64,000 nucleotides of DNA. Source: Bryobacter aggregatus MPL3. GTDB lineage: Bacteria; Acidobacteriota; Terriglobia; Bryobacterales; Bryobacteraceae. The translations under genes and the position numbers were made by a program. Below the pieces are notes generated by a model. That model worked only from the letters and a program-made list of their open reading frames with translations, did not search any database and was not told the origin of the DNA. The stretch lies in assembly GCF_000702445.1 (NCBI RefSeq), contig NZ_JNIF01000003.1, forward strand, positions 2,976,001 through 3,040,000, written 5' to 3'. The first letter of the stretch is position 1, and each line of letters opens with the position of its first letter. Shown here one piece after another: positions 1 through 64,000 of this stretch.

Positions 1-1041
1 CATATGGGAGGACTTGTACTTGGCCCGGGAAGCTCCACCCCCACCGCTGCCGCGTCCAATCGTCGCGTCGAGCCAGGGCGTCTGATTCACGTTCTGCGAT
101 ACCGAGCAGGTCTCGGCGCGCAGATCCACTTTCGGAATCCTGTCCTTCTCCGGCTGGCCTGCGATCGCGGCTCTCGGCTCACAAGGCCGGAACAATTCGA
201 GGAATTCGTGTAGCGGTTTCAAATCGTCGCAACTGCCATCCGGATTGCAGAACTGCACGGAAAAGCCAAAAGAGCCAGCCGATTTGTGTGAGATCGGAAA
301 GATGGCGAACATGCCCCAAGTGTCCGGATCTTTGCCGCGTGTCTCCCAGTAATTTCCATAAGTAGTGAGAATCTTCACAAAGCGGCTTTCCGTCATCGTC
401 GTCCAATCAAAGGAGACCGAGGCCCGTGCGATTTCGCGGGGCGCGGGCGGCAGCTTGTCAAACAGAAAGCCGGTGATGACCCCAAAGTTGCCGCCGCCTG
501 CTCCGAGACAAGCCCGAAACAGATCGGCGTCCGTCTTGCGATCCACCCGCCGCTGCACCACCTTGCCTTTGGCGTCCACGGTCAGGATGTCCACTGCCGA
601 CACCCAATCGACGGTAAGGCCATGCAGCCGGGCGAGTAAGCCATAGCCACCGCCGCTGATGTGCCCCCCTGCTCCCACTGAGTAACAAGTTCCCGCCGGG
701 ATGGTGAGCCCATAGCGTTTATAGAGGTCGAGGTAAGTATCTCCCAGCGATTTTCCCGCCGCAATGTAGTAGCGGGAATCATTCTTCACATGAGACTCGG
801 TCAGCAGCGATAAATCGAGAATGCTGCCGCCGGGGTTATTCATCACAAAGTCTTCGTAGCAGTGCCCGCCGCTGCGAATGGTGGGCCGCTTGCCTGCACT
901 GACAATCCGCTGCAAGGCGGCCGCCGCGTCTTCATTGCTCTCGCATAGAGTGATCTCGGTGGCCGTATTCTCCCAGCGAAGATTTCTGCTACGGCCCAAG
1001 ATCGAATAACGGGGGTCTGGTTTGCGAATGTCGACTGCCAT
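1..1041 (-). CDS. FAD-linked oxidase, berberine-bridge-enzyme type, C-terminus cut by window edge
   Basis: The frame runs 347 codons from an ATG at 1041 to base 1 with no stop, so the C-terminus lies outside the window. The N-terminal half is a PCMH-type FAD-binding domain. RSGGHCYEDF puts a histidine at residue 60 and GTCYSVGAGGHISGGGYG puts a cysteine at residue 119. In berberine-bridge-like and sugar or lignan oxidases these two residues bind the flavin covalently (8-alpha-histidyl and 6-S-cysteinyl), so a bicovalent FAD is expected. Such enzymes oxidise alcohols or sugars using oxygen; the substrate here cannot be told. No signal peptide is obvious. The gene lies downstream of the ester hydrolase on the same strand, separated by about 65 bp. 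Confidence 0.88.
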   Translation of the reverse strand, partial: MAVDIRKPDPRYSILGRSRNLRWENTATEITLCESNEDAAAALQRIVSAGKRPTIRSGGHCYEDFVMNNPGGSILDLSLLTESHVKNDSRYYIAAGKSLGDTYLDLYKRYGLTIPAGTCYSVGAGGHISGGGYGLLARLHGLTVDWVSAVDILTVDAKGKVVQRRVDRKTDADLFRACLGAGGGNFGVITGFLFDKLPPAPREIARASVSFDWTTMTESRFVKILTTYGNYWETRGKDPDTWGMFAIFPISHKSAGSFGFSVQFCNPDGSCDDLKPLHEFLELFRPCEPRAAIAGQPEKDRIPKVDLRAETCSVSQNVNQTPWLDATIGRGSGGGGASRAKYKSSHM

Positions 1042-1106
1042 GAAATACTTCCTGAAAATCTCAGTCTGGCATAACCGGCCAACAAACGTGCCCGCCTGAG
1101 CCCAAC

Positions 1107-2996
1107 TTAGTGCTGCGGTACGATCGGCAGCCAGATCGCGCTCGCCTGATCGCCAGAACGTAATACCGTTTGCGTTGCTTTGACATAGTCGCTTGGCTTG
1201 GCAAAGAAGATATTGGGAACATAGCTTTGCGGGTTGCGGTCATAGAGTGGGAACCAGCTCGATTGGATCTGCACCATGATCCGATGGCCAGGCAGGAACA
1301 CGTGATTCGCGGTAGGCAGCACAAACTTGAAGCGTGTTGGCTTTCCCGGTGAAATCGCTGATGGATTTGAAAAACTATCGCGATAGCGGCCGCGGAAGAT
1401 GTCCATTGACACCGGCAGCTGATAGCCGCTCATCTCCATCTGGCTCGGAACTTCGTCGGGATAGACATCGATCAGCTTCACCACCCAGTCGAGATCGGAT
1501 CCGGTGGTGGTGGCCAGCAGATCGGCAATCGGTTCCCCGCTGATGCGGACAGGCGCGCTGAGCACTGGTGTCTGATAGACCAGGACGTCCGTACGATCGG
1601 CAACCGCGCGCTGATCCGCCAGCAGGAAGGTCCGCCAGCGCTCGCCTTCTGAAAAGCGAATCGGACGCGGCAGATAGGGAACGGGCTTGGCGGGATCGGA
1701 CACATAGGAGTCGCCTTCGGCGGCTCCGCCCGGCTTCTCGAAGCCCAAGCCAAACTTTGCCTGCAGATAGATCGGCTTCAGCGGCGCGGCGCATCCTGCT
1801 TCGCAGGCGAGCGGCCATTGCCGCAAGCGATCCCAATGGTTCTCGCCTGTGTTGTAGATCAACACGGGCGGGGTATCTGCTTTCTTCGCTCCATCCTTCA
1901 GGTAAGTGTCAAAGAAGGGTTTCAGCACATCGCGCCGAAACTGCAAGGCGGTGTCTCCCTCAAACTTCAGCGGCCCCAGGCTGCTTCCGTCATAGTTGAC
2001 GCCGCTGTGCCGCCACGGCCCCATCACCAGATAGTTGGTGGCGGTCTTGCCTGCCGCCTTTAGCTTCAGATAGGTCTGGATCGCGCCCCACTCGTCTTCC
2101 TGATCCCAGATTCCCTGAATCCACATCGTCGGTACTGTGCTCGGCTTGGCGGCCACCATCTTGTCGAGCGCCTGTCCCTGCCAGAACGCATCGTAGGCCG
2201 GATGCTCCATCATCTTGCGCACCCAGGGGAGACGGTCGAGGCCATGCTTTTCGGCAAAGTCGCCCGCAGACCCGGCGCGGCGGAATTCTTCGTAATCGTC
2301 ATAGCCATCGCGGCGCACTCGCGTGCCCTGTCCGGTCTTGGTCGTCTGGCCCGCGCTGTAATCGAAATTTGGCTGGCGAAACGCGCCGTAGTGGAACCAG
2401 TCGTCACCCATCCAGCCATCCACCATCGGACTTTCGGGAGCCGCCACTTTCAGCGCGGGATGCGGTCCAAGCAGGGCCATCACCACCGTGAAGCCTTCGT
2501 AGGAAGAGCCGATCATCCCAACCTTGCCATTGGTTTCCGGAACATTCTTGATCAGCCAATCGATCGTGTCATAAGCATCGGTGACATGGTCAGTAGCGGT
2601 CGGGTTGAGGGGGCCCCGCACCGGACGCGTCATGACGTACTCACCCTCGGAACCATACTTTCCGCGCACATCTTGAAACACCCGGATGTAGCCGTCGGCC
2701 ACAAAGACTTCATCCCCCTGGGGCAAGGTGGCGAGCATCGAAAGGGAATCGGCACGCTTGGTGCGCGCAGCTGCGTTGTAAGGCGTGCGCGTCAGCAGGA
2801 TCGGCGCGCCTTTCGCACCTTTGGGGACGACGATCGAGGTGAACAACTTCACCCCGTCACGCATGGGAACCATCACTTCCCGTTTGTCGTAATCCCGATT
2901 GCCCAAGGGCGGCTGAAAGCCCTTCGGAATATCACCTTGACCTTGTAACAGCCCAACGAATGCGAGGGCCGCGATACAACTCAGACGAGTTACCAT
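1107..2996 (-). CDS. Exported alpha-amino-acid ester hydrolase-like (CocE/NonD family) serine hydrolase
   Basis: This 629-residue protein starts with a signal peptide (hydrophobic residues about 6-18, cleavage near Q-G-Q). It is an alpha/beta hydrolase of the CocE/X-Pro dipeptidyl-peptidase class. The nucleophile motif GSSYEG gives Ser165, WIQGIWDQED gives Asp298, and GPWRHSGVNY gives His330. These motifs and their spacing match the alpha-amino-acid ester hydrolases (cephalosporin acylases), which cleave or transfer alpha-amino acyl esters and beta-lactam side chains. The C-terminal half is the jelly-roll domain usual for the family. The protein is probably periplasmic. The exact substrate is inferred only from the motifs; a general peptidase or esterase role is possible. 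Confidence 0.9.
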   Translation of the reverse strand: MVTRLSCIAALAFVGLLQGQGDIPKGFQPPLGNRDYDKREVMVPMRDGVKLFTSIVVPKGAKGAPILLTRTPYNAAARTKRADSLSMLATLPQGDEVFVADGYIRVFQDVRGKYGSEGEYVMTRPVRGPLNPTATDHVTDAYDTIDWLIKNVPETNGKVGMIGSSYEGFTVVMALLGPHPALKVAAPESPMVDGWMGDDWFHYGAFRQPNFDYSAGQTTKTGQGTRVRRDGYDDYEEFRRAGSAGDFAEKHGLDRLPWVRKMMEHPAYDAFWQGQALDKMVAAKPSTVPTMWIQGIWDQEDEWGAIQTYLKLKAAGKTATNYLVMGPWRHSGVNYDGSSLGPLKFEGDTALQFRRDVLKPFFDTYLKDGAKKADTPPVLIYNTGENHWDRLRQWPLACEAGCAAPLKPIYLQAKFGLGFEKPGGAAEGDSYVSDPAKPVPYLPRPIRFSEGERWRTFLLADQRAVADRTDVLVYQTPVLSAPVRISGEPIADLLATTTGSDLDWVVKLIDVYPDEVPSQMEMSGYQLPVSMDIFRGRYRDSFSNPSAISPGKPTRFKFVLPTANHVFLPGHRIMVQIQSSWFPLYDRNPQSYVPNIFFAKPSDYVKATQTVLRSGDQASAIWLPIVPQH

Positions 2997-3005
2997 GCCA
3001 AGAGT

Positions 3006-3635
3006 TTAGCGTCCCAGAGGCAGATGTAATTTCTTCCCAAGCCTCCTCAACTCCGGCTTGAACTCCTCCTGCAAATTGCTGCCGGCGAAGGTGCCAAAGT
3101 TGATGAGCGTCCACTGTCCGGCGTGGACCGAATCATTGAAGCCCTGTGGCATATAGGTTTTGGTGATGAAGCCGGCAGCGATGGCCCCGGCAAAGTTCGA
3201 GAGAGCCGGCATCCTGCGGCCCCGATCTGACTTATCGACGAAGGTAAACAGCAGCGCATGGCCGATACGCCTTTTGATGCTGCTGGCGCCGGAGGGATGA
3301 TAACGCGGGTCTTCTCCGATCAAGCTGGCGACTCCAAACTGGGCCGTGCTTCCCGCGACATTTGAAGCGAGATTGTTGCCGACATTCCGGCCGTAGCCTG
3401 CCGCTCCCTGGCGCCACTCGCGCGGATAGGCATTCGGAGGATTCAACATCCGGTAGCCGCCAACCACCGCGCTGGTCAGCAGCGGCTCGATACCAAAAGA
3501 TTCGCGCAGCCACCAATTGGCTTTGATCTTGAAATCCACCGGTGGCAGCGGCGGAACAGGCGCGGTGGCTGGAGCTTGCGCGAGCAGCAGAGCGTGAGAA
3601 AGCAGCAATCCAATCGAAACGAATATTGACTTCAT
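3006..3635 (-). CDS. Exported protein of unknown function
   Basis: This 209-residue protein has a clear signal peptide (MKSIFVSIGLLLSHALLLAQ) followed by a short Pro/Ala-rich linker. The mature part is rich in Gly, Ala and Asn and has two weakly hydrophobic stretches (around residues 110-120 and 145-160), which could mean outer-membrane or periplasmic association. No catalytic motif is recognised. The stop lies 9 bp upstream of the ester hydrolase start at 2996, so the two are probably co-transcribed. I do not recognise the family beyond its resemblance to other small exported acidobacterial proteins. Confidence 0.75.
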   Translation of the reverse strand: MKSIFVSIGLLLSHALLLAQAPATAPVPPLPPVDFKIKANWWLRESFGIEPLLTSAVVGGYRMLNPPNAYPREWRQGAAGYGRNVGNNLASNVAGSTAQFGVASLIGEDPRYHPSGASSIKRRIGHALLFTFVDKSDRGRRMPALSNFAGAIAAGFITKTYMPQGFNDSVHAGQWTLINFGTFAGSNLQEEFKPELRRLGKKLHLPLGR

Positions 3636-3677
3636 AAATAAGATGCTCGGCGCTTCAGAATACCGCCTTCGTAGGGT

Positions 3678-4202
3678 TCAGCGTGAGCCGCGGTACTTGC
3701 GCAGCAGCTCGTAGAGCACAATCGCTCCGGCGCTCGAGACATTCAACGAATGCTTGGCTCCCAGCATCGGAAGCCGCACATAGGTGTCGCAACGGGCGAG
3801 CAACTCCGGCTGGATGCCATCCACTTCATGACCAAAGAGCAGCAGCACTGGCCACTTCGGCTTCCAGTCGAAAAGATCCACCGCCGTAACGGCCGTCTCG
3901 ATCGCGGCAATTTCGTAGCCGCGCGACTGCAACGCGCTGGTGGTCTCGAGTGCATCCGGGCAGTCGATCCAAGGAACATTCTCTTCGGCGCCGAGTGCGG
4001 TTTTGGTGATGGCGTTCTTCGGTGGGCGCGCGGTAATGCCGCTCAGGTAGATGCTTTCAATGCCAGCTCCGTCGGCCGTGCGGAAGAAGCTGCCGACGTT
4101 GTACATGCTGCGGATGTTGTCGAGCAACAGCGAGACCGGCAGCTTCTGGATGTGGTCATAGGTGGTGGCGGCGTTTGTCGCGCGAAAAGGAACTCGCTCC
4201 AT
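3678..4202 (-). CDS. Small SpoU/TrmH-family RNA 2'-O-methyltransferase
   Basis: This 174-residue protein is a minimal SPOUT methyltransferase. All three conserved SpoU motifs are visible: NVGSFFRTADG near residue 36, the glycine-rich FGHEVDGI near residue 123, and SLNVSSAGAIVLYE near the C-terminus, which forms the knotted SAM site. The family methylates ribose 2'-OH in tRNA or rRNA. The N-terminal RNA-binding extension of RlmB or TrmH is missing, so this is a short TrmL-like version; the target nucleotide cannot be assigned. The start lies 3 bp after the stop of the M50 peptidase gene, so it belongs to the clpB-led run of genes. Confidence 0.9.
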   Translation of the reverse strand: MERVPFRATNAATTYDHIQKLPVSLLLDNIRSMYNVGSFFRTADGAGIESIYLSGITARPPKNAITKTALGAEENVPWIDCPDALETTSALQSRGYEIAAIETAVTAVDLFDWKPKWPVLLLFGHEVDGIQPELLARCDTYVRLPMLGAKHSLNVSSAGAIVLYELLRKYRGSR

Positions 4203-4205
4203 GTC

Positions 4206-5234
4206 TTAAGCGCCACTCAACAGGCCACGATCCCAATGCGCTGTCAGTACGCTGAGCAGTCCGAAGGCGCAAAGGAGGGCGACAAACTGGAGAAAGATTC
4301 CTTCGTCGTTTTCATCTGGCAAGTCCTTGGTGAACAACTTGTAGCCCGCGCCGAGTGAGACCAGAAAGAACATCGTCTCGCCGCTCAAATACCAGAGCAG
4401 CAGCATCGTCGCCAGCAGCATCCCGCGCTGCCGTTTGCCGAGCACTTTGTAGGCATGGCTGCCATCAAGCCCAAAGACGGGCAAGAGGTTGAAGAGGTTG
4501 ATCACCGCGCCGGTATGGGCGACAGCAGACATCCAGCGTTGGTCAAAAAGCTGCGCCATCCCTTCAAAAAACAGACTCGCGCCAAAGCCCCACCAGGGGC
4601 CCGCCAGCCCGATGCGCGCATCCTCTTTCGGATTGCGAATCGCCGCTTCGGAACGGATAAACGCGCCGAACATCGGAATAAACATCGGCGCGGACGAAGG
4701 GATGCCAAAACGCCGGAAAGCCCACATATGGCCCATTTCGTGGATGTAGATGCTGGCCACCAGGCCTACGGCATAGCGCCAGCCATAGAGCGCCCAATAG
4801 ACGCCCATCGAGGCAAACATGGAGAAAACCGTTTGCATCTTCGTCAACCCAAGGAACAGAAACTTCCCCTTGGTCAAAAGGATGAGTGCGAAGGTCTTGA
4901 ACTTCCAGAGAATGGCGCCAGCGACGCCCAGGCTGCCCACCAGCTTCTTCCAGGGTTGATCCTCAGGAACCGGATGCTCCATTTTCGGGGGCGGCAATTC
5001 GTTGAGCCGCGCGATGATCGATTGGAATTGGGACGATCCCGGAGGCAACAGCGCAAGCATCTGCTGGTAGAGATCGCGCGTCGCATCGATGTTGCCCACC
5101 GCGAGAGTTGCCTGGGCACGCTGATTCAGCTCTTGCAGTTCTTTGGTGAAGACCAATCGCTGGCATTGTGGGCAGGCAAGGACTCCTGAGGGAAGTGTGT
5201 TCCCACACTCCTGGCAAAATTCTGGCTGTTCCAC
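4206..5234 (-). CDS. Zinc-ribbon M50 (site-2-protease-like) membrane metallopeptidase
   Basis: This 342-residue protein joins three parts. The first is an N-terminal zinc ribbon (Cys7, Cys10, Cys21, Cys24). The second is a helical TPR-like stretch at about residues 30-80. The third is a membrane domain with the M50 signature HEMGH at 165-169 and the second motif NLLPVFGLDG at 249-258, whose Asp257 is the third zinc ligand. Family members cut substrates within the membrane, for example anti-sigma factors. Four to six membrane segments are visible. The start codon overlaps the last base of the upstream zinc-ribbon gene, so the two are translationally coupled and may work together. The substrate is unknown; no anti-sigma factor is nearby. 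Confidence 0.88.
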   Translation of the reverse strand: MEQPEFCQECGNTLPSGVLACPQCQRLVFTKELQELNQRAQATLAVGNIDATRDLYQQMLALLPPGSSQFQSIIARLNELPPPKMEHPVPEDQPWKKLVGSLGVAGAILWKFKTFALILLTKGKFLFLGLTKMQTVFSMFASMGVYWALYGWRYAVGLVASIYIHEMGHMWAFRRFGIPSSAPMFIPMFGAFIRSEAAIRNPKEDARIGLAGPWWGFGASLFFEGMAQLFDQRWMSAVAHTGAVINLFNLLPVFGLDGSHAYKVLGKRQRGMLLATMLLLWYLSGETMFFLVSLGAGYKLFTKDLPDENDEGIFLQFVALLCAFGLLSVLTAHWDRGLLSGA

Positions 5235-5872
5235 TAACTCTCCTGTTTAGCGACCGCGGTCGAAAAAGGACCTGCGATGCTCAGTTGCGCATTGCCGGTT
5301 TGCTGCCACGCCTGTTGGAGACCAAAGAACAGAATGGCAATCCCGAGAATGCCGCTCAAGCCATCTCCCCGCATCTCCAGATAAGGCTTGGCCATCGAAA
5401 TTCTAAGCATGATTACATATCCGGAATTGGACACAGGTTCGCGTCCGGACTGGTACAAGTCCCAGACAGCCTGGAAGAACCAACTGCCGCAGATGGCGAC
5501 ATAGGTCGCGACCACCGCAATGATCTGCATCGGCCGGCCTCCCAATCCATTGGTTCCCTTGCGCACGGCGGTGCCGATTAGCCAGCCGACTGCAATCGAG
5601 ATCAGCGCGAGTTCATAATTCGTGATGGTGAGAATGGCGGCATAGGCGATCGAGCAGGCCACCGCCGCCCCTAGCGCATATAGGATTCCACGCAGCAACA
5701 CCGATTTCTGCGGCGCCTCTTGCGACTTGCTCAAGTTCACCCCGCAATTGGGGCAGGCAGCTTGGCCGTTGACCGTGTAATAGCTTGCATGGATGCGGGC
5801 CCCGCACACCACGCAGGGCCCGACTCCGGCCGGATTCGAAAACTCTGCCTTCTCAAACTGTAAGTCGTCCAT
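5234..5872 (-). CDS. Zinc-ribbon multi-pass membrane protein of unknown function
   Basis: This 212-residue protein begins with a CxxC...CxxC zinc ribbon (CVVCGARI and ACPNCGVNL, residues about 20-45). After it come four predicted membrane helices (about 60-80, 82-100, 110-130 and 165-190). It sits between clpB (6 bp upstream) and the zinc-ribbon M50 peptidase (overlapping by one base). A zinc ribbon at the start of both membrane proteins suggests a shared partner or a common origin. No catalytic motif is seen. The function is unknown; the context hints at membrane protein quality control together with ClpB. Confidence 0.75.
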   Translation of the reverse strand: MDDLQFEKAEFSNPAGVGPCVVCGARIHASYYTVNGQAACPNCGVNLSKSQEAPQKSVLLRGILYALGAAVACSIAYAAILTITNYELALISIAVGWLIGTAVRKGTNGLGGRPMQIIAVVATYVAICGSWFFQAVWDLYQSGREPVSNSGYVIMLRISMAKPYLEMRGDGLSGILGIAILFFGLQQAWQQTGNAQLSIAGPFSTAVAKQES

Positions 5873-5878
5873 GAATCC

Positions 5879-8509
5879 TTAGGCTAACAAGACCGGATCA
5901 AAACGCAGATTTCCTGTCGAATGATCCAGATCGACGTCGACCTCCATGCCCGGGCGCACCTCCCCGCTCAGGAGTTTCCGCGCCAGCGGCGTTTCGATCT
6001 CCTTTTGGATGGCCCGCTTTAGCGGCCGCGCTCCGAATGCAGGATCATGACCGATCATCACCAGATGCGCACGTGCCGCGTCCGTGAGAATTAGCGTGAT
6101 CTTGCGATCGGCGAGACGAGCCCGCAACGTTTCCAGCTGAATCTCAACAATTTGCTTCAGATGCTCCTCGGTCAGAGAGTGGAAGACGATCGTCTCATCG
6201 ACACGGTTGAGGAACTCCGGCCGGAAGAAGTGTCGCAACTCCTCCATCACCGAGATCTTCATCATTTCGTACTCGACACCGTCGAAGTTATCTTCCGAGT
6301 CTCCCCGATACTCGAGGATGCGGTGTGAGCCGAGATTGGAGGTCATGATGATGATCGTGTTCTTGAAATCAACCCGGCGGCCCTGTCCATCGGTCAGATG
6401 GCCTTCATCGAGAATCTGCAGGAGGACGTTGAACACATCGGGATGCGCCTTCTCAATCTCATCGAAGAGCACCACGCAGTAGGGACGGCGCCGCACGAGT
6501 TCGGTCAACTGGCCTCCCTCTTCATAGCCGACATATCCCGGAGGCGCGCCTAGCAGGCGCGACACATTGTGCTTCTCTTGATATTCGGTCATGTCGATGC
6601 GCACCATCGCCTTCTCGTCATCGAACAGAAAACTGGCCAGCGCACGCGCCAACTCCGTTTTCCCCACCCCGGTGGGACCAAGGAAGATAAAGCTGCCGAT
6701 GGGGCGTTTGGGATCTTTGATGCCGCTGCGGGCCCGCAGTACTGCTTCTGAGACGGCGGTGACAGCCTCCGATTGGCCGATGACGCGCTTGTGCAACTCG
6801 GCTTCCAGGTGGAGCAGTTTTTGCATCTCGCCTTCGAGGAGTTTCGAAACCGGAATCCCGGTCCAGCGGGCGACAACGTCGGCGATGTCTTCTTCGTCCA
6901 CTTCCTCCTTCAGCATCTTGGCCTGCCCCTGATTGGCAGCCAGTTTGGCTTCGGTATCGGCGAGATCGCGTTCCAGTTGCGGAATCTCGCCAAACTTGAT
7001 CTTCGCCGCGGCGCTGTAGTCGGCGGAGCGCTCCACTCTCTCGAGATCGGCGCGTTTCTGCTCCAACTGTTCGCGAATGGAACGGAGCCGGTCGACGCCT
7101 CCCTTTTCGAGATCCCACTGTGCTTTCAGCCCGTCAGCATCGCTCTTCAAGTCGGCGAGCTCTTTTTCCAGGCGCTCCAGGCGGTCTTTTGATGCCGGGT
7201 CGTCTTCTTTGGCCAGCGCCGTGCGCTCGATTTCCAGCTGCATGACACGGCGGGAGATCTCGTCAAGAGCGGCAGGCATCGAATCAATTTCGGTACGGAG
7301 CTTGGCGGCCGATTCATCCACCAGATCGATCGCCTTGTCAGGCAGAAAACGATCGGTGATGTAGCGATTGGACAGCACCGCGGCAGCCACCAGCGCAGCA
7401 TCCTTGATGCGGACGCCGTGATGGACCTCGTAGCGCTCCTTCAAGCCACGCAGGATGGAAATTGTGTCCTCCACGGAGGGTTGATCGACCATGACCGGCT
7501 GGAAACGGCGTTCGAGCGCGGCGTCCTTCTCGATGTACTTGCGATACTCATCGAGCGTTGTCGCGCCAATGCAATGCATTTCGCCACGTGCCAGCGCCGG
7601 TTTCAGCAGATTGCCCGCGTCCATCGACCCTTCGGTCTTTCCCGCACCCACGACCGTGTGCAACTCGTCGATGAACAGAATCACCTGGCCATTGGAAGAC
7701 GTTACTTCCTTCAGCACGGCCTTGAGCCGCTCTTCGAATTCACCACGGTACTTTGCGCCTGCAATCAGCGCGCCCATATCGAGCGAAACCACGCGTTTGT
7801 TCTTCAAGCCCTCGGGGACATCGCCGCGAACGATCCGCTGCGCCAAGCCTTCGGCGATCGCGGTTTTGCCGACGCCGGGTTCTCCGATCAGCACCGGATT
7901 ATTCTTAGTGCGGCGCGAAAGCACCTGAATCACGCGGCGGATCTCTTCGTCGCGTCCGATCACCGGGTCCAATTTGCCCTGGGAGGCGGCTGCCGTCAGG
8001 TCCCGGCCATATTTTTCGAGGGATTCGTAGGTATCTTCTGGGTTCTGTGTGGTCACGCGTTGGGCTCCTCGGACGCTCTGGATGGCCGCTTCGAGTTTGT
8101 CCTTGCGGGCGCCGGCTTCTTTCAGCAGCCTTCCTGTGGCTCCACTATCTCCTGTTGCGGCCAGAAGAATGTGCTCCACGCTCAGGAAATCATCCTTACG
8201 CTTTTTCGCTTCCTCCTCTGCATCGGAGAAGAGCTTGGTAAGCCGGCTCGTGATGTAGACCTGATCGGGTCCGCCGCTCGGAGTGGAAACCTTGGGCAGC
8301 TTGTCGATCTCGCGTTCCAGCCGCTCCTTCAATAATTCAGGCTGGATCTCAGCTTTCCTGAGAATCGCCTGCGCCAACCCATTCTGTTGTTCCAGAAGGG
8401 CGACGATTTCATGTTCCACGTCAACTTGCTGGTTCTGTTGGCGAAGCGCCAATCCCTGCGCTGCACGCAGTGATTCTTGAACCTTTTCTGTGAAGCGATT
8501 GAAGTCCAT
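5879..8509 (-). CDS. clpB: ATP-dependent disaggregase ClpB
   Basis: At 876 residues this is a full-length Hsp100 chaperone that, with DnaK, pulls polypeptides out of aggregates in the cytoplasm. It has the N-terminal double Clp repeat (1-145), first AAA+ domain with Walker A GEPGVGKT (209-216) and Walker B near LFIDELH, the ClpB-specific coiled-coil middle domain (about 405-530, rich in Glu, Lys and Arg), second AAA+ domain with GPTGVGKTE and LFDEIEKAH, and the D2 C-terminal domain. The tyrosine pore loop [10 protein letters not shown] is present. It leads a same-strand run with two zinc-ribbon membrane proteins and a SpoU methylase. No HrcA/CIRCE-type repeat was recognised in the 116-bp upstream gap. 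Confidence 0.98.
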
Positions 8510-8625
8510 AATGCCTTACATCCTTAGAATAGGTCATTAGTCTTATATTGTCTATTTATATGAGTGCTTATTGCTAATATATTTTCTGGCGTGGTGGCAA
8601 CACACTGCGTATATCCTGTCAGGAG

Positions 8626-9033
8626 ATGAAGTTCGTCGCTCTGTTTCTGTTTGTCACACTTCTCGGATGTAATTCGGGGTCCGAAGGGACTCCGGCGAGT
8701 CCGGAAGAAGCGAAAGACTACATCCGGAATTTGGCTTTGAGCGGAGTGGAAATGAAGGCCGCGGAGAGTTTCGGCGGTCAGCAGCTGGTAGAGATTACCG
8801 GAAAGATTACGAACCGGGGGGAGAAACCGCTCCGCCGGGTCGACCTGATCTGCATCTTTCATGATCCCTATCAGCAGGTGGTCCTCCGGGAGACCGTCTC
8901 GATTGTCCGCCCGGATCGCGGTGGCTTGAAGGCGCATGAAACCAAGGACTTCCGTTTGCCTTTTGATCAGATTCCCAAAAGCTGGAGCCAGGCGATGCCG
9001 CAAATGGTCATCGGTCGCGTGGTCTTCGAGTGA
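8626..9033 (+). CDS. Small lipoprotein with an FxLYD-like domain
   Basis: This 135-residue protein has a lipoprotein signal: a hydrophobic stretch, then the lipobox L-L-G-C with Cys15 as the lipid anchor. The mature region reads as a single beta-sandwich of the FxLYD/DUF3426-like kind (V-E-I-T-G-K-I-T-N-R-G-E-K-P-L-R-R-V then a Y-D-like turn), a fold common in small envelope proteins. The stop overlaps the GTG start of the next gene by 4 bp (GTGA), so the pair is translationally coupled. It is divergent from clpB. The function is unknown. Confidence 0.75.
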   Translation: MKFVALFLFVTLLGCNSGSEGTPASPEEAKDYIRNLALSGVEMKAAESFGGQQLVEITGKITNRGEKPLRRVDLICIFHDPYQQVVLRETVSIVRPDRGGLKAHETKDFRLPFDQIPKSWSQAMPQMVIGRVVFE

Positions 9034-10265
9034 AGCCCAAAATTCACTTGATCGAAGATGACCCGGACCAGCGGCAACTCCGGGGCATGTTGTTGGAGGC
9101 GAAAGGCTACACGGTTGTCGAGGTTCACGATTCCCCGGATCTGGTTCTGATGGATCTGCGGATTCCGACCCTGGCTGATGGCCTCGCGAAGATCCGCGCA
9201 TTGCGCAATTCTGAAGAAAGCCCGAAAGTGGTAGTGTTGAGCGGCGCGGTGGAAGAACTGCGAGGCAGGGAAGAAGGGGCTATGGTGGACGCGATTTTGG
9301 AAAAACCTTGTTCGACGGGATTACTCTTTCGGACTCTCGAGGCTTTGCTGCTCCTGCTGCTGTTTGCAATGACGGGATTGGGCCAACCGGCGGATTTGAA
9401 GCGTCACGCGCCGATTCTCTACCAGCGGGCCGACACCATCGGCACGCAATCCGACATCCCCCTCCTGATGTATGTCGAATGGGATGCAAACGAGAACTCC
9501 CTCACCTATACGGTGATCTTTTCCAACGAAGATGGCGGCACCTCCACCCGGGCGCTGATGGCCCGCTGGGGCCGCACCACCGACATCGAGTATCTGTACA
9601 AGGTGTGGCTCAAGCCGGACGGTTCGGCTGCACGCCGCGAGATCCAGACTCGCGACCATAAGGATGTTCCTTTCAATGGCCCCTTCGAGGGCGACCGGCC
9701 CCTGCTCGTGCCGGTGACCCGCAACAATATGGTGGATGCCGTCACGGAGAAGAAGGGCGAACGCTACGATTTTGACCCCATGCTGGTCGACCTGCGCGAT
9801 CACTCCCGCGAGTATGTGATGGACTTGAAGCCGGAAACCTGGAAGGTGATGCGCGAAGAACTAGCCCGCGAAGGCAAGTTGCGGCCTTACGGCACCATTC
9901 GTGGTGAAGACATCTCCGACCCCGCGAATTATGCTTACATGGAGTTCAAGTCGACCCAACGCGATGGAGGCCGGGTGGCTTTCGGCATCCAGTTGCGCGG
10001 GGCAGAGAAGCCGATGTACATGAGCCACCTCGGCGACACGCGTTTGAGCGTGGAGCGAAGCGGCTGGATGCGGCTGGCTCTCGAACTGCCTCCCAACACG
10101 AAGCTTTTTTCGGTGACGCAAGTAGGCGTTGCCTGCTACGGCAAAGGTTCCTGCTTGCTAGAGAAGATTGCCTTCCTCGAACTGGGTGGCCAACGTGGTC
10201 AGGTGGCGTTGCCGCATCCGGTCGAGATCAAGGCTGGCGAGCAATGGTTCTTCACGTTAAAGTAA
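9030..10265 (+). CDS. Receiver domain joined in frame to a signal-peptide-like segment and an exported domain
   Basis: The GTG at 9030 opens 411 codons. Residues 1-104 form a CheY-like receiver: acidic pocket Asp10-Asp11, phospho-acceptor Asp42 in DLVLMDL, Ser71, and Lys92 in LEKP. The stretch before Asp42 is about 11 residues shorter than usual, so helix alpha-2 appears to be missing. Residues 105-118 (A-L-L-L-L-L-L-F-A-M-T-G-L-G) look like the h-region and cleavage site of a signal peptide. Residues 119-411 resemble an exported, mostly beta protein of unknown function. No stop codon separates the parts. This may be a true fusion, or two genes that lost their boundary; an in-frame ATG at 9282 could start the second part alone. 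Confidence 0.6.
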   Translation: MKPKIHLIEDDPDQRQLRGMLLEAKGYTVVEVHDSPDLVLMDLRIPTLADGLAKIRALRNSEESPKVVVLSGAVEELRGREEGAMVDAILEKPCSTGLLFRTLEALLLLLLFAMTGLGQPADLKRHAPILYQRADTIGTQSDIPLLMYVEWDANENSLTYTVIFSNEDGGTSTRALMARWGRTTDIEYLYKVWLKPDGSAARREIQTRDHKDVPFNGPFEGDRPLLVPVTRNNMVDAVTEKKGERYDFDPMLVDLRDHSREYVMDLKPETWKVMREELAREGKLRPYGTIRGEDISDPANYAYMEFKSTQRDGGRVAFGIQLRGAEKPMYMSHLGDTRLSVERSGWMRLALELPPNTKLFSVTQVGVACYGKGSCLLEKIAFLELGGQRGQVALPHPVEIKAGEQWFFTLK

Positions 10266-10471
10266 TCCCCCGCGCGGTGCGTAGTGAAGTGATCGGAACC
10301 ATGGCCGACGGAGCCCTCAAGGTGAAGGTCGCGGCAGTGCCGGAGAATGGCAAGGCCAACGAAGAACTTTGCAAAGTGCTGGCGGCGCACTTCTCTGTAG
10401 CCAAGTCGAGCGTTGAGGTCATTGCCGGACATACCGGAACCAGGAAGCAAGTGCGCCTAGCCGGCCTTTGA
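10244..10471 (+). CDS. DUF167/YggU-family protein
   Basis: This 75-residue protein matches the DUF167 family (YggU, UPF0235): an N-terminal strand with V-K-V-I-P-R-A, a central A-V-P-E-N-G-K-A-N-E-E-L helix start, and a C-terminal V-I-A-G-H-T-G-T-R-K-Q-V-R strand. The family is small, cytosolic and widespread, with no settled function. The ATG at 10244 lies inside the end of the preceding gene (22-bp overlap), which suggests translational coupling. The 3' end overlaps the convergent exported-protein gene by 15 bp. Confidence 0.9.
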   Translation: MVLHVKVIPRAVRSEVIGTMADGALKVKVAAVPENGKANEELCKVLAAHFSVAKSSVEVIAGHTGTRKQVRLAGL

Positions 10472-11155
10472 AACCCAGAGGCTCGCTCTGGTTTCACGTT
10501 GTGCGCCGATGCGCGGAATTTTCCGCGCGCGGTCCAGGTCCGCCCGGAGTTGGCGGGTAATCTTTTCGGCGACATCCGCGGAGGCCCCACGGAACTTGGC
10601 TCCGTAGCTCTCTTGCGTTGTGGACCACAGGACATCGCCTTCTTTGTTGACAATCCGTACGGCGGCAACGGCTTCGTGTTTCCGCTCGGCGATTTTGACA
10701 TCTTCGCTCTGGTTAAACCCAACGGAGGCTGAGTTCCGCTCCGAATTCCGGCTATTCGTGCTGCCGCGGCCGATGGCGGCTCCGCTGCGGACGCCAACCG
10801 AGTCGTGCGACGCAAATTGATCGGTAAAAACCAAATCTTCGGCGGTGCCTCGGAGAAAAGCGTCGGCCCGCTCGGGGTTTTCGGTGACGGTAAAGAAGCC
10901 GGCGGCCTGGATGGCGGCGATAATCATGTCGCGAATTTGCAGGGCGGCCTCTCCTCCACTGAGTTCCTGGATGTGCAGCCGGCGGACCGCCGCCAGTTGG
11001 GAGAGCCCATCTTCCAGTGGAGTGCCGGGCGGGGTGACTCTTGCGGCGTCTGCCATGCCGGGAGTGTTGTGTTCGGCGCCCACCAGGGCCATGCCGCTCC
11101 AGCCAAAACTGAGCAATAGCTGCTTAGCTGCGGTACGTCTTCCTTGCTTCATCAT
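10457..11155 (-). CDS. Exported protein of unknown function, CsgG/LpoB-like flavour
   Basis: This 232-residue protein has an N-terminal export signal with basic residues (K-Q-G-R-R) and a hydrophobic core around 13-27. The following region (residues about 60-115: L-S-G-G-E-A-A-L-Q-I-R-D then A-G-F-F-T-V-T-E-N-P-E-R-A-D) resembles the alpha/beta unit of CsgG/LpoB-type envelope proteins, but the match is by eye only. A Ser/Asn-rich patch follows at about 130-145. Its start lies inside the 3' end of the upstream gene (32-bp overlap), so the two are coupled. Confidence 0.6.
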   Translation of the reverse strand: MMKQGRRTAAKQLLLSFGWSGMALVGAEHNTPGMADAARVTPPGTPLEDGLSQLAAVRRLHIQELSGGEAALQIRDMIIAAIQAAGFFTVTENPERADAFLRGTAEDLVFTDQFASHDSVGVRSGAAIGRGSTNSRNSERNSASVGFNQSEDVKIAERKHEAVAAVRIVNKEGDVLWSTTQESYGAKFRGASADVAEKITRQLRADLDRARKIPRIGAQRETRASLWVSKAG

Positions 11156-11576
11156 CTTGAACGACCACCTTTAATCCGGTCCGTGCTTCCAGGCTTGCGA
11201 GCGTGGGCCGCACAATGCTTTTCGGCAGTTGCAGCACGATCGCCTGGTCGGAACCTTTGGAGTCTCGAAAATGTATTGTCAGGTAGTGATCTCGTTTCTT
11301 TGCCAGGAGAAACATCGGGGAGATCAGCAGGGCTTCTAAATATCGCCTGTCTACTTTTTGCCCATATTCGAGAGAGCGGACTTGCGCGTAGGGAATCTCG
11401 ACAAGTTCCTGTCTGAAGCCGAAAGACATCACTTCGGCGCGATTCATTCCCAAAACGCCATCCTGGCCACTCTTAAAGTTCGCCAGGGTTCCACCCACGA
11501 ATTTGGCTTTGGTTTCCGCAGCGTCGGCGGTAACCAGCGAGACGATGAGTAGCACCATCCATTTCAGGCTCTGCAA
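11124..11576 (-). CDS. Small exported protein of unknown function
   Basis: This 150-residue protein starts with a signal peptide ending near V-T-A-D-A-A. The mature part has a short beta-rich domain (F-V-G-G-T-L-A-N-F, then E-I-P-Y-A-Q-V-R-S-L-E-Y-G), a hydrophobic P-M-F-L-L-A stretch, and I-T-I-H-F-R-D-like strands; it could be a PH-like or Sm-like barrel. No catalytic residues are recognised. It is the first gene of a two-gene minus-strand unit with the 232-residue protein. The region upstream of the start holds a degenerate tRNA-like stretch. Confidence 0.6.
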   Translation of the reverse strand: MQSLKWMVLLIVSLVTADAAETKAKFVGGTLANFKSGQDGVLGMNRAEVMSFGFRQELVEIPYAQVRSLEYGQKVDRRYLEALLISPMFLLAKKRDHYLTIHFRDSKGSDQAIVLQLPKSIVRPTLASLEARTGLKVVVQDDEARKTYRS

Positions 11577-11691
11577 TGTTGTATTCCCTCTGGGAATATA
11601 GTTATGCAGACTAGAGAATCTTCTCGCTTGAATTGTTTCGAGACTAACAGGTCCTGGATTGGGGCGGCATCCTGTGAATGCGGGTATTTCT

Positions 11692-11772
11692 TGGAACTGA
11701 TGGGGGTATCCGGACCCACCTTTCGAAGCCCGGGCCGAAAGTGCTGCATCCTAATAGACAGATGATCATTTC
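11692..11772 (-). pseudogene. Degenerate tRNA-like remnant
   Basis: Read on the minus strand, this stretch has the order of a tRNA. It contains a D-arm-like TATTAGGATGCAGCAC, a hairpin CTTTCG...CGAAAG at the anticodon-arm position, GGGTCCGGATACCCCC at the T-arm position, and an end CATCAGTTCCA. The T-loop deviates at invariant bases (TCCGGAT in place of TTCGAAT), the anticodon loop is 10 rather than 7 bases, and the acceptor ends pair only partly. It is therefore probably a decayed or partial tRNA rather than a working gene. A covariance-model search would settle it. Confidence 0.35.
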
Positions 11773-12352
11773 TCCGGACACGCAACGTGAGCAAAGAATC
11801 CCGCCGGGGCAGAGTCAGACCGTCAAGTGGCCGGTATTAGATGCGAACGGCACTCCGCCGATTGACCTGAGCAAGTGGCGGTTGGACATTTTCGGACTGG
11901 TCGAGCGCGAAGTCAGCCTCAGTTGGGAAGACTTTCTCGCACTCCCCCGGGCTCAAGTTTTTGCGGATTTCCATTGTGTCACCCGCTGGAGCCGTTTGGA
12001 CAATACCTGGGGTGGCGTCTTGGTTTCTACCTTGATGGAGCTGGCTGGCGGGGTCAAGCCGGAGGCCAAGTTTGTCAGTGCTCTGGGTTATGACTACGGG
12101 TGGACGACGAATCTTCCGATTGCGGATTTTCTTTCGGCCGATGCGCTGGTCGCCATTGACCACGACGGCATTGCCTTGGCGCCGGAACACGGCGGGCCGG
12201 CCCGATTGATTGTCCCTCAACTCTATGCTTGGAAGAGCGCGAAATGGTTGGGTGGCCTCGAGTTGCTGGCTGAAGACAAGCCGGGTTTCTGGGAGCGGAA
12301 CGGATATCACAATCACGGGGATCCCTGGAAGGAGGAGCGTTTTGGCTATTAG
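11762..12352 (+). CDS. Sulfite-oxidase-like molybdopterin oxidoreductase (short form)
   Basis: The ATG at 11762 gives 196 residues, matching the usual length of this short family; the longer frame upstream reads through the tRNA-like remnant. It is the oxidoreductase molybdopterin-binding domain. ADFHCVTRWSRLDN holds the cysteine (residue 58) expected to ligate molybdenum, and GPARLIVPQLYAWKSAKW is the conserved late motif. There is no signal peptide and no dimerisation domain, so it is probably cytoplasmic or part of a complex. The physiological substrate is unknown. Its 3' end overlaps the next gene's TTG start, so the two are coupled. Confidence 0.88.
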   Translation: MIISPDTQREQRIPPGQSQTVKWPVLDANGTPPIDLSKWRLDIFGLVEREVSLSWEDFLALPRAQVFADFHCVTRWSRLDNTWGGVLVSTLMELAGGVKPEAKFVSALGYDYGWTTNLPIADFLSADALVAIDHDGIALAPEHGGPARLIVPQLYAWKSAKWLGGLELLAEDKPGFWERNGYHNHGDPWKEERFGY

Positions 12353-13283
12353 TCGACGTTTGCTGTTCAGCGCGACGGGCGCGGCTTCTCTTGCGGCTCT
12401 CGGCTATGCCGCCTACAAACAAGCTCCGCCCTTCTTTTGGAGGCAACTGTACGACGATATGTCTCGTGTCATTCCAGAAGCACCCCATCGACCGACTCCA
12501 AAAGACTGGCCTGACCGGGGCCTGCATGTCGCCTGGCTGGGGCACTCGACGAGTCTGGTGAAGATCGATGGCTTCCATATTTTGATCGATCCGGTATTCA
12601 GCGATCGTGTCGGTGTCGATGTCTTCGTTGGAACGATTGGCCCCAAACGGCTTGTGAAGCCCGCGCTTACGATTGATGCGCTTCCACGCATCGATCTGGT
12701 GCTGCTCAGTCATGCGCATTTCGATCACTGGGACATTCCCAGCCTGAAAGCCATTGCCGGAAAAGAGATTCCGGTGATCTGTGCGCGGCAGACCTCCGAC
12801 CTGCTGAACCCTGCCAAGTGGGGGGAGATCCAGGAGTTGGGGTGGCGTGAAAGCCGCTCGGTTGGCCCTGTCCGGGTGAAGGCGCTGGAGGTCCGGCATT
12901 GGGGGGCGCGGGTGCGGCGCGACACGTATCGCGGCTACAACGGATACCTCATCGAAGCAGGCCGCTACAAAGTTTTGTTCGGAGGCGATACAGCCTTCAC
13001 GCCGCTGTTTCGCGAAGCCGCCGGCGCCAAAGCTGCGGACTTAGCGATCATGCCCATTGGTGCCTACAATCCCTGGATCCAGGCACACTGTACGCCGGAG
13101 GAGGCCATCCAGATGGCAGACTGGGCGAATGCCGATCGCATCCTGCCGGTGCACCACCAGACTTTTAGTCTCGGCGTGGAGCCGGTACGGGAGCCAATCG
13201 AGCGCTTTCTCAACAAACTCGGCAACCATACGGATCGGGTCATTCCTTACGAGATCGGGTCGCAGTGGAGTGTAATCTCTTAA
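12342..13283 (+). CDS. Metallo-beta-lactamase-fold hydrolase (UlaG/NAPE-PLD-like), exported
   Basis: The TTG at 12342 is preferred: AAGGAGG lies about 5 bp upstream and the N-terminus then reads L-A-I-S-R-R-L-L-F-S, a twin-arginine-like signal followed by a hydrophobic stretch. The product is 313 residues. Zinc-binding motifs are SHAHFDHWD (HxHxDH), the Asp in FGGDTAFT, and the histidines in PVHHQTF. The region W-L-G-H-S-T-S-L-V-K-I-D-G is typical of the NAPE-PLD/UlaG branch, which hydrolyses phosphodiester or lactone bonds. The start overlaps the stop of the molybdoenzyme by 11 bp. Confidence 0.85.
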   Translation: MAISRRLLFSATGAASLAALGYAAYKQAPPFFWRQLYDDMSRVIPEAPHRPTPKDWPDRGLHVAWLGHSTSLVKIDGFHILIDPVFSDRVGVDVFVGTIGPKRLVKPALTIDALPRIDLVLLSHAHFDHWDIPSLKAIAGKEIPVICARQTSDLLNPAKWGEIQELGWRESRSVGPVRVKALEVRHWGARVRRDTYRGYNGYLIEAGRYKVLFGGDTAFTPLFREAAGAKAADLAIMPIGAYNPWIQAHCTPEEAIQMADWANADRILPVHHQTFSLGVEPVREPIERFLNKLGNHTDRVIPYEIGSQWSVIS

Positions 13284-13286
13284 GAG

Positions 13287-14057
13287 ATGTCTCGTTTGCT
13301 ATTGGTGGTTCTTGTTCTGGCCCAGATCTCTTGCCGTCAAACGGAAAAAGGGCAAGGGGGGAGTGAGGTGACTGGATCGGCTGGCAGCGCAGGCGCGCAC
13401 AACGCGGCAAAAGACCTGATGCGCTGCGCGGCTCCCATCGCGACGATTGCCTTGGTGGAAGACCCGAGCGGCTATGCGTATATGTCCCGTTATGCCTTGC
13501 CATCGCCGCTCTCACTGATGCGGTTGATGATGCAGCAGAGTGGCTGCTTTCGCGTGGTTGATCGCAGTGCGGGTATTGAAGCGGCCAAGCGCGAGCAGGA
13601 ACTGGAGCAGTCCGGAATGTTGCGCAAGGATCAGACCATTCGCAAGAGACAGGTGATCGAGGCGCAGTATTCGATGTTGACCAGTGTGGTCTTTAGCGAG
13701 CGCAATGCGGGGGATACTTTTGGCGGATTGGTGTCTCGCCTTCCCGTGGTGGGTCAATTCGCTGGACTTCTGGGCAACGTGAACTTCAAGGAAGCGCAGA
13801 CCGTTCTTTTTGTCACGGATAACGAAACCAGCGAGCAACTGGCCAGTGCAACCGGAAGCGCACGCGCGACAGATCTGGGCGCGGGCGGCCTGGTGATCGG
13901 GAGTCTGGGTGGTTCGGCGCTGGGTGGCTGGGGCACTACGAATGAGGGCAAGGTGATCGCATCGGCACTGCTCGATAGCTTCAACAATCTGGTGCCGCAG
14001 ATGAAGGTGTTGGTGGAGAAAGATCTACCTGCGGCCGTACCCACCAAGAAGCGCTAA
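13287..14057 (+). CDS. Lipoprotein related to CsgG-type outer-membrane assembly proteins
   Basis: This 256-residue protein has a lipobox (L-A-Q-I-S-C, lipid anchor Cys16) and a Gly/Ser linker. The mature part (residues 45-250) has the layout of CsgG-family lipoproteins: A-P-I-A-T-I-A-L-V-E-D start, a helix with L-M-R-L-M-M-Q-Q-S-G-C-F-R-V-V-D-R, a conserved I-E-A-Q-Y-S-M-L-T-S-V-V-F strand, and glycine-rich loops near 200-225. CsgG forms secretion pores for curli; no curli genes are near, so only the fold is inferred. Its stop codon overlaps the convergent DUF1697 stop codon (CTAA). Confidence 0.7.
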   Translation: MSRLLLVVLVLAQISCRQTEKGQGGSEVTGSAGSAGAHNAAKDLMRCAAPIATIALVEDPSGYAYMSRYALPSPLSLMRLMMQQSGCFRVVDRSAGIEAAKREQELEQSGMLRKDQTIRKRQVIEAQYSMLTSVVFSERNAGDTFGGLVSRLPVVGQFAGLLGNVNFKEAQTVLFVTDNETSEQLASATGSARATDLGAGGLVIGSLGGSALGGWGTTNEGKVIASALLDSFNNLVPQMKVLVEKDLPAAVPTKKR

Positions 14058-14590
14058 GCCTCCAGCAATTCGAGTAACTTGGTCACCGTGCGCCAGTTGC
14101 GCGCCGTGGACATGGTCTTCAGTTTCGAGTCGAAATAGGCATTGGTCAGCTTGCTATCGGCGACGCCATTGGGCAGATGCAGATAGACCTGCTGGCCCAG
14201 CAACTGGTGCTGGTCGGGAGCGGAACGGAGCGGATCCAGTTGCGCGGCGTGTTCGGGTTTGGGAAGGTCGGCCAGAAAGACAACATGGACACGGCTGAGA
14301 TCGGCATCGGGGTAAGGATTTGCCGCCAGAATCTTACGCATCTCGGCGGCATCGCGGATGGTCAACGAGGTCTTGTAGCCCGATAGCTTTTCGATCTCGA
14401 GCGGCACCTTGCTGGGGATTGCCTGCAGTACCTTTGGGGCGGCGCGGAACACAACATTCCCGCTCTGGATGTAAGTGACGACGTCGCTACAGCCTAGGTC
14501 CGTAAAGATCCGGGCTAATTCCTTCATCGGGACGACGGTGCGGCCTCCAAGATTGACTCCGCGCAGGAGTGCGACATAGCGGGTTGCCAT
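14054..14590 (-). CDS. DUF1697 family protein
   Basis: This 178-residue protein matches DUF1697. The N-terminus R-Y-V-A-L-L-R-G-V-N-L-G-G, the M-K-E-L-A-R-I-F-T-D-L-G-C helix and the T-Y-I-Q-S-G-N-V-V-F strand are the family signature. Family members are cytoplasmic, made of two alpha/beta repeats, and have no known reaction. It is monocistronic, convergent with the CsgG-like lipoprotein, and its start is 36 bp from the divergent TPR gene. Confidence 0.9.
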   Translation of the reverse strand: MATRYVALLRGVNLGGRTVVPMKELARIFTDLGCSDVVTYIQSGNVVFRAAPKVLQAIPSKVPLEIEKLSGYKTSLTIRDAAEMRKILAANPYPDADLSRVHVVFLADLPKPEHAAQLDPLRSAPDQHQLLGQQVYLHLPNGVADSKLTNAYFDSKLKTMSTARNWRTVTKLLELLEA

Positions 14591-14625
14591 CTTTCGATCC
14601 TAGCGCTCGTGTGTCCATTTGTGAC

Positions 14626-15444
14626 ATGATCAGCGCGATGCTGCACGCAATTCCACTTTTGATCTCCCTCTCTTTTGCACAAGCTCCGCCGAACGCCATG
14701 CGGCAGGCAACACAACTCGATCTCGAGGGTAAGTACACCGAAGCCCGGCAGTTGATCCAGAAAGAAATTGACAATGCTCCCAACCCTCGTGCGAAGGCAA
14801 ATGCACAACGCACGATGGCTATGTCTTACGCCTTCGAGAGCGATTGCCAAAAGACCGGCGACTACGAGCAGCTGGTGATTGCTTACTGGGCCACTCGCGA
14901 AGCCGAGGAGCCCGCCAATGCCTTTTACCAGCAAGGGGAGATGGCGAACGAAGCGGCACGGGTTTGCATTGAGGCGGGTGTACTCGATGCGGCGGAGCGC
15001 TGGTACAAACTAGGCACGCAACTCGGCTTGAAAGAACCTGGGATTTCAGCGGATCGCAAGGCTCTTTGGGAATACCGTCTGGCCCATGCGCAAGCGAGAC
15101 TTGCGGCCCGCCGTGGCAACCGGAAGGTGGCGGATGGCTATGTCGAAAAGGCCAAAGAGGCACTCGAAAGGATGACAACGCTCCGCGCCGCGCAGCAGGC
15201 CTTCCTGCCCTATCTCACCGGTTATGTGGCGCTCTATTCTGGGGATGCGGCGAAGGCCGTCGAGGACTTCCAGAAGTCGAATCTCAACGACCCCTTTATC
15301 CAGTGCCTCCTCGCCCAGGCTTATGAAAAGCTCGGTGAAAAAGAGAAGGCGCTGGAGTGCTACCGCAAAGCCTATGCCACCACGGCGCACAATCCTCCGG
15401 CTGCTTATGCCAAACCGCTCGCGCGCAAGAAGCTGAATCTCTAA
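14626..15444 (+). CDS. Exported tetratricopeptide-repeat protein
   Basis: The ATG at 14626 gives 272 residues beginning with a signal peptide (M-I-S-A-M-L-H-A-I-P-L-L-I-S-L-S-F-A-Q-A). The rest is helical with TPR units: residues about 33-60 (L-E-G-K-Y-T-E-A-R-Q-L-I), a middle unit near 120-150, and two near the C-terminus (S-G-D-A-A-K-A-V-E-D-F and L-G-E-K-E-K-A-L-E-C-Y-R-K-A-Y). TPR proteins scaffold complexes in the envelope; the partner is unknown. The stop codon overlaps that of the convergent PQQ dehydrogenase (CTAA at 15441-15444). Confidence 0.75.
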   Translation: MISAMLHAIPLLISLSFAQAPPNAMRQATQLDLEGKYTEARQLIQKEIDNAPNPRAKANAQRTMAMSYAFESDCQKTGDYEQLVIAYWATREAEEPANAFYQQGEMANEAARVCIEAGVLDAAERWYKLGTQLGLKEPGISADRKALWEYRLAHAQARLAARRGNRKVADGYVEKAKEALERMTTLRAAQQAFLPYLTGYVALYSGDAAKAVEDFQKSNLNDPFIQCLLAQAYEKLGEKEKALECYRKAYATTAHNPPAAYAKPLARKKLNL

Positions 15445-17273
15445 CGCGGCAGTGCGAAGGCGACATAACTGCCGCGAATCACTTCCGCCTTGGCCGGGGT
15501 GAGCCCAACTTGTGCCGAGGCGCAGAACACGATGTACTGCGTGCCACCGGCCTCATAAACAGCCGGAATTCCTTCGAGCGCCGCATCCACTTCCTGCTCC
15601 CAAAGCAGCTTGCCGTTGCTGATGTCGAAGGCGCGAACCTTCTTATCTCTGGTGCCAGTGAAGATCAATCCACCGGCGGTCACCACTGGCCCGACCTTCG
15701 GATAGTGAGTGCCGGTATTCTTGATGCCCTTGGCGGCCAGCTCCGGCACTTCGCCAAGCGGAATCTTCCAGGTGATGCTGCCCTCATTCAAGTCATAGAC
15801 GGTGAGGGAAGTCCAGGGCGGTTTGATGGCGGCCAATCCATCGCTGGCGATCATGAAGCCGAAGCCACTCTCATAGCGCATGGCCTCCACCGGATCGCCC
15901 TTCTTGCCTTCCATGACGAGCAGGGAAGGGAGGTCCTTTGAGACGACAACCAGCGTTCCCTTGGCCGGATCGACGGCTGCTCCGCCCCAATTGGCGCCGC
16001 CATTGTTGCCGGGCATCTGGATGGTGCCGCGTTTGGCGGGCGGCGTGAAGAGACCTTCGTTGCGGGCGCTGAGAATCTGATCGCGGAACTTCGCGCGGTC
16101 TTCTTTGCTGAGGTAGGGGCTGAGGTCATCGACCGTGAAGGTCTGGCGCGCAAAGGGCGGCGGCATCGTGGGCATAGGCTGGGTGGCCCAGGCCTTTTCG
16201 CCGGGCATATCGCTGGCAGGCATCGGCTTCTCGAGGATCGGCCAAAGCGGCTTGCCGGTCACGCGATCAAAGACAAACACGAAGCCCTGCTTGCTCACCT
16301 GCGCTACGGCATCGATGTTTTTGCCCCCATGCTTTACGGTCAGCAGCTTGGGCGCCGTTGCATCGTCGTAATCCCAGATATCGTGATGCACCATCTGGAA
16401 GTGCCAGATGCGCTTGCCGGTGCGGGCATCAAGCGCGAGCAGGCAATCGCCAAACAGATTCGCCCCGGCGCGATCGGCTCCATAGAAGTTGTACTTCGCA
16501 CTGGCCGTTGGTGCATAGAGGATGCCTCGCTTTTCATCGATTGACATCTCTCCCCAGACATTCGCACCCCCGACCGTTTTGCGAGCGTCCGCAGGCCAGG
16601 TCTCGTAGCCGAACTCGCCTTTCTCGGGAATCGTATGGAAGGTCCAGACCAGCTTGCCGCTGCGGACATCGTAGGCGCGGATGTCGCCCGGCGCAGAGCC
16701 GTAGCCCTGGTTGGTCGCGGAACCGAGAATCAGCAGGTCCTCAAACACGCGGCCCGGCGTGGTGGATTGCACGAGCGTGAAGCTGTTCGGGTCGCGGCCA
16801 AGACCCAGCTTGAGATCGACGCTGCCCTGGACGCCAAAGCTCTCGATCAGTTTTCCGGTGGTCGCATCGAGCGCCCGGATCGCGTGATTGCTCGCAAACA
16901 GCAGCCGCCGTTCCTTGCGGTCCTTGCTCTCCCAATAATTAATGCCGCGATTTGTGATTACCTTCGTATCCGCCGGCGGCTGGTAGCGCCAGATCTCTTT
17001 GCCGGATGTTGCCTGGAGCGCCACAATCGAGTTGTCCTTACCCATGACATAGATGGTGTTGTCGACCACAACCGGGCTGAAGGAGTAGCGTTTGCCGTCG
17101 CCAATCTCATACTTCCAGGCCAGCTTGAGCTTGCTGACATTGGAGCGGTCGATCTGTTTGAGCGCAGAATACTGAGAGGAATCGGCCCCGCCTCCGTAGT
17201 CCTTCCAGGTCAGGTGATCTTGAGCAACGGCAAGAGAAGCCAAGGCGAAGAAAAGCGCAAAACGAAAGTTCAT
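15441..17273 (-). CDS. PQQ-dependent dehydrogenase, exported quinoprotein
   Basis: The ATG at 17273 gives 610 residues with a signal peptide (M-N-F-R-F-A-L-F-F-A-L-A-S-L-A-V-A-Q). The protein is an eight-bladed PQQ propeller: repeats with W-x-Y/W docking motifs occur throughout (G-K-E-I-W-R-Y-Q, G-K-L-V-W-T-F-H, G-K-R-I-W-H-F-Q, G-K-L-L-W-E-Q-E), and H-H-D-I-W-D-Y-D is the conserved catalytic-region motif of membrane glucose/quinate-type quinoproteins. It oxidises sugars or alcohols in the periplasm and passes electrons to quinone or cytochrome. There are no N-terminal membrane helices and no haem CxxCH. PQQ synthesis genes are not in the window. Confidence 0.92.
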   Translation of the reverse strand: MNFRFALFFALASLAVAQDHLTWKDYGGGADSSQYSALKQIDRSNVSKLKLAWKYEIGDGKRYSFSPVVVDNTIYVMGKDNSIVALQATSGKEIWRYQPPADTKVITNRGINYWESKDRKERRLLFASNHAIRALDATTGKLIESFGVQGSVDLKLGLGRDPNSFTLVQSTTPGRVFEDLLILGSATNQGYGSAPGDIRAYDVRSGKLVWTFHTIPEKGEFGYETWPADARKTVGGANVWGEMSIDEKRGILYAPTASAKYNFYGADRAGANLFGDCLLALDARTGKRIWHFQMVHHDIWDYDDATAPKLLTVKHGGKNIDAVAQVSKQGFVFVFDRVTGKPLWPILEKPMPASDMPGEKAWATQPMPTMPPPFARQTFTVDDLSPYLSKEDRAKFRDQILSARNEGLFTPPAKRGTIQMPGNNGGANWGGAAVDPAKGTLVVVSKDLPSLLVMEGKKGDPVEAMRYESGFGFMIASDGLAAIKPPWTSLTVYDLNEGSITWKIPLGEVPELAAKGIKNTGTHYPKVGPVVTAGGLIFTGTRDKKVRAFDISNGKLLWEQEVDAALEGIPAVYEAGGTQYIVFCASAQVGLTPAKAEVIRGSYVAFALPR

Positions 17274-17343
17274 AAATCGATTGCACAAACAATAACACGC
17301 ATGGGACCGGAGTCTGGTTTACGCTGGAATTTTGTCGCCCCTC

Positions 17344-18453
17344 ATGCATCCTCCCAAACAAGACTGGACCAAACTTCGCGTATACCCTCTGGCCGAGCGC
17401 CGCAGCCTGACGAAAGCCGATGACATTCTCATCTCTCCGGAGACGGCTCCCCAGCCCTATCCCGAAGATCTCCTGGCCTCGGTTCGCGCTTGTGCGCAGC
17501 AGATTCGCACGGCACGCGAGCGCGGCGCTGGCGTGGTTCTCATGTACGGAGCCCACCTGTTGCGCAATGGCGCGGCACTGATTCTAGGCGACATGATGAA
17601 GCGCGGCTGGGTGACGCATCTGGCCACCAACGGCGCGGCCACGATTCACGATTGGGAATACGCCTGGCTGGGCCGCTCGACAGAAAGTGTTGAGCAAAAC
17701 GTCGCCACCGGTAGCTTTGGCGCCTGGGACGAGACCGGACGAAACCTCCACCTGGCAATGATGGCCGGTGCGCTGCGCGGCGAGGGCTATGGCGTTGCGC
17801 TCGGCCGCTTTATTGCCGAGGACGGTACAAACTTTCCATCCCGCGCCGAACTGATTGCCGCGATCACTGGCGACCCGACGCATCCGCTCACCGCCGCGCG
17901 GGCAGACCTTCTTGCCGCCGCTGTGCCCGAGGGGCGCGTCACGGTCGAACATCCCTGGAAGCAGGCCTCGATCCTCGCCCAGGCCTACATCCACGGCGTT
18001 CCGGTGACCGTGCATCCCGGCATCGGCTATGACATCATCGCGAATCATCCGATCTTCAACGGAGCGGTGATCGGCCGCGCCGCCGGGCACGACTTCCGGC
18101 TCTTCGGCGATTCCGTCGAGACTCTGGACGGCGGTGTGGTGCTCTCCGTCGGCTCCGCGATCATGGCGCCGCAGGTCTTTGAGAAGTCCTTAAGCAGCGT
18201 GAACAATCTGCGGCTCAGCGCGGGCCGGAAGACGGTCAGCGACCACACCATCTATGTTGTCGACCTGCAGGATGGCGGCAATTGGGATTGGACCACGGGC
18301 GAACCGCCCAAGACCAACGCCGCCTACTATCTGCGCTTCTGCAAGAGCTTCTCACGCATGGGCGGTGCGATGCACTACCTGCAGAGCGACAATATGGCCT
18401 TCATTCACAACCTCTATTTCGAGTTGCTTCGCGATTCGTCGCCCAGCCGCTGA
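17344..18453 (+). CDS. Conserved cytosolic protein, possible deoxyhypusine-synthase-like fold
   Basis: The ATG at 17344 gives 369 residues with no signal peptide. Visible blocks are G-A-G-V-V-L-M-Y-G-A-H-L-L-R-N-G (about 65-80), T-N-G-A-A-T-I-H-D-W-E (about 95-105), V-T-V-H-P-G-I-G-Y-D-I-I (about 225), and G-G-V-V-L-S-V-G-S-A-I-M-A-P-Q-V (about 265-280). They resemble, from memory, a DHS-like NAD/FAD-binding-fold family of unknown function found in Planctomycetes, Deltaproteobacteria and Acidobacteria. No reaction is known to me. It is tail to tail with hldD with a 40-bp overlap. Confidence 0.6.
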   Translation: MHPPKQDWTKLRVYPLAERRSLTKADDILISPETAPQPYPEDLLASVRACAQQIRTARERGAGVVLMYGAHLLRNGAALILGDMMKRGWVTHLATNGAATIHDWEYAWLGRSTESVEQNVATGSFGAWDETGRNLHLAMMAGALRGEGYGVALGRFIAEDGTNFPSRAELIAAITGDPTHPLTAARADLLAAAVPEGRVTVEHPWKQASILAQAYIHGVPVTVHPGIGYDIIANHPIFNGAVIGRAAGHDFRLFGDSVETLDGGVVLSVGSAIMAPQVFEKSLSSVNNLRLSAGRKTVSDHTIYVVDLQDGGNWDWTTGEPPKTNAAYYLRFCKSFSRMGGAMHYLQSDNMAFIHNLYFELLRDSSPSR

Positions 18454-19415
18454 TCGCCGATCAGATAGTTCCGCACATAGTCGGCGACAGCATAGGCAAG
18501 CGGCGTAATCGCTTCCGTGTAGCCGGCCGCGCGAAGTTTCCCGATGCTGGCGCAGGTGCGGTATTGATACTTCCCTTGCAGCTGTTCCGGCATCGGAATG
18601 AAGTGGATGTTCGGAGCGAGGTCGAGCGCGGCAAAGATCGCATGCGCAAGATCGAGCCAGGTGTGCGCCTGGCCGGAACCCAGGTTGTAGAGGCCGCCCG
18701 CATTCTCTTCCGCCAGACGAATACTCATCGCCGCCGCGTCCTTCACATAGAGGAAGTCGCGCTCCTGGCAGCCATCGGCAAAGTCGGGACGGTGGCTCTG
18801 GAACAGTTCCAGCTTGCCGGTGGAGCGGATCTGGTGGAAGGCCTTGTGCACGACACTGCGCATGTCGCCCTTATGATCCTCATTCGGTCCAAAGACGTTG
18901 AAGTACTTGAGGCCGGTGAGGTGCTGGAGCAGCCCGGCATTCTCGGCATACTGATCAAAGAGATGCTTCGAGTAGCCGTACATGTTCAGCGGGCGCAGGC
19001 TATCGAGCGGCAGATCTTCGCGGAAGTCGTCTTCACGCGCGCCATAGGTGGCGGCAGAAGAGGCATAGACAAAGCGGGCCTGGTGGTCGAGCGCCCAATG
19101 CGCCAGCTTCTTCGTGTACTCGAAATTATTCCGCATCAGGAAGGCAGAATCCTTCTCCGTCGTCGCCGAACAGGCGCCCAAGTGGAACACCGTGCCAATG
19201 TCGGTGAGCGTGTGGCTGGTGGCCTGCAGATCATCGGCGTCAATGTAGTCGAGATAACGAAGCGGCACCAGATTGCGCCACTTCTCTGAGGTATCGAGCC
19301 GGTCTGAGAGCAGAATCCGGTCATATCCCATACGATTCAAGCGCCAGACAATCGCGCTTCCGATCATTCCTGCGGCGCCGGTCACCAGGATCCGGCGTTT
19401 TCCATCAATAGCCAT
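18414..19415 (-). CDS. hldD: ADP-L-glycero-D-manno-heptose-6-epimerase
   Basis: This 333-residue extended short-chain dehydrogenase has the NAD(P)-binding GAAGMIG motif at residues 13-19, the catalytic Y-x-x-x-K in Y-G-Y-S-K-H-L, and Y-A-S-S-A-A-T-Y-G. The sequence follows RfaD/HldD closely, including F-N-V-F-G-P-N-E-x-H-K-G-D-M-R-S-V. It turns ADP-D-glycero-beta-D-manno-heptose into the L-glycero form used in the LPS inner core, so the cell is expected to be diderm with heptose-containing LPS. No other heptose gene is nearby. Confidence 0.95.
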   Translation of the reverse strand: MAIDGKRRILVTGAAGMIGSAIVWRLNRMGYDRILLSDRLDTSEKWRNLVPLRYLDYIDADDLQATSHTLTDIGTVFHLGACSATTEKDSAFLMRNNFEYTKKLAHWALDHQARFVYASSAATYGAREDDFREDLPLDSLRPLNMYGYSKHLFDQYAENAGLLQHLTGLKYFNVFGPNEDHKGDMRSVVHKAFHQIRSTGKLELFQSHRPDFADGCQERDFLYVKDAAAMSIRLAEENAGGLYNLGSGQAHTWLDLAHAIFAALDLAPNIHFIPMPEQLQGKYQYRTCASIGKLRAAGYTEAITPLAYAVADYVRNYLIGDQRLGDESRSNSK

Positions 19416-19443
19416 ACTTCTAGCCTACTAGTGGGGTCTGTTG

Positions 19444-19465
19444 TTTGGATTCGATTCAATCCAAA
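19444..19465. terminator. Possible bidirectional hairpin
   Basis: An 8-bp perfect stem TTTGGATT/AATCCAAA with a 6-base loop lies just past the 3' end of the exported-protein gene at 19489 and before hldD. No run of T follows on either strand, so its role as a terminator is uncertain. Confidence 0.3.
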
Positions 19466-19488
19466 TTGGGGAACGTCGAGTTCAGCTC

Positions 19489-20241
19489 TTAGTTCTGCTT
19501 CCTGGAGCGATACGCCGCGTCGGCAGGTGCGTCTGTACTGGCAGGCGGCGCCGGGATATTGGGATAGCGCCTTTGGATGGATCTGTATACCTCGGAGGGG
19601 GACATCTCAGGCCACGCTGGCACCTGAAACATGGCTGGGTCAGGCTCTCGTTGTTCGAGCGAAAGGGTGTCGACCACAGTTCGCGCTTCTCTTCCATCAG
19701 TGAGAGTCTGGGTCGCAATCGCTTTCAACTCGAAGCATCCCAACGAGGGGGCCCTCCAAATCTCTCTCTTCTGATGTCCAATCGTCTTGTACGCGTGCAG
19801 TGCCTCAACTCCCAGAACTGTTATCCGCTCTGCGCCTTCTTCGAGTCCGCATCTGGGGTCAACAGTGGCAGCAATCTTCTGGGCGATTGCAGCTTGATCC
19901 ATTTTGTAGGTAGTAATCGATTCTGCCGGTCCGCTTACTGAAATCCTCTTAAGTCCAGGTACATCCAGCAGCAGTCGGTTCTCGGCCGGCTTACCTTCAG
20001 GTCCTTGGAAATGTCGGATCTCCACTTGCGAACCGTCGCTCCTCCGGGCGATGGTACTTCGGAAACTGTCTCGAACCTCACCGGTGGGTGAATAAGAGGT
20101 CGTTGTTTGATTTGCAACGAGACTCACTAGCTTTGGGGAATGCTGGGCCTCCTGGGCTTGAACCACATAAGATCCGAAGAATGGTCCGCTAAGCCATGCG
20201 AGTACGGAACTAGCAGCAACGACCAACAATTTATATTTCAT
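19489..20241 (-). CDS. Exported protein of unknown function
   Basis: This 250-residue protein has a signal peptide (M-K-Y-K-L-L-V-V-A-A-S-S-V-L-A-W-L, cleavage near V-Q-A-Q) and a well-placed Shine-Dalgarno GAGGAG 8 bp upstream of its ATG. The mature part is beta-rich, with a T-I-A-R-R-S-D-G-S-Q-V-E-I-R-H-F strand and two cysteines near 149 and 167 that could pair. A Pro-rich tail ends the protein. It follows the TGA-split cysteine-rich gene by 34 bp and is probably in the same transcript. No family was recognised. Confidence 0.65.
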   Translation of the reverse strand: MKYKLLVVAASSVLAWLSGPFFGSYVVQAQEAQHSPKLVSLVANQTTTSYSPTGEVRDSFRSTIARRSDGSQVEIRHFQGPEGKPAENRLLLDVPGLKRISVSGPAESITTYKMDQAAIAQKIAATVDPRCGLEEGAERITVLGVEALHAYKTIGHQKREIWRAPSLGCFELKAIATQTLTDGREARTVVDTLSLEQREPDPAMFQVPAWPEMSPSEVYRSIQRRYPNIPAPPASTDAPADAAYRSRKQN

Positions 20242-20275
20242 GCTTCTGGTCTCCTCTATTCACCTGATGTTTGAG

Positions 20276-20578
20276 CTACGTGCATCCAACCCATATGCAA
20301 TTGGAATACATACCACAATCTGCGAGATACCATGCGCATCGAATCCCAAACCCACCTGCGGGCTGACCCGGGCATCGAACGCAATCTTCAGATCGACAAT
20401 AGTAACTCCCACATTGGTAGCTATCCAAACACATTGTGTTCTCCGCATTCCCAACACCCAGCATTCAACATTGTGCAAATAGGTTGCTAGACGACAATAA
20501 AGCGATTACAAAGATCACCAGAATGTATAGTGTCATTCCACACAAATTGCGCTGTGATACAGTGTGTCGGATTTTCAT
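20276..20578 (-). pseudogene. Small secreted cysteine-rich protein, frame split by an in-frame TGA
   Basis: An ATG at 20578, preceded by AGGA at a good distance, opens a textbook signal peptide (basic start, core L-Y-I-L-V-I-F-V-I-A-L-L, end L-F-A-Q-C). Codon 38 is TGA (20467-20465). The same frame continues without a further stop for 62 codons to a TAG at 20276. This second part has nine cysteines, in patterns C-L-D-S-Y-Q-C, C-R-S-E-D-C-V-R-C and C-G-M-Y-S-N-C-I-W-V-G-C. The most economical reading is a nonsense mutation (for example TGG to TGA) in a disulfide-rich exported protein. Selenocysteine or readthrough is a possible alternative. An inner ATG (20434) with GCGGAG upstream could restart translation without the signal. 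Confidence 0.55.
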
Positions 20579-20843
20579 TGCTGTGTCCTGCCTGGATCAT
20601 ACTCTCACCTTACAGTTTGATCAAGAAAACTTTCCATCTTCTTGAGTTTTACTAGAAGAGACCTCTAATGCTTACCGGCCTGTGGCAAATTCACTGAATC
20701 ACTTGGTCGGAATGGCGGATATCTTTCCGACATGACACGCCACTGCGCAACACTTCCCAGAACCTACAACACCCTGTTCAGGACTGGTTACGTATCGTGC
20801 CCCGGTCGGCCTTGGTGTCGTCTCCGTATACACTGGAGCGCTC
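20579..20843. other. Non-coding spacer
   Basis: This 265-bp stretch is lower in GC than its surroundings and lies between the 3' end of the DUF4159 gene and the start of the cysteine-rich gene. I see no supported gene, repeat or RNA in it. It presumably carries the promoter for the minus-strand pair that follows. Confidence 0.5.
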
Positions 20844-21590
20844 CTAGTGGGTCATCGCGTAAAGGATGTAGTTGATGCCAAATCGATAGCTGAGGCTGGT
20901 CATCTGCTCTGGATACTCCGGCATGTCGGCGTGTTCCCAGGCATCGCCAATGTCCATGTTGAAGTTGATGGCAACCACCATTCTGCCGGCATCGTCGTAC
21001 ATCGCGCGCCACTTCGGCTCGGTTGGCTGCGGCCGCACCTGCGCCTCGCCCCGGCCTCCGCGGGCCAGATGCCGCAGACCCGGAATGAACACACGCTCCT
21101 TGATCTCAAACACCATGTTCATCACGGCGTTGCTGTCTTCGATGTCCTCAATGTTGCGTCCCGGCAACACGCGGGCCATGGTTGCCGCAAAGGCGGTCCA
21201 ATCCCGATCGCCAAAGAAGTCGTCCACCACCAGGAAGCCGCCGCGCAGCAGATACTTCTGCAGCCGCTCCACTTCCGCATCGCTCAGATCCCACCAGCCC
21301 ACCTGCGTCGCATAGATCCACGGGTACTCGTAGATGCCGTTGTCGGTCAGGGGCGCATGGCGACAGTCTCCAAGGTCGATACGTGTCATCCGCTGGATAC
21401 CTTTCGAGAAATGGATCTCGGCCTCGGGCATGTCCTGCATCCACCAACCGCGTCCCCAGGGGCGGCGCACCCAGGGAGCGTCCTTGTACTCCATCCGCAG
21501 AAAGTGAAACTCCGCCTTTTCCGGAAAACCGCCGAGACCTGCCACTGCCGGAATCGCGGCGAGCAGAATGAGTCGGCGGAGCAGCTTCAT
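20844..21590 (-). CDS. DUF4159-domain exported protein
   Basis: This 248-residue protein has a short signal (M-K-L-L-R-R-L-I-L-L-A-A-I-P-A-V-A-G-L). The mature part matches DUF4159: F-H-F-L-R-M-E-Y near the start, the W-D-L-S-D-A-E-V-E-R-L-Q-K-Y-L-L-R-G-G-F motif (about 105-125), then V-V-D-D-F-F-G, which resembles the alpha/beta fold of glutamine-amidotransferase-like DUF4159 proteins. It ends with N-Y-I-L-Y-A-M-T-H. The function is not known. It is the last gene of the larC-metG operon, 3 bp after the AsmA-like gene. Confidence 0.85.
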   Translation of the reverse strand: MKLLRRLILLAAIPAVAGLGGFPEKAEFHFLRMEYKDAPWVRRPWGRGWWMQDMPEAEIHFSKGIQRMTRIDLGDCRHAPLTDNGIYEYPWIYATQVGWWDLSDAEVERLQKYLLRGGFLVVDDFFGDRDWTAFAATMARVLPGRNIEDIEDSNAVMNMVFEIKERVFIPGLRHLARGGRGEAQVRPQPTEPKWRAMYDDAGRMVVAINFNMDIGDAWEHADMPEYPEQMTSLSYRFGINYILYAMTH

Positions 21591-21593
21591 TGC

Positions 21594-23165
21594 TTAGGGT
21601 TTCTTGTCGAGTCCAAATTTCGGATTGTCCTTGCTGCCCGTCACCGCAATGCGCAGGAATGTTCCGACGTCATTCTTCGCGAAGATCGGGTTGAAAGGCT
21701 TGAGCGCCCAGCGCTTCCATCCACCGAAAGTATCGCTCATCTTCGCCGCCAGGTTCAAAGAGCCGTGGAAGTCGAGTTCTCCGGGGTCTACCTCATAGCT
21801 ACCCTTGAGATCCACCAGCGCTCCCGGCACCACAAAAATCACGGGCTCAAAGTGGATCTTGCCGTCGGCCATCCGGTACTGCCCGCGGAAGGTGGCTGGG
21901 ATGTGATCGATACTGTCGTCGCCCGGTTTGCCCTGGCCGCGCTTGGAGAGTCCGTCGATCTTGTCCTGAATCGCATTCGAGGTGAAGTTCGCTTCTTTGA
22001 TCTCAAAATGGCCCTTCATCTTGATCTTGTTGATCACCACTTCAGGACCGGGCGGAATGTCAATCGTCGTTTTCAGTTGGATGAATCCATGCAGAAACTG
22101 CTTCTGGCCTTTCACGGCCAAACGTAGGACATCCCCTAAATGGCCCTTCGGCATATCGACATCGAGATGGATCTCCCGGCCCGAGATGCCGGTCAATCCG
22201 ATGACATGACCTCGCGCGGTAAAGGCTGTCTTGCCCAAGACCGCTTGCACTGGCTGCAGATAGGTATCGCCATTGGTGCCGTCCACCAGCGCGCTGTATT
22301 TGACATTGAGCGGCACCGGGTTGCCGGACATCGAAAGGCTGAAATTCTGGACCCGGCATTCGCCCTGCGCCCGAATCTCTTCGAGCACGCCTTCAAAGTG
22401 TCCGGTAGACTGCAGCATTCCCGCAATCCCCTTGAACACGCCGAGGTCGGCGTTTGCGAACACATAGTCCCCATCGAGCGCCGATTCACGCGGATCTTCG
22501 CGATTCCAGGGGCCAAAATGACCTTTGGCCTGGATCTGTCCCGGTGGCTTCGGGTTCGTCATGACCGTCTCATAGACATAGCCCTTGCCCGGCCCGGCAG
22601 CGCTAAGCGTCAGCCGGTACAGATCGAACTCGAGGGGTGGCTTATTGGGCTTGGAAGGCAGAATCTGCAGAAAGGTGCCATCGGCAACGATCTTCTCGAC
22701 TAACACCGGATTCGGATCTGGCTGCTGCGGTGTGGGGTCCCCCTTTGCGACAGGTCTCTCGCCTTTGGGAGGCATCGTGATCCGCAGTCCTTCGAGCTTC
22801 ACCAGCTTTACGGTACGAGGTCCCTGATACAGGATTTCCAGATTCGCCGAGGCCGTCAGGCGCTTGAAGACAATCATCGGCTCGATGTCGGTGCGCCGTT
22901 TGTAGCGGAGTTTGAAGTCCTCTCCATAGGCCGAGATCACCTGCGTGTCGGCGCCATGACGGAGGAGTTCCCAGGGGGATGAGATGGGGATTTTGAAATC
23001 GAGCTTGCCCACTTCAACGGAAGAGTCGAAGCGTTTCTCCAGATACTCGATCAGTTGCTGGCGCGCCATGGGTTCCCATTCGCGCTGCAACTTCTTGGCG
23101 TAGTAATAAGCTCCGCCAACTCCAAGTGCCAGAACGAGGGCAGTTCCGATCAGCCACTTCTTCAT
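21594..23165 (-). CDS. AsmA-like (DUF748/DUF3971-type) periplasmic protein with N-terminal anchor
   Basis: This 523-residue protein has a single N-terminal membrane helix (W-L-I-G-T-A-L-V-L-A-L-G-V-G-G-A-Y-Y-Y) followed by a long beta-rich periplasmic region. The order of an N-terminal half with V-K-L-V-K-L-E-G-L-R-I-T-M-P and a C-terminal half with L-D-F-H-G-S-L-N-L-A-A-K-M-S-D is that of AsmA-family proteins. These make long hydrophobic grooves and are thought to move phospholipids between the membranes. The gene lies 32 bp after a polyprenyl synthase and directly before a DUF4159 gene. Confidence 0.8.
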   Translation of the reverse strand: MKKWLIGTALVLALGVGGAYYYAKKLQREWEPMARQQLIEYLEKRFDSSVEVGKLDFKIPISSPWELLRHGADTQVISAYGEDFKLRYKRRTDIEPMIVFKRLTASANLEILYQGPRTVKLVKLEGLRITMPPKGERPVAKGDPTPQQPDPNPVLVEKIVADGTFLQILPSKPNKPPLEFDLYRLTLSAAGPGKGYVYETVMTNPKPPGQIQAKGHFGPWNREDPRESALDGDYVFANADLGVFKGIAGMLQSTGHFEGVLEEIRAQGECRVQNFSLSMSGNPVPLNVKYSALVDGTNGDTYLQPVQAVLGKTAFTARGHVIGLTGISGREIHLDVDMPKGHLGDVLRLAVKGQKQFLHGFIQLKTTIDIPPGPEVVINKIKMKGHFEIKEANFTSNAIQDKIDGLSKRGQGKPGDDSIDHIPATFRGQYRMADGKIHFEPVIFVVPGALVDLKGSYEVDPGELDFHGSLNLAAKMSDTFGGWKRWALKPFNPIFAKNDVGTFLRIAVTGSKDNPKFGLDKKP

Positions 23166-23197
23166 TTCGCCATCCTTCCGTCACCGCGACGGGTCAG

Positions 23198-24205
23198 TTA
23201 GCGGTCGCGGTCAGTCACAATGTCGGCGATGGTTAAAACCGCCTTGCGGTAGGCTGAATCGGGAAAAGTTTCGATGATCTGGCGTGCCCGGCCGGTGAAC
23301 TGCACGGCTCTTTCCTGGGCACGCTCGACACCACGATACTTTTCGATAATCTCAAGGACACGGGAGAAGGGAACCCTCTCATAACTGCGATCTTTGAGAA
23401 TCGTCTCAATCGACCGGGTTTCCTCGCGCGTCGTCTCCGTCAGCGCATACAGCAGTGGTAGAGTGACTTTTCCCTCGGCCAGATCGTTACCAACCGGCTT
23501 GCCCAGGATCGTCTCCTTCGACGTAAAGTCGAGGATGTCATCAATCATCTGGAAGGCCATGCCCAGGTTCCAGGCAAAGTCGCCAAGCCGCGCGCAATCC
23601 TCTTCCGACGCATTGCCGGCCATCGCCCCAAGGCGGCAGCAGGCGCTGAACAGGCTCGCCGTCTTGCGGTCCACCAGCTCCATGTAGTCGGTCTCGGAGA
23701 TATCGATTTTCCCGAGCCGCTCCATCTGCAAAAACTCACCCTCAACCATCACCTGCGTCAGCCCGATCAGCAGATCGAGAATCGCGAAATTGCGCTGGCG
23801 CATCGCGATCTGGAAGGCCTGCATATACAGCCAGTCACCGGCCAGCACGCTCATCTGGTTGCCCCAAAGAGCATTCGCGCTGGGGGCGCCGCGGCGGGTC
23901 TTGGCCTCATCGATGACGTCGTCGTGAACGAGCGTCGAGGTATGGATCAACTCGACCACCGCGGCAAGCTGGATCGCCTCGTCCGTGGTCTGAGAACTGC
24001 TCTTCACCAGCCGGCTCGAGAGCAACACCAGAATCGGCCGCAAGCGCTTGCCGCCTGCCGAGTGCATGTGGTGCGAAATTGTTTTGATTGCGCTGACAGA
24101 TCCGACGGTTTCGAGTCCGATGGCGGCTTCTACACGCTTGAGATCGTCCCGCACCAGATCGAGGATCTGCTTCATCGACACTGCCTGTGTCAGGCCCTTG
24201 GTCAT
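23198..24205 (-). CDS. trans-Polyprenyl diphosphate synthase
   Basis: This 335-residue enzyme has both aspartate-rich motifs of long-chain E-polyprenyl diphosphate synthases: DDVID (95-99) and DDILD (222-226), with the G-G-K-R-L-R-P motif at about 52-58. It condenses farnesyl or geranyl diphosphate with isopentenyl diphosphate to make the side chain of quinones or similar lipids. The residues before DDxxD are small-side-chain (T-S-T-L-V-H), consistent with long products. It overlaps tatD by 4 bp. An octaprenyl or longer product is likely, but the length cannot be read. Confidence 0.93.
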   Translation of the reverse strand: MTKGLTQAVSMKQILDLVRDDLKRVEAAIGLETVGSVSAIKTISHHMHSAGGKRLRPILVLLSSRLVKSSSQTTDEAIQLAAVVELIHTSTLVHDDVIDEAKTRRGAPSANALWGNQMSVLAGDWLYMQAFQIAMRQRNFAILDLLIGLTQVMVEGEFLQMERLGKIDISETDYMELVDRKTASLFSACCRLGAMAGNASEEDCARLGDFAWNLGMAFQMIDDILDFTSKETILGKPVGNDLAEGKVTLPLLYALTETTREETRSIETILKDRSYERVPFSRVLEIIEKYRGVERAQERAVQFTGRARQIIETFPDSAYRKAVLTIADIVTDRDR

Positions 24206-24987
24206 TGGAATTGCTCCAGTTTCGCCGAGAAGAGACGGCGGAAATTTGTGGTGGTGAGCGTATCCAGTGCCGCCACACTGAGGCCACGCAGGGCAGCCAG
24301 CCGCTGGGCGGTTTCAACAACGTAGGCCGGCTCGTTGCGCTTGCCGCGGTGGGGCACCGGCGCCAGATAAGGAGCGTCGGTTTCAAGAAGAAGACGATCG
24401 AGTGGCACGGTGCTAGCCGCCTCGCGAACGCGGTCTGCCTTCGGGTAGGTGATCACGCCGCCAAAGCCAAAATGAAAGTTCAGCGCGACGGCTTCTTCCG
24501 CCTCTGCTGCTCCTTCGCTGAAGCAATGGAAGATGCCGCCGAGTGTGCTGTCCCAATGCTGGCGCAGGATCTCGACTGTGTCCGCCCAGGCTTCACGCGT
24601 ATGGATGATGATGGGGAGCTTCAACTCTTTAGCCAATTCCAACTGCTTGATAAAGACCTCGCGCTGCTGGTCGCGCGGCGAAAAATCGTAATGATAGTCG
24701 AGGCCGATCTCGCCAATGGCAACACACTTTTGATGCGCGGCCAGGGTGCGAAGATCGGAATAAGTTTCGGCGGCAACGCGGCTGGCGCTGTGGGGATGCA
24801 CGCCCACGCTTGCGACAAAGCAAGCGTGCTGATCAGCGAGTTGAATCCCGGCATCCAACTGCGGCGGCCCCTCACCCGTGCCAATCGCCAGCATCGTCGT
24901 GACGCCCGCGGACAGCGCCCGTTCGATCACCGCTTCCCGATCGGGATCAAACTGCTCGCTGTCCACATGGCAATGGCTGTCGATCAC
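24202..24987 (-). CDS. TatD-family metal-dependent hydrolase
   Basis: This 261-residue TIM-barrel hydrolase shows the metal ligands of TatD DNases: D-S-H-C-H-V-D at the start, E-I-G-L-D-Y-H-Y-D (Glu near 92), I-H-T-R-E (His near 130), H-C-F-S-E and L-E-T-D-A-P-Y near the end. TatD enzymes act on DNA 3' ends or on D-aminoacyl bonds. The gene overlaps metG and the polyprenyl synthase gene by 4 bp each (ATGA), so it lies in a tightly coupled operon; metG-tatD is a common pair in bacteria. Confidence 0.93.
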   Translation of the reverse strand: MIDSHCHVDSEQFDPDREAVIERALSAGVTTMLAIGTGEGPPQLDAGIQLADQHACFVASVGVHPHSASRVAAETYSDLRTLAAHQKCVAIGEIGLDYHYDFSPRDQQREVFIKQLELAKELKLPIIIHTREAWADTVEILRQHWDSTLGGIFHCFSEGAAEAEEAVALNFHFGFGGVITYPKADRVREAASTVPLDRLLLETDAPYLAPVPHRGKRNEPAYVVETAQRLAALRGLSVAALDTLTTTNFRRLFSAKLEQFQ

Positions 24988-26885
24988 TTCAGACGCGCTC
25001 CGACGGGTACCTCTTCGAGAAAGGCTGCCAGCACCGGACTGCCGCCTTCCAGACTGGCCGCAACAATCATGCCCTGGCTCTCGATGCCCTTCAGCTTGCG
25101 CGGCGCGAGATTCGCAACAATCACCACCTTGCGATCGATCAGCTTCTCCGGCTGATAGGCCTTCGCGATGCCGGCGACAATCGTACGCGGCCCGCTGGCT
25201 TCCCCAATGTCGACCTTCAAGTGCAGCAGCTTGTCGGCGCCCTTCACGGGTTCGGCCGAAAGCACCTTGCCCACCCGTAAATCCACCTTCACAAAGTCGT
25301 CGATCGAGATCGTTTCCGCAATCGGCGCGATGGGCGCTTGCGGCGCTTCTTCAGCATGCTTGCCGAGCAGCGCATTCTGCCGCGCGAGTTCTTCGACTTC
25401 CAGTTCCTTCATGCGGTCGATGGCGACCTTCGCGTCCAAGCGCGGAAAGATCGGTGCGATCTCGCCAATCGGATGCCCCGCCGGCGTATGCCCCCAAACC
25501 AGCGGCCCCGCCAGATTCAATTGCACCTGGATGCGTTCGGCGCTCTCAGGGATCACCGGAGCGGCCAGCAGGTTGATCAATCGCAGGCTTTCAAAGAGCT
25601 TGTACAGCACTTCATCGAGCCGCGCCTGCGCTTCGGGCGAAGAATCCTTGGCCAGCTTCCAAGGTGCGTTTTCGACAATATACTTGTCCAGATCGCCGAT
25701 CCAGCGCCAGATCGATTCGAGCGCCTTGTGGAATTCGAAGTTCTCATACTGCGCCATCACAGTCGCCACCGTGCTGTCATCGCCGTCTACCGGCGCGGGC
25801 ACTTTGCCGTCGCGATACTGCTTGATCATCGACAGCGTACGGCTCACCAGATTGCCTAGGCCATTGGCGAGATCGGAATTGTAGCGGGCCACCAGCGCGT
25901 CGTAGCTGAAGCTGCCATCGGCGCCAAAGGGAATCTCGCGCAGCAGGAAGTAACGCAGCGCGTCGATGCCCATTACCTTCTGGATCGGTGTTGCGCGCAC
26001 GATGTTGCCCCGGCTCTTGGACATCTTGTTGTCTTCAAACAGCAGCCAGCCGTGCGAGAAGATCTTCTTCGGCAAGGGCCAACCGGCGGCCAGCAGGAAG
26101 GCAGGCCAGTAGATCGCATGGAAGCGCACGATCTCTTTCGACATCAGGTGCAGGTCGGCGGGCCACAAATCCTGCCCCTCCACCGCGGACCAGTAAGTCA
26201 TCAGCGCATCGAACCAGACATAGAACACATGCCCCGGATACTTTGGCACCGGAATGCCCCACTTGATGCTCGTTCGGCTGATCGACAGATCCTGCAGCTT
26301 CTCGTTCTTCAAGAAGGACAGGATCTCATTGCGCCGCGCCTCGGGTTGCAGGAATTCCGGATTCTGTTCATGCAGCGCGATGATCTGATCCTGAAACGCA
26401 GACAGCTTGAAGAACAGATTCTCTTCGGTCAGTAACTCGAGCGGCTGGCCTGTTTCAGGATCCACATCGCCGGGCTTCGCATCGGGAACAAAGGCTTCAT
26501 TGACCACTGAGTAATAGCCGGTGTAACTGCCCCTGTAGATATGTCCGTTCTGCTCGCAGGCATCAAACAGCTTGACCACCGCGGCGGCATGTTGCGGCGA
26601 AGTGGTGCGCTGGAATTTGTCATACTTCAGCCCGAGCTCATCCCAACTGCGCTGGAACTCAGCGGAGATCAGATCGGTATACTCCTGCGGCGACTTGCCA
26701 ATCTTGGTTGCGGCGCGCTCGATCTTCTGGCCATGCTCATCGGTGCCGGTGACCAGATACGCCTCGACGCCCTGCATCGCCTTCACGCGCTTGATCGTGT
26801 CCGCAACAATAGTCGTAAAGGTATGGCCGATATGCGGCGCTGCGTTGACGTAATAAATCGGGGTCGTTAAGTAGTATTTGCTCAT
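24984..26885 (-). CDS. metG: Methionyl-tRNA synthetase with C-terminal tRNA-binding domain
   Basis: This 633-residue class I synthetase charges tRNA-Met. The catalytic motifs are A-A-P-H-I-G-H near residue 18 (HIGH) and K-M-S-K-S near 300. The C-terminal 110 residues form an EMAP/Trbp111 OB-fold (D-L-R-V-G-K-V-L-S-A-E-P-V-K-G-A-D-K-L), used for tRNA binding and dimerisation. The zinc-knuckle insertion lacks cysteines (residues about 125-155), so this is a zinc-free Bacillus-like form. It starts at the last base of larC (TAATG), which implies coupled translation. Confidence 0.97.
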   Translation of the reverse strand: MSKYYLTTPIYYVNAAPHIGHTFTTIVADTIKRVKAMQGVEAYLVTGTDEHGQKIERAATKIGKSPQEYTDLISAEFQRSWDELGLKYDKFQRTTSPQHAAAVVKLFDACEQNGHIYRGSYTGYYSVVNEAFVPDAKPGDVDPETGQPLELLTEENLFFKLSAFQDQIIALHEQNPEFLQPEARRNEILSFLKNEKLQDLSISRTSIKWGIPVPKYPGHVFYVWFDALMTYWSAVEGQDLWPADLHLMSKEIVRFHAIYWPAFLLAAGWPLPKKIFSHGWLLFEDNKMSKSRGNIVRATPIQKVMGIDALRYFLLREIPFGADGSFSYDALVARYNSDLANGLGNLVSRTLSMIKQYRDGKVPAPVDGDDSTVATVMAQYENFEFHKALESIWRWIGDLDKYIVENAPWKLAKDSSPEAQARLDEVLYKLFESLRLINLLAAPVIPESAERIQVQLNLAGPLVWGHTPAGHPIGEIAPIFPRLDAKVAIDRMKELEVEELARQNALLGKHAEEAPQAPIAPIAETISIDDFVKVDLRVGKVLSAEPVKGADKLLHLKVDIGEASGPRTIVAGIAKAYQPEKLIDRKVVIVANLAPRKLKGIESQGMIVAASLEGGSPVLAAFLEEVPVGARLK

Positions 26886-28120
26886 TAGGCTTTCGTCTTG
26901 AGATAAGCGAAGTTCGCCGCGGAAATCACGTCCTTGAGTGGGACATTCTTCGTACGCGCGAGGTTCTGGCAGTCATCAAACTCCGGAGCGAACCCGGAGC
27001 CGCTCACCTTGATCCGCACCGGGCCATAGGGAGTCTTCACTTCTGTAAATTCGCGGGGCAGGGTACGGCGCTCTGCTGTCGTGATGCGCAGGCCCAGCGT
27101 TGTCGTTTCGCGCAGGATCAGGCTTGCCAGCGCGTCCTTGTCCTCGATCTTCGCAACCACGCTCAGAATGTGGCCCGGGCGATTCTTCTTCATCAGCACC
27201 GGCGTCAAGGTGACGTCCAGCGCTCCGGCCAGAAACAGCGCATCCATCGTGTAGCCGAGCACCTGCGGCGAGGAGTCATCGATGTTCGCTTCGATCACCA
27301 GGACAGACTGCGCCTCGGTCTTTTCGACACGGTCTCCAATCGTAATGCGCAGAACATTCGCGCGATTTGCAAAGTCCTTCGTGCCGGCGCCATAGCCCAG
27401 CGAGTTGATGTTCACCGAAGGCATCGGGCCATAGCCCTTGGCCAGTGCGGCAAGAATGGCGGCCCCAGTCGGCGTGGTGAGTTCAACGGCAGGGCCATCG
27501 ACATAGACCGGCTTGTCCTTCAACAGCAATGCCGTCGCAGGTGCGGGCACCGGCAACACACCATGCGCGGCCGTTACCGTTCCCGAGCCGACATTGATTG
27601 CCGAGCTATATACCTCGTCCACCTTCAACAGATGCAGGCCGTAGCAGGCGCCGACAATGTCGGCGATGGAATCCACCGCGCCCACTTCATGGAAGTGCAC
27701 TTGCTCGATCGGCATGCCGTGCACCTTCGCCTCGGCCTCGCCCAGCACCTGAAAGACGCGGCTGGCCGATGCCTTCACCGGCGCTGGAATCTTCGCCTTG
27801 TCGATCAGCTCGAGAATCTGGCTGAGTCCGCGATGCGAGTGATCGTGTGTCTGCTCATGCGTGTGGTCATGGGGATGATCATGATCGTGGTGGTGGTGAT
27901 GATGGCCCTGTTCGTCGGCCGGCAGGTCTCCAATCAGCACTTGAAATTTCGTTGCCGTAATGCCGTAGCGGATCGTCTTCTCCGCCTTGTATTTCGCGCC
28001 CAGGCCGAGGTGTTCCAGTCCATGGATCAGTTTGTGGGCGTCCGCCCCCGCATCGATCAACGCGCCAACCGTCATGTCTCCGCTCACGCCGGAAAAGGCA
28101 TCGAAATAGGCTACTCGCAT
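26885..28120 (-). CDS. larC: LarC: nickel-insertion protein for the lactate-racemase-type pincer cofactor
   Basis: This 411-residue protein matches LarC (DUF111). The N-terminus reads Y-F-D-A-F-S-G-V-S-G-D-M, followed by a His-rich loop (residues 73-97, about 14 His) as found in the family's nickel-binding linker. F-H-E-V-G-A-V-D-S-I-A-D-I-V-G is conserved. The C-terminal half (I-E-A-N-I-D-D-S-S-P-Q-V-L-G) is the CTP-dependent nickel-inserting part, here in one uninterrupted frame. Nickel is put into pyridinium-3,5-bisthiocarboxylate mononucleotide, whose other makers LarB and LarE are not in the window. It is the first gene of the six-gene minus-strand operon. Confidence 0.92.
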   Translation of the reverse strand: MRVAYFDAFSGVSGDMTVGALIDAGADAHKLIHGLEHLGLGAKYKAEKTIRYGITATKFQVLIGDLPADEQGHHHHHHDHDHPHDHTHEQTHDHSHRGLSQILELIDKAKIPAPVKASASRVFQVLGEAEAKVHGMPIEQVHFHEVGAVDSIADIVGACYGLHLLKVDEVYSSAINVGSGTVTAAHGVLPVPAPATALLLKDKPVYVDGPAVELTTPTGAAILAALAKGYGPMPSVNINSLGYGAGTKDFANRANVLRITIGDRVEKTEAQSVLVIEANIDDSSPQVLGYTMDALFLAGALDVTLTPVLMKKNRPGHILSVVAKIEDKDALASLILRETTTLGLRITTAERRTLPREFTEVKTPYGPVRIKVSGSGFAPEFDDCQNLARTKNVPLKDVISAANFAYLKTKA

Positions 28121-28156
28121 GTTTTAGGTCTCTGTTTCCTATTATCCTCTGGACTG

Positions 28157-29071
28157 ATGCAGATGGTAGTCGAGGACCGGGAAAAGGGGCTTTCGTTGAA
28201 GCGATTTCTGCCCGCGCGCCTGCCTGCCTTCACTTCGATGTACTTGGCGAAGTGTGTATTGGCGGGGCAGTGCCGGGTGAATGGCGAGGTGCGGTCCTGG
28301 GGTTTCCGGGTACGCCCGGGGGAAATCGTCGAGATGGAGCTTGACCCCGATGCGGCAACGGGCCGCACGCCGGAAAACATTCCGCTTGAGATTCTTTTTG
28401 AGGACGCAGAGATGCTCGCGGTGCACAAGCCGGCCGGGATGCTGGTGCATCCGACGAAGCACGTGAAGTCCGGTACCCTCGCGAACGCGCTTGCCTACTA
28501 CCTGCCCGAGCGCTTCTGGTTCCCACATCGTCTCGATCGCGACACGAGTGGTGTTCTATTGGTGGCCAAGACCGCCCGGACCCTCTCGATGCTGGTGCGC
28601 GCCTGGCAACGCGGCGAAGTGAAAAAGACCTATCTGGCGCTGGTGGAAGGATGGGTCCGTGAAGAGCAAAGGACGATCGACGCCCCGATCAGTCGCGATG
28701 GCAACGCGAAGCCGGAGTGGGGCGTGCGTCCTGATGGAAAGCCCGCCCTATCCCAATTGCGAGTATTGCGCCGCCTCAACAGCGGGCGGACGCTGGTTGA
28801 GCTAGAACCCGTCACTGGCCGAACGAATCAGCTCCGCATCCACTGCGCCCACATCGGCCATCCCATCGTCGGCGATGTCCTCTACGGGCAGGGGAGCGAC
28901 CAGCGGCTGTACCTGCACGCTCTGCGCCTGGAGAGCAGCCCGCGCGGCCCTTACGATGCCGGCAGCATGGACCCCGCTCTTGCCAAGAGCAGTGATGTGG
29001 CCCATCTTGCGGCCGGGACGCGCCTCGTCTTTTCCATAGAGGTGCAAGCGGATTTCGGGGAACTGGAGTAG
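28157..29071 (+). CDS. RluA-family rRNA/tRNA pseudouridine synthase
   Basis: The ATG at 28157 gives 304 residues; the frame is open much further upstream but that part lies inside larC and is noise. An S4-like domain (L-S-L-K-R-F-L-P-A-R..C-R-V-N-G-E-V) is followed by the catalytic domain with H-R-L-D-R-D-T-S-G (catalytic Asp) and the late motif G-R-T-N-Q-L-R-I-H. It converts uridine to pseudouridine in RNA; which site is unclear. The start lies 36 bp from divergent larC. The last 270 bp overlap the convergent purK gene, and both genes have conserved residues in the overlap. Confidence 0.93.
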   Translation: MQMVVEDREKGLSLKRFLPARLPAFTSMYLAKCVLAGQCRVNGEVRSWGFRVRPGEIVEMELDPDAATGRTPENIPLEILFEDAEMLAVHKPAGMLVHPTKHVKSGTLANALAYYLPERFWFPHRLDRDTSGVLLVAKTARTLSMLVRAWQRGEVKKTYLALVEGWVREEQRTIDAPISRDGNAKPEWGVRPDGKPALSQLRVLRRLNSGRTLVELEPVTGRTNQLRIHCAHIGHPIVGDVLYGQGSDQRLYLHALRLESSPRGPYDAGSMDPALAKSSDVAHLAAGTRLVFSIEVQADFGELE

Positions 29072-30040
29072 CGCGGCCCAGTCGGGCGGATTGGGCTGCC
29101 AGAGATCGCCCAGCAGATTCGCCATTGCTGCCGGTGCATGGAAGCGCGGATCGCCCAGCGGCAATCCACAAATCGCCCGCAGTTGCTGCTCAAACTGGCT
29201 GGTGGTCGCGGCATCGATCGTCAGATGTCCGGAATTGTGCGGCCGCGGTGCAATCTCGTTGACGATCACCGTGCCATCGCTCTTCAGAAACAGCTCGACG
29301 CAGGCGACGCCAACGATGTTCAGCTTCTCGAAAATTCCCCGCGTGATCGCGAGCGCATCCTTTGCCGACTTTGCCGTGACGACAGCGGGCGCCGTTGTCA
29401 GATCGAGAATGTGGTTCTGATGGGAGTTCTCAAACACCCCATAGTCCACAAAATGGCCGTCCAGCCCGCGCGCCGCCACGACAGAAAGCTCCCGCTCAAA
29501 GGGCACAAAGGCTTCGAGCACGCAGGGCTGCCGCTCTAATTGATCCCAGGCCGCGCGCAGTTCGTCGTCGCTCGCAACCTTGATCTGCCCCTTGCCGTCA
29601 TAGCCAAAGCCGGCGGTCTTGAGAATCGCTGGATAGCTGCAGCCGCTCGGCAACTCGCTCGTGATCTCGACAAAGCCGGTAACCGGAAAACCATTCGCTC
29701 GCAGAAAGTTCTTCTCACGCAGCCGATGCTGCGTGGTGGCCAGCACCTCGGCGCCCGGGCGTAGCGGCACGATCGATTCGGTGGCGAGAGCCGCTGCAGC
29801 CGGCACGTTCTCAAACTCGAGTGTGACGACATCCACCTTCTTTGCGAACTTGCGGATCGCGCTCAGGTCGTCATAGCTGGCAACGATTTCCAGATCGGCA
29901 ATCTGACCGGCTGGCGTATTTGCATCCGGAGACAAGACCACGATCTTGTAGCCCATCTGGCGTGCGGCAATCGCCAGCATCCGGCCCAGTTGGCCGCTGC
30001 CTAAAATTCCAATCGTCGAGCCGGGCAGAATCGGCTTCAT
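28802..30040 (-). CDS. purK: 5-(Carboxyamino)imidazole ribonucleotide synthase (PurK), tail extended
   Basis: This 412-residue ATP-grasp enzyme carboxylates aminoimidazole ribonucleotide with bicarbonate and ATP in purine synthesis. Motifs are [13 protein letters not shown] near the N-terminus, [25 protein letters not shown] and K-M-G-H-I-T-A-L-G near residue 350. PurK normally ends shortly after that motif; here about 45 further residues (acidic, low complexity) run antisense to the conserved end of the pseudouridine synthase. The start overlaps purE by 4 bp (ATGA). Confidence 0.95.
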
Positions 30041-30528
30041 GGCAATGTTTCCCGGCGGACTTTGGCGGTCTGTTCGCTGCGAAAGGTACGCAATTTTGCG
30101 CGCAATTCCGCATCATGATTGGCAAGGATCGCCACCGCCAACAGGGCAGCGTTGATCGCACCGGCACGCCCGATGGCGAGGGTGCCCACAGGAATGCCAC
30201 CTGGCATCTGAACAATGGAATACAACGAATCGATTCCCTTCATCACTTGCGATTCCACCGGCACGCCCAGCACTGGGATGAGCGTCTGAGCGGCCACCAT
30301 GCCGGGCAAGTGGGCGGCCCCACCTGCTCCGGCAATGATGACTTCAATTCCTCGTTCCTCAGCCTCGCGTGCATAGGCCGTCATGAAGTCAGGAGTGCGA
30401 TGCGCACTCACAATCCGGCATTCATGCGGCACTCCGAAAAAGGTCAGCATTTCGTCGCTGTGCCTCATGGTTTCCCAATCGGACTTCGAACCCATGATGA
30501 CGCCGACCAAGGGCGGGGCCGTAGACAT
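30037..30528 (-). CDS. purE: N5-carboxyaminoimidazole ribonucleotide mutase (PurE)
   Basis: This 163-residue protein has the class I PurE hallmark G-S-K-S-D-W-E near residue 13, S-A-H-R-T-P near 40, and [11 protein letters not shown] near 65-75. It moves the carboxylate from N5-CAIR to make CAIR, the step after PurK. The gene follows icd by 6 bp and overlaps purK by 4 bp, giving an icd-purE-purK run. The window shows no purine-riboswitch-like leader before purE. Confidence 0.96.
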
Positions 30529-30534
30529 GGAGGA

Positions 30535-31968
30535 CTACTGGCCCTGGCTCAGCGAATAACCACGCTGGCCGTCGAAGTAGAACAGACCCTCGGTCTTGAT
30601 GATCGAGAAGCCGGCCTCGACGAACTTGGCATAAAGCGCGGCGGTGTCCTGCTGGGTCAACTCGCCCACTTTGCCTTCAAAGCGGCAGCGCCACTGGTCG
30701 GCAACGGCGGCTTCGGTTGAGCCAATCGGGTAGACCTTGGTGCCGCGGCTGGAGATCAGCACAAACTTCAGCTTGTCGGTGCTGAGCTTTTCCACCTGCG
30801 GTCCGAGTTCGCTTGCATTGCCTTTGGTCCAGTTGATGAAGATGTCGATGCCGGCGGTTTCGGTTTTGCCGACGGTGGGGATGGCCGGCTCCTTCAGCTT
30901 CGGCAGTTCCTTATATTCTACGGGCTTCAGCAACTGCGGCAGCTTGCCGACGTTGGCAACGACAGCATCGGCAAATTCCTTGGTGCCAACCTTCGTCTTC
31001 GACACGCCTTCCTTGAAGATGTCGTAGGTGTGCGTGCCGTCCTCGAGCGTCTTCAGCCAGGCATTGTGCACGCGTTGCGCAACGTCGGGCTGGCCGATGT
31101 GCGCGAGCATCATGACGCCGCCCAGCAGCAGGCCGGAGGGGTTTGCGAGATTCTGACCAGCGCGGCGCGGCGCGGAGCCATGGATCGCCTCAAACATCGC
31201 ATACTTCATGCCGATGTTCGACGAACCGGCCAGGCCCACTGAGCCGGCAATCTGCGCAGCAACGTCGGACAGGATGTCGCCATAGAGGTTCGGCATCACG
31301 ATCACGTCAAAGACGCCGGGCGTATCGGCAAGCTTCGCCGCACCGATGTCGACGATCCAATGTTCCTTCTCAATTTCGGGATACTCGGCGCCGAGCTCAT
31401 CGAAGATCTTATGGAACAAGCCATCGGAGATCTTCATGATGTTGTCTTTGGTGAAGCAGGTGACCTTCTTGCGGCCATTCGCCTTAGCGTACTCAAACGC
31501 GTAGCGAACGATACGCTCGGTACCCCGGCGGCTGATCAGCTTGATCGATTCGGTGACGTCGGCAGACAACTGGTATTCAATGCCGGCATACAGATCTTCT
31601 TCGTTCTCGCGGACAATGACGACGTCCATGCCCTGGTGCTTGGTCTGCACAAAGGGATGGTAGGCGACGCAAGGACGGACATTTGCATAAAGGCCCAGCA
31701 TCTTTCGCGTGGTCACGTTCAGGCTCTTGAAGCCGCCACCCTGCGGGGTGGTGATCGGAGCCTTCAGAAACACCTTCGTGCGCAGCAGGCTGTCGATCGA
31801 AGACTGATCGATGCCCGTTGAGTTTCCGCGGAGATAAACCTTCTCGCCGATCTCAATGGTTTCGATGTCGAGTTGTGCGCCCGCTGCCTCCAGGATGTGC
31901 AACGTCGCGGCCATGATTTCAGGGCCAATTCCGTCGCCATGGGCGACTGTAATCGGAGTTTTTGCCAT
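30535..31968 (-). CDS. icd: NADP-type isocitrate dehydrogenase with C-terminal extension (Thermus-like form)
   Basis: This 477-residue protein oxidises isocitrate to 2-oxoglutarate in the TCA cycle. The isopropylmalate/isocitrate dehydrogenase core has G-D-G-I-G-P-E-I at the start, the substrate loop T-P-Q-G-G-G-F-K-S-L-N-V, R-E-N-E-E-D-L-Y-A-G-I-E-Y, N-L-Y-G-D-I-L-S-D and H-G-S-A-P. About 140 extra residues (from about 335) form a separate C-terminal domain seen in the Thermus and Rickettsia forms. It leads purE and purK; the 72-bp gap to flgL probably holds its promoter. Confidence 0.93.
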   Translation of the reverse strand: MAKTPITVAHGDGIGPEIMAATLHILEAAGAQLDIETIEIGEKVYLRGNSTGIDQSSIDSLLRTKVFLKAPITTPQGGGFKSLNVTTRKMLGLYANVRPCVAYHPFVQTKHQGMDVVIVRENEEDLYAGIEYQLSADVTESIKLISRRGTERIVRYAFEYAKANGRKKVTCFTKDNIMKISDGLFHKIFDELGAEYPEIEKEHWIVDIGAAKLADTPGVFDVIVMPNLYGDILSDVAAQIAGSVGLAGSSNIGMKYAMFEAIHGSAPRRAGQNLANPSGLLLGGVMMLAHIGQPDVAQRVHNAWLKTLEDGTHTYDIFKEGVSKTKVGTKEFADAVVANVGKLPQLLKPVEYKELPKLKEPAIPTVGKTETAGIDIFINWTKGNASELGPQVEKLSTDKLKFVLISSRGTKVYPIGSTEAAVADQWRCRFEGKVGELTQQDTAALYAKFVEAGFSIIKTEGLFYFDGQRGYSLSQGQ

Positions 31969-32040
31969 ATATTTTTGAGCTAAACATTCAGCGTACTATA
32001 GACGTCCCGATTGTGGCCGCCGGGACAGGACTGCGAGGGG

Positions 32041-32958
32041 CTAACCGAGGAAGTCAAAGAGGCTGGTGCGGGGACGCTGGGCGCGAATTTGCAGCGCGGA
32101 TTGTTGATTGAACTCGGCCTGCTGCATATCGAGAATCGACTGCGTATAGTCGGCGCTCTCTAAGCGGTTGAGTTGTGTGTTCAGCCGGAGGTCTGCCGCG
32201 CCGGTAGCTGCTGTCGCATCATAGACGCGGCTCTGCGCCGTGCCATAGAAACTAAGTTCATCGGAGACGTGATGGAATGCCGCCTCTATCGATTGCATGG
32301 AGGTTTTGACCGCACTGACATCGCGCGCATCGAGCGCGGCCTTCAACTGTTGGAGTGCGGCAAACGCACTCTTCGAGATACCGTTTGAATCTGTGGTCTG
32401 GTTATCGAAGATCGCATCGCCAGAATGAGCAATGTCGAAAGGACTGCCACCGGGATAGAGACTTTGGCGTGTACTGGCAGAACCGGCATAGGCCGTGACG
32501 GCGCCGAGGTTCGGATCAAAATCAAAGGGCTGTACCGTATCGCTGTTGCCGGAAAAAACATAGCGGCCTTCCACCGCTAAGTTTGAAATATTGAGGAGTT
32601 GCTGGGTGAGATCGGAGGCCTGCAGCGACAGGGAGGTCCAGGTGGATTCTGAATTGAAATCGGATTGCGCCTGCCCTGCGAGGACGCGAGCACTCTCAAG
32701 TGTCTTGACTGCCGAGGAAAGAGCCCCTTCTGCGGCATCGACTTCCGCCTTCGTACGCCCTAGGTTGTTCTTGAGCTGTGCATTCGCTGCCAGTTCCGAC
32801 CGTGTGCTCAACAGCGGACTGATGCCATCCGGCTCATCGGCGGCGGAGAAGATTCTCTTCCCGCTGGTTACTTGGCGTTGAGCGCGATCCATCCGCGCTT
32901 GGATTTGGTTGAGGCCACGAAGGAACCGGAGATCGCTGGGGGAAAGAGAATTGGTCAT
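32041..32958 (-). CDS. flgL: Flagellar hook-filament junction protein FlgL
   Basis: This 305-residue protein has the flagellin-type N-terminal helix (L-R-F-L-R-G-L-N-Q-I-Q-A-R-M-D-R-A-Q-R-Q-V-T-S-G-K-R) and the matching C-terminal helix (L-N-R-L-E-S-A-D-Y-T-Q-S-I-L-D-M-Q-Q-A-E-F). The middle is variable. It is the last junction subunit between hook and filament (HAP3). It lies 11 bp after flgK. The filament gene itself is not in the window. Confidence 0.92.
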   Translation of the reverse strand: MTNSLSPSDLRFLRGLNQIQARMDRAQRQVTSGKRIFSAADEPDGISPLLSTRSELAANAQLKNNLGRTKAEVDAAEGALSSAVKTLESARVLAGQAQSDFNSESTWTSLSLQASDLTQQLLNISNLAVEGRYVFSGNSDTVQPFDFDPNLGAVTAYAGSASTRQSLYPGGSPFDIAHSGDAIFDNQTTDSNGISKSAFAALQQLKAALDARDVSAVKTSMQSIEAAFHHVSDELSFYGTAQSRVYDATAATGAADLRLNTQLNRLESADYTQSILDMQQAEFNQQSALQIRAQRPRTSLFDFLG

Positions 32959-32969
32959 GGAAGAGGCCT

Positions 32970-34331
32970 CTAATTGAAGATATTGAGAATGGTCTGGGTC
33001 ATCTCGTTGATGGTCTTAAACAACTGCGCGGAAGCCTGGTAAGACCGCTGGTACTGGATCAGCAGGCTCGCCTCTTCATCAAGGGAAACTCCCTGGACAC
33101 TGGCCCGTAGTTCCTTGGCCTGGAGCAATAAGTCTCCTTGGACCTGGGAGGCGCCCTGGGCGTTGGATAAGTCGCGGCCCACACGTCCGGCGACGGTGCC
33201 ATAGTACTGCTGGAAGGTCTGATCCTGGATGAAGCGGCCCTGCGCGAGTTGCGTCAACGCAATGGCATTCGCATTGCCTCCGGGCTGGTTTGCGCCAGCC
33301 AGCGCCAACTGGTCTGTGCTCAGTGCATTCACTTGGAAGGTGTAGGCCGCGCCCAGCCCGCTTTGATAGGAGAAGAGGTCCTGTGTCGGCGCGTTGCCGT
33401 TCTGATCGATCCCCTGCGCCAGCGTCTGATTCACCTGGTCCGCAAACTGGCTGGCCAGCGTATCGAGATCAGAGAGATAAGACGGAAGCTTATTGTTATA
33501 GACATCCACCAATGCCGCAACTTTTCCGCCATGGAGCAGATTCGTAATCTCGCCGCCATCGGAATCCACAATCCGCGCCTGATCATTCACCACATCGGTT
33601 GAGAGTTCATAGCGCCGATTGCCAATCACTAGTAAGGATTGCCCGCCGAGATAGACGCTCATGCTCCCGTCCGGCGCTTCAATAGCCTGGAAATCCACCA
33701 GCTTGGAGAGTTCCTCGAGCGAGGCGTAAAGCTTGGCGTCGGTGCCCGGATCGGTCCCACCGTCCACGCCGTTCCGGCGTGACACGTTGAGCTCCTGGAT
33801 GGTGGCCGCAATGGCATTGATCTGATCGACGGTGGAGCGGATGCTGTTCTGCGTGTTGCCCCGTTCTGCCTGGAGCTGGCTGGCCGTCGTCTGGAAGCTG
33901 GTGGCGACGTCGCCTGCCCGGTCGAGAACCACCTGACGGCTGGAGGCATCGTTCGGCGCAACGGTCAACTGGGAAATCGAGTTCAGAAAATTGTTGATCG
34001 CAGACGGAATGCCCGCGCCATCTGTCACCGGAAACAGCGTGGCAATAGAGCTGAGACTCGCCTCCCGCTGGTCCTGAAAGCCGGCCTCGCTGTTGCGCCG
34101 CTGGACATTCGCCTCGCTGTAGCGGTCGCGATAGTTGGTCAACGGGGCAGGGGAGACGCCCCCGATGATGCTTCTGGCCGGATCGAAACGATCGGCGATA
34201 AAATCCTGCCGCTGCTTTGCGTACCCGGGCGTGTTGATATTGACGACATTGCTTTGGGTGGTTGCGAGCGCGCGCTCAAAGGCCCGCATGGCGGCGGCTG
34301 TCGAGGACAAGGAACCAAACAAATTTCCCAT
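32970..34331 (-). CDS. flgK: Flagellar hook-associated protein 1 FlgK
   Basis: This 453-residue protein has the N-terminal rod/hook helix (A-M-R-A-F-E-R-A-L-A-T-T-Q-S-N-V-V-N-I-N-T-P-G-Y-A-K-Q-R) and the C-terminal S-L-D-E-E-A-S-L-L-I-Q-Y-Q-R-S-Y-Q-A-S-A-Q of FlgK. It forms the first ring at the hook-filament junction. It follows the small gene at 34341 by 9 bp and precedes flgL by 11 bp. The order flgM-orf-flgK-flgL is the usual late hook operon. Confidence 0.95.
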   Translation of the reverse strand: MGNLFGSLSSTAAAMRAFERALATTQSNVVNINTPGYAKQRQDFIADRFDPARSIIGGVSPAPLTNYRDRYSEANVQRRNSEAGFQDQREASLSSIATLFPVTDGAGIPSAINNFLNSISQLTVAPNDASSRQVVLDRAGDVATSFQTTASQLQAERGNTQNSIRSTVDQINAIAATIQELNVSRRNGVDGGTDPGTDAKLYASLEELSKLVDFQAIEAPDGSMSVYLGGQSLLVIGNRRYELSTDVVNDQARIVDSDGGEITNLLHGGKVAALVDVYNNKLPSYLSDLDTLASQFADQVNQTLAQGIDQNGNAPTQDLFSYQSGLGAAYTFQVNALSTDQLALAGANQPGGNANAIALTQLAQGRFIQDQTFQQYYGTVAGRVGRDLSNAQGASQVQGDLLLQAKELRASVQGVSLDEEASLLIQYQRSYQASAQLFKTINEMTQTILNIFN

Positions 34332-34340
34332 GCTACGCCC

Positions 34341-34715
34341 TTAGCCTTCCACCTGGAGCCGGGAGCCCGGACGCGGCCCGGCGCTCGCCCAGTCGCCTTC
34401 CATCCCATAGGCGGCTGCCTCCCAGGATCCATGCTGAATCGATTCCCCGGCCAATCCACCATAGAAGTTCGCCGCTTGCCGGTACAACGCATAGACGCGC
34501 TCCCACAAAACAAGAAGCGGCAGGATCTCCTCCTCGGATTCCGGGCACCGCGCTTCTTCCCGCAGCAGATCTTCCCGCAACTGGATCCAACCCTGCGAGA
34601 CAGCCTCCAGAGCTGCCCCGGCCGTGGCCAGCGAAAAGCTGCCTGGGGTTTCCTGCAGCAGTTGTTTGAGTTGTTCTAGTTGCGTTTGGAGTCTCATCCG
34701 CTCCGGAATTGGCAT
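34341..34715 (-). CDS. Small flagellar-operon protein, possible FlgN-type export chaperone
   Basis: This 124-residue protein is mainly helical, with leucine-rich heptad-like stretches (L-E-Q-L-K-Q-L-L-Q-E-T and W-I-Q-L-R-E-D-L-L-R-E-E) and no signal peptide. It lies between flgM and flgK, where FlgN, the export chaperone of FlgK and FlgL, is commonly encoded. Sequence alone does not show FlgN. A Gly/Trp-rich tail (W-E-A-A-A-Y-G-M-E-G-D-W) is unlike FlgN and may be specific to this lineage. Confidence 0.5.
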   Translation of the reverse strand: MPIPERMRLQTQLEQLKQLLQETPGSFSLATAGAALEAVSQGWIQLREDLLREEARCPESEEEILPLLVLWERVYALYRQAANFYGGLAGESIQHGSWEAAAYGMEGDWASAGPRPGSRLQVEG

Positions 34716-34740
34716 GGCATCCTCCTCGGACGTGTTCTCC

Positions 34741-35055
34741 CTAGCCGTTCTTGGTCAGCAGATTCTCCACCAGGCTGGAGGCAATCTCTGCGGGATCGGG
34801 CTGATACTGCCCTGTCGCCACTTCCGATTGCAACTGCTGCAGATACGCCTCGCGCTCCGCGCTTCCACTCTGCAACTGGTTGATTTTACTGGACAAGCTC
34901 GACAATTGGACTTCATCGCCGCGCTCGGAACCCCGGATCGATTGTCCCGTGCCTGTTGAGATCTTGATCGGATCGAGCTGCGCAGTTTTACCCGCGGCGC
35001 CAGCAGAGCCGGACTGCCCCACCGCTGGGTTCTGATTGGGATCATTTACGCGCAT
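34741..35055 (-). CDS. flgM: Anti-sigma-28 factor FlgM
   Basis: The ATG at 35055 gives 104 residues, a typical FlgM length; a longer open frame upstream has no support. The N-terminus is disordered (N-Q-N-P-A-V-G-Q-S-G-S-A-G-A-A-G). The C-terminal half has D-E-V-Q-L-S-S-L-S-S-K-I-N-Q-L then R-E-A-Y-L-Q-Q-L-Q-S-E-V-A-T-G-Q-Y and A-S-S-L-V-E-N-L-L, the sigma-28-binding helices. FlgM holds back FliA until it is exported through the finished hook. It is first in the flagellar run and divergent from the cytochrome-monooxygenase gene. Confidence 0.85.
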   Translation of the reverse strand: MRVNDPNQNPAVGQSGSAGAAGKTAQLDPIKISTGTGQSIRGSERGDEVQLSSLSSKINQLQSGSAEREAYLQQLQSEVATGQYQPDPAEIASSLVENLLTKNG

Positions 35056-35197
35056 GTGTATAGTCTCGTCAAATCTCTCATCGGATGGAATCCGGCAAGT
35101 ATGAGAAAAATTTCGTTCTTTGTGAAATTTACAATCTCCCCTAAACTTTTCAACATCCGCTCTCGTAGATTGGATAGTAAAGGTGCTCCACCCATTG

Positions 35198-36493
35198 ATG
35201 ACCATTCGTATGAGCTTCGGCTTTCTCTGCCTGGCAACGGCTAGCTTTGCTGCTCCCAAGCCCACCTTCTATCAAGATGTGCAACCAGTACTGGAAAAGA
35301 ACTGTGTCAGTTGCCACCGCCCAGGTGAGGCGGCTCCGATGAGCTTCCTCAGCTACAAGGAAGTGCGCCCCTATGCCGCGGCCATCAAAATGAGCGTTTC
35401 GCAGAAACGCATGCCCCCCTGGAATGCCGATCCGCAAGTGGGCCACTTTGCCAACGATCGCTCGTTGTCCGCCGCTGAAGTCCAGACTCTTCTCGATTGG
35501 GTCTCCACCGGTGCCGCTGAAGGCAATCCCAAGGATGCCCGTCCCCTCAAGCGTGATTTCGCTACCGGCTGGAGCATCGGCAAGCCCGATCTTGTCATCG
35601 AGATGGCAGACTACTTCCCGCTCCCGGCCAAGGGCACCATCGATTACCACTACCTGGTGCTGCCTACGAATTTCAAAACCGACATGTGGGTGAGCGCCGC
35701 CGAGGCACGCCCCGAGAACCGTGCGGTCAATCACCACATCATTGCCTTTGTCCGGGAACCGGGCAGCAAATGGCTGAGTGAAGCGGTGCCTGGCCTTCCT
35801 TTTGTGCCGTCCAAGCGTGGGGGCGGCGACGGGGCGATGGATTTTCTCGTTGGCTATGCTCCCGGCACCATCCCTGTCCAGATGAAGCCCGGACAGGCCA
35901 AGCTGATCAAGGCCGGCAGCGATATCGTCTTCCAACTGCACTGGACCGCCAATGGCACCGAGACCAAGGACAAGGTCAAGCTGGGGCTGATTTTCTCGAA
36001 GCAGCAGCCCACCGAACGGGTAATCACCCTATCGGCAACCAACTCCCGCTTTGAGATCCCGGCCGGTGCGGACAACCATCAGATCGATTCGAAAATGACC
36101 CTTTATGAGGACACCACGCTCGAATCCCTGTTCCCGCATATGCACTTGCGGGGCAAAGCGTTCTCGATGCGCGTCGTACTTCCCAATGGCGAAACCCGGC
36201 AGTTGCTCCATGTCCCCCATTACGATTTCAACTGGCAACTCGGCTACAACCTGGCCGAACCGCTGAAGCTCCCCAAGGGCAGCCGTGTTGAGGCGAGCGG
36301 CTGGTTCGACAATTCGCCGAACAATAAGAACAATCCCGATCCCACCAAGGTCGTCAAGTGGGGCGAACAGAGTTGGGAAGAAATGATGATTGGCTTCTTT
36401 GACGTGAGCTTTCCGGTGGACACCAAGGTCGAGAATATTGTCCGTCCGAAGAAAGCGAATCCAACTCCCTCCAGTGCAGGGGCCCAAGATTAA
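35198..36493 (+). CDS. Exported cytochrome c fused to a copper-type-II monooxygenase-like domain
   Basis: The ATG at 35198 gives 431 residues with a signal peptide (M-S-F-G-F-L-C-L-A-T-A-S-F-A-A). One haem site C-V-S-C-H follows in an N-terminal cytochrome-like region (to about residue 100). The rest resembles the two-domain fold of peptidylglycine/dopamine monooxygenases. N-H-H-I-I-A-F offers the first-copper His pair, P-H-M-H-L-R-G the second-copper His-x-His, and E-E-M-M-I-G-F the methionine ligand. This combination is common in Acidobacteria and Planctomycetes; the substrate is unknown. The next cytochrome gene starts within its 3' end. Confidence 0.82.
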   Translation: MTIRMSFGFLCLATASFAAPKPTFYQDVQPVLEKNCVSCHRPGEAAPMSFLSYKEVRPYAAAIKMSVSQKRMPPWNADPQVGHFANDRSLSAAEVQTLLDWVSTGAAEGNPKDARPLKRDFATGWSIGKPDLVIEMADYFPLPAKGTIDYHYLVLPTNFKTDMWVSAAEARPENRAVNHHIIAFVREPGSKWLSEAVPGLPFVPSKRGGGDGAMDFLVGYAPGTIPVQMKPGQAKLIKAGSDIVFQLHWTANGTETKDKVKLGLIFSKQQPTERVITLSATNSRFEIPAGADNHQIDSKMTLYEDTTLESLFPHMHLRGKAFSMRVVLPNGETRQLLHVPHYDFNWQLGYNLAEPLKLPKGSRVEASGWFDNSPNNKNNPDPTKVVKWGEQSWEEMMIGFFDVSFPVDTKVENIVRPKKANPTPSSAGAQD

Positions 36494-37166
36494 ATCTCGG
36501 ATCTCAGTGCTGGGGCTCATGGCCGTCGTGTGGGTTTCCTCCATTCCCGCCGACGGCCATGATGTTGTGACGACCAAGCTCACCTGGTCGAAGGAAGTCT
36601 CGCGCGTGATCTACCGGCGCTGTGCCGGCTGCCATGTCGAGGGCGGCAAGGCCTTCTCACTGGTGCAATATGAGGAAGCGCGTCCGTGGGCCAAGGCGAT
36701 TCAAGAGACGGTGCTCCGCAGGCAAATGCCCCCCTGGAACGCGGTGAAAGGCTTTGGCGACTTCCGGAACGACGCCGGGCTCAGCCAGGAGGAAATTCAT
36801 ACGATCGCCGATTGGGTGGAGGGGGGCTCCCCCGAAGGCGATCCCGCTCTACTTCCCCCGCTGCTACGCGCCCCGAAGCCCTCGCCGCTCCCCAAAGGTC
36901 CCCGCATCACGCTGCGCGGCAGCCTCCGCATCCGCGTGCCACTCCGTCTGGCCGCCATTGAAATTGGCCAGGTTGCTGAAGGAACCAGCTTCAAATTTGT
37001 CGCCGAAACCCCGGCCGGCGAACGGATTCCGCTCCTCTGGATCGATTCCTTCTCCGCCAAGGCTCCTCGCGACTATGTGCTGCGCACACCGTTGCCACTC
37101 CCGGCAGGAACTCGCCTGATCGCTTACCCCGCTGCGGGCGTTACACTTTCCCTCATAGGCTCTTAA
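36474..37166 (+). CDS. Exported c-type cytochrome domain protein
   Basis: A GTG at 36474 is the preferred start (230 residues) because it gives a plausible signal peptide (K-S-R-I-S-V-L-G-L-M-A-V-V-W-V-S-S-I-P-A-D); it overlaps the previous gene by 20 bp. There is one haem motif C-A-G-C-H with the nearby pattern R-R-Q-M-P-P-W-N found also in the preceding cytochrome-monooxygenase protein, so the two N-terminal regions are related. The C-terminal part (about 110-230) is beta-rich and of unknown role. The pair is probably a two-component redox unit in the periplasm. Start site uncertain. Confidence 0.7.
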   Translation: MQGPKIKSRISVLGLMAVVWVSSIPADGHDVVTTKLTWSKEVSRVIYRRCAGCHVEGGKAFSLVQYEEARPWAKAIQETVLRRQMPPWNAVKGFGDFRNDAGLSQEEIHTIADWVEGGSPEGDPALLPPLLRAPKPSPLPKGPRITLRGSLRIRVPLRLAAIEIGQVAEGTSFKFVAETPAGERIPLLWIDSFSAKAPRDYVLRTPLPLPAGTRLIAYPAAGVTLSLIGS

Positions 37167-38025
37167 CCGCAACATTAAACGGAATCGTGTTCACCACACC
37201 GGCCCGCTGGAATTGGGCCCAGACCCGGTATGCACCCGGTCTCGGAAAAATCACATTGAACTGGATCAGCTTCGCATCGGCGGGCGGATTCGCCAATCCT
37301 CCATCGACCAGAAACGGATGGGTGTGGATCAGATCGATCAGGTCGGCGCTCGCCACCAACATATGTCCCATCGCTCCAAGAAAGGCTTCGAAGTTTTCGC
37401 GTGGAGTGACGCGGTAATAAAGCAGCGTCTTCTCGCCTGCCATTGGCTGCGCGGGGCCCAGCCGCAGGCTTGCTTCCAGATTTTCGCCCTGCTTCGGGAC
37501 CGTCACATCGGAGTGGAGCGTGGGAGCGGCCAGCGTTCCCCCAGGAAGCAGAATGGTCTTCGAGATCAACTGCGGCGTGCCGTGTGTCGGGAAGAAATCG
37601 AGCAGCAACCGCCACATGCCACCGCTCGCAAACACCCACTCAAACTCGAAGCTGCCTGGTCCTGCCGGGCGCGGGTGTTCATGCGCAAAGTGTGACAGGT
37701 CTTCTGAGATCAGAAACAGATGCAAGATCTGTTCATGAATCAATTCGAGTTCTGGTACGGGCTGGCCGGTCTTCGGGTCGCGAATCGTAAAGCGCAGCAG
37801 CACTCGTTCGCCCACCTGCGGCCGTTTGGGGGTGCATTGGAGTTCTACCGGATACTCGATCGGCTCGGGCAACCCGGCCACCAGCTTCATGCCGCAACGC
37901 GGGCAACGTCCCGGACCCTTCTGCCGGATGTCGGCATCCATCGGGCAGAGAAACTCCACCGGCTGGTCTTGTGCGAACAGCGACAAGCCCAGGGCTCCTG
38001 CACAGAATGCTCGTCTTCCGGTCAT
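37153..38025 (-). CDS. Exported heavy-metal-binding-domain (HMBD) protein
   Basis: The ATG at 38025 gives 290 residues with an export signal (M-T-G-R-R-A-F-C-A-G-A-L-G-L-S-L-F-A-Q). The mature N-terminus carries the heavy-metal-binding pattern C-P-M-D-A-D-I-R-Q...C-P-R-C-G-M, found in copper and other metal efflux proteins. The rest is two beta-sandwich regions with several His residues (I-H-E-Q-I-L-H-L-F-L, H-F-A-H-E-H-P and I-H-T-H-P). Next to two haem/copper proteins, a role in metal handling is likely. Its 3' end overlaps the cytochrome gene by 14 bp; it starts 1 bp after the SDR stop. Confidence 0.75.
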   Translation of the reverse strand: MTGRRAFCAGALGLSLFAQDQPVEFLCPMDADIRQKGPGRCPRCGMKLVAGLPEPIEYPVELQCTPKRPQVGERVLLRFTIRDPKTGQPVPELELIHEQILHLFLISEDLSHFAHEHPRPAGPGSFEFEWVFASGGMWRLLLDFFPTHGTPQLISKTILLPGGTLAAPTLHSDVTVPKQGENLEASLRLGPAQPMAGEKTLLYYRVTPRENFEAFLGAMGHMLVASADLIDLIHTHPFLVDGGLANPPADAKLIQFNVIFPRPGAYRVWAQFQRAGVVNTIPFNVAVKSL

Positions 38026-38026
38026 C

Positions 38027-38809
38027 TTAATTCGGTGGCTCGAAGGGCCAGACTTTGGTATTGTTCGATCCTCCATCGACGGCAATCACCTGTCCGGTGA
38101 TATAGGCTGCCCCTGGAGCGGCAAGAAAGGTGGCCAGCGGCGCGATGTCCTCAGGAATGCCGGTTCGCGGAATGCTCTGCGTATGGTTCAGCCAATGCTT
38201 CATTGTCTCGGCCTCCCACATCTGGCGGTTCAAGTCGGTGATGATGAAGCCTGGTGCGATGCAGTTCACTGTAATGTTGTGACGTCCCCACTCGGCGGCA
38301 AGACTACGAGTCAATCCAGCCAGGGCGCTTTTTGTCATTGAGTAGATCGTGATGTAAGGCAGGCCGCTCGTGCTTGTCAGGCTGCCGATATGGATGATCC
38401 GGCCGCCTTGGCCGCGCTCGACCATGCGCGCTCCTACTTTCTGGGTGAGCCGCACCAGCCCATGCAGATTGGTCTGGAAGATCTTCTCGTATTCCTCTGG
38501 CGAATAGGTCTCGAAGCGCTTGCGGATATTTGTCCCACTTACGTTGACGAGGATGTCAAAATCGCCCCTGGCGGCGGCTGCATCGATCGAGTCATCCTTC
38601 TCCATGTCGAGAAATTGTGTGGAAGCCAGAAACCCTTGTGCGCGCAGGGCGGCCGCTTCCGTCTCGAGCGCCTCGGTCGAGCGTGCGGCCAACACCGTAT
38701 CCGCTCCATTAGCGGCAAAACTCTTCGCAATCGCAAGGCCAATGCCCCGGCTGGCGCCGGCAATCAAGGCACGCTTGCCGCTCAGAGAGAAGGCTGCTGC
38801 CGAAGTCAT
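38027..38809 (-). CDS. Short-chain dehydrogenase/reductase
   Basis: The ATG at 38809 gives 260 residues. It is a classical SDR with G-A-S-R-G-I-G-L near residue 17, the N-V-S-G strand, catalytic Ser in I-G-S-L-T-S, and Y-S-M-T-K (YxxxK). The end V-I-A-V-D-G-G-S is standard. It resembles gluconate 5-dehydrogenase/KduD-type enzymes, but the substrate cannot be read from the sequence. It lies head to head with the tartrate/malate-type dehydrogenase. Confidence 0.9.
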   Translation of the reverse strand: MTSAAAFSLSGKRALIAGASRGIGLAIAKSFAANGADTVLAARSTEALETEAAALRAQGFLASTQFLDMEKDDSIDAAAARGDFDILVNVSGTNIRKRFETYSPEEYEKIFQTNLHGLVRLTQKVGARMVERGQGGRIIHIGSLTSTSGLPYITIYSMTKSALAGLTRSLAAEWGRHNITVNCIAPGFIITDLNRQMWEAETMKHWLNHTQSIPRTGIPEDIAPLATFLAAPGAAYITGQVIAVDGGSNNTKVWPFEPPN

Positions 38810-38873
38810 GATTTTCGGATCTGGGAACACACTTCAAGTTTATGCCGAGCCTTGCGGCATACGATGGTTGGAC

Positions 38874-39938
38874 ATGCGTAACTACAAAATTGCCTCCATC
38901 GCGGGGGACGGAATTGGCCTAGAGGTGATGCCCGCGGCTCGCCGCATTCTCGACGCCGTTGCTCGGAAGCACGGCTTTGTGCTCACTTATACAGACCTTC
39001 CCTGGTCGAGTCAGTATTACTTTGACCACGGCCGCATGATGCCTGCCGGTGCGATCGATACGCTGCGTGGCTTTGATGCCATCTTCCTCGGGGCCGTGGG
39101 GCACCCGGACCTGCCCGATCACATCACCTTGAACGGCTTGTTGCTGCCCATTCGCCGCGCCTTTGACCAGTATGCGAACATCCGCCCTGCGGTTCTTTTT
39201 GAAGGGGTCGACTCGCCGCTGAAGGGCAAAGCTCCCGGCTCCATCGACATGATGGTGGTTCGTGAAAACACCGAAGGGGAGTATGCGCAGGTGGGTGGAT
39301 TTGTCCACCACGCGCATCCAGGCGAAGTCGCCATCCAGACTTCGGTCTTCACTCGCATGGGCTGCGAGCGGATCATTCGCTTTGCCTTCGAACTGGCGCG
39401 CAAGCGCAATGGACGCCGCCTGGTGACATCCATCACAAAATCGAATGCGCAGGGCTTCTCGATGGTGCTTTGGGATCGATGCTTTGCGACGGTGCGGGAG
39501 CAGTATCCGGAGATCGAAACCGAAAGTCTCCTGGTTGATGCCGCGGCCATGAACTTCGTGCGCCGCCCGGAGAGTTTCGACGTCGTGGTGGCCTCCAATC
39601 TCTTTGGCGATATTCTGAGCGACATCTCGGCGATCGTCTCCGGTTCGATTGGCTTGGCTGCGAGCGCCAATCTCGATCCCGAGCGCCGCTATCCCTCCAT
39701 GTTTGAACCCGTCCACGGTTCGGCTCCCGACATCGCCGGGAGAGGAATCGCCAATCCGCTGGCGATGATCCTGTCTGGGGCGATGATGCTCGATCATCTG
39801 GGCGAGGCCGCGGCTGGGGCGGCTGTCACCCATGCTGTGCGTCAGGTCCTGTCTGCAGGGCAGTTTCTCCCGGGCGACTTAGGCGGGCGGGCTGGAACCG
39901 CTGAGATCGCAGAAGCAGTTGCTTCTTTTCTCTCCTAG
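38874..39938 (+). CDS. Tartrate/D-malate-type decarboxylating dehydrogenase
   Basis: The ATG at 38874 gives 354 residues in the isopropylmalate/isocitrate dehydrogenase family. G-D-G-I-G-L-E-V, the substrate motif L-L-L-P-I-R-R-A-F-D-Q-Y-A-N-I-R-P, V-R-E-N-T-E-G-E-Y, N-L-F-G-D-I-L-S-D and H-G-S-A-P-D-I-A-G are visible. The L-P-I-R-R-A-F-D-Q-Y-A-N-I-R-P loop is typical of TtuC/DmlA, which oxidise D-malate, tartrate or isopropylmalate with NAD and manganese. LeuB is a less likely alternative, as no leucine genes are near. It sits apart from icd at 30.5 kb, a separate member of the same superfamily. Confidence 0.88.
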   Translation: MRNYKIASIAGDGIGLEVMPAARRILDAVARKHGFVLTYTDLPWSSQYYFDHGRMMPAGAIDTLRGFDAIFLGAVGHPDLPDHITLNGLLLPIRRAFDQYANIRPAVLFEGVDSPLKGKAPGSIDMMVVRENTEGEYAQVGGFVHHAHPGEVAIQTSVFTRMGCERIIRFAFELARKRNGRRLVTSITKSNAQGFSMVLWDRCFATVREQYPEIETESLLVDAAAMNFVRRPESFDVVVASNLFGDILSDISAIVSGSIGLAASANLDPERRYPSMFEPVHGSAPDIAGRGIANPLAMILSGAMMLDHLGEAAAGAAVTHAVRQVLSAGQFLPGDLGGRAGTAEIAEAVASFLS

Positions 39939-40002
39939 CGATTTCTTCTCAATTCCAAGCTTCATTCGCCGAAGAGCCTTCTAGAAGAGGTGATCACTAG
40001 CG

Positions 40003-40374
40003 ATGGCAATGGATGTGTTGATCGTGGATGATTCTGCAGCGATCCGCAAAATTTTGCAGAGAGTGCTGCGGCAGACGGAGATGCCGATCGGCAATATCAT
40101 CGAGGCGGGCGATGGCTTGGAGGCCCTCGCCATGCTGGAGAAGCAATCTGTGGGCTTGATTCTTTCTGACATCAATATGCCCAACATGGATGGGCTGGAG
40201 ATGCTCGGCAAGATCAAGGCAAACGACAGCTACAAGATGGTCCCGGTCATTATGATCACAACGGAGGGCAACCAGAACAAAGTGATGGAAGCTGTGAATC
40301 TGGGGGCTGCCGGCTATGTGCGCAAGCCTTTTACCACCGAACAGATTAAAGAGAAATTGACGGGCCTCGTCTAG
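40003..40374 (+). CDS. Stand-alone CheY-like response regulator
   Basis: This 123-residue protein is a single receiver domain: Asp9-Asp10 acidic pocket, phospho-acceptor Asp56 in S-D-I-N-M-P-N-M-D-G, Thr in I-T-T-E-G and Lys108 in R-K-P-F. It resembles CheY (T-T-E-G and N-M-D-G). A Shine-Dalgarno-like GAGGTGAT lies upstream. The next gene encodes a CheX-like phosphatase 25 bp downstream, so the two probably form a signal-decay pair for chemotaxis or a related switch. No CheA is in the window. Confidence 0.93.
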   Translation: MAMDVLIVDDSAAIRKILQRVLRQTEMPIGNIIEAGDGLEALAMLEKQSVGLILSDINMPNMDGLEMLGKIKANDSYKMVPVIMITTEGNQNKVMEAVNLGAAGYVRKPFTTEQIKEKLTGLV

Positions 40375-40399
40375 CTGCTCGTTGCCTGAGGAAAATCAA

Positions 40400-40948
40400 A
40401 TGACACCAAGCATGACTAGTGCTACGCCGACACGGGAGGAGATTGTCTCCTGGGTTCATCAGGCCACCAGCGACGTGTTCCAAATGATGTTGGGCATGGA
40501 GGCTTCGGCCGCAGAACACTTCATTGAGGAACCTGGCAAAGGTCTCACGATGGGCGTCATCGGGATCATCGGCCTGGTTGGGGAATGGACTGGCACGGCG
40601 GTGGTCAGTTGCAGTTCGCCGCTGGCCTGTAAGATTGCCAACACGCTCTTTATGCAGGAGTATTCCAGCGTGACCGATGAAGTGCTCGACGCGGTTGCAG
40701 AGATGACCAACATGATCATTGGCAATCTTAAAAACAGCCTGGAAGAGCGTTTTGGACAGATGGGACTTTCGATTCCGGCAGTGGTCTTTGGCCGCAACTT
40801 TGCGACGCGCCGCAGTGGCAAAGAGAGCTGGTACGTGATCAAGTTTCAAGTGGACGGCGAACGTTTCGACGTCCAGCTCTGCCTGACTCCGACGCAGACG
40901 GGTGCTGCGGCCAATACCGGGATCCCGAGAATTATGACGCTCTCCTAG
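40400..40948 (+). CDS. cheX: CheX-like chemotaxis phosphatase
   Basis: The ATG at 40400, with GAGGA 7 bp upstream, gives 182 residues. The family motif E-x-x-N appears at Glu101 and Asn104 in A-E-M-T-N-M-I-I-G-N, the catalytic helix of CheC/CheX-type CheY-P phosphatases. The N-terminal half has strands with V-G-E-W-T-G-T-A-V-V-S-C. It likely removes phosphate from the CheY-like protein encoded just upstream. Confidence 0.82.
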   Translation: MTPSMTSATPTREEIVSWVHQATSDVFQMMLGMEASAAEHFIEEPGKGLTMGVIGIIGLVGEWTGTAVVSCSSPLACKIANTLFMQEYSSVTDEVLDAVAEMTNMIIGNLKNSLEERFGQMGLSIPAVVFGRNFATRRSGKESWYVIKFQVDGERFDVQLCLTPTQTGAAANTGIPRIMTLS

Positions 40949-40966
40949 CAAGAGCCACGGAGCCGC

Positions 40967-41686
40967 TTACCACGCTAAGGTTTCTTCCAGATGGAAGAAG
41001 GCGCCGGTTGGTCCGTCGCTGCCAATTGTGGCGAGGCGGACCGATGTCTTCGCTCCTTCTCCCACTTCGAGCGGTGCTTCTGCGCCCCCAAGGTCCGTCT
41101 TCACCCAACCGGGGTGCACGGAGTTCACCTTGATCGGCGTATCGCGGAGCTCATAGGCCAAGGTCGCAGTCAGCATATTTAAGGCGGCCTTGGACCCGTT
41201 GTAGCTAAAGCTGCGCCAATTCCCGAGCGGTGCATCGAAGTTCGCATTCAAGGTGAGACTGCCAAGAATGCTCGAAACATTGACGATTCGTCCCTGCTCA
41301 CTTTTGCGAAGCAGCGGTAACAGGGCCTGTGTCAGTTCGAGCAGGGCAAACACATTCACGTCAAAAACGTGGCGCACGGTGGCCAAGGCCTCATGGCTTG
41401 GCGGTACACCCAGGTTCCCGGCAATCCCGGCATTGTTTACCAGCACGTCGAGTTTGCCGAATTTTTCTTCGATCCACTTGGCCGCAGCCGCGAAGGTGGC
41501 GGGTTGATCCATATCGATATGCAGATACTGTGCTCCATGACCCACTTCTGCCGCCGCTGCCTTGCCTTCCGCTTCTTTTCGCGCGCCCACAATGACGGTA
41601 TAGCCCAGCGCCGCCAATTGTTTCGCTGTTTCAAGACCAATGCCTTTGTTCGCGCCCGTGATCAGGGCAAGCTTCTGTGTGCTCAT
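40967..41686 (-). CDS. SDR-family carbonyl reductase-like oxidoreductase
   Basis: The ATG at 41686 gives 239 residues. The N-terminus A-L-I-T-G-A-N-K-G-I-G-L-E-T is the coenzyme site; N-N-A-G-I, V-S-S-I-L-G-S (catalytic Ser) and Y-N-G-S-K (YxxxK) follow. The length and the G-A-N-K-G-I-G motif resemble the plant/animal carbonyl reductase group. It reduces ketones or aldehydes with NAD(P)H; the substrate is unknown. It is convergent with cheX (18 bp apart). Confidence 0.9.
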   Translation of the reverse strand: MSTQKLALITGANKGIGLETAKQLAALGYTVIVGARKEAEGKAAAAEVGHGAQYLHIDMDQPATFAAAAKWIEEKFGKLDVLVNNAGIAGNLGVPPSHEALATVRHVFDVNVFALLELTQALLPLLRKSEQGRIVNVSSILGSLTLNANFDAPLGNWRSFSYNGSKAALNMLTATLAYELRDTPIKVNSVHPGWVKTDLGGAEAPLEVGEGAKTSVRLATIGSDGPTGAFFHLEETLAW

Positions 41687-41848
41687 GGATTGTCGGATGC
41701 AGAACAAAGCGAATGCGATTCGCGAATTCAAGTGTGGCTCGTCTCTGTCCAACACGGATCAGAGGAGCTCAAAATTCCCGCTGGGCGCTCCTGGGAATGG
41801 AGCATCGGAGGCGCACATCGCCGTCCGGAGATGATAAAATAAAAGAAC

Positions 41849-41924
41849 GCCAGCGTAGCTCAGTTGGTAGAGCGGCAGTTTTGTAAACTGCGGGTCGCAG
41901 GTTCGACTCCTGTCGCTGGCTCCA
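41849..41924 (+). tRNA. tRNA-Thr (anticodon TGT)
   Basis: A complete cloverleaf is visible: acceptor GCCAGCG pairs with CGCTGGC, D-arm GCTCAGTTGGTAGAGC, anticodon stem GCAGT/ACTGC with loop TTTGTAA, T-arm GCAGG-TTCGACT-CCTGT, discriminator T and an encoded CCA. The TGT anticodon reads ACA and related threonine codons. A strong hairpin terminator follows 6 bp after the CCA. Confidence 0.98.
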
Positions 41925-41930
41925 GAAATA

Positions 41931-41966
41931 ATAAAGCACCGATTTTCATCGGTGCTTTATCGTTTT
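41931..41966 (+). terminator. Rho-independent terminator after tRNA-Thr
   Basis: A perfect 13-bp stem (41931-41943 with 41948-41960) with the tetraloop TTTC, followed by C and TTTT. It can end the tRNA transcript; the stem could also stop minus-strand transcription from the gene at 41985, which converges on it. Confidence 0.85.
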
Positions 41967-41984
41967 GAATCTGAATGCGCTGCG

Positions 41985-42965
41985 CTAGCGAATCCTCTCC
42001 GTCACTGTTACCGCATTCGACAGCCGAAATGGAATTTTGGTCTCGACATCGATCTGCGCAGCTTTTCCGCGAGTCGCCAGCACCACACCTGTGCCCGCGC
42101 CCGCGCCGCTGGCGCCGCCAATCGCTGCACCCTTGCCGCCGCCGGCAATCGCGCCAATCGCCGCGCCGATTCCCGTCATGACGCCCACCTTCACCGCATC
42201 GCTCTTCTTGCTGCTCTCCGCCATGCGTTCCCAAGGATCGGTCCGCAACTCGATCTTTTGGCCATCACTTAATTGAATTCTGGTCAGTGCAATCGTCATG
42301 CGGGCGACACCCTTCACCCGGCCGCTGCGATCCAGCTCGACGATCTTTCCATCCACCTTCGCCCCACGTTCGGCCAACACCAGATCATTCACCACCAGCG
42401 GGGTGTCCAACACAGCGGTAAACGTATCGCCCGCAACATTCTTCTCGCTGTTCAACGTCGAATTGATCCGCACGCCAATACTCGTCCCTACCGGAATCGT
42501 CACGGTTTCGGGAACCCGGGCCGCTTTTGTCGCCATCGGATCTGGCCGTAGTATTTCCGGCGGGTGATTCTCATTGCGAACCCCCTCGCTCGGGGTATTG
42601 GGCTGCGGATTGGAATTCGAGAACGGCGGCAGCATCACACCCGGATTGCTCGTGTCGTTTTGTGCGGTCTTGACCGGTTCGGCCACTTTACCAGGGCGCA
42701 CCTCAACCGGAGCCGGTTTGGGCAAGGTCACGCTCCGGCGTGCTGCTTCTACGGGCCGTGGTTTCACCGGTTCCATGGTGGCGGCAATGTCAGCGGCATT
42801 GCCACTTGAACCCGCGACATCGCGCTCGACGATCTTTGCTTGCGTCGACGCCTGGGTCTCGGGGGACACTGGTACTTTGGTCTCTCCACGCCCAGTTAAG
42901 AAGACCGCAAGGACCCCCGCCAGAGCGGCGCCGCCAACAAAAGCCAACAAGATCTTCGGGTTCAT
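41985..42965 (-). CDS. Membrane-anchored protein with glycine-zipper domain
   Basis: The ATG at 42965 has AGGAG about 5 bp upstream and gives 326 residues. An N-terminal anchor (I-L-L-A-F-V-G-G-A-A-L-A-G-V-L-A-V-F) is followed by a Pro/Glu-rich linker (residues 30-150). Then comes a beta-rich domain around 165-260 (V-P-V-G-T-S-I-G-V-R-I-N-S-T-L, V-V-N-D-L-V-L-A-E-R-G-A-K-V-D-G-K) that is seen in conserved exported proteins. A glycine-zipper stretch (G-A-A-I-G-A-I-A-G-G-G-K-G) lies at about 275-300. The function is unknown; an envelope role is likely. It is divergent from dusB. Confidence 0.7.
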   Translation of the reverse strand: MNPKILLAFVGGAALAGVLAVFLTGRGETKVPVSPETQASTQAKIVERDVAGSSGNAADIAATMEPVKPRPVEAARRSVTLPKPAPVEVRPGKVAEPVKTAQNDTSNPGVMLPPFSNSNPQPNTPSEGVRNENHPPEILRPDPMATKAARVPETVTIPVGTSIGVRINSTLNSEKNVAGDTFTAVLDTPLVVNDLVLAERGAKVDGKIVELDRSGRVKGVARMTIALTRIQLSDGQKIELRTDPWERMAESSKKSDAVKVGVMTGIGAAIGAIAGGGKGAAIGGASGAGAGTGVVLATRGKAAQIDVETKIPFRLSNAVTVTERIR

Positions 42966-43038
42966 AAGTCTCCTGACGTAATTTTGATCGATGGCGTTTC
43001 TCGCTGCCACGTTAACAAACCCCGCATAATAGAGAAAG

Positions 43039-44061
43039 ATGCGCTCCTTCCCGCCCAATTTCGCAATTGGGAATACCCTCATCAGTCCCGCTACCGTACT
43101 GGCACCCATGGTGGGCGTCACCGACACGGTGTTCCGCCGCTTGATCCGCTCGCAGGGAGGCTGCGGACTCATCATGACAGAATTTACATCAAGTCACGGT
43201 GTTGTCAAAAGTTTTCGGAGAGGAAAACCCTCCAAGACCGAAAAACGGTATCTCTGTTTTGAACCAGAAGAACATCCGATTTCCTCGCAACTGTTCGGGT
43301 CCGATCCGGCGATCATGGCCGATGCGGCGCGCCATTGCGAAGATCTGGGCTTTAACTTTGTCGACATCAACTTTGGCTGCCCGGTCAAGAAGGTGGTCCG
43401 TTGCAATGGTGGGTCGGGCTGTCTGCGGGATCTGCCTCTGGTCGCAAACATCCTCAAGACCGTCAAGGCCGCTATTAACATTCCTCTCACCATGAAGTAC
43501 CGCGCAGGTTGGAATGACCATGAACTCGTTCATGTCGAGATTGCAAAGATGGCTGAGGATCTTGGTGTCGCTGCGATTGCTCTCCATCCCCGTACCCGGG
43601 AACAGGGCTACGCAGGCAAAGCCGACTGGACACGCATCGCGGAAGCGAAGGCTGCCGTCAAGATTCCCGTCATTGGCAATGGCGACGTCATCACGCCCGA
43701 AGACGCGATGCGCATGGTGCAGGAAACCAATTGCGATGCGGTCATGATTGGCCGCGCCGCCAGCTACAACCCTTGGATTTTCCGCCAGATTGGTGAATTT
43801 CTCGCAACCGGAAGCTATTGGCAACCTACCCAGCAGGATCGCTATGCGATCATGAAACGCTATTTCACGATGCTTGAAGAAACGCAATGGCCGGAAGCGG
43901 CCGGCAAGATGAAACAGTTCACCAGCTACTTTACGCACGGGGTCCGCAATGGTGCCCACTTGCGTGCCGGAATCTATCAAAAAACTGAACCTCGCGACAT
44001 CATTGACGCGGTGGATCGCTTCTTTGAACACGATTTGAATTCGGTCGACGCAGCAGCATGA
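43039..44061 (+). CDS. dusB: tRNA-dihydrouridine synthase (DusB type)
   Basis: This 340-residue FMN enzyme reduces uridine in tRNA. Motifs are [12 protein letters not shown] near residue 23, the active-site block N-F-G-C-P-V-K-K-V (catalytic Cys), K-Y-R-A-G-W and I-G-N-G-D-V, and I-G-R-A-A near the end. The stop overlaps the start of rnhA by 4 bp (ATGA). The 5' flank is shared with the divergent membrane protein. Confidence 0.93.
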
Positions 44062-44504
44062 AGGTAGTGGAATTGATTACCGACGGGGCTTGCTCAGGCA
44101 ACCCCGGTCCGGGCGGCTGGGCTGCCGTTCTGCGCTTTGGCGCACACAAGAAAGAGATCTACGGCGCTGAGCCGCAGACCACCAACAACCGGATGGAATT
44201 GCGCGCGGCAGTGGAAGGTCTCAAGCTGCTCAAGGAACCCTGCACCGTCACCATCACCACGGATAGCGAATATGTCCGTAAGGGCATCACCGAGTGGATC
44301 CACGGCTGGAAGCGCAACAACTGGCGCACCAAGGACAAGAAGCCGGTCAAGAATCAGGATCTTTGGGAAGCGCTCGACTTCCAGGTCAGCCGTCACAAGG
44401 CGGAATGGAAATGGGTGAAGGGCCATGCCGATCATCCCGACAATAACCGTTGCGATGAACTCGCCGTCTTTGCTTCCAAGACGCAATCGAACTCCCCCCT
44501 ATGA
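44058..44504 (+). CDS. rnhA: Ribonuclease HI
   Basis: This 148-residue protein has the RNase HI catalytic acids: Asp9 in [14 protein letters not shown], Glu in N-N-R-M-E-L-R-A, Asp in T-D-S-E-Y-V, and a late Asp in N-N-R-C-D-E-L-A. It also shows W-V-K-G-H-A. It removes the RNA strand of RNA-DNA hybrids. It overlaps both dusB and hemD by 4 bp, so the three are one transcript. Confidence 0.97.
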
Positions 44505-45304
44505 CCCGTGTGCTTGCTTTTGAATCCCGCCGTGCCAACGAGATTGCGATCCTGTTTCGCAATCTCGGCTGGGAGCCTACGGTCGTTCCCGTGTTCTCCG
44601 AAGCACCCCAGGACGATCCGAAAGAAGCGCTCCAGTTTGCCGCCGATTTATTCGCTGGCCGCTATGAGCAGGTTATTTTTCTGACGGGTGTCGGCATCCG
44701 CCATCTCCTCAAAACTCTCGCCCCGCATTATCCGCAGGAGGCGATTCTCGCTGCGCTGCAAAAGATCGTGACGGTGCCCCGTGGCCCCAAGCCTTCGGTG
44801 GTCCTGCGTGAGTTCGGAATCACCCCTTCCATCCTCATTCGCGAGCCGGCAACTTGGCGCGAGATTCTCGCCACACTGCAAAACGAACCCAAACGCAGCA
44901 CGGCTGTGATCGAGTATGGCCGCAGCGATACCCGGCTACTTGCCGGACTCACGGAACTGGGCATCCCGCACCAATCGGTCGCGGTCTATCACTATGAGTT
45001 CCCGTCTGACCTCAGCCCGGTGCGCGACACGCTGCAGGCGCTCGCCGGGTCTGAATTCGACATTGTTGTTTTCACCTCAAGCGTGCAATACCAGTTTCTG
45101 GTGGCGGCCGCAGAGACGCTCAGCGTTGGCGAAGGATGGAAACAGGGATTGCGGGGCTCCTATGTTGCCTCCATCGGTCCCACAATGACAGAAACGCTGG
45201 AGGCCGACGGGATCCCCGTTGCCTTCACTCCATCCGCATCGAAGATGGGCATTCTGGCGCACGAACTCTCCAAGGTCTACGTCGCAAAAGCGAAGAGTCT
45301 CTAG
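44501..45304 (+). CDS. hemD: Uroporphyrinogen-III synthase (HemD)
   Basis: This 267-residue protein matches HemD, which closes hydroxymethylbilane to uroporphyrinogen III in haem synthesis. Family sequence identity is low, but the two-domain fold is visible: [11 protein letters not shown] start, [11 protein letters not shown] near 65, and [10 protein letters not shown] at 188. The TAG stop (45302-45304) is made of the TA target duplicate and the first base of the adjacent IS630-family element. Without the element, the host sequence would also read TAG, so the protein is intact. Confidence 0.85.
45302..45303. repeat. TA target-site duplication, left
   Basis: TA at the left edge of the IS630-family element, matching TA at 46492-46493. 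It forms the first two bases of the hemD stop codon. Confidence 0.85.
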
Positions 45305-45315
45305 TCTCCTGAGTC
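45304..45315. repeat. IS630 left terminal inverted repeat
   Basis: 12 bp, GTCTCCTGAGTC, perfect inverse of 46480-46491. Confidence 0.9.
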
Positions 45316-45359
45316 CTAAGTGGCTGGCATAATATAACCGCTTGTTCTATGGTTGAAGC

Positions 45360-46481
45360 ATGGAAGCGAAGCGAGGACGACCCAAGAAGCAGGAGTTGGT
45401 GGTAACCGAGCAGCAACGGGAAGAGTTGGAACGGTTGGTGCGGCAGCCAAGAAAGTCCCGAGCAACAGCGTTTCGGGCACGAATCATCCTGGAATGCGAC
45501 GGCGGATTGAGTAACGCCGCAGTTGCGGCGAAGCTGAGGACAACTGGGTTTACTGTTGGATTCTGGCGTAATCGTTTCATTGTGGGCGGGATCTCAACTT
45601 TGGGAGATGAGCCTCGGCCCGGGGCGCCACGAGAAATCGGCGACGACAAGATTGAGCAGGTCGTCCGGCTCACACTGGAGAAGGCCCCCAAGGGAGCAAC
45701 CCATTGGTCCAGCCGAATGCTGGCGACGAGAACAGGACTGAGTCAATCCACCATCAGCCGCATCTGGCGTGCCTTTGGTCTGAAGCCACATCGAAGCGAA
45801 ACCTTCCAGTTGTCGAACGATCCGTTGCTGGTTGACAAAGTGCGGGACATTATTGGGCTCTATCTGTCGCCCCCGCATCATGCGTTGGTGCTGTGCGTGG
45901 ATGAGAAAAGTCAGATCCAGGCGCTAAGCCGGAACCAACCCGTGTTGCCGCTACGAAGCGGTCAACTTGAGCGCCGCACGCACGACTATCAACGACATGG
46001 AGTGACCAGTCTGTTTGCGGCTCTGGATATCGCCACCGGCCGGGTATTGGGCAAATGCTATCGCCGTCATCGCTCTGTAGAGTTCCTCGATTTCTTGAAA
46101 AAAATCGATGCGGCCGCCCCTGCCGACCTGGATGTCCATCTGGTGCTGGATAACTACGGAACGCACAAGACCGCCAAGGTTCGACAGTGGCTCCAAAAGA
46201 GGCCCCGGTATCATCTGCACTTTACTCCCACACATGCCTCTTGGTTGAACCAAGTCGAACGCTGGTTTGCGTTGTTGACACAACGGCAAATCAAGCGTGG
46301 CTCTCATCGAAGCGTCTCGGAACTAGAGGACGCTATTCGGAAGTTCATTGCCGTGCACAACGAGCAACCCAAACCATTCCTCTGGACCAAATCTGCCTCT
46401 CAAATTCTTGAGTCCATCGCCCGCTTTGCTTCAACCACCCTTGCCGCCCATCAACCGAACACTTCTGCTAGAAATCAATGA
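45360..46481 (+). CDS. IS630-family transposase (DDE)
   Basis: This 373-residue transposase has an N-terminal helix-turn-helix region (residues 30-140; [10 protein letters not shown], then [10 protein letters not shown]) and a C-terminal DDE domain. The catalytic acids are Asp181 ([10 protein letters not shown]), Asp264 ([10 protein letters not shown]) and Glu300 ([10 protein letters not shown]). The frame is full length and undamaged. The stop codon TGA (46479-46481) lies partly in the right inverted repeat. Confidence 0.97.
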
Positions 46482-46491
46482 CTCAGGAGAC
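46480..46491. repeat. IS630 right terminal inverted repeat
   Basis: 12-bp perfect inverse of the left repeat; TA at 46492-46493 completes the target duplicate. Confidence 0.9.
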
Positions 46492-46640
46492 TAGGGCACG
46501 ATTCGCGAAATCCAGTCGTCTGAGAGCGAAACTACTCTTTTCAGAGAGGCGCTGAGATGAAGTCGCTGAGGCCTGAGTCAGAGGACCATCCGCCGTTTTG
46601 AGCAGTTGGTCGTATAGACGCTAGGCCTCCTGTTGACCAG

Positions 46641-47423
46641 CTAGAGCGAGCGAACCCGTAAGTTCCGGAACCAGGCTTCGTCCCCGTGGTTCTGGAGCAG
46701 GATCGGGCTCTTCTTCTTGGGCTGCTCGGTGAGCAGCTTGTACACCGGATGCGTGTCGCCCCAGCGCGCCTTGGCTCCTTCGGCAATCACCGGACTCTTC
46801 AGGCTGGCATCCACTACTTTCACGCCGTTCACCCAATGCTCGACGTGATCGCCTTTCACCACCAGCTTTGCCGTATTCCACTCACCGGGCTTCTTTGAGA
46901 CAAGCTGGCTCGGTTTGATAAAGCTATAGAGGGCGCCGGTCTGCTGGTTGTCCTTCAGCTTGTAGCTGTAGTTGTTGTCGTCAATCAACTGGAACTCAAA
47001 GGCGACAGTATATAGCTGGCCATGTTCATTCGGCTTCAGCTTGGCCCGGTCACTCGGATGCCGCTCATACTCATCGCGCAAGGTGTCTTCAAACTTCTTG
47101 CTGGGGCGGGGAAGACTCTCGTTCAGGAACACCGCATCCTGCAAGCGATACTTCACCCCGCTATTGCCGCGCGGCGATACCTTCCATTCAAACTCCAGCT
47201 CGAAATCCGTGTATTCGCCAAGCGAGAACAGATCCTCGTTGATCCAGGGTTTACTGGTGGAATGGATTGCGCCGTCTTCGATGGTCCAGCCATTTCCCGG
47301 AACTTGCAGCGTCCGGACATCGCGCCATCCGGCAAAGCTCTTGCCATCAAAAAGGCTCTTCCACTGTGATTGCGCGAAGGCCGCGCTCAGACAAATTGCT
47401 GCTGCGATCAGGATCCGTTTCAT
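46641..47423 (-). CDS. DUF1080 (3-keto-disaccharide hydrolase-like, LamG-fold) exported protein
   Basis: The ATG at 47423 gives 260 residues with a signal peptide (M-K-R-I-L-I-A-A-A-I-C-L-S-A-A-F-A-Q). The mature part is DUF1080: W-K-S-L-F-D-G-K-S-F-A-G-W near the start, D-F-E-L-E-F-E-W-K-V-S-P-R-G-N-S-G-V-K-Y-R in the middle, and I-L-L-Q-N-H-G-D-E-A-W-F-R-N-L-R-V at the end. Family members are concanavalin-like jelly rolls; some hydrolyse 3-keto sugars. The enzyme is expected in the periplasm. It is divergent from the Sm-like protein gene. Confidence 0.9.
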   Translation of the reverse strand: MKRILIAAAICLSAAFAQSQWKSLFDGKSFAGWRDVRTLQVPGNGWTIEDGAIHSTSKPWINEDLFSLGEYTDFELEFEWKVSPRGNSGVKYRLQDAVFLNESLPRPSKKFEDTLRDEYERHPSDRAKLKPNEHGQLYTVAFEFQLIDDNNYSYKLKDNQQTGALYSFIKPSQLVSKKPGEWNTAKLVVKGDHVEHWVNGVKVVDASLKSPVIAEGAKARWGDTHPVYKLLTEQPKKKSPILLQNHGDEAWFRNLRVRSL

Positions 47424-47437
47424 CTGTCGACTATCAT

Positions 47438-47920
47438 ATGAAAGCGATGTCGACGGGGTTTCAAAAACTGCTGCAAAAGAATCTGGGAGCCGCACCGCTC
47501 ACCCTCACTCTCAAGTCTGGAATCGAAATGCGAGGCACGGTCCAAAAGCTGGAAGAAGACCTGGTCACACTCGCCGTGCCAACAGGCAGCCAGGCCTGGG
47601 TCGATTTGCACGAGATTGCGGCAGTTCTGATCCATACTCCCCCGCTGCCCGCTCCGGTTAGCAACGCAAAAGTCTCCTATCGCTGGAAGAACAATCCGCC
47701 GGCCGATGCGGAACTTGCCACGGCGCAAGTGCTGCTGGGTTCCATTGTGGAGGCGCTGCAGGCCTTGTCTGCGGAAGACCAGATCCAGAGCATCCGCCTC
47801 TTCTCCGGTGAACCCGGCCGTTTCCGCATCGAAGGCAGCAACCTGGAAGCTGGCTTCACACACGAGGAGCCACCACTCCCGGCGCGCGAAATCGTCTCCC
47901 TACTGGCCGCGATTCTCTAG
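47438..47920 (+). CDS. Protein with an Sm/Hfq-like N-terminal barrel, function unknown
   Basis: The ATG at 47438 gives 160 residues without a signal. Residues 20-65 (L-T-L-T-L-K-S-G-I-E-M-R-G-T-V-Q-K-L-E-E-D-L-V-T-L) read like an Sm-fold strand-turn pattern; the rest (about 75-160) is helical and acidic. A role in RNA binding is only a guess. It is convergent with queG, overlapping by 21 bp at the 3' ends. Confidence 0.6.
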   Translation: MKAMSTGFQKLLQKNLGAAPLTLTLKSGIEMRGTVQKLEEDLVTLAVPTGSQAWVDLHEIAAVLIHTPPLPAPVSNAKVSYRWKNNPPADAELATAQVLLGSIVEALQALSAEDQIQSIRLFSGEPGRFRIEGSNLEAGFTHEEPPLPAREIVSLLAAIL

Positions 47921-48835
47921 CGCCACCCGCACATTCCGGTTGAAGCCCTCGCGCTTTGTCCTGGCGACAGGTGTCTTGCGAAATCGTTCCCGAAACTCTT
48001 CTTCTCCCATCTCGGCTAAGGGCGGACAGGCGTTACGCGCCTGGAAGGCCGGCTCTGCCGTCACCGGGGCGCGGCGGTTCCACGGGCAAACATCCTGGCA
48101 AATGTCGCAGCCAAACAGATGCTGGCCAAATGCGGCGCGCAACTCCGGAGGCGCTTCCGTTTTGGCTTCGATTGTCCAATAGCTGATGCACAGGCCGCTA
48201 TCGATCTTCCATCCCGTGCCCTCGGGGACAATGGCGGCTGTCGGGCAGGCTTCGATGCAGCGGCGGCAACTCCCGCAGCGGTCCGGTGGGGGCGTCCCAT
48301 AGTGGTCCACCTCCAGGCTCAGCAGTAACTCGCCGAGAAAGAACCAACTGCCGGAGCCCTGATGGATCAGACAGCTATTCTTGCCCACCCATCCGAGGCC
48401 TGCCTCGCGCGCATAGCTCCGTTCGAGTAGCGGTGCCGTATCCACCACCACCCGCGATTCAAAGGGCTCCCCAATCTGCTCGGCCAACTTGGCGGCCACC
48501 CGCTCCAGACCTTCGCGCAACACGTCATGATAGTCGCGCTGGCCCCAGGCATAGCGCGAGATCCAGCCTGTCCCGTCTGCAACGCGCTCTGGCCCTTCCG
48601 TGTTGTACAGCTTCCCGACGCAAAGCATTGTCTTGGCGCTTGGGAGCAGATGCCGCGGGTCGGCCCGGACTCCGGCACGATGGTCGGTCAGGTAAGTCAT
48701 GCCCGCCGCCATCCCATCCTCCACCCAACTCCGATACATCTGATAGTCGGCATGGGGCAGGGCAGGGGTAAGGCCGGCCAACTCAAAGCCCTCCTCATGC
48801 GCGGTATCGAGGAGGATTTGCGCAGCAACAGGCAC
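47900..48835 (-). CDS. queG: Epoxyqueuosine reductase QueG
   Basis: This 311-residue cobalamin- and iron-sulfur-dependent enzyme carries out the last step of queuosine synthesis in tRNA. Two iron-sulfur clusters are supported by C187-x2-C190-x2-C193-x3-C197 (C-G-S-C-R-R-C-I-E-A-C-P) and C216 with C243-x2-C246-x3-C250 (C-D-I-C-Q-D-V-C-P-W-N). The N-terminal half has the DUF1730 domain with V-V-V-D-T-A-P-L-L-E-R. The gene is divergent from the exported protein at 48853. The remaining queuosine genes are not in the window. Confidence 0.95.
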   Translation of the reverse strand: MPVAAQILLDTAHEEGFELAGLTPALPHADYQMYRSWVEDGMAAGMTYLTDHRAGVRADPRHLLPSAKTMLCVGKLYNTEGPERVADGTGWISRYAWGQRDYHDVLREGLERVAAKLAEQIGEPFESRVVVDTAPLLERSYAREAGLGWVGKNSCLIHQGSGSWFFLGELLLSLEVDHYGTPPPDRCGSCRRCIEACPTAAIVPEGTGWKIDSGLCISYWTIEAKTEAPPELRAAFGQHLFGCDICQDVCPWNRRAPVTAEPAFQARNACPPLAEMGEEEFRERFRKTPVARTKREGFNRNVRVALENRGQ

Positions 48836-48852
48836 AGTGTAATTATCAACCT

Positions 48853-49389
48853 ATGTGGCTTGTGCTTTTCCTGCTGGCTGCGGCGGACCTCGCCGGCATC
48901 CTCCAGAGCCTCGACAATCCAGCCACTCGCGCCGCCGCCCAGCGCTCGTTGATTGCGCTCGCCGAATCTGGCGATCCGTCCGCCCGTCTGGAAGCAGCGC
49001 TGCGCAGCCGCAAAGGGGAACTGCCCGCTTTGCCCGCTGCTCGCGCCACCCGCTGGTTTGCCCAGGCGCTCAAAGCTCGTATCCCCCTCGCCTGTCTCGA
49101 ACAGGCAAAGATCGAGATCGATGCGCGGAAGAATCCGGAACCGATGCTCCGTTGTGCCGCTCAGGCGAGAATCCCCGAATCGCGCTATCTCTTGGGCCGC
49201 CTGCTTCTCAATCGAAGCGCCGCTGAGGATGAGCCGCAACGCTTTGAAGGACTTGCGTTGCTTGCCCTCTCGGCAAAGGCCGGCTATGCTCCCGCTCTCC
49301 GCCGCTGGGATCTGCTCCTCGACGATCTGACCGCAGAAGACATCGAACGAGTCGAACAGACAGCGAACCGTCTCGATTTTGGCCAGTAG
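48853..49389 (+). CDS. Small exported, Sel1-like helical protein
   Basis: This 178-residue protein begins with a short signal peptide (M-W-L-V-L-F-L-L-A-A-A-D-L-A). The rest is helical with repeat-like blocks (S-G-D-P-S-A-R-L-E-A-A-L near 38 and Y-L-L-G-R-L-L-L...G-L-A-L-L-A-L-S-A-K-A-G-Y near 110-145), similar to Sel1/TPR solenoids. The function is unknown. It lies 172 bp upstream of the radical SAM gene. Confidence 0.6.
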   Translation: MWLVLFLLAAADLAGILQSLDNPATRAAAQRSLIALAESGDPSARLEAALRSRKGELPALPAARATRWFAQALKARIPLACLEQAKIEIDARKNPEPMLRCAAQARIPESRYLLGRLLLNRSAAEDEPQRFEGLALLALSAKAGYAPALRRWDLLLDDLTAEDIERVEQTANRLDFGQ

Positions 49390-49561
49390 CTTCGATTTTT
49401 CTTCGTATTCCCTCTTTGCAATTCAACTCTGCTCTTTGCATTCCGACCGCAAAATGGAGCCATTCGCTTGAGATCTACTTCCTCAAAAGCGAAGGAGCAT
49501 TAACCTATCACCATACGAGTGGGATCACCCACCAAATTTTTGCGACTCAGCACGGAGAACA

Positions 49562-51679
49562 ATGTCTAAAACTGTCAAGCTCGTCGAAAAGGCCGCCTCG
49601 ATCGCGGCAAACGCCACTTGGGCGGTGTTTGAAAAGTTGAATGCGATCAACCCGAACCCTTCCTTTACCCCGAAGTGGTCGGATAAGCCGCTCCTTAAGA
49701 GCTACCAGAAGACCAAGCCGCCACTCGGCTGGCCCCGCACCACAGATTCCCTCTGTCCGAAGTGCGTTCCCGACATCCGGAACAAGATCATCAACGGCGA
49801 TCTGCCGGTAGAGATTCTCAAGAACCAGAAGGTCGGCGAAATCAAGGCTCAGATCATCGAGCGCGACGGCAAGATTTTGATGGTGAAGGATTGCGCCACC
49901 CACGGTCACTTTGAAGACGTGATGGCCATCGATCCTGCCTTCTTCAAGCATCTCGAAGAAGTGTTCCCCGGCCGCGACATCCGCGCCCACAACGATAAGG
50001 ACCTGCACAACCACGGTTCTTCGACGATCACCCACGGCCGCGGCGCTGTGCTCACGATCGATTTGACCAATCGTTGCAACATGATGTGTGACCCCTGCTT
50101 CATGGACGCCAACCAGGTTGGCTTCGTTCATGAATTGTCCTGGGAAGACATCACCACCATGCTCGACAACGCGGTGAAGATCAAGCCCCGCCGTCAGATG
50201 TCGGTTCAGTTCTCCGGTGGCGAACCCACGATGTCGCCTTACTTCCTCGACGCTGTTCGCTACGCCCGCAAGGTGGGCTACAACTCCGTCCAGGCCGCCA
50301 CCAACGGCATCGAGTTTGCGAAGTCGGTCGATTTTGCCAAGCAGGCTGCTGAAGCCGGTTTGCGTTACGTCTACCTCCAGTTCGACGGCATCGGCAACGC
50401 TGCCAACTCGCACCGTGCCGTCGGCAACCTCTTCGACGTGAAGATGCGCGCCATTGAGAATTGCTGGTCCAACGGGATCGACATCGTTCCCGTGACGACC
50501 ATCGTCAACGGCATCAACAACGAGCAGGTCGGCCGCATCGTCGAGTTTGCTCTCGACAACCCGAAGAAGATCCCCTTCCTCAGCTTCCAGCCCGTGTCCT
50601 TCACTGGCCGCGACGAAGAAGTCACCGAAGACCGCCGCGCCGCACAGCGCTACACTCTGTCTCACTTGGCCCACGACGTCAAGAACCAGACCGGTATCGG
50701 CGTGCCCGACCGTGACTGGTTCCCCATCTCCGTCATGAGCACCTTTGCTGACTTCGCCGATCTGGTCCACGGACCGGGCGCCGAGTGGGGCCAGGTCTCC
50801 TGCGGTTGCCACCCCAACTGCGGCATCGGTATGGCCGTCATGGTCGACAAGGAAACCAAGGAAGCCGTTCCGGTTACCTCCTTCCTCAACGCCACCCAGT
50901 TCATGAAGGACGTTGCCAAGCTGAACGATGCTGCCCGCAGCAAGTTCTGGTCGCTCTTTGGGGTCTCCATCGCGCTGATCCGCAACTACAACCCCTACGC
51001 TGCTCCCACCCACTTCCGCATCATGGACCTTCTCAAGAAGTTTGACAAGTCCATGGGCGCCACCGGCAAGAACTACGGCAAGGTCACCGGCGAACGTACG
51101 ATGGCTGACATCGAAAAGCGCCGTGGCGACCGCTGGAACTTCCTCTTCATCGCTGGCATGTGGTTCCAGGATCTGTTCAACTACGACTTCCGCCGTACCG
51201 AACAGTGCATCATCCCCTACGCGACGCAGGAAGGCGAAATCTCCTTCTGCGCCTATAACACTGGTGTCGGTTGGCGCAATATCGTCGAGAAGATGCACAT
51301 GACCGCCACGCTCACCAAGTGGTACGAAGAGCATGGCCGCCACAAGATCTACGCCGGCAACAAGAACGTGGACATGAGCTCGATCGAGCACTCGCTGCTT
51401 CTCAACCAGGAAGCTGTCGAAGCCGGCAAGCAGACCGACCTTGACCTCCAGGGCATCGCCAAGAACGCTCGCGAAGAAAAACTCCGCGCCCGTGCCCAGA
51501 TGATCAAGGAACAAGAGCACCACAAGGAAATGGAAAAGCTCTATCGCAAGGAAGTCCTGAAGGAGCAGACCGTCGAAGGCTTCGTGCCGCTCGGCGACAT
51601 CAAGCCCGCAGGCCTCCATGGCATCGCTCCAGCCCCCAAGGCTCCCCAACAGGAGACCACGGGCGCGCTCGGCGACTAA
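49562..51679 (+). CDS. Large radical SAM protein of the MJ0619/Tes (tetraether synthase) family
   Basis: This 705-residue protein has a canonical radical SAM site C172-x3-C176-x2-C179 (C-N-M-M-C-D-P-C) and GGEP at 219-222. Further conserved blocks, V-Q-F-S-G-G-E-P-T, V-Y-L-Q-F-D-G-I and S-F-Q-P-V-S-F-T-G-R, match, from memory, archaeal MJ0619/Tes. Extra cysteines, probably cluster ligands, are C65-x2-C68 with C111 (N-terminal S-L-C-P-K-C) and C414, C416, C420 (C-G-C-H-P-N-C). The usual archaeal GCP-DCGLC motif between the N-terminus and the SAM site is absent. A charged coiled coil (about 625-680) ends the protein. Tes joins lipid tails to make membrane-spanning tetraethers. GGAG lies 5 bp before the ATG, and a strong terminator follows. 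Confidence 0.88.
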   Translation: MSKTVKLVEKAASIAANATWAVFEKLNAINPNPSFTPKWSDKPLLKSYQKTKPPLGWPRTTDSLCPKCVPDIRNKIINGDLPVEILKNQKVGEIKAQIIERDGKILMVKDCATHGHFEDVMAIDPAFFKHLEEVFPGRDIRAHNDKDLHNHGSSTITHGRGAVLTIDLTNRCNMMCDPCFMDANQVGFVHELSWEDITTMLDNAVKIKPRRQMSVQFSGGEPTMSPYFLDAVRYARKVGYNSVQAATNGIEFAKSVDFAKQAAEAGLRYVYLQFDGIGNAANSHRAVGNLFDVKMRAIENCWSNGIDIVPVTTIVNGINNEQVGRIVEFALDNPKKIPFLSFQPVSFTGRDEEVTEDRRAAQRYTLSHLAHDVKNQTGIGVPDRDWFPISVMSTFADFADLVHGPGAEWGQVSCGCHPNCGIGMAVMVDKETKEAVPVTSFLNATQFMKDVAKLNDAARSKFWSLFGVSIALIRNYNPYAAPTHFRIMDLLKKFDKSMGATGKNYGKVTGERTMADIEKRRGDRWNFLFIAGMWFQDLFNYDFRRTEQCIIPYATQEGEISFCAYNTGVGWRNIVEKMHMTATLTKWYEEHGRHKIYAGNKNVDMSSIEHSLLLNQEAVEAGKQTDLDLQGIAKNAREEKLRARAQMIKEQEHHKEMEKLYRKEVLKEQTVEGFVPLGDIKPAGLHGIAPAPKAPQQETTGALGD

Positions 51680-51723
51680 GTTTTCAACGTAACGAAGAGT
51701 CGCAAATTTCGTTCGCTTCACTC

Positions 51724-51757
51724 GGCCGGAATCCTGAATCAGGATTCCGGCCTTTTT
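51724..51757 (+). terminator. Strong rho-independent terminator of the radical SAM gene
   Basis: A perfect 13-bp stem (51724-51736 with 51740-51752; GGCCGGAATCCTG and its inverse), a 3-base loop AAT and a run of five T directly after. It lies 45 bp past the stop and marks the gene as monocistronic. Confidence 0.93.
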
Positions 51758-51766
51758 GTATTCTTG

Positions 51767-52164
51767 CTATCTGCGCCGGGCCAGTTTGAAGCCAACCAAA
51801 CCCAATCCGATCATGGCGTAGGTAGACGGCTCGGGAACCGCCGCAACAGGGTCTCCTGTGAGCAGGAAGGCCACGTCAGCTGCACTGTCTGCTTCAAAGT
51901 ATTCAAAGTAGTTTGTGGTTTTCCAGAACTCGCCACCCGAATACTCATCTCCACTGACGTCCAGGTAGAATACCGCTTCGGCATACGCAGGAAGAGCGTG
52001 GCGCCGGCCATTGGAGTTCCTTCGCTATAGAACCGGATGTTGTTCCACTGCCCCCCATCGGGAGTGGTGAACGATTGCCCGACATAGTACTGAACGGTCT
52101 GTATTGGTGGTTGGATTCTCGGCAAGGGTCGCCGCTCCCGCACTGGTACTGATTGAGTCATGTT
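51767..52164 (-). pseudogene. Degraded PEP-CTERM exported protein gene
   Basis: On the minus strand the 3' end encodes V-P-E-P-S-T-Y-A-M-I-G-L-G-L-V-G-F then K-L-A-R-R-R and a stop at 51767: a full PEP-CTERM sorting signal (PEP motif, membrane helix, basic tail). Upstream the likely protein continues in three different frames: A-E-A-V-F-Y-L-D-V-S-G-D-E-Y-S (same frame), Y-Y-V-G-Q-S-F-T-T-P-D-G-G-Q-W-N-N-I-R-F (second frame), and I-S-T-S-A-G-A-A-T-L-A-E-N-P (third frame). No signal peptide remains. At least two frameshifts and a lost 5' end make it a pseudogene. PEP-CTERM proteins are handled by exosortase, which is not in the window. Confidence 0.8.
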
Positions 52165-52229
52165 TTTGACATGTCCGGGCCGATTTTTGATGTCCAACTA
52201 CGTGCCAATGACGCGTATAGAATAGGGCA

Positions 52230-53084
52230 ATGTCTGCTCTACTATCCCGCCGCAATCTGCTTGCTTCGAGCGCAGCTGCCATCCTTCCGCTCCAGGCCAA
52301 GACGCTCAAGACCTTTGGGGCTCAGTTGTACACCCTCCGCTCGATCATCAATGAGAAGCCTCTCGAGGTGCTGCAGCAACTCGAAGCCTTAGGCTTTACC
52401 GAGGTCGAAGCCATCCGTGGCAATCTCGCTCAGATTTGGGACTCCCTGAAGCAGACCAAGCTGAAGCCCGTGAGTTTGCATATGGATACAAGCTATTTCT
52501 TCAAGGATATTGAGAAGCTGAATCCGGCTCTTGACGACGCCAAGTCGAAGGGCTTCGAGTACATTGTCTGCCCCTATATCGCTCCAGCCGACCGCGGTGG
52601 CGTCGAAGTCATCAAGAAGCTTGCCGACACCCTCAATAAGACCGGCCAACGCGTGAAGGCTGCCGGAATGAAGCTTTGTTATCACAATCATGCCTTTGAA
52701 TTTGAACCGGTTGCTGGAACACAAGACCGCCTTCTGGACGTCCTGATGCGCGAGGCGGACAAGTCGCTTGTCGGCCTGGAGCTCGACATCATGTGGGCAC
52801 AGGTGGGCGGCGTTCCGCCCGAGGATGTCTTCGCCAAGTACAAGGGCCGCATCCCGCTCGTCCATCTGAAGAACGTCTCGAAGATTGCCCCGCAATACAA
52901 TGAGCGCGTGAAGAAAGAGGACTTCCAAACCGTCGGCGGCGGCGTGATCAACATCCCCTCGGTCCTCAAGGCTGCAACCGCTGCCGGGACGAAGCACTTC
53001 TTCGTCGAACAGGACCAGACCCCCGGCAATCCGCTCGATAGCTTGAAGCAATCTGCCGAGTACCTCAAGAAGCTGAACTTCTAG
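52230..53084 (+). CDS. Tat-exported sugar isomerase/epimerase-like TIM-barrel protein
   Basis: This 284-residue protein starts with a twin-arginine signal (S-R-R-N-L-L-A-S-S-A-A-A). The mature part is a xylose-isomerase-like TIM barrel (AP endonuclease 2 superfamily): F-G-A-Q-L-Y-T-L-R-S near 31-40, the metal-binding region H-N-H-A-F-E-F-E near 152-159, and W-A-Q-V-G-G-V-P at about 188-195. Such proteins act on sugars or inositols; folded export by Tat suggests a metal-bound periplasmic enzyme. It is probably monocistronic, with a possible terminator after it. Confidence 0.88.
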   Translation: MSALLSRRNLLASSAAAILPLQAKTLKTFGAQLYTLRSIINEKPLEVLQQLEALGFTEVEAIRGNLAQIWDSLKQTKLKPVSLHMDTSYFFKDIEKLNPALDDAKSKGFEYIVCPYIAPADRGGVEVIKKLADTLNKTGQRVKAAGMKLCYHNHAFEFEPVAGTQDRLLDVLMREADKSLVGLELDIMWAQVGGVPPEDVFAKYKGRIPLVHLKNVSKIAPQYNERVKKEDFQTVGGGVINIPSVLKAATAAGTKHFFVEQDQTPGNPLDSLKQSAEYLKKLNF

Positions 53085-53096
53085 TTGGTTCTTTTC

Positions 53097-53132
53097 CCGC
53101 GCTAGACTCTGGCCGGAAGGAGTCTAGCGCGG
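53097..53132 (+). terminator. Hairpin after the sugar isomerase-like gene
   Basis: A perfect 13-bp stem (53097-53109 with 53120-53132) with a 10-base loop. There is no immediate run of T, though T-rich sequence follows, so it may act as a terminator or an mRNA stabiliser. Confidence 0.6.
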
Positions 53133-53275
53133 AGCTTTGAATTTGTTTTCTAAGTTTCTGAAACAAAGAAAGATGATTCTGTTTTTGATTCTTTGCTTCC
53201 GGCTTGCCCTGCGTCCACCCCACCGGCAAACCGGGCTTTCAGCCTGCTACCCTATCTATTTAGGGGAATTCTCGT

Positions 53276-54685
53276 TTGAAAATTGGTTTTGTTAGTTTGG
53301 GTTGCCCCAAGAACCTGGTTGATTCTGAGGTCATGATGGGGCAACTGGCAGCGCACGGGCACGAGCTCACCAGCGCGCCTGAGGACGCCGAGGTCATCGT
53401 CGTCAATACCTGCAGCTTCATCAATCCTGCCAAGCAGGAGAGCGTTGACACCATCATCGAGATGGGGAAGTTCAAAGAGACGGGTAAGGCGAAACGTCTG
53501 GTGGTTGCCGGCTGTCTGGTGGAGCGCTTCCGTGGCGAGATTGAGGACAATCTGCCTGAGGTCGATGCCTTGATCGGCACCAACGAGATCGAGAAGATCA
53601 TCGAGGCTTGCGAAGGCGAGAAGTTCACGCCCAGTTCGACGCCCTATCTCTATCACGATCTCTCCCCGCGCGTTCTCACCACCGGCCGCTACTCGGCCTA
53701 CATCAAGATTGCTGAAGGCTGCGACCACCCCTGCAGCTTCTGCGTCATCCCTCAGTTTCGTGGCGCCTTCCGCAGCCGCCGCTTTGAATCGATCACCGCG
53801 GAGGCCACTCGCCTTTTCGAATCAGGCGTTCGCGAGATTAATCTCATCGGCCAGGACACCACCAGCTACGGCGAAGATCTCGGCATCAAGGACGGGCTGG
53901 CGCATCTGCTCGGCAGCCTGGCGCAGATCGAAACCCCTTTTGAGAAGTGGGTTCGTTTCCTCTATTGCTACCCGAACCGCGTCACCCAGAAGCTTCTCGA
54001 CACCATCGCTGAGCACGCCTCGCTGGTGAAGTATATCGATATGCCTCTACAACATGCGAGCCGTAACGTCCTCAAGCGCATGAAGCGTGGCTCGAATGGC
54101 GACTTCTTTCTCAAGCTGATTGAGCAGGTGCGTGCCACCATCCCTGGTGTGGCGATTCGCACCTCGATGATCGTCGGCTTCCCGGGCGAAACCGATGCCG
54201 ACTTTGAAGAGCTGATGCAGTTTGCCGAAGCCGCCAAGCTCGACCGTCTGGGCGTCTTCAAGTATTCCGATGAAGAGACCTCCGGCTCCTTCGCGCTCGA
54301 CCAAAAGGTTGATGGCCGCACCATCCACAACCGCCAGCGCCGGCTGATGGCGGCGCAACGCAAGATCTCCAAAAAGATCAACAAGTCGTTGATTGGACGG
54401 GAGTTCCCGATTTTGATCGAAGGTCCCTCGGAGGAGACGGATCTGCTTTGGCAGGGACGCTTGCCTTCCCAGGCGCCTGAGATTGACGGCTACTGTCTCA
54501 TCAATGACGTCAGCGATGGCGACCTTGCCAAGGGCCAGATCCGCCGCATCCGCATCACCGAGGCGCATGATTACGATCTCATCGGCGAAGTCTTCGGCGC
54601 TCCGGAGCCGATCGTCTCCCGCTTGAGCGACAACCCCTTTCCGATTCTGAACGCTGCTCCCAAACGGCAGCACCAACACATCTAA
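53276..54685 (+). CDS. rimO: Ribosomal protein S12 methylthiotransferase RimO
   Basis: The TTG at 53276 (GGGGAA upstream) gives 469 residues. N-terminal UPF0004 domain has Cys10 (S-L-G-C-P-K-N), Cys46 and Cys80 for the auxiliary iron-sulfur cluster. The radical SAM site is C149-x3-C153-x2-C156 (C-D-H-P-C-S-F-C). C-terminal TRAM domain (about 385-450) ends with D-Y-D-L-I-G-E-V. The enzyme methylthiolates Asp89 of S12. The last about 20 residues are a variable tail. It lies 5 bp upstream of yacG. Confidence 0.97.
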   Translation: MKIGFVSLGCPKNLVDSEVMMGQLAAHGHELTSAPEDAEVIVVNTCSFINPAKQESVDTIIEMGKFKETGKAKRLVVAGCLVERFRGEIEDNLPEVDALIGTNEIEKIIEACEGEKFTPSSTPYLYHDLSPRVLTTGRYSAYIKIAEGCDHPCSFCVIPQFRGAFRSRRFESITAEATRLFESGVREINLIGQDTTSYGEDLGIKDGLAHLLGSLAQIETPFEKWVRFLYCYPNRVTQKLLDTIAEHASLVKYIDMPLQHASRNVLKRMKRGSNGDFFLKLIEQVRATIPGVAIRTSMIVGFPGETDADFEELMQFAEAAKLDRLGVFKYSDEETSGSFALDQKVDGRTIHNRQRRLMAAQRKISKKINKSLIGREFPILIEGPSEETDLLWQGRLPSQAPEIDGYCLINDVSDGDLAKGQIRRIRITEAHDYDLIGEVFGAPEPIVSRLSDNPFPILNAAPKRQHQHI

Positions 54686-54690
54686 GAACT

Positions 54691-54879
54691 ATGCCGATCC
54701 AGGCCAAATGCCCCATCTGCCGTAAGGTCACCACGCACGGTGACGAATACTTTCCGTTCTGCAGCAAGCAATGCCAGGACATTGATTTAGGGAAGTGGGC
54801 GAACGAGGAATATAAGATTCCCGGTCCACCGGTCCAACTTGTTCAGGAAGACGAGGACGATGAGATTCGCGATCGCTGA
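54691..54879 (+). CDS. yacG: YacG zinc-finger DNA gyrase inhibitor
   Basis: This 62-residue protein has the YacG zinc site: Cys7, Cys10, Cys24 and Cys28 (C-P-I-C and F-C-S-K-Q-C), with D-L-G-K-W just after. YacG binds GyrB and blocks DNA binding. The C-terminal acidic tail (E-D-E-D-D-E-I) is usual. The gene overlaps the start of pgpA by 20 bp and follows rimO by 5 bp. Confidence 0.95.
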   Translation: MPIQAKCPICRKVTTHGDEYFPFCSKQCQDIDLGKWANEEYKIPGPPVQLVQEDEDDEIRDR

Positions 54880-55336
54880 GGTGATTGCGACCAGCTTTTA
54901 TGCCGGCTATACGCCGAAGGCTCCCGGCACCGCCGGTGCGCTCTTCGGCGTTCTGCTTGTCTACCTCCTGCATCGCTACGCCTTCTTCATCGACATCCAT
55001 TTCGCGCTCCTTAGCGCAGTGCTCCTGCTTCCCTCCATCTGGGCCTCGAACCAGATGATCGACACTCTGCAATTGAAGGATCCGCAGTGCATCGTCATTG
55101 ACGAAGTGCTCGGCCAGGTGATCGCCTTCACAGCCGTGGTCCAGTACAGTTGGCTCAGCTACCTGGTTGCCTTTCTGCTCTTTCGCGCCTTCGATATCTG
55201 GAAACCCTTTCCTGTGAACATGTTCGAGAAACTACCTCGTGGGCTGGGTGTGATGGCCGACGACCTGATGGCCGGCGTTTATGCGGCTTTTGTCATTTAC
55301 CTGCTGCGCAACTTCGGCAACATGACGTCACTGTAA
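54860..55336 (+). CDS. pgpA: Phosphatidylglycerophosphatase A
   Basis: The ATG at 54860 gives 158 residues with four membrane segments. The family blocks A-P-G-T-A-G-A-L near 22, I-V-I-D-E-V-L-G-Q near 75, and F-R-A-F-D-I-W-K-P-F-P near 108, with V-M-A-D-D-L-M-A-G at the end, are clear. PgpA removes phosphate from phosphatidylglycerophosphate to make phosphatidylglycerol. It is coupled to yacG by a 20-bp overlap. Confidence 0.93.
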   Translation: MRFAIAEVIATSFYAGYTPKAPGTAGALFGVLLVYLLHRYAFFIDIHFALLSAVLLLPSIWASNQMIDTLQLKDPQCIVIDEVLGQVIAFTAVVQYSWLSYLVAFLLFRAFDIWKPFPVNMFEKLPRGLGVMADDLMAGVYAAFVIYLLRNFGNMTSL

Positions 55337-55368
55337 TCCTGGTCTGACAGAATAGAAGCAGCCGTTCC

Positions 55369-56367
55369 ATGTCCTCCATTCGAATCGATCGTGTCCAACC
55401 GCAAGCCGCGCTGCCAGGTGGGGAATTCACCATCCGCGGAACCAACCTCTCCGGTGAGCAACGCCCGGAAGTTCTATTCGGCGACGCCCCGGGTTCCATC
55501 GTTGTGGGCTCTGGGCATCTTGTCATTGCCAAAGTGCCGGATGCTCCTAGCTATGGCGAACTCACCGTGCGTCACGAAGGTGCTACCTCCAATGCCTACC
55601 ACTGCGCCATCGGAATCCAACTCGCCGACAGCCTGCACCCGGTTGCGAATCCCGTTGCCGATGCCGAAGGCAACATCTACACCACCTTCTCCGGAACCCG
55701 TGGGCAGAAGACTGCGGTCTCGGTCTATAAGATCGATCTGAACTACGACTGTCGTCCCTTCGTCAGCGACATTATTAATGCGACCGGTCTTGCCTTCGAC
55801 GCCGAAGGCTTGCTCTATGTCTCCTCGCGCAACGAGGGCACCATCCACCAGATCACTCCTTCCGGCAACATGAGCACCTTCGTCGAAGGAATGGGCATTG
55901 CCACCGGACTCGCCTTTGACCCGGCGGGCAATCTCTATGTAGGCGATCGCTCGGGCACCATCTTCAAGATCGGACCCGATCGCGAAGTCTTCGTCTTTGC
56001 CACCCTCGAACCGTCCATCGCCGCCTACCATCTGGCCTTTGGTCCAGACTCGTATCTCTACGTCACCGGCCCCACCACTTCAAGCTTCGATTCGATCCAG
56101 CGCATTGCTCCCAACGGCGAAACCGAACTCTTCTTCCGTGGCCTCGGCCGGCCACAGGGCATCACCTTTGATCACGACGGCAATCTCTATTGCGCGGCGA
56201 GTTTTGCCGGACACCGCGGTGTGGTGCGGATCGATCCGCAGCGCGAAGCCTCGCACTTCCTGTCCGGCCACAATATCGTCGGCCTTTGCTTCCTGCCCTC
56301 GCGCTCGCTTGCGGTTGCCACCAACAATGCCATCTACCGCGTCGACGTCGATATCGCCGGAGCCTGA
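55369..56367 (+). CDS. IPT/TIG-plus-NHL beta-propeller protein
   Basis: This 332-residue protein has an N-terminal IPT/TIG-like region (about 5-75: A-L-P-G-G-E-F-T-I-R-G-T-N-L) followed by a beta-propeller made of NHL/SMP-30-type repeats (G-L-A-F-D-A-E-G-L-L-Y-V, G-L-A-F-D-P-A-G-N-L-Y-V, G-I-T-F-D-H-D-G-N-L-Y). No signal peptide is seen. Such propellers bind sugars or proteins, or act as lactonases, but no catalytic set is recognised. It lies 9 bp before cinA. Confidence 0.82.
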   Translation: MSSIRIDRVQPQAALPGGEFTIRGTNLSGEQRPEVLFGDAPGSIVVGSGHLVIAKVPDAPSYGELTVRHEGATSNAYHCAIGIQLADSLHPVANPVADAEGNIYTTFSGTRGQKTAVSVYKIDLNYDCRPFVSDIINATGLAFDAEGLLYVSSRNEGTIHQITPSGNMSTFVEGMGIATGLAFDPAGNLYVGDRSGTIFKIGPDREVFVFATLEPSIAAYHLAFGPDSYLYVTGPTTSSFDSIQRIAPNGETELFFRGLGRPQGITFDHDGNLYCAASFAGHRGVVRIDPQREASHFLSGHNIVGLCFLPSRSLAVATNNAIYRVDVDIAGA

Positions 56368-56376
56368 TTCCCCCTC

Positions 56377-57618
56377 ATGCACGCCGCCATCATTGCTGTT
56401 GGAAGTGAACTGCTGACGCACACGCGTCTCGATACGAACTCGCTGTACCTCACAGAGAAGTTAAACGACATGGGCGTCGAGGTGGTACAGAAGCTCATCG
56501 TCGGCGATCATCGCGGTGGTCTGGAGAAAGCGGTGCGCTACGCTCTCGAATCGGCGCAGCTCCTCATCCTTACGGGCGGGCTCGGGCCTACCGAAGACGA
56601 CCTCACGCGCGAGGCCGTTGCTGCCGCCACCGATCGAGCCATCCATTTCGATCCGGAAGTCTGCGCTTGGCTGGAGGCGCGCTTCCAGTCCTTTGGACGC
56701 ACCATGTCGGAGATTAACAAGCGCCAGGCCTATGTCCTGGAAGGCGCCGAGGTGCTGCCGAATGGCCGCGGCACCGCTCCCGGGCAATGGCTCTCCTTGC
56801 CCCACAACCAGATTGTCGTTTTGCTGCCCGGGCCACCGGGCGAAATGAAGCCCATGGCCGGCCAGGAATTCTTCCCTCGTCTGCAAAAGATTCTGCCGCC
56901 GCTTGCACTGGCCACCGCCACCTTCCGTGTCTCGGGCATTGGCGAAAGCGACCTCGACGCGCTCATCGCTCCCATTTACAAGCCCTATGAGCGCCCTGTC
57001 ACCACCATTCTTGCCAAGGCCGGGGACATCACCGTTCACCTTCGTACCCAAGCCACCACGCAAACCGAAGCCGACGCGCTCACCTCGGAACTCGCAGCGA
57101 AGATCGAAGCCGCTCTCGGCAATAAAATTTACTCGCACGATGGCTCGCCGCTCGAAGCGGCGGTCCTGCGTCTGCTTGAAGCAAAGGGCCAGACGGTCGC
57201 AGTGGCGGAGTCGCTCACTGGCGGCATGCTCGGCTCGCGCCTGTCTGGCATTGCAGGCGCCTCCAAAGTTTTTGTTGGTGGCTTCATCAGCTATAACAAT
57301 GGGCAGAAGCAAAGTCTGCTCGGTGTCGATCCCTGGGCTATCGCTGAACATACCGAAGTGAGTGAAGAGGTTGCGTTGCAGATGGCTGTTGGTGCGCAGG
57401 AGCGGGCCAACGCGCACTGGGCATTGAGCCTGACCGGCTATGCAGGTCCCGATGGCGGCACTGCAGAAAACCCGGTGGGCACGGTTTTTTGTGGTATCGC
57501 AGGCCCCGGCGGATTCCGCAAAGCGCATCGCTTCCGTTATCCCACCGGAGATCGCGATCGCATCCGCCAGTTCGCGGTGCAGTCTGCGTTAAACCTACTT
57601 CGCCTCACTCTCATTTAA
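56377..57618 (+). CDS. cinA: CinA: nicotinamide mononucleotide deamidase/MoCF-domain protein
   Basis: This 413-residue protein has two domains. The first is a MoCF-type fold (I-A-V-G-S-E-L-L-T near the start, G-G-L-G-P-T-E-D-D-L-T near 65). The second is the C-terminal NMN amidohydrolase (A-E-S-L-T-G-G-M-L-G-S-R-L near 276, then G-G-F-I-S-Y-N-N and G-Y-A-G-P-D-G-G). CinA turns NMN into NaMN and so recycles NAD. It follows the propeller gene and precedes a DUF2237 gene by 10 bp. Confidence 0.96.
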   Translation: MHAAIIAVGSELLTHTRLDTNSLYLTEKLNDMGVEVVQKLIVGDHRGGLEKAVRYALESAQLLILTGGLGPTEDDLTREAVAAATDRAIHFDPEVCAWLEARFQSFGRTMSEINKRQAYVLEGAEVLPNGRGTAPGQWLSLPHNQIVVLLPGPPGEMKPMAGQEFFPRLQKILPPLALATATFRVSGIGESDLDALIAPIYKPYERPVTTILAKAGDITVHLRTQATTQTEADALTSELAAKIEAALGNKIYSHDGSPLEAAVLRLLEAKGQTVAVAESLTGGMLGSRLSGIAGASKVFVGGFISYNNGQKQSLLGVDPWAIAEHTEVSEEVALQMAVGAQERANAHWALSLTGYAGPDGGTAENPVGTVFCGIAGPGGFRKAHRFRYPTGDRDRIRQFAVQSALNLLRLTLI

Positions 57619-57628
57619 GCTAGTGTTG

Positions 57629-58015
57629 ATGGCGAATCCTCAGCGCAACGTCCTGGGCCAGATCCTGGTCCCCTGTTCTACAAATCCAATGACCGGTTTC
57701 TTCCGCACGGGCTGCTGCGAAACCAATGAAGAGGACACTGGGCGGCATCTCATTTGTGCGCTCATGACGGAAGACTTCCTGGCCTTCTCAAAGGCTGCTG
57801 GCAATGATCTGTCCACCCCGCACCCGGAGTTTGGTTTCCCCGGTTTGAAGCCCGGAGATCAATGGTGCCTCTGTGCGCTCCGTTGGAAGGAAGCGCTCGA
57901 AGCCGGATGCGCTCCCCAGGTGGTTCTCGAGTCCACGCACCATAGCGTGCTGCAGTTTGTCACCATGCCCGATCTGCACGCCCACGCCATTGTTTTGCCG
58001 GGCCCTGTGCACTAG
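57629..58015 (+). CDS. DUF2237 family protein
   Basis: The ATG at 57629 gives 128 residues. It matches DUF2237: N-V-L-G-Q-I-L-V-P-C-S-T-N-P-M-T-G-F-F-R-T-G-C-C near the start and W-C-L-C-A-L-R-W-K-E-A near 78. The family is small, cytoplasmic and uncharacterised; two pairs of cysteines may bind a metal. The stop codon overlaps that of the convergent HtrA gene (CTAG at 58012-58015). Confidence 0.9.
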   Translation: MANPQRNVLGQILVPCSTNPMTGFFRTGCCETNEEDTGRHLICALMTEDFLAFSKAAGNDLSTPHPEFGFPGLKPGDQWCLCALRWKEALEAGCAPQVVLESTHHSVLQFVTMPDLHAHAIVLPGPVH

Positions 58016-59394
58016 CTCCATTCGAGCGCGACATAGCGCACTTGGCCCTCGCGCTCCACTTGCAGCACCATGGCGTCGCCGGGCTTCAGCCGTTCGAGCG
58101 CCTCTCGTAGGCTCTCCACCGTCGTCGTGACCAGGCCATTGAGGCCATAGATCACATCACCCACCTCAAGATCGATGTCTTGTGTGACGCCGTCGGCGCT
58201 TTTCGCCGCCACTACGAGGCCGTACTCATGCCGGTACGGGCCCAGAATCTGCGCATTGTCCTTGGTGAGAGGCACCAGCAGCGCACCCAGCCGCCGCACC
58301 AGATTCTTCTCTACGCTCACCATGCCGGACATCTTCTCGTGGTGCGCTTCCTCTTCATCGACGGTGACGTTCAACGGAACTGTCGTCTTGCCTCGTAATA
58401 CGGTGAAGCTCATCTGGTCCCCTTTGCGCTTGCGATAGATTTCCATGGTCACCTGCCGCAGGTTTTTGACCTTCACTCCATCCATCGTCAGAATCAGATC
58501 GCCGCTCTCCATGCCTCCCTTGTCGGCAGGCCCCTCCGGGGCAACATCGCTCAGAATCACACCGCTGGTTGCCTCAATGCCCAGACCCTTGGCCAGCAGA
58601 GGCGTCAGATTCTGCGCCGCGATTCCGATCATGCCCCGCCGCACGCCGCCATAGGCGCGAATCTGGCGATAGGCCTGACGCACCACGTTGGAAGGGATCG
58701 CAAATCCGATGCCTTCATTGCCGCCGCTCTGGGTCATGATGAACGAGTTGATCCCCACCAGTTGCCCAGCTGCATTCACCAGTGCTCCACCGCTATTGCC
58801 CGGATTGATGGCGGCGTCGGTCTGGATATAGGCGATCGGGTTCTCCTCTCCCACCGTTCGCCCGGGAGAACTCACCACGCCCATCGAGACAGAATTCTCT
58901 AGGCCGAGGGGGCTGCCAAATGCCAGAACGATATCTCCTTGTTCGAGCAGGTCACTGCGGCCGAAGGCGAGATGCGGAAAATTCTTTCCTTCGATTTTGA
59001 TGACAGCCAGATCGCTTTCCCGGTCGATGCCGACAATCTTCGCGTCCACCGCCTGCCCTTCGCCAGTGCCTCCGCGTGGCGCCACCTTCACGCTGTAAGC
59101 GCTCGACACGACATGCGCGTTGGTAATGATGTAGCCCTCGGCATCGATCAAGACGCCACTACCGCTGCCCCGTTGCCGGCGGAGCAAGCCGGTGCCCTTG
59201 GTGCCTTCTTCCTCACCAGTGGAATACTTTGCAACCACGATCTCGACGACACAGGGAGAAACCTTCCGGGCCAGTGCCCGCACGCTCTGGCTGAAGGAAC
59301 TGAGCTCTTGGGGAGGCGCCGCCGCCGGAGGTGTCTGACCCAAACTGGGAGCGCTGGTGAGAGCAAGGAGTACAACGAGGTGCACGAATCGCAT
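58012..59394 (-). CDS. HtrA/DegP-type periplasmic serine protease with two PDZ domains
   Basis: The ATG at 59394 gives 460 residues with a signal peptide (M-R-F-V-H-L-V-V-L-L-A-L-T-S-A-P-S-L-G-Q). The trypsin-like triad is His in T-N-A-H-V-V, Asp in R-E-S-D-L-A-V-I-K-I, and Ser in G-N-S-G-G-A-L. Two PDZ domains follow: one with G-M-I-G-I-A-A-Q-N-L, S-G-D-L-I-L-T-M-D-G, and a second with L-E-V-G-D-V-I-Y-G-L-N-G. It degrades or refolds damaged envelope proteins. It is divergent from rpmB. Confidence 0.92.
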   Translation of the reverse strand: MRFVHLVVLLALTSAPSLGQTPPAAAPPQELSSFSQSVRALARKVSPCVVEIVVAKYSTGEEEGTKGTGLLRRQRGSGSGVLIDAEGYIITNAHVVSSAYSVKVAPRGGTGEGQAVDAKIVGIDRESDLAVIKIEGKNFPHLAFGRSDLLEQGDIVLAFGSPLGLENSVSMGVVSSPGRTVGEENPIAYIQTDAAINPGNSGGALVNAAGQLVGINSFIMTQSGGNEGIGFAIPSNVVRQAYRQIRAYGGVRRGMIGIAAQNLTPLLAKGLGIEATSGVILSDVAPEGPADKGGMESGDLILTMDGVKVKNLRQVTMEIYRKRKGDQMSFTVLRGKTTVPLNVTVDEEEAHHEKMSGMVSVEKNLVRRLGALLVPLTKDNAQILGPYRHEYGLVVAAKSADGVTQDIDLEVGDVIYGLNGLVTTTVESLREALERLKPGDAMVLQVEREGQVRYVALEWS

Positions 59395-59616
59395 TTGAAT
59401 TTCATTGTCGCTGTTCTGAAGCGGGATGATTTCGCGATCCATCGCGCCGCAGCGTTGCCAACGGCTCTGTACTGCGCTAAACTCAGACATTGTGGTGGCA
59501 CGCATTTCGTGTGCCCTTACGCGAGACAGTGGCCGGGTACGCGCTTGAGCCGTACGACCTCTGTTTCAATCTTAGGCAAAACCAAAAACCCTGGTTGAGC
59601 ACGTTGGAGTAATTTT

Positions 59617-59841
59617 ATGGCCAAACTTTGTCCTGTCACCGGTAAAAAGCCAATCAGCGGTCACACCGTTTCGCACGCGAATAATAAGACGAAGCGTCGC
59701 TTCGAACCGAATCTGCACGTCAAGCGGATCTGGGTTGCCAGCGAGAAGAAGTTCATCCGCGTTCGCCTTTCTGCGAAAGCTCTCCGCACTATCGATAAAG
59801 TCGGCGTTGACTCCGTCCTCGCTCTTCTCAAGAAGGCTTAG
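59617..59841 (+). CDS. rpmB: Large-subunit ribosomal protein L28
   Basis: This 74-residue protein matches bL28: [11 protein letters not shown] near the start, then [15 protein letters not shown] and [12 protein letters not shown]. The single Cys form (C-P-V-T-G) is the cysteine-reduced type without a zinc pair. It is followed by rpmG 26 bp downstream. Confidence 0.97.
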
Positions 59842-59867
59842 TTTCAGGTCTCGAAAAGGAATCGATC

Positions 59868-60023
59868 ATGCGCATCAATATCAAATTGGTCTCCACCGCC
59901 GGTACGGGCCACTACTACACAACCACCAAGAATCCTAAGAAGACCACCGAAAAGCTCACCAAGAAGAAGTTCGATCCGGTGATCCGCAAGCACGTCGACT
60001 ACAAAGAATACAAGATCACCTAG
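59868..60023 (+). CDS. rpmG: Large-subunit ribosomal protein L33
   Basis: A 51-residue protein with AAGGA 7 bp upstream of the ATG. It reads [22 protein letters not shown] then K-L-x-K-K-K-F-D-P and K-H-V-D-Y-K-E-Y-K at the end, the L33 pattern. No cysteines are present, so it is the zinc-free form. It forms a two-gene unit with rpmB. Confidence 0.95.
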
Positions 60024-60059
60024 TCTGGTCTTCTCACCGTTTTTCTGCCACGCCGCTCC

Positions 60060-61421
60060 TCACCGGGCGGCGTTTGCACGTTTGGGCAGCACTCTTTGCA
60101 ACTCGCGGCGCAAGAGCACCACGAGTGTCCCGGCAATCACACCCAGATAAAGAAACCGAATCGCACTCACCCCAAACAGCATGCCGCTGTTCTCGGGCTT
60201 CATTTGGAACTTTGGCGCTCCGCGCAGCGCATCGAAATCGAGCGTCTGCTTTGTTGACAGGTAAGGCAGAAGATATGTTTTCCACTGCTGAAAGAATACG
60301 ATCGCGGCTTCCCGGAATTCCGTATAGCGCGATAACCCGGATCCCGCCAGATCGTCCACCGCGAATTGGGTCACGGTGTAGGGAGAGAGCCAGGATCCGA
60401 TCTGGCTCAGCTGCTCCATCCGGCGCACACTCGACTCAAAGGCCTCGACCTTGGGCCGGAGTTGTTCTTCCACCATCAGGCTCTTCAGGGCGATGAGTCT
60501 GGTGTTGCCAAGTGGTTGCGACCAGTCGATTGCGGGCGCTCCCTGGGATTGTAGAAATTGATCGACTACTGCCTGCTCTGGCAACTGGATCGTTTTGCTC
60601 AAATTCCTACGATCGATCGAAATCTCCAGCCGGCTCTGCGGGCGGGCTATGGCCGATCCAATGCTCTGTAGCAGGAAGGGCACTCCGATGACGCTGATCA
60701 GAAAAATACCTGTGTAGCGGATGGCTGCTCCGGCAAAGGAAGAGCCTCGCAGCAGGAGCCAGGCAAAGAGCAAGAGCCATCCCAACAAGTAGACGCTCAC
60801 GATGGCGACCCAAAAAGAAAGGCGTCCCAACCTCTCGTTGGACCCGATCTGCATCCCGCTGGCGTACAAGCTGGCCAAGGTGCTGAGGATGATCACGCCG
60901 GAGAATACGCCGAGAGGCATCAAAATCCTCTCGATGCAGAAGTCGAACATGGAAACCTTGCCACTCAGCAGCTTCTCAATCGCGCCGCTGGCGAGGCACT
61001 GCCGATAGAGAAAGAAACAGATCGGAAGAATTGCAATCGGCAGGACCAGGAGGAAGACAAAGCTGAGGTCCACCCGTCCGTAGCGCCGCCGCGCCGGATG
61101 TTCGATCACATCGACATTGGTCAAGGGGCGCGTCGCCAAAAGCCGGATCAGATGCATGGACGGTGCCATTCCCACCAAGCCAGAACTCAGTTGCAGCAGC
61201 GCAGGCGGAGGAAGCGTGACCTCCACATAGACGGAGCCAGGGTCGGCGACCTGTGGTTCCTTCATGGAATACCGCTGCAATGTCGTCTCGGTCTGGCCAA
61301 TGCCTGCGCTCACCGAGGAGGCAAAGACAATCAAAGCGACCAGCGCCACGAGCAACAAGCCTTGCAGCACGTAGGGCGTTCTCCCCAGGCGGCTACTTCC
61401 AAAAGCAATTGGCGAAGTCAT
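60060..61421 (-). CDS. DUF3526-type ABC transporter permease, second of a pair
   Basis: The ATG at 61421 gives 453 residues with about six membrane segments and a large loop after the first one. The layout (an N-terminal helix, an extracytoplasmic domain, then a bundle of helices near 110-260, and a second extracytoplasmic part near 275-430 ending in one helix) is that of DUF3526/ABC-2-like permeases. It overlaps the first permease gene by 4 bp (ATGA). No ATPase gene is near, so its motor must be encoded elsewhere or be missing. The substrate is unknown. Confidence 0.7.
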   Translation of the reverse strand: MTSPIAFGSSRLGRTPYVLQGLLLVALVALIVFASSVSAGIGQTETTLQRYSMKEPQVADPGSVYVEVTLPPPALLQLSSGLVGMAPSMHLIRLLATRPLTNVDVIEHPARRRYGRVDLSFVFLLVLPIAILPICFFLYRQCLASGAIEKLLSGKVSMFDFCIERILMPLGVFSGVIILSTLASLYASGMQIGSNERLGRLSFWVAIVSVYLLGWLLLFAWLLLRGSSFAGAAIRYTGIFLISVIGVPFLLQSIGSAIARPQSRLEISIDRRNLSKTIQLPEQAVVDQFLQSQGAPAIDWSQPLGNTRLIALKSLMVEEQLRPKVEAFESSVRRMEQLSQIGSWLSPYTVTQFAVDDLAGSGLSRYTEFREAAIVFFQQWKTYLLPYLSTKQTLDFDALRGAPKFQMKPENSGMLFGVSAIRFLYLGVIAGTLVVLLRRELQRVLPKRANAAR

Positions 61422-62794
61422 ACGGGGATCTCGATCTCCATTGTTTTCGATCGGTTTTCTTTTTGCTGCTTGGATAGGAAAAAGCCCGCTGCGGCCCAAA
61501 GCAGCAGGAACGCAGACGGGAGCAGGCTGGAGTTCAGGGCATGGGCTGGGCTTGGTAAGGACGGATGGACAAAAGGAAACTGCCGCCAGTATTCTGGGCC
61601 CCGAATGATCTTTTTCCCTTCCGGTCCACTGGACACCACGATGTCCTCATAAACTTTCCGCACCATGTTGTCCCAGTACAAATCGGCCTGGTTCAGTTGT
61701 TCCCGCTCACTGGCAAAGTCCGTTGCTGCCAGTGCGCTTGACGCGATCTGAATTCCAACCATCGGAGCGGCAAACGAAGTGAGCTGCTCAAATCGTTCCT
61801 GGCTGCGATATAGCTCATTCAATTCGCCAAGACGGCGAACGAAAACCTCGCGTTGGTGCCGCTCCTCTTTCTTCAGCAGGATTGCCGACAGATTGACGGG
61901 CAACTGGTCAATGCTCTTCACCTGATATTCGACCAACGCTTCTGCTATGAAACGGCGCTCGCGGTCCTTCCTCGTCTCGACGCCGTTGTAGCCGTTGGCT
62001 CGTTCAAATTCAATCTTCCGGGCCATCGCATCGATCGTCGGAAGCGGATACAGCGCTCCTGCCAGATTCGTGGTGGTCGGACGAGCCAGGGCTATATTGA
62101 ATAACCAAAAACTAGCCAACACCAGCGTGGCCCGCGAAGTGTCCGGAATGTAACGATAGGCCAGCCAGCAGATACTGGCCGCCGCCAGCGCATAGAGCAG
62201 GTAGCACCCAAGCAGCAATAGCAGCCGGGTGGCTCCATTCAGCCCTAGCATCTTCCAGCTCAACATTGCGCTGAGGAGACAGGCAATCGCGAGTGCCGGT
62301 GCACAGCGCTCGAACAAAGCAATGAGCATTGCCGTCCAGCTCTCCGTGCTCCCGGCCGCAATGGCTTCCCGGCGTTGCCAGCAGAGCAGCAAGGCCAGCA
62401 TCGGAATGGCGATCTGCGCAAGGATGGCGGCGGTTAGACCGATTTGCCGGCCTGCCGGCGCATAGTCGTACCCCACCTGATCCTGGATGCGGGCGAGTCT
62501 TCCCAGTTGCAACCACAGGGAGCTGCCCAACCAAGGACCATCTCCTGCATCAAAGCTGCTGAGCGGCGACGCCACGGCGGGCGCGTACACGGCTCCCATT
62601 AAGGTGTCGAGCGGAAATGCGGGCGGGTGGTCGGCCCAGAGACGCTGTGCTTCCCGGCCTGCGCGATCCGCCTCAGAGTGCAACTCCAGTCCCTGCCACC
62701 ATTGCATTCCTACCAGCAAGATTGCCAAGGTTGGAAGGGCATATCGGACTCTTGAGAGAAAGCGTTGTAGCGATTGCTCGTTGCGATCCGTCAT
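61418..62794 (-). CDS. DUF3526-type ABC transporter permease, first of a pair
   Basis: This 458-residue protein has an N-terminal helix (Y-A-L-P-T-L-A-I-L-L-V), an extracytoplasmic part around 40-125, a helical bundle (about 125-250) and a second outer part ending in a last helix (F-L-L-L-W-A-A-A-G-F-F-L). It matches its downstream partner in layout, and the two are coupled. ABC systems of this kind often export small molecules or build envelope structures. The 5' end is divergent from the PBP gene by 69 bp. Confidence 0.7.
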   Translation of the reverse strand: MTDRNEQSLQRFLSRVRYALPTLAILLVGMQWWQGLELHSEADRAGREAQRLWADHPPAFPLDTLMGAVYAPAVASPLSSFDAGDGPWLGSSLWLQLGRLARIQDQVGYDYAPAGRQIGLTAAILAQIAIPMLALLLCWQRREAIAAGSTESWTAMLIALFERCAPALAIACLLSAMLSWKMLGLNGATRLLLLLGCYLLYALAAASICWLAYRYIPDTSRATLVLASFWLFNIALARPTTTNLAGALYPLPTIDAMARKIEFERANGYNGVETRKDRERRFIAEALVEYQVKSIDQLPVNLSAILLKKEERHQREVFVRRLGELNELYRSQERFEQLTSFAAPMVGIQIASSALAATDFASEREQLNQADLYWDNMVRKVYEDIVVSSGPEGKKIIRGPEYWRQFPFVHPSLPSPAHALNSSLLPSAFLLLWAAAGFFLSKQQKENRSKTMEIEIPV

Positions 62795-62863
62795 TAGGAT
62801 TACAGTAGCTCATGAGCGCACCCGACGAAGGCGTGCCAAAATAAAGGCGACTAAGCTTACCCT

Positions 62864-64000
62864 GTGGCGATTCGACTTCAAATACCCGCTCGCGCGTTTC
62901 TCGTGCGCATTCTTCTTCATCCTGTCGGGCGCATCGTCCTGGCGTCACTCGCCTTTATTTTCATCGGCGGCCTGCTCTTTTTTGGCTTCCTGTACAACAA
63001 GTACTCGCGTGAAATTGACGAAAAACTGGCCGCTGGTCCCTTCCGCAACGCCTCCCGCATCTATGCCGCCCCGCATGTTCTAGCGCTCGGAGATCCTCTC
63101 GATCGCGAAGAACTCGTGGGCCAACTGCGGCGCAGTGGCTATAGCGATTCCAGCGGCAATCCGGTCGGCCATTATGTCCTGCGCGGCGACTCGATCGAGA
63201 TCTATCCCGGTCCCGATTCTTTCTTTGCCCGCGATGGGGGCCTGGTCCGCATCGCCGATGGCAAGATATCGCAAATCGTCTCGCTGGTCGATAATAGCGT
63301 CCGCAACCAGTACCAGTTGGAGCCGGAACTGGTGACGAATATTTTCGACCGTTCCCGCCAAAAGCGCCGCATGGTCCGCTACGAGGATCTGCCCAAGACG
63401 CTCGTGAATGCGGTTACCAGTGTCGAAGACAAACGCTTCTTCAAACACTCTGGCTTTGATCCGATCCGCATTGTGAAGGCGCTCATGGTCGACATCTCGA
63501 CCGGACGCCATGCCGAAGGAGCCTCCACGCTCAGCCAGCAATTGGCGCGTGGTTTCTTCCTCACTCCAGAGAAGACCTGGCGGCGCAAGATCAATGAAGC
63601 GTTGTACACGCTGATCCTCGAACAGAAGCTCACCAAAGAGCAGATCTTTGAGTACTATGCGAATTACGTTCCGTTGGGCTGGCGGGGTGGCTTCAATATT
63701 TTTGGCTTTGGCGAGGCCGCGCAAGCCTATCTGGGCAAGGATGTCCGAGACGTCACGCTGCCTGAGGCGGCCCTGCTCGCAGGGTTGATCCAGCGTCCGA
63801 GCGCAACCAATCCTTTTGTGTACCCGGAGAAGGCGAAGACCCGCCGCAATATCGTTCTCCGTCTGATGCGCGACAACGACTACATCGACGAACGGCTCTA
63901 TGCGCCCGCCACGGCCACCGAAGTGCGCACCGTCCGCGGCAATGGCGACTCGGCCGATTCCTCCTATTTCGTCGATCTCGTCAACGATACCCTCACCCAG
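62864..64000 (+). CDS. Bifunctional penicillin-binding protein, PBP1b-like, cut by window edge
   Basis: A GTG at 62864 opens 379 codons to the window end with no stop. There is an N-terminal membrane anchor (V-G-R-I-V-L-A-S-L-A-F-I-F-I-G-G-L-L-F-F). A UB2H-like domain follows (about 63-118: R-I-Y-A-A-P...G-D-S-I-E-I-Y-P-G), which is typical of PBP1b. The GT51 glycosyltransferase has catalytic Glu188 in V-E-D-K-R-F-F-K-H-S-G, G-A-S-T-L-S-Q-Q-L-A-R and Y-A-N-Y-V-P-L-G. The transpeptidase part lies beyond the edge. The enzyme polymerises and cross-links peptidoglycan. Confidence 0.92.
   Translation, partial: MAIRLQIPARAFLVRILLHPVGRIVLASLAFIFIGGLLFFGFLYNKYSREIDEKLAAGPFRNASRIYAAPHVLALGDPLDREELVGQLRRSGYSDSSGNPVGHYVLRGDSIEIYPGPDSFFARDGGLVRIADGKISQIVSLVDNSVRNQYQLEPELVTNIFDRSRQKRRMVRYEDLPKTLVNAVTSVEDKRFFKHSGFDPIRIVKALMVDISTGRHAEGASTLSQQLARGFFLTPEKTWRRKINEALYTLILEQKLTKEQIFEYYANYVPLGWRGGFNIFGFGEAAQAYLGKDVRDVTLPEAALLAGLIQRPSATNPFVYPEKAKTRRNIVLRLMRDNDYIDERLYAPATATEVRTVRGNGDSADSSYFVDLVNDTLTQ

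Follow-up and report, generated by a model that had tools for sequence, protein, structure and literature searches.

The window, a stretch of 64,000 nucleotides from Bryobacter aggregatus MPL3, carries on its + strand a gene for a Tes-like radical SAM protein of 705 amino acids plus stop codon (49562..51679, start codon ATG). The assignment is based on the open reading frame, the NCBIfam Tes model, PDB entry 7tol and a phylogenetic tree. A sequence-only reading had listed this frame together with a series of motifs, all of which are real: the translation comprises 705 residues and every motif could be located. GGEP, VYLQFDGI and SFQPVSFTGR are all found in it, while CPKC corresponds to residues 65-68 and CGCHPNC to residues 414-420. 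The radical SAM cluster motif C172-x3-C176-x2-C179 (50075..50098, + strand) is matched by Pfam Radical_SAM (PF04055) at 2.4e-16. In an alignment of 77 of 81 rows (L097 and L127, with apparently misnamed titles, L105, with a stop, and the truncated L098 were excluded), C65, C68, C111, H114, C172, C176, C179, C414, C416, C420, C549 and C563 are invariant. The conservation of these twelve Cys and His residues over 77 rows argues against chance motifs.

Compared with its nearest relative, L056, the gene shows codon-position differences of 40/23/208 and a dN/dS of 0.045/0.65, from which it follows that the + frame is under selection. The antisense ORF 49547..51721 (724 codons) is taken as a shadow of the + strand gene. 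The host genome (5.75 Mb in four contigs, 98% complete) contains one Tes-like copy, and the four other proteins that the Tes model hits there, all generic radical SAM proteins, score no higher than 67.5 bits. The gene is real, selected and present as a lone copy, and it encodes a divergent Tes-like enzyme.

The protein is extended at both ends. About 56 extra residues precede the first Cys (C65, compared to C9 in MJ0619), a feature absent from the sequence-only reading. They include an amphipathic helix (residues 3-27; 49568..49642, + strand), which lies before the part common to MJ0619 and is modeled by AlphaFold as a block with pLDDT 89-95. Its hydrophobic moment was matched by 28 of 2000 shuffles, and in 77/77 rows the helix falls below 5% of 500 shuffles. 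This helix is a candidate membrane contact. At the other end, a coiled-coil tail had been proposed. AlphaFold indeed places a helix there, in the acidobacterial tail (residues 636-664; 51467..51553, + strand), but it is a single charged helix of modest confidence (block pLDDT 51-76). R637, E638, E639, R644 and M657 are invariant in the 77-row alignment.

The surrounding genes encode HemD, a DDE transposase, a protein with a 3-keto-disaccharide hydrolase domain, QueG, an ORF without known family, a TIM-barrel protein, RimO, a TIG/beta-propeller-like protein, CinA and a trypsin/PDZ protease. No lipid genes were found beside the gene in this surrounding locus. The commonest non-overlapping neighbor family of A-type loci (the type of the present protein) is QueG, seen at 19 or more of 90 loci, at least, as many have short flanks. 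With no lipid neighbor here, operon context was rejected as a functional clue, and it speaks against a lipid-coupling role rather than for it.

Metal sites and active-site residues

For the comparison with archaeal Tes, 16 residues were taken from Lloyd et al. (PMC9433317, excerpted text); all of them fit the letters of 7tol at an offset of 20. The residue alignment contains 69 rows. The clade of the 705-residue protein accounts for 36 of these, namely 23 chosen A rows (including the protein itself), 7 B rows and 6 M rows. The B rows include L105, which is really type A with an internal stop and is the one gapped row.

The first metal site is rubredoxin-like (zinc ribbon) and consists of C65, C68, C111 and H114 (49754..49903, + strand), as indicated by PF23545 (1.9e-12) and the alignment. 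C111 and H114 align with C33 and H36 of MJ0619, and the rubredoxin pattern C-x2-C...C-x2-H occurs in 35/35 other clade rows. The radical SAM cysteines and the equivalents of Q268, S271 and R275 are likewise retained across the 36 rows. The latter three sit in the active-site closing loop SFQPVSFTGR (residues 341-350; 50582..50611, + strand), located by alignment to the residues named in PMC9433317, where Q343, S346 and R350 correspond to MJ0619 Q268, S271 and R275. At the S271 position the clade has Ser, versus Ala in 16/23 canonical rows. The alignment sets R210 of MJ0619 opposite A286; the adjoining, invariant R285 is likely the true partner.

The region at the Tes [Fe4S4]N ligands (residues 145-157; 49994..50032, + strand) reads HNHGS here, as established by alignment and pattern count. 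The ligands C73, C77 and C80 and the histidine (H83, read off the alignment) occur in 0/36 aligned clade rows. In the same alignment the cysteines are present in 23/23 canonical acidobacterial Tes and in 5/8 TrsS-like rows. A check for the pattern CxxxCxxCxxH gave 23/23 canonical Tes versus 0/35 clade rows. The absence of the GCP-DCGLC cluster motif, noted from the sequence alone, agrees with a pattern search of the 705-residue protein. H151 and S154 stand opposite MJ0619 C77 and C80, and no clade row deviates at H149, H151, H190 or H284. CxxxCxxC does appear in the [Fe4S4]N stretch of one of 79 relatives, namely L098, which is truncated at its start so that its radical SAM motif falls there.

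The third site resembles the [Fe4S4]C radical-storage site and extends from C414 to C563 (50801..51250, + strand). It was assigned by alignment, the structural model being weak here. C420 aligns with the HCG cysteine of MJ0619, C549 with C455 and C563 with the FCTYN cysteine; M533 corresponds to the labile Met439 and Y553 to Tyr459. C420, C549 and C563 are thus the putative [Fe4S4]C ligands. The two latter cysteines, the Met and the Tyr are kept in 23/23 A, 6/6 M, 6/7 B (the seventh being L105) and 23/23 canonical rows. The TrsS-like rows have Met439 in 1/8 and Tyr459 in 0/8 cases. According to the excerpted text of Lloyd et al. (PMC9433317), the carbon-sulfur intermediate of MJ0619 forms on [Fe4S4]C, so the lost [Fe4S4]N cluster is not the part known as catalytic. 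The same text leaves the roles of the remaining MJ0619 metallocofactors open.

Relation to archaeal Tes

The proposed kinship with MJ0619/Tes was borne out by NCBIfam, PDB 7tol, a fold search and the tree. In the NCBIfam scan, the Tes model NF045702 ranks first (1e-97, 327.8 bits, positions 2-483 of 486), but its curated cut-off of 450 bits is not reached. As both the cut-off and the [Fe4S4]N ligands fail, the protein was not filed as a Tes equivalog. In a control for this cut-off, 3/14 control genomes passed, presumably the three archaea with Tes. The second match is TrsS (NF045646; 215 bits versus a cut-off of 490), with its best stretch at residues 93-382, and the NirJ, AhbC and MoaA models match as well. 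Pfam yielded Radical_SAM and the zinc ribbon PF23545; the latter takes its name from MJ0619's old annotation as pterin methylase.

MJ0619 (7tol) is the sole strong PDB match by sequence, at 9.2e-67 with the protein alone and 2.7e-89 with a profile built from 18 acidobacterial sequences. An AlphaFold model, calculated with 76 relatives as additional input, has a pTM of 0.77 and a mean pLDDT of 71.4. The pLDDT drops below 50 at residues 148-162, 177-184 and 540-592, stretches that touch the [Fe4S4]N region as well as parts of the [Fe4S4]C and radical SAM sites. When this model was submitted to Foldseek, 7tom (1.6e-25) and 7tol (6.1e-25) ranked first and second, with a TM score by target of 0.71; the third-ranked fold was MoaA (2.8e-6).

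A quick tree was built from 68 rows, leaving out the MoaA-type outgroup L052. The careful tree contains 52 rows; most of the 16 dropped were kin of retained rows, and L105, which is broken, and L162, which has a long branch, were likewise left out. In the careful tree the clade of the 705-residue protein is a single group (support 100/100) and is joined to the canonical Tes of the acidobacterial families f4 and f51 (100/99). The TrsS-like rows, the only outgroups, split off from all Tes-type rows at 100/99. A tree had been proposed as a check, and it places the clade inside the Tes group, with archaeal Tes represented by one row. The suggestion of a distinct branch also holds, as the clade is separate and one cluster motif is absent. 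It sits on a long stem of 1.73 changes per column. Together with the loss of the [Fe4S4]N ligands, this leaves room for a changed function, and with only one archaeal Tes in the tree it makes the exact place inside Tes unsure. Grouping with pterin methyltransferases had been named as one outcome that would speak against a Tes relative. The clade lies in Tes; such a grouping does not discriminate, however, because MJ0619 itself was once annotated as that methylase.

Distribution and lipid background

Past temperature and pH are commonly reconstructed from the branched tetraethers of soil bacteria. To our knowledge, no enzyme of the Acidobacteriota has been proven to couple their tails.

Across the phylum, 174/297 genomes (host included) match at E <= 1e-20. 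The clade, of any type, is represented by the 143/297 that match at E <= 1e-190, and 31 further genomes match more weakly. When 30 of these 31 and three other genomes were scanned with the Tes model, 24/33 exceeded its cut-off. A type-A gene is present in 30/30 other sampled genomes of the same class and in 2/2 of the same family. A clade gene and a canonical Tes co-occur in few genomes (e.g. G037 and G113), and types A and B are found together in some (e.g. G025 and G141). Among the best 80 matches listed, the named record closest to the protein comes from an uncultured Acidobacteria bacterium, at 92% identity, followed by Bryobacterales, Acidipila, Edaphobacter and Granulicella records (75-78%). 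Row L002, from the same class, adjoins Edaphobacter modestus in the quick tree, so the class is taken as the one holding Edaphobacter.

The cytochrome oxidase marker COX1 (PF00115, E <= 1e-20) was found in 30/32 clade genomes (A, B or M) versus 12/21 canonical-Tes-only genomes, all hand-picked and with the absence of canonical Tes from the clade set not checked genome by genome. Counted by family the values are 29/31 versus 4/11 (Fisher p 0.004 for genomes and 0.0004 for families, kinship uncorrected). COX1 occurs alongside canonical Tes in families f4, f17, f37 and f51, and f7 belongs to both sets. The association with oxygen is a lead only.

The genome of E. modestus DSM 18101 contains exactly one Tes-like gene (E <= 1e-20), which is of type A (L104, 77% identity). 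In the excerpted text of PMC11354219, iso-diabolic acid amounts to 30.4% in this strain and to 26.4% in E. aggregans DSM 19364. The same text states that no glycerol ether of iso-diabolic acid was detected in the Edaphobacter strains, while noting that ethers of this kind had been described in previous work. Five other named strains have one Tes-like gene each. The sequence-only reading had linked the gene to makers of iso-diabolic acid, and its occurrence fits: it is found in all 30 same-class genomes and as the one Tes-like gene of a strain rich in this lipid. According to PMC13274423, as excerpted, 17 cultures of SD1 and SD3 acidobacteria are rich in iso-diabolic acid. Chloracidobacterium species are described in PMC12816986 as having two chromosomes and iso-diabolic acid. 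Clade genes are also carried by G096, G123 and G165, which are two-contig genomes of 3.7 Mb.

Tail joining by acidobacterial Tes homologues is already published. As far as the excerpted text shows, Zeng 2022 (PMC8941075) described one Tes homologue (32% identity) in Edaphobacter aggregans, which makes brGDGT at low oxygen, and suggested a brGDGT role for it; homologues were also listed for Koribacter (42%) and Solibacter (40%). Judged by identity, the E. aggregans homologue would be of type A, and those of Koribacter and Solibacter canonical. Halamka 2022 (PMC10087280, likewise excerpted) proposed that diethers in Solibacter (SD3) are condensed by Tes homologues. Tes homologues and brGDGTs were reported there together with no detectable iso-diabolic acid, which speaks against a simple rule linking gene and lipid. 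In the excerpts of a 2025 paper (PMC11868695), bacterial Tes activity is called not confirmed and Mss is given as a coupling enzyme confirmed in other bacteria. In its survey, Mss occurs in 11/97 and Tes homologues in 17/97 acidobacterial MAGs. In the sections available, these earlier papers pool the acidobacterial Tes homologues together. A search of the openly accessible journal literature yielded no report of an activity test or of the missing cluster. What the present analysis adds is a distinct subfamily without [Fe4S4]N and a clean gene-to-lipid prediction.

Proposed function and comparison with known systems

The 705-residue protein is probably a divergent acidobacterial Tes-like radical SAM enzyme that couples lipid tails, with iso-diabolic acid as its product; most likely it works like Tes. 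By analogy with MJ0619, two phospholipids with iso-C15 tails would bind with these tails in hydrophobic pockets. SAM would then be cleaved by the C172/C176/C179 cluster, and a hydrogen taken from one tail end. The resulting carbon radical would be held on one of the sulfurs of the [Fe4S4]C cluster (C420, C549, C563, Met533). A second SAM would generate the second tail radical, upon which the two tail ends would be linked, yielding iso-diabolic acid in membrane-spanning ester lipids and, with other enzymes, in ether lipids too.

A broader proposal is possible, although we lean against it: the clade may be a new coupling subfamily with one auxiliary cluster fewer that acts on bacterial ester phospholipids and, in aerobic Acidobacteriota, generally makes their iso-diabolic acid. 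The exposed [Fe4S4]N would have been dropped as an oxygen adaptation, perhaps replaced by a site of H149/H151 with H190 and H284, while the canonical three-cluster Tes would serve ether lipids or anaerobic members.

It is unlikely that a different radical SAM enzyme (either Mss or the unassigned P0002) makes the iso-diabolic acid of these bacteria and that the 705-residue protein performs a different lipid-tail job, e.g. intramolecular bridging, ring closure or methylation. In its favor, Mss is reported as a coupling enzyme in other bacteria (PMC13274423 and PMC11868695, both as excerpted), and 24 radical SAM matches were counted in the host genome, the present gene included, several of them without assignment. 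Of the 23 others, 20 were scanned with NCBIfam and three with Pfam only. The curated cut-off was passed by 13/20 (MoaA, MiaB, HpnJ, RimO, MqnC, MtaB, two LipA, HpnH, MqnE, a sulfatase maturase and two RlmN), and a HemW match lies just under it. P0002 (524 aa) matches Radical_SAM only and has an N-terminus that looks B12-binding. It occurs in 5/6 named strains, including E. modestus with two copies. However, its distribution is patchy (57/297 genomes of the phylum and 15/30 of the same class at E <= 1e-80), in contrast to the 30/30 of type A. As the sole maker of iso-diabolic acid P0002 is weakened by these same-class counts, though E. modestus does have it.

A still less probable reading is that the protein couples tails only in ether-lipid (brGDGT) synthesis at low oxygen, and not for the abundant ester-bound iso-diabolic acid. 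The diether condensation proposed for Solibacter (Halamka 2022) and the joint occurrence of a Tes homologue and low-oxygen brGDGT in E. aggregans (Zeng 2022) would agree with it. E. modestus, however, combines a single Tes-like gene with 30.4% iso-diabolic acid, the glycerol ether of which went undetected in the excerpted PMC11354219, and presence in every sampled same-class genome fits an everyday lipid better than a low-oxygen ether lipid.

An unrelated radical SAM function sharing only the fold is very improbable: the TrsS (215 bits), NirJ, AhbC and MoaA matches have short best stretches, the TrsS-like proteins fall outside the Tes group at 100/99 while the clade keeps Met439 and Tyr459, and the pterin methylase role, although the Pfam zinc ribbon bears its name, could not be corroborated for MJ0619, first annotated as such, by Lloyd et al. 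(PMC9433317, excerpted text), so that the TrsS and pterin methylase readings were rejected on NCBIfam scores, residues, tree and this paper.

The clade without [Fe4S4]N and the canonical Tes are best treated as two genes with different predictions. If the 705-residue type, as preferred here, couples tails, the [Fe4S4]N cluster would be unnecessary for the coupling.

Among the known systems, Mss (Sahonero-Canavesi 2022, via citing papers) would carry out the same reaction on iso-C15 lipids as proposed here. Models of it reportedly superpose on Tes (PMC13274423, excerpted text), while PMC11868695, also as excerpted, treats it as a gene separate from Tes. The TrsS-like proteins (L162-L169; NF045646) share the zinc-ribbon start and the radical SAM core with the 705-residue protein, but nearly all lack the Met and all lack the Tyr, and they are placed outside the Tes group. 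In 4/8 of these rows scanned with NCBIfam, TrsS was the best model in all four, each time below its cut-off.

The B and M paralogues (e.g. L034, L040) are 48-56% identical to the 705-residue protein. They likewise lack the [Fe4S4]N ligands and have the same [Fe4S4]C residues, and at the C-terminus their tails are either shorter than its own or unlike it. The canonical acidobacterial Tes (e.g. L137, L136, L152, L156) come from the same phylum and also have these [Fe4S4]C residues. Unlike the 705-residue protein, they contain the CxxxCxxCxxH of [Fe4S4]N in 23/23 rows, and their open frames measure 511-638 aa (one 464-aa partial excluded).

Archaeal Tes, or GDGT-MAS (MJ0619; 7TOL, 7TOM; NF045702), is the best fold match. 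It has the same domain order, rubredoxin-like site, CX3CX2C motif and Gln/Ser/Arg loop, and shares the cysteines of [Fe4S4]C as well as Met439 and Tyr459. The 705-residue protein differs from it by the absent [Fe4S4]N ligands, a score below the curated cut-off, the N-terminal extension with its amphipathic helix and a tail of ~100 residues. In addition, N108 of MJ0619 is replaced by Asp182. Contrary to archaeal Tes, its substrate is likely to be bacterial lipids.

Genes and an antisense frame around the Tes-like gene

The most recurrent neighbour of the Tes-like gene (49562-51679, + strand) encodes a QueG-type epoxyqueuosine reductase (47900-48835, - strand), which was found nearby in at least 19 of 90 A-type loci, many of them with short flanks. 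Two genes downstream lies rimO (53276-54685, + strand), whose product, the methylthiotransferase acting on ribosomal protein S12, scores 478.6 bits, above the cut-off of 357. This is a second radical SAM gene in the vicinity, unrelated to lipids. About 3 kb upstream, a DDE-type transposase gene (45360-46481, + strand) is flanked by genes for HemD and a 3-keto-disaccharide hydrolase-domain protein. Further away, two proteins matching the DUF3526 family, presumably ABC-type membrane permeases, are encoded side by side (60060-62794, - strand).

The entire Tes-like gene is also spanned by an antisense open frame of 724 codons (49547-51721, - strand), which looks like its codon-mirror shadow. Such overlapping antisense frames were seen repeatedly in the loci of relatives.

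The radical SAM protein P0002

P0002 (L189/L194), considered as a rival maker of iso-diabolic acid, is a radical SAM protein of 524 residues encoded on contig 4 of the same genome (23019-24590). Judged by sequence, its N-terminus looks B12-binding. Its distribution across the phylum is patchy (57 of 297 genomes), and it occurs in five of the six named strains checked. It is possibly a lipid or hopanoid methylase, or a ring former.

Oxygen and relatives of the Tes-like protein

In the phylum sample, with kinship ignored, a heme-copper oxidase is present in 30 of 32 genomes with Tes of the window clade, whose members lack the [Fe4S4]N ligands, versus 12 of 21 with canonical Tes only. This difference is suggestive of a tie between the absent [Fe4S4]N and oxygen.

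Among the matches listed, L097, titled as a Bordetella parapertussis MAG, carries an acidobacterial-type gene (76% identical) and is probably a misnamed bin. The M-type relatives L041 (6025-7932, + strand) and L042 (5565-7463, + strand) possess a Cys-rich C-terminal tail with GCGCH, unlike the window protein, whose tail is long and charged.
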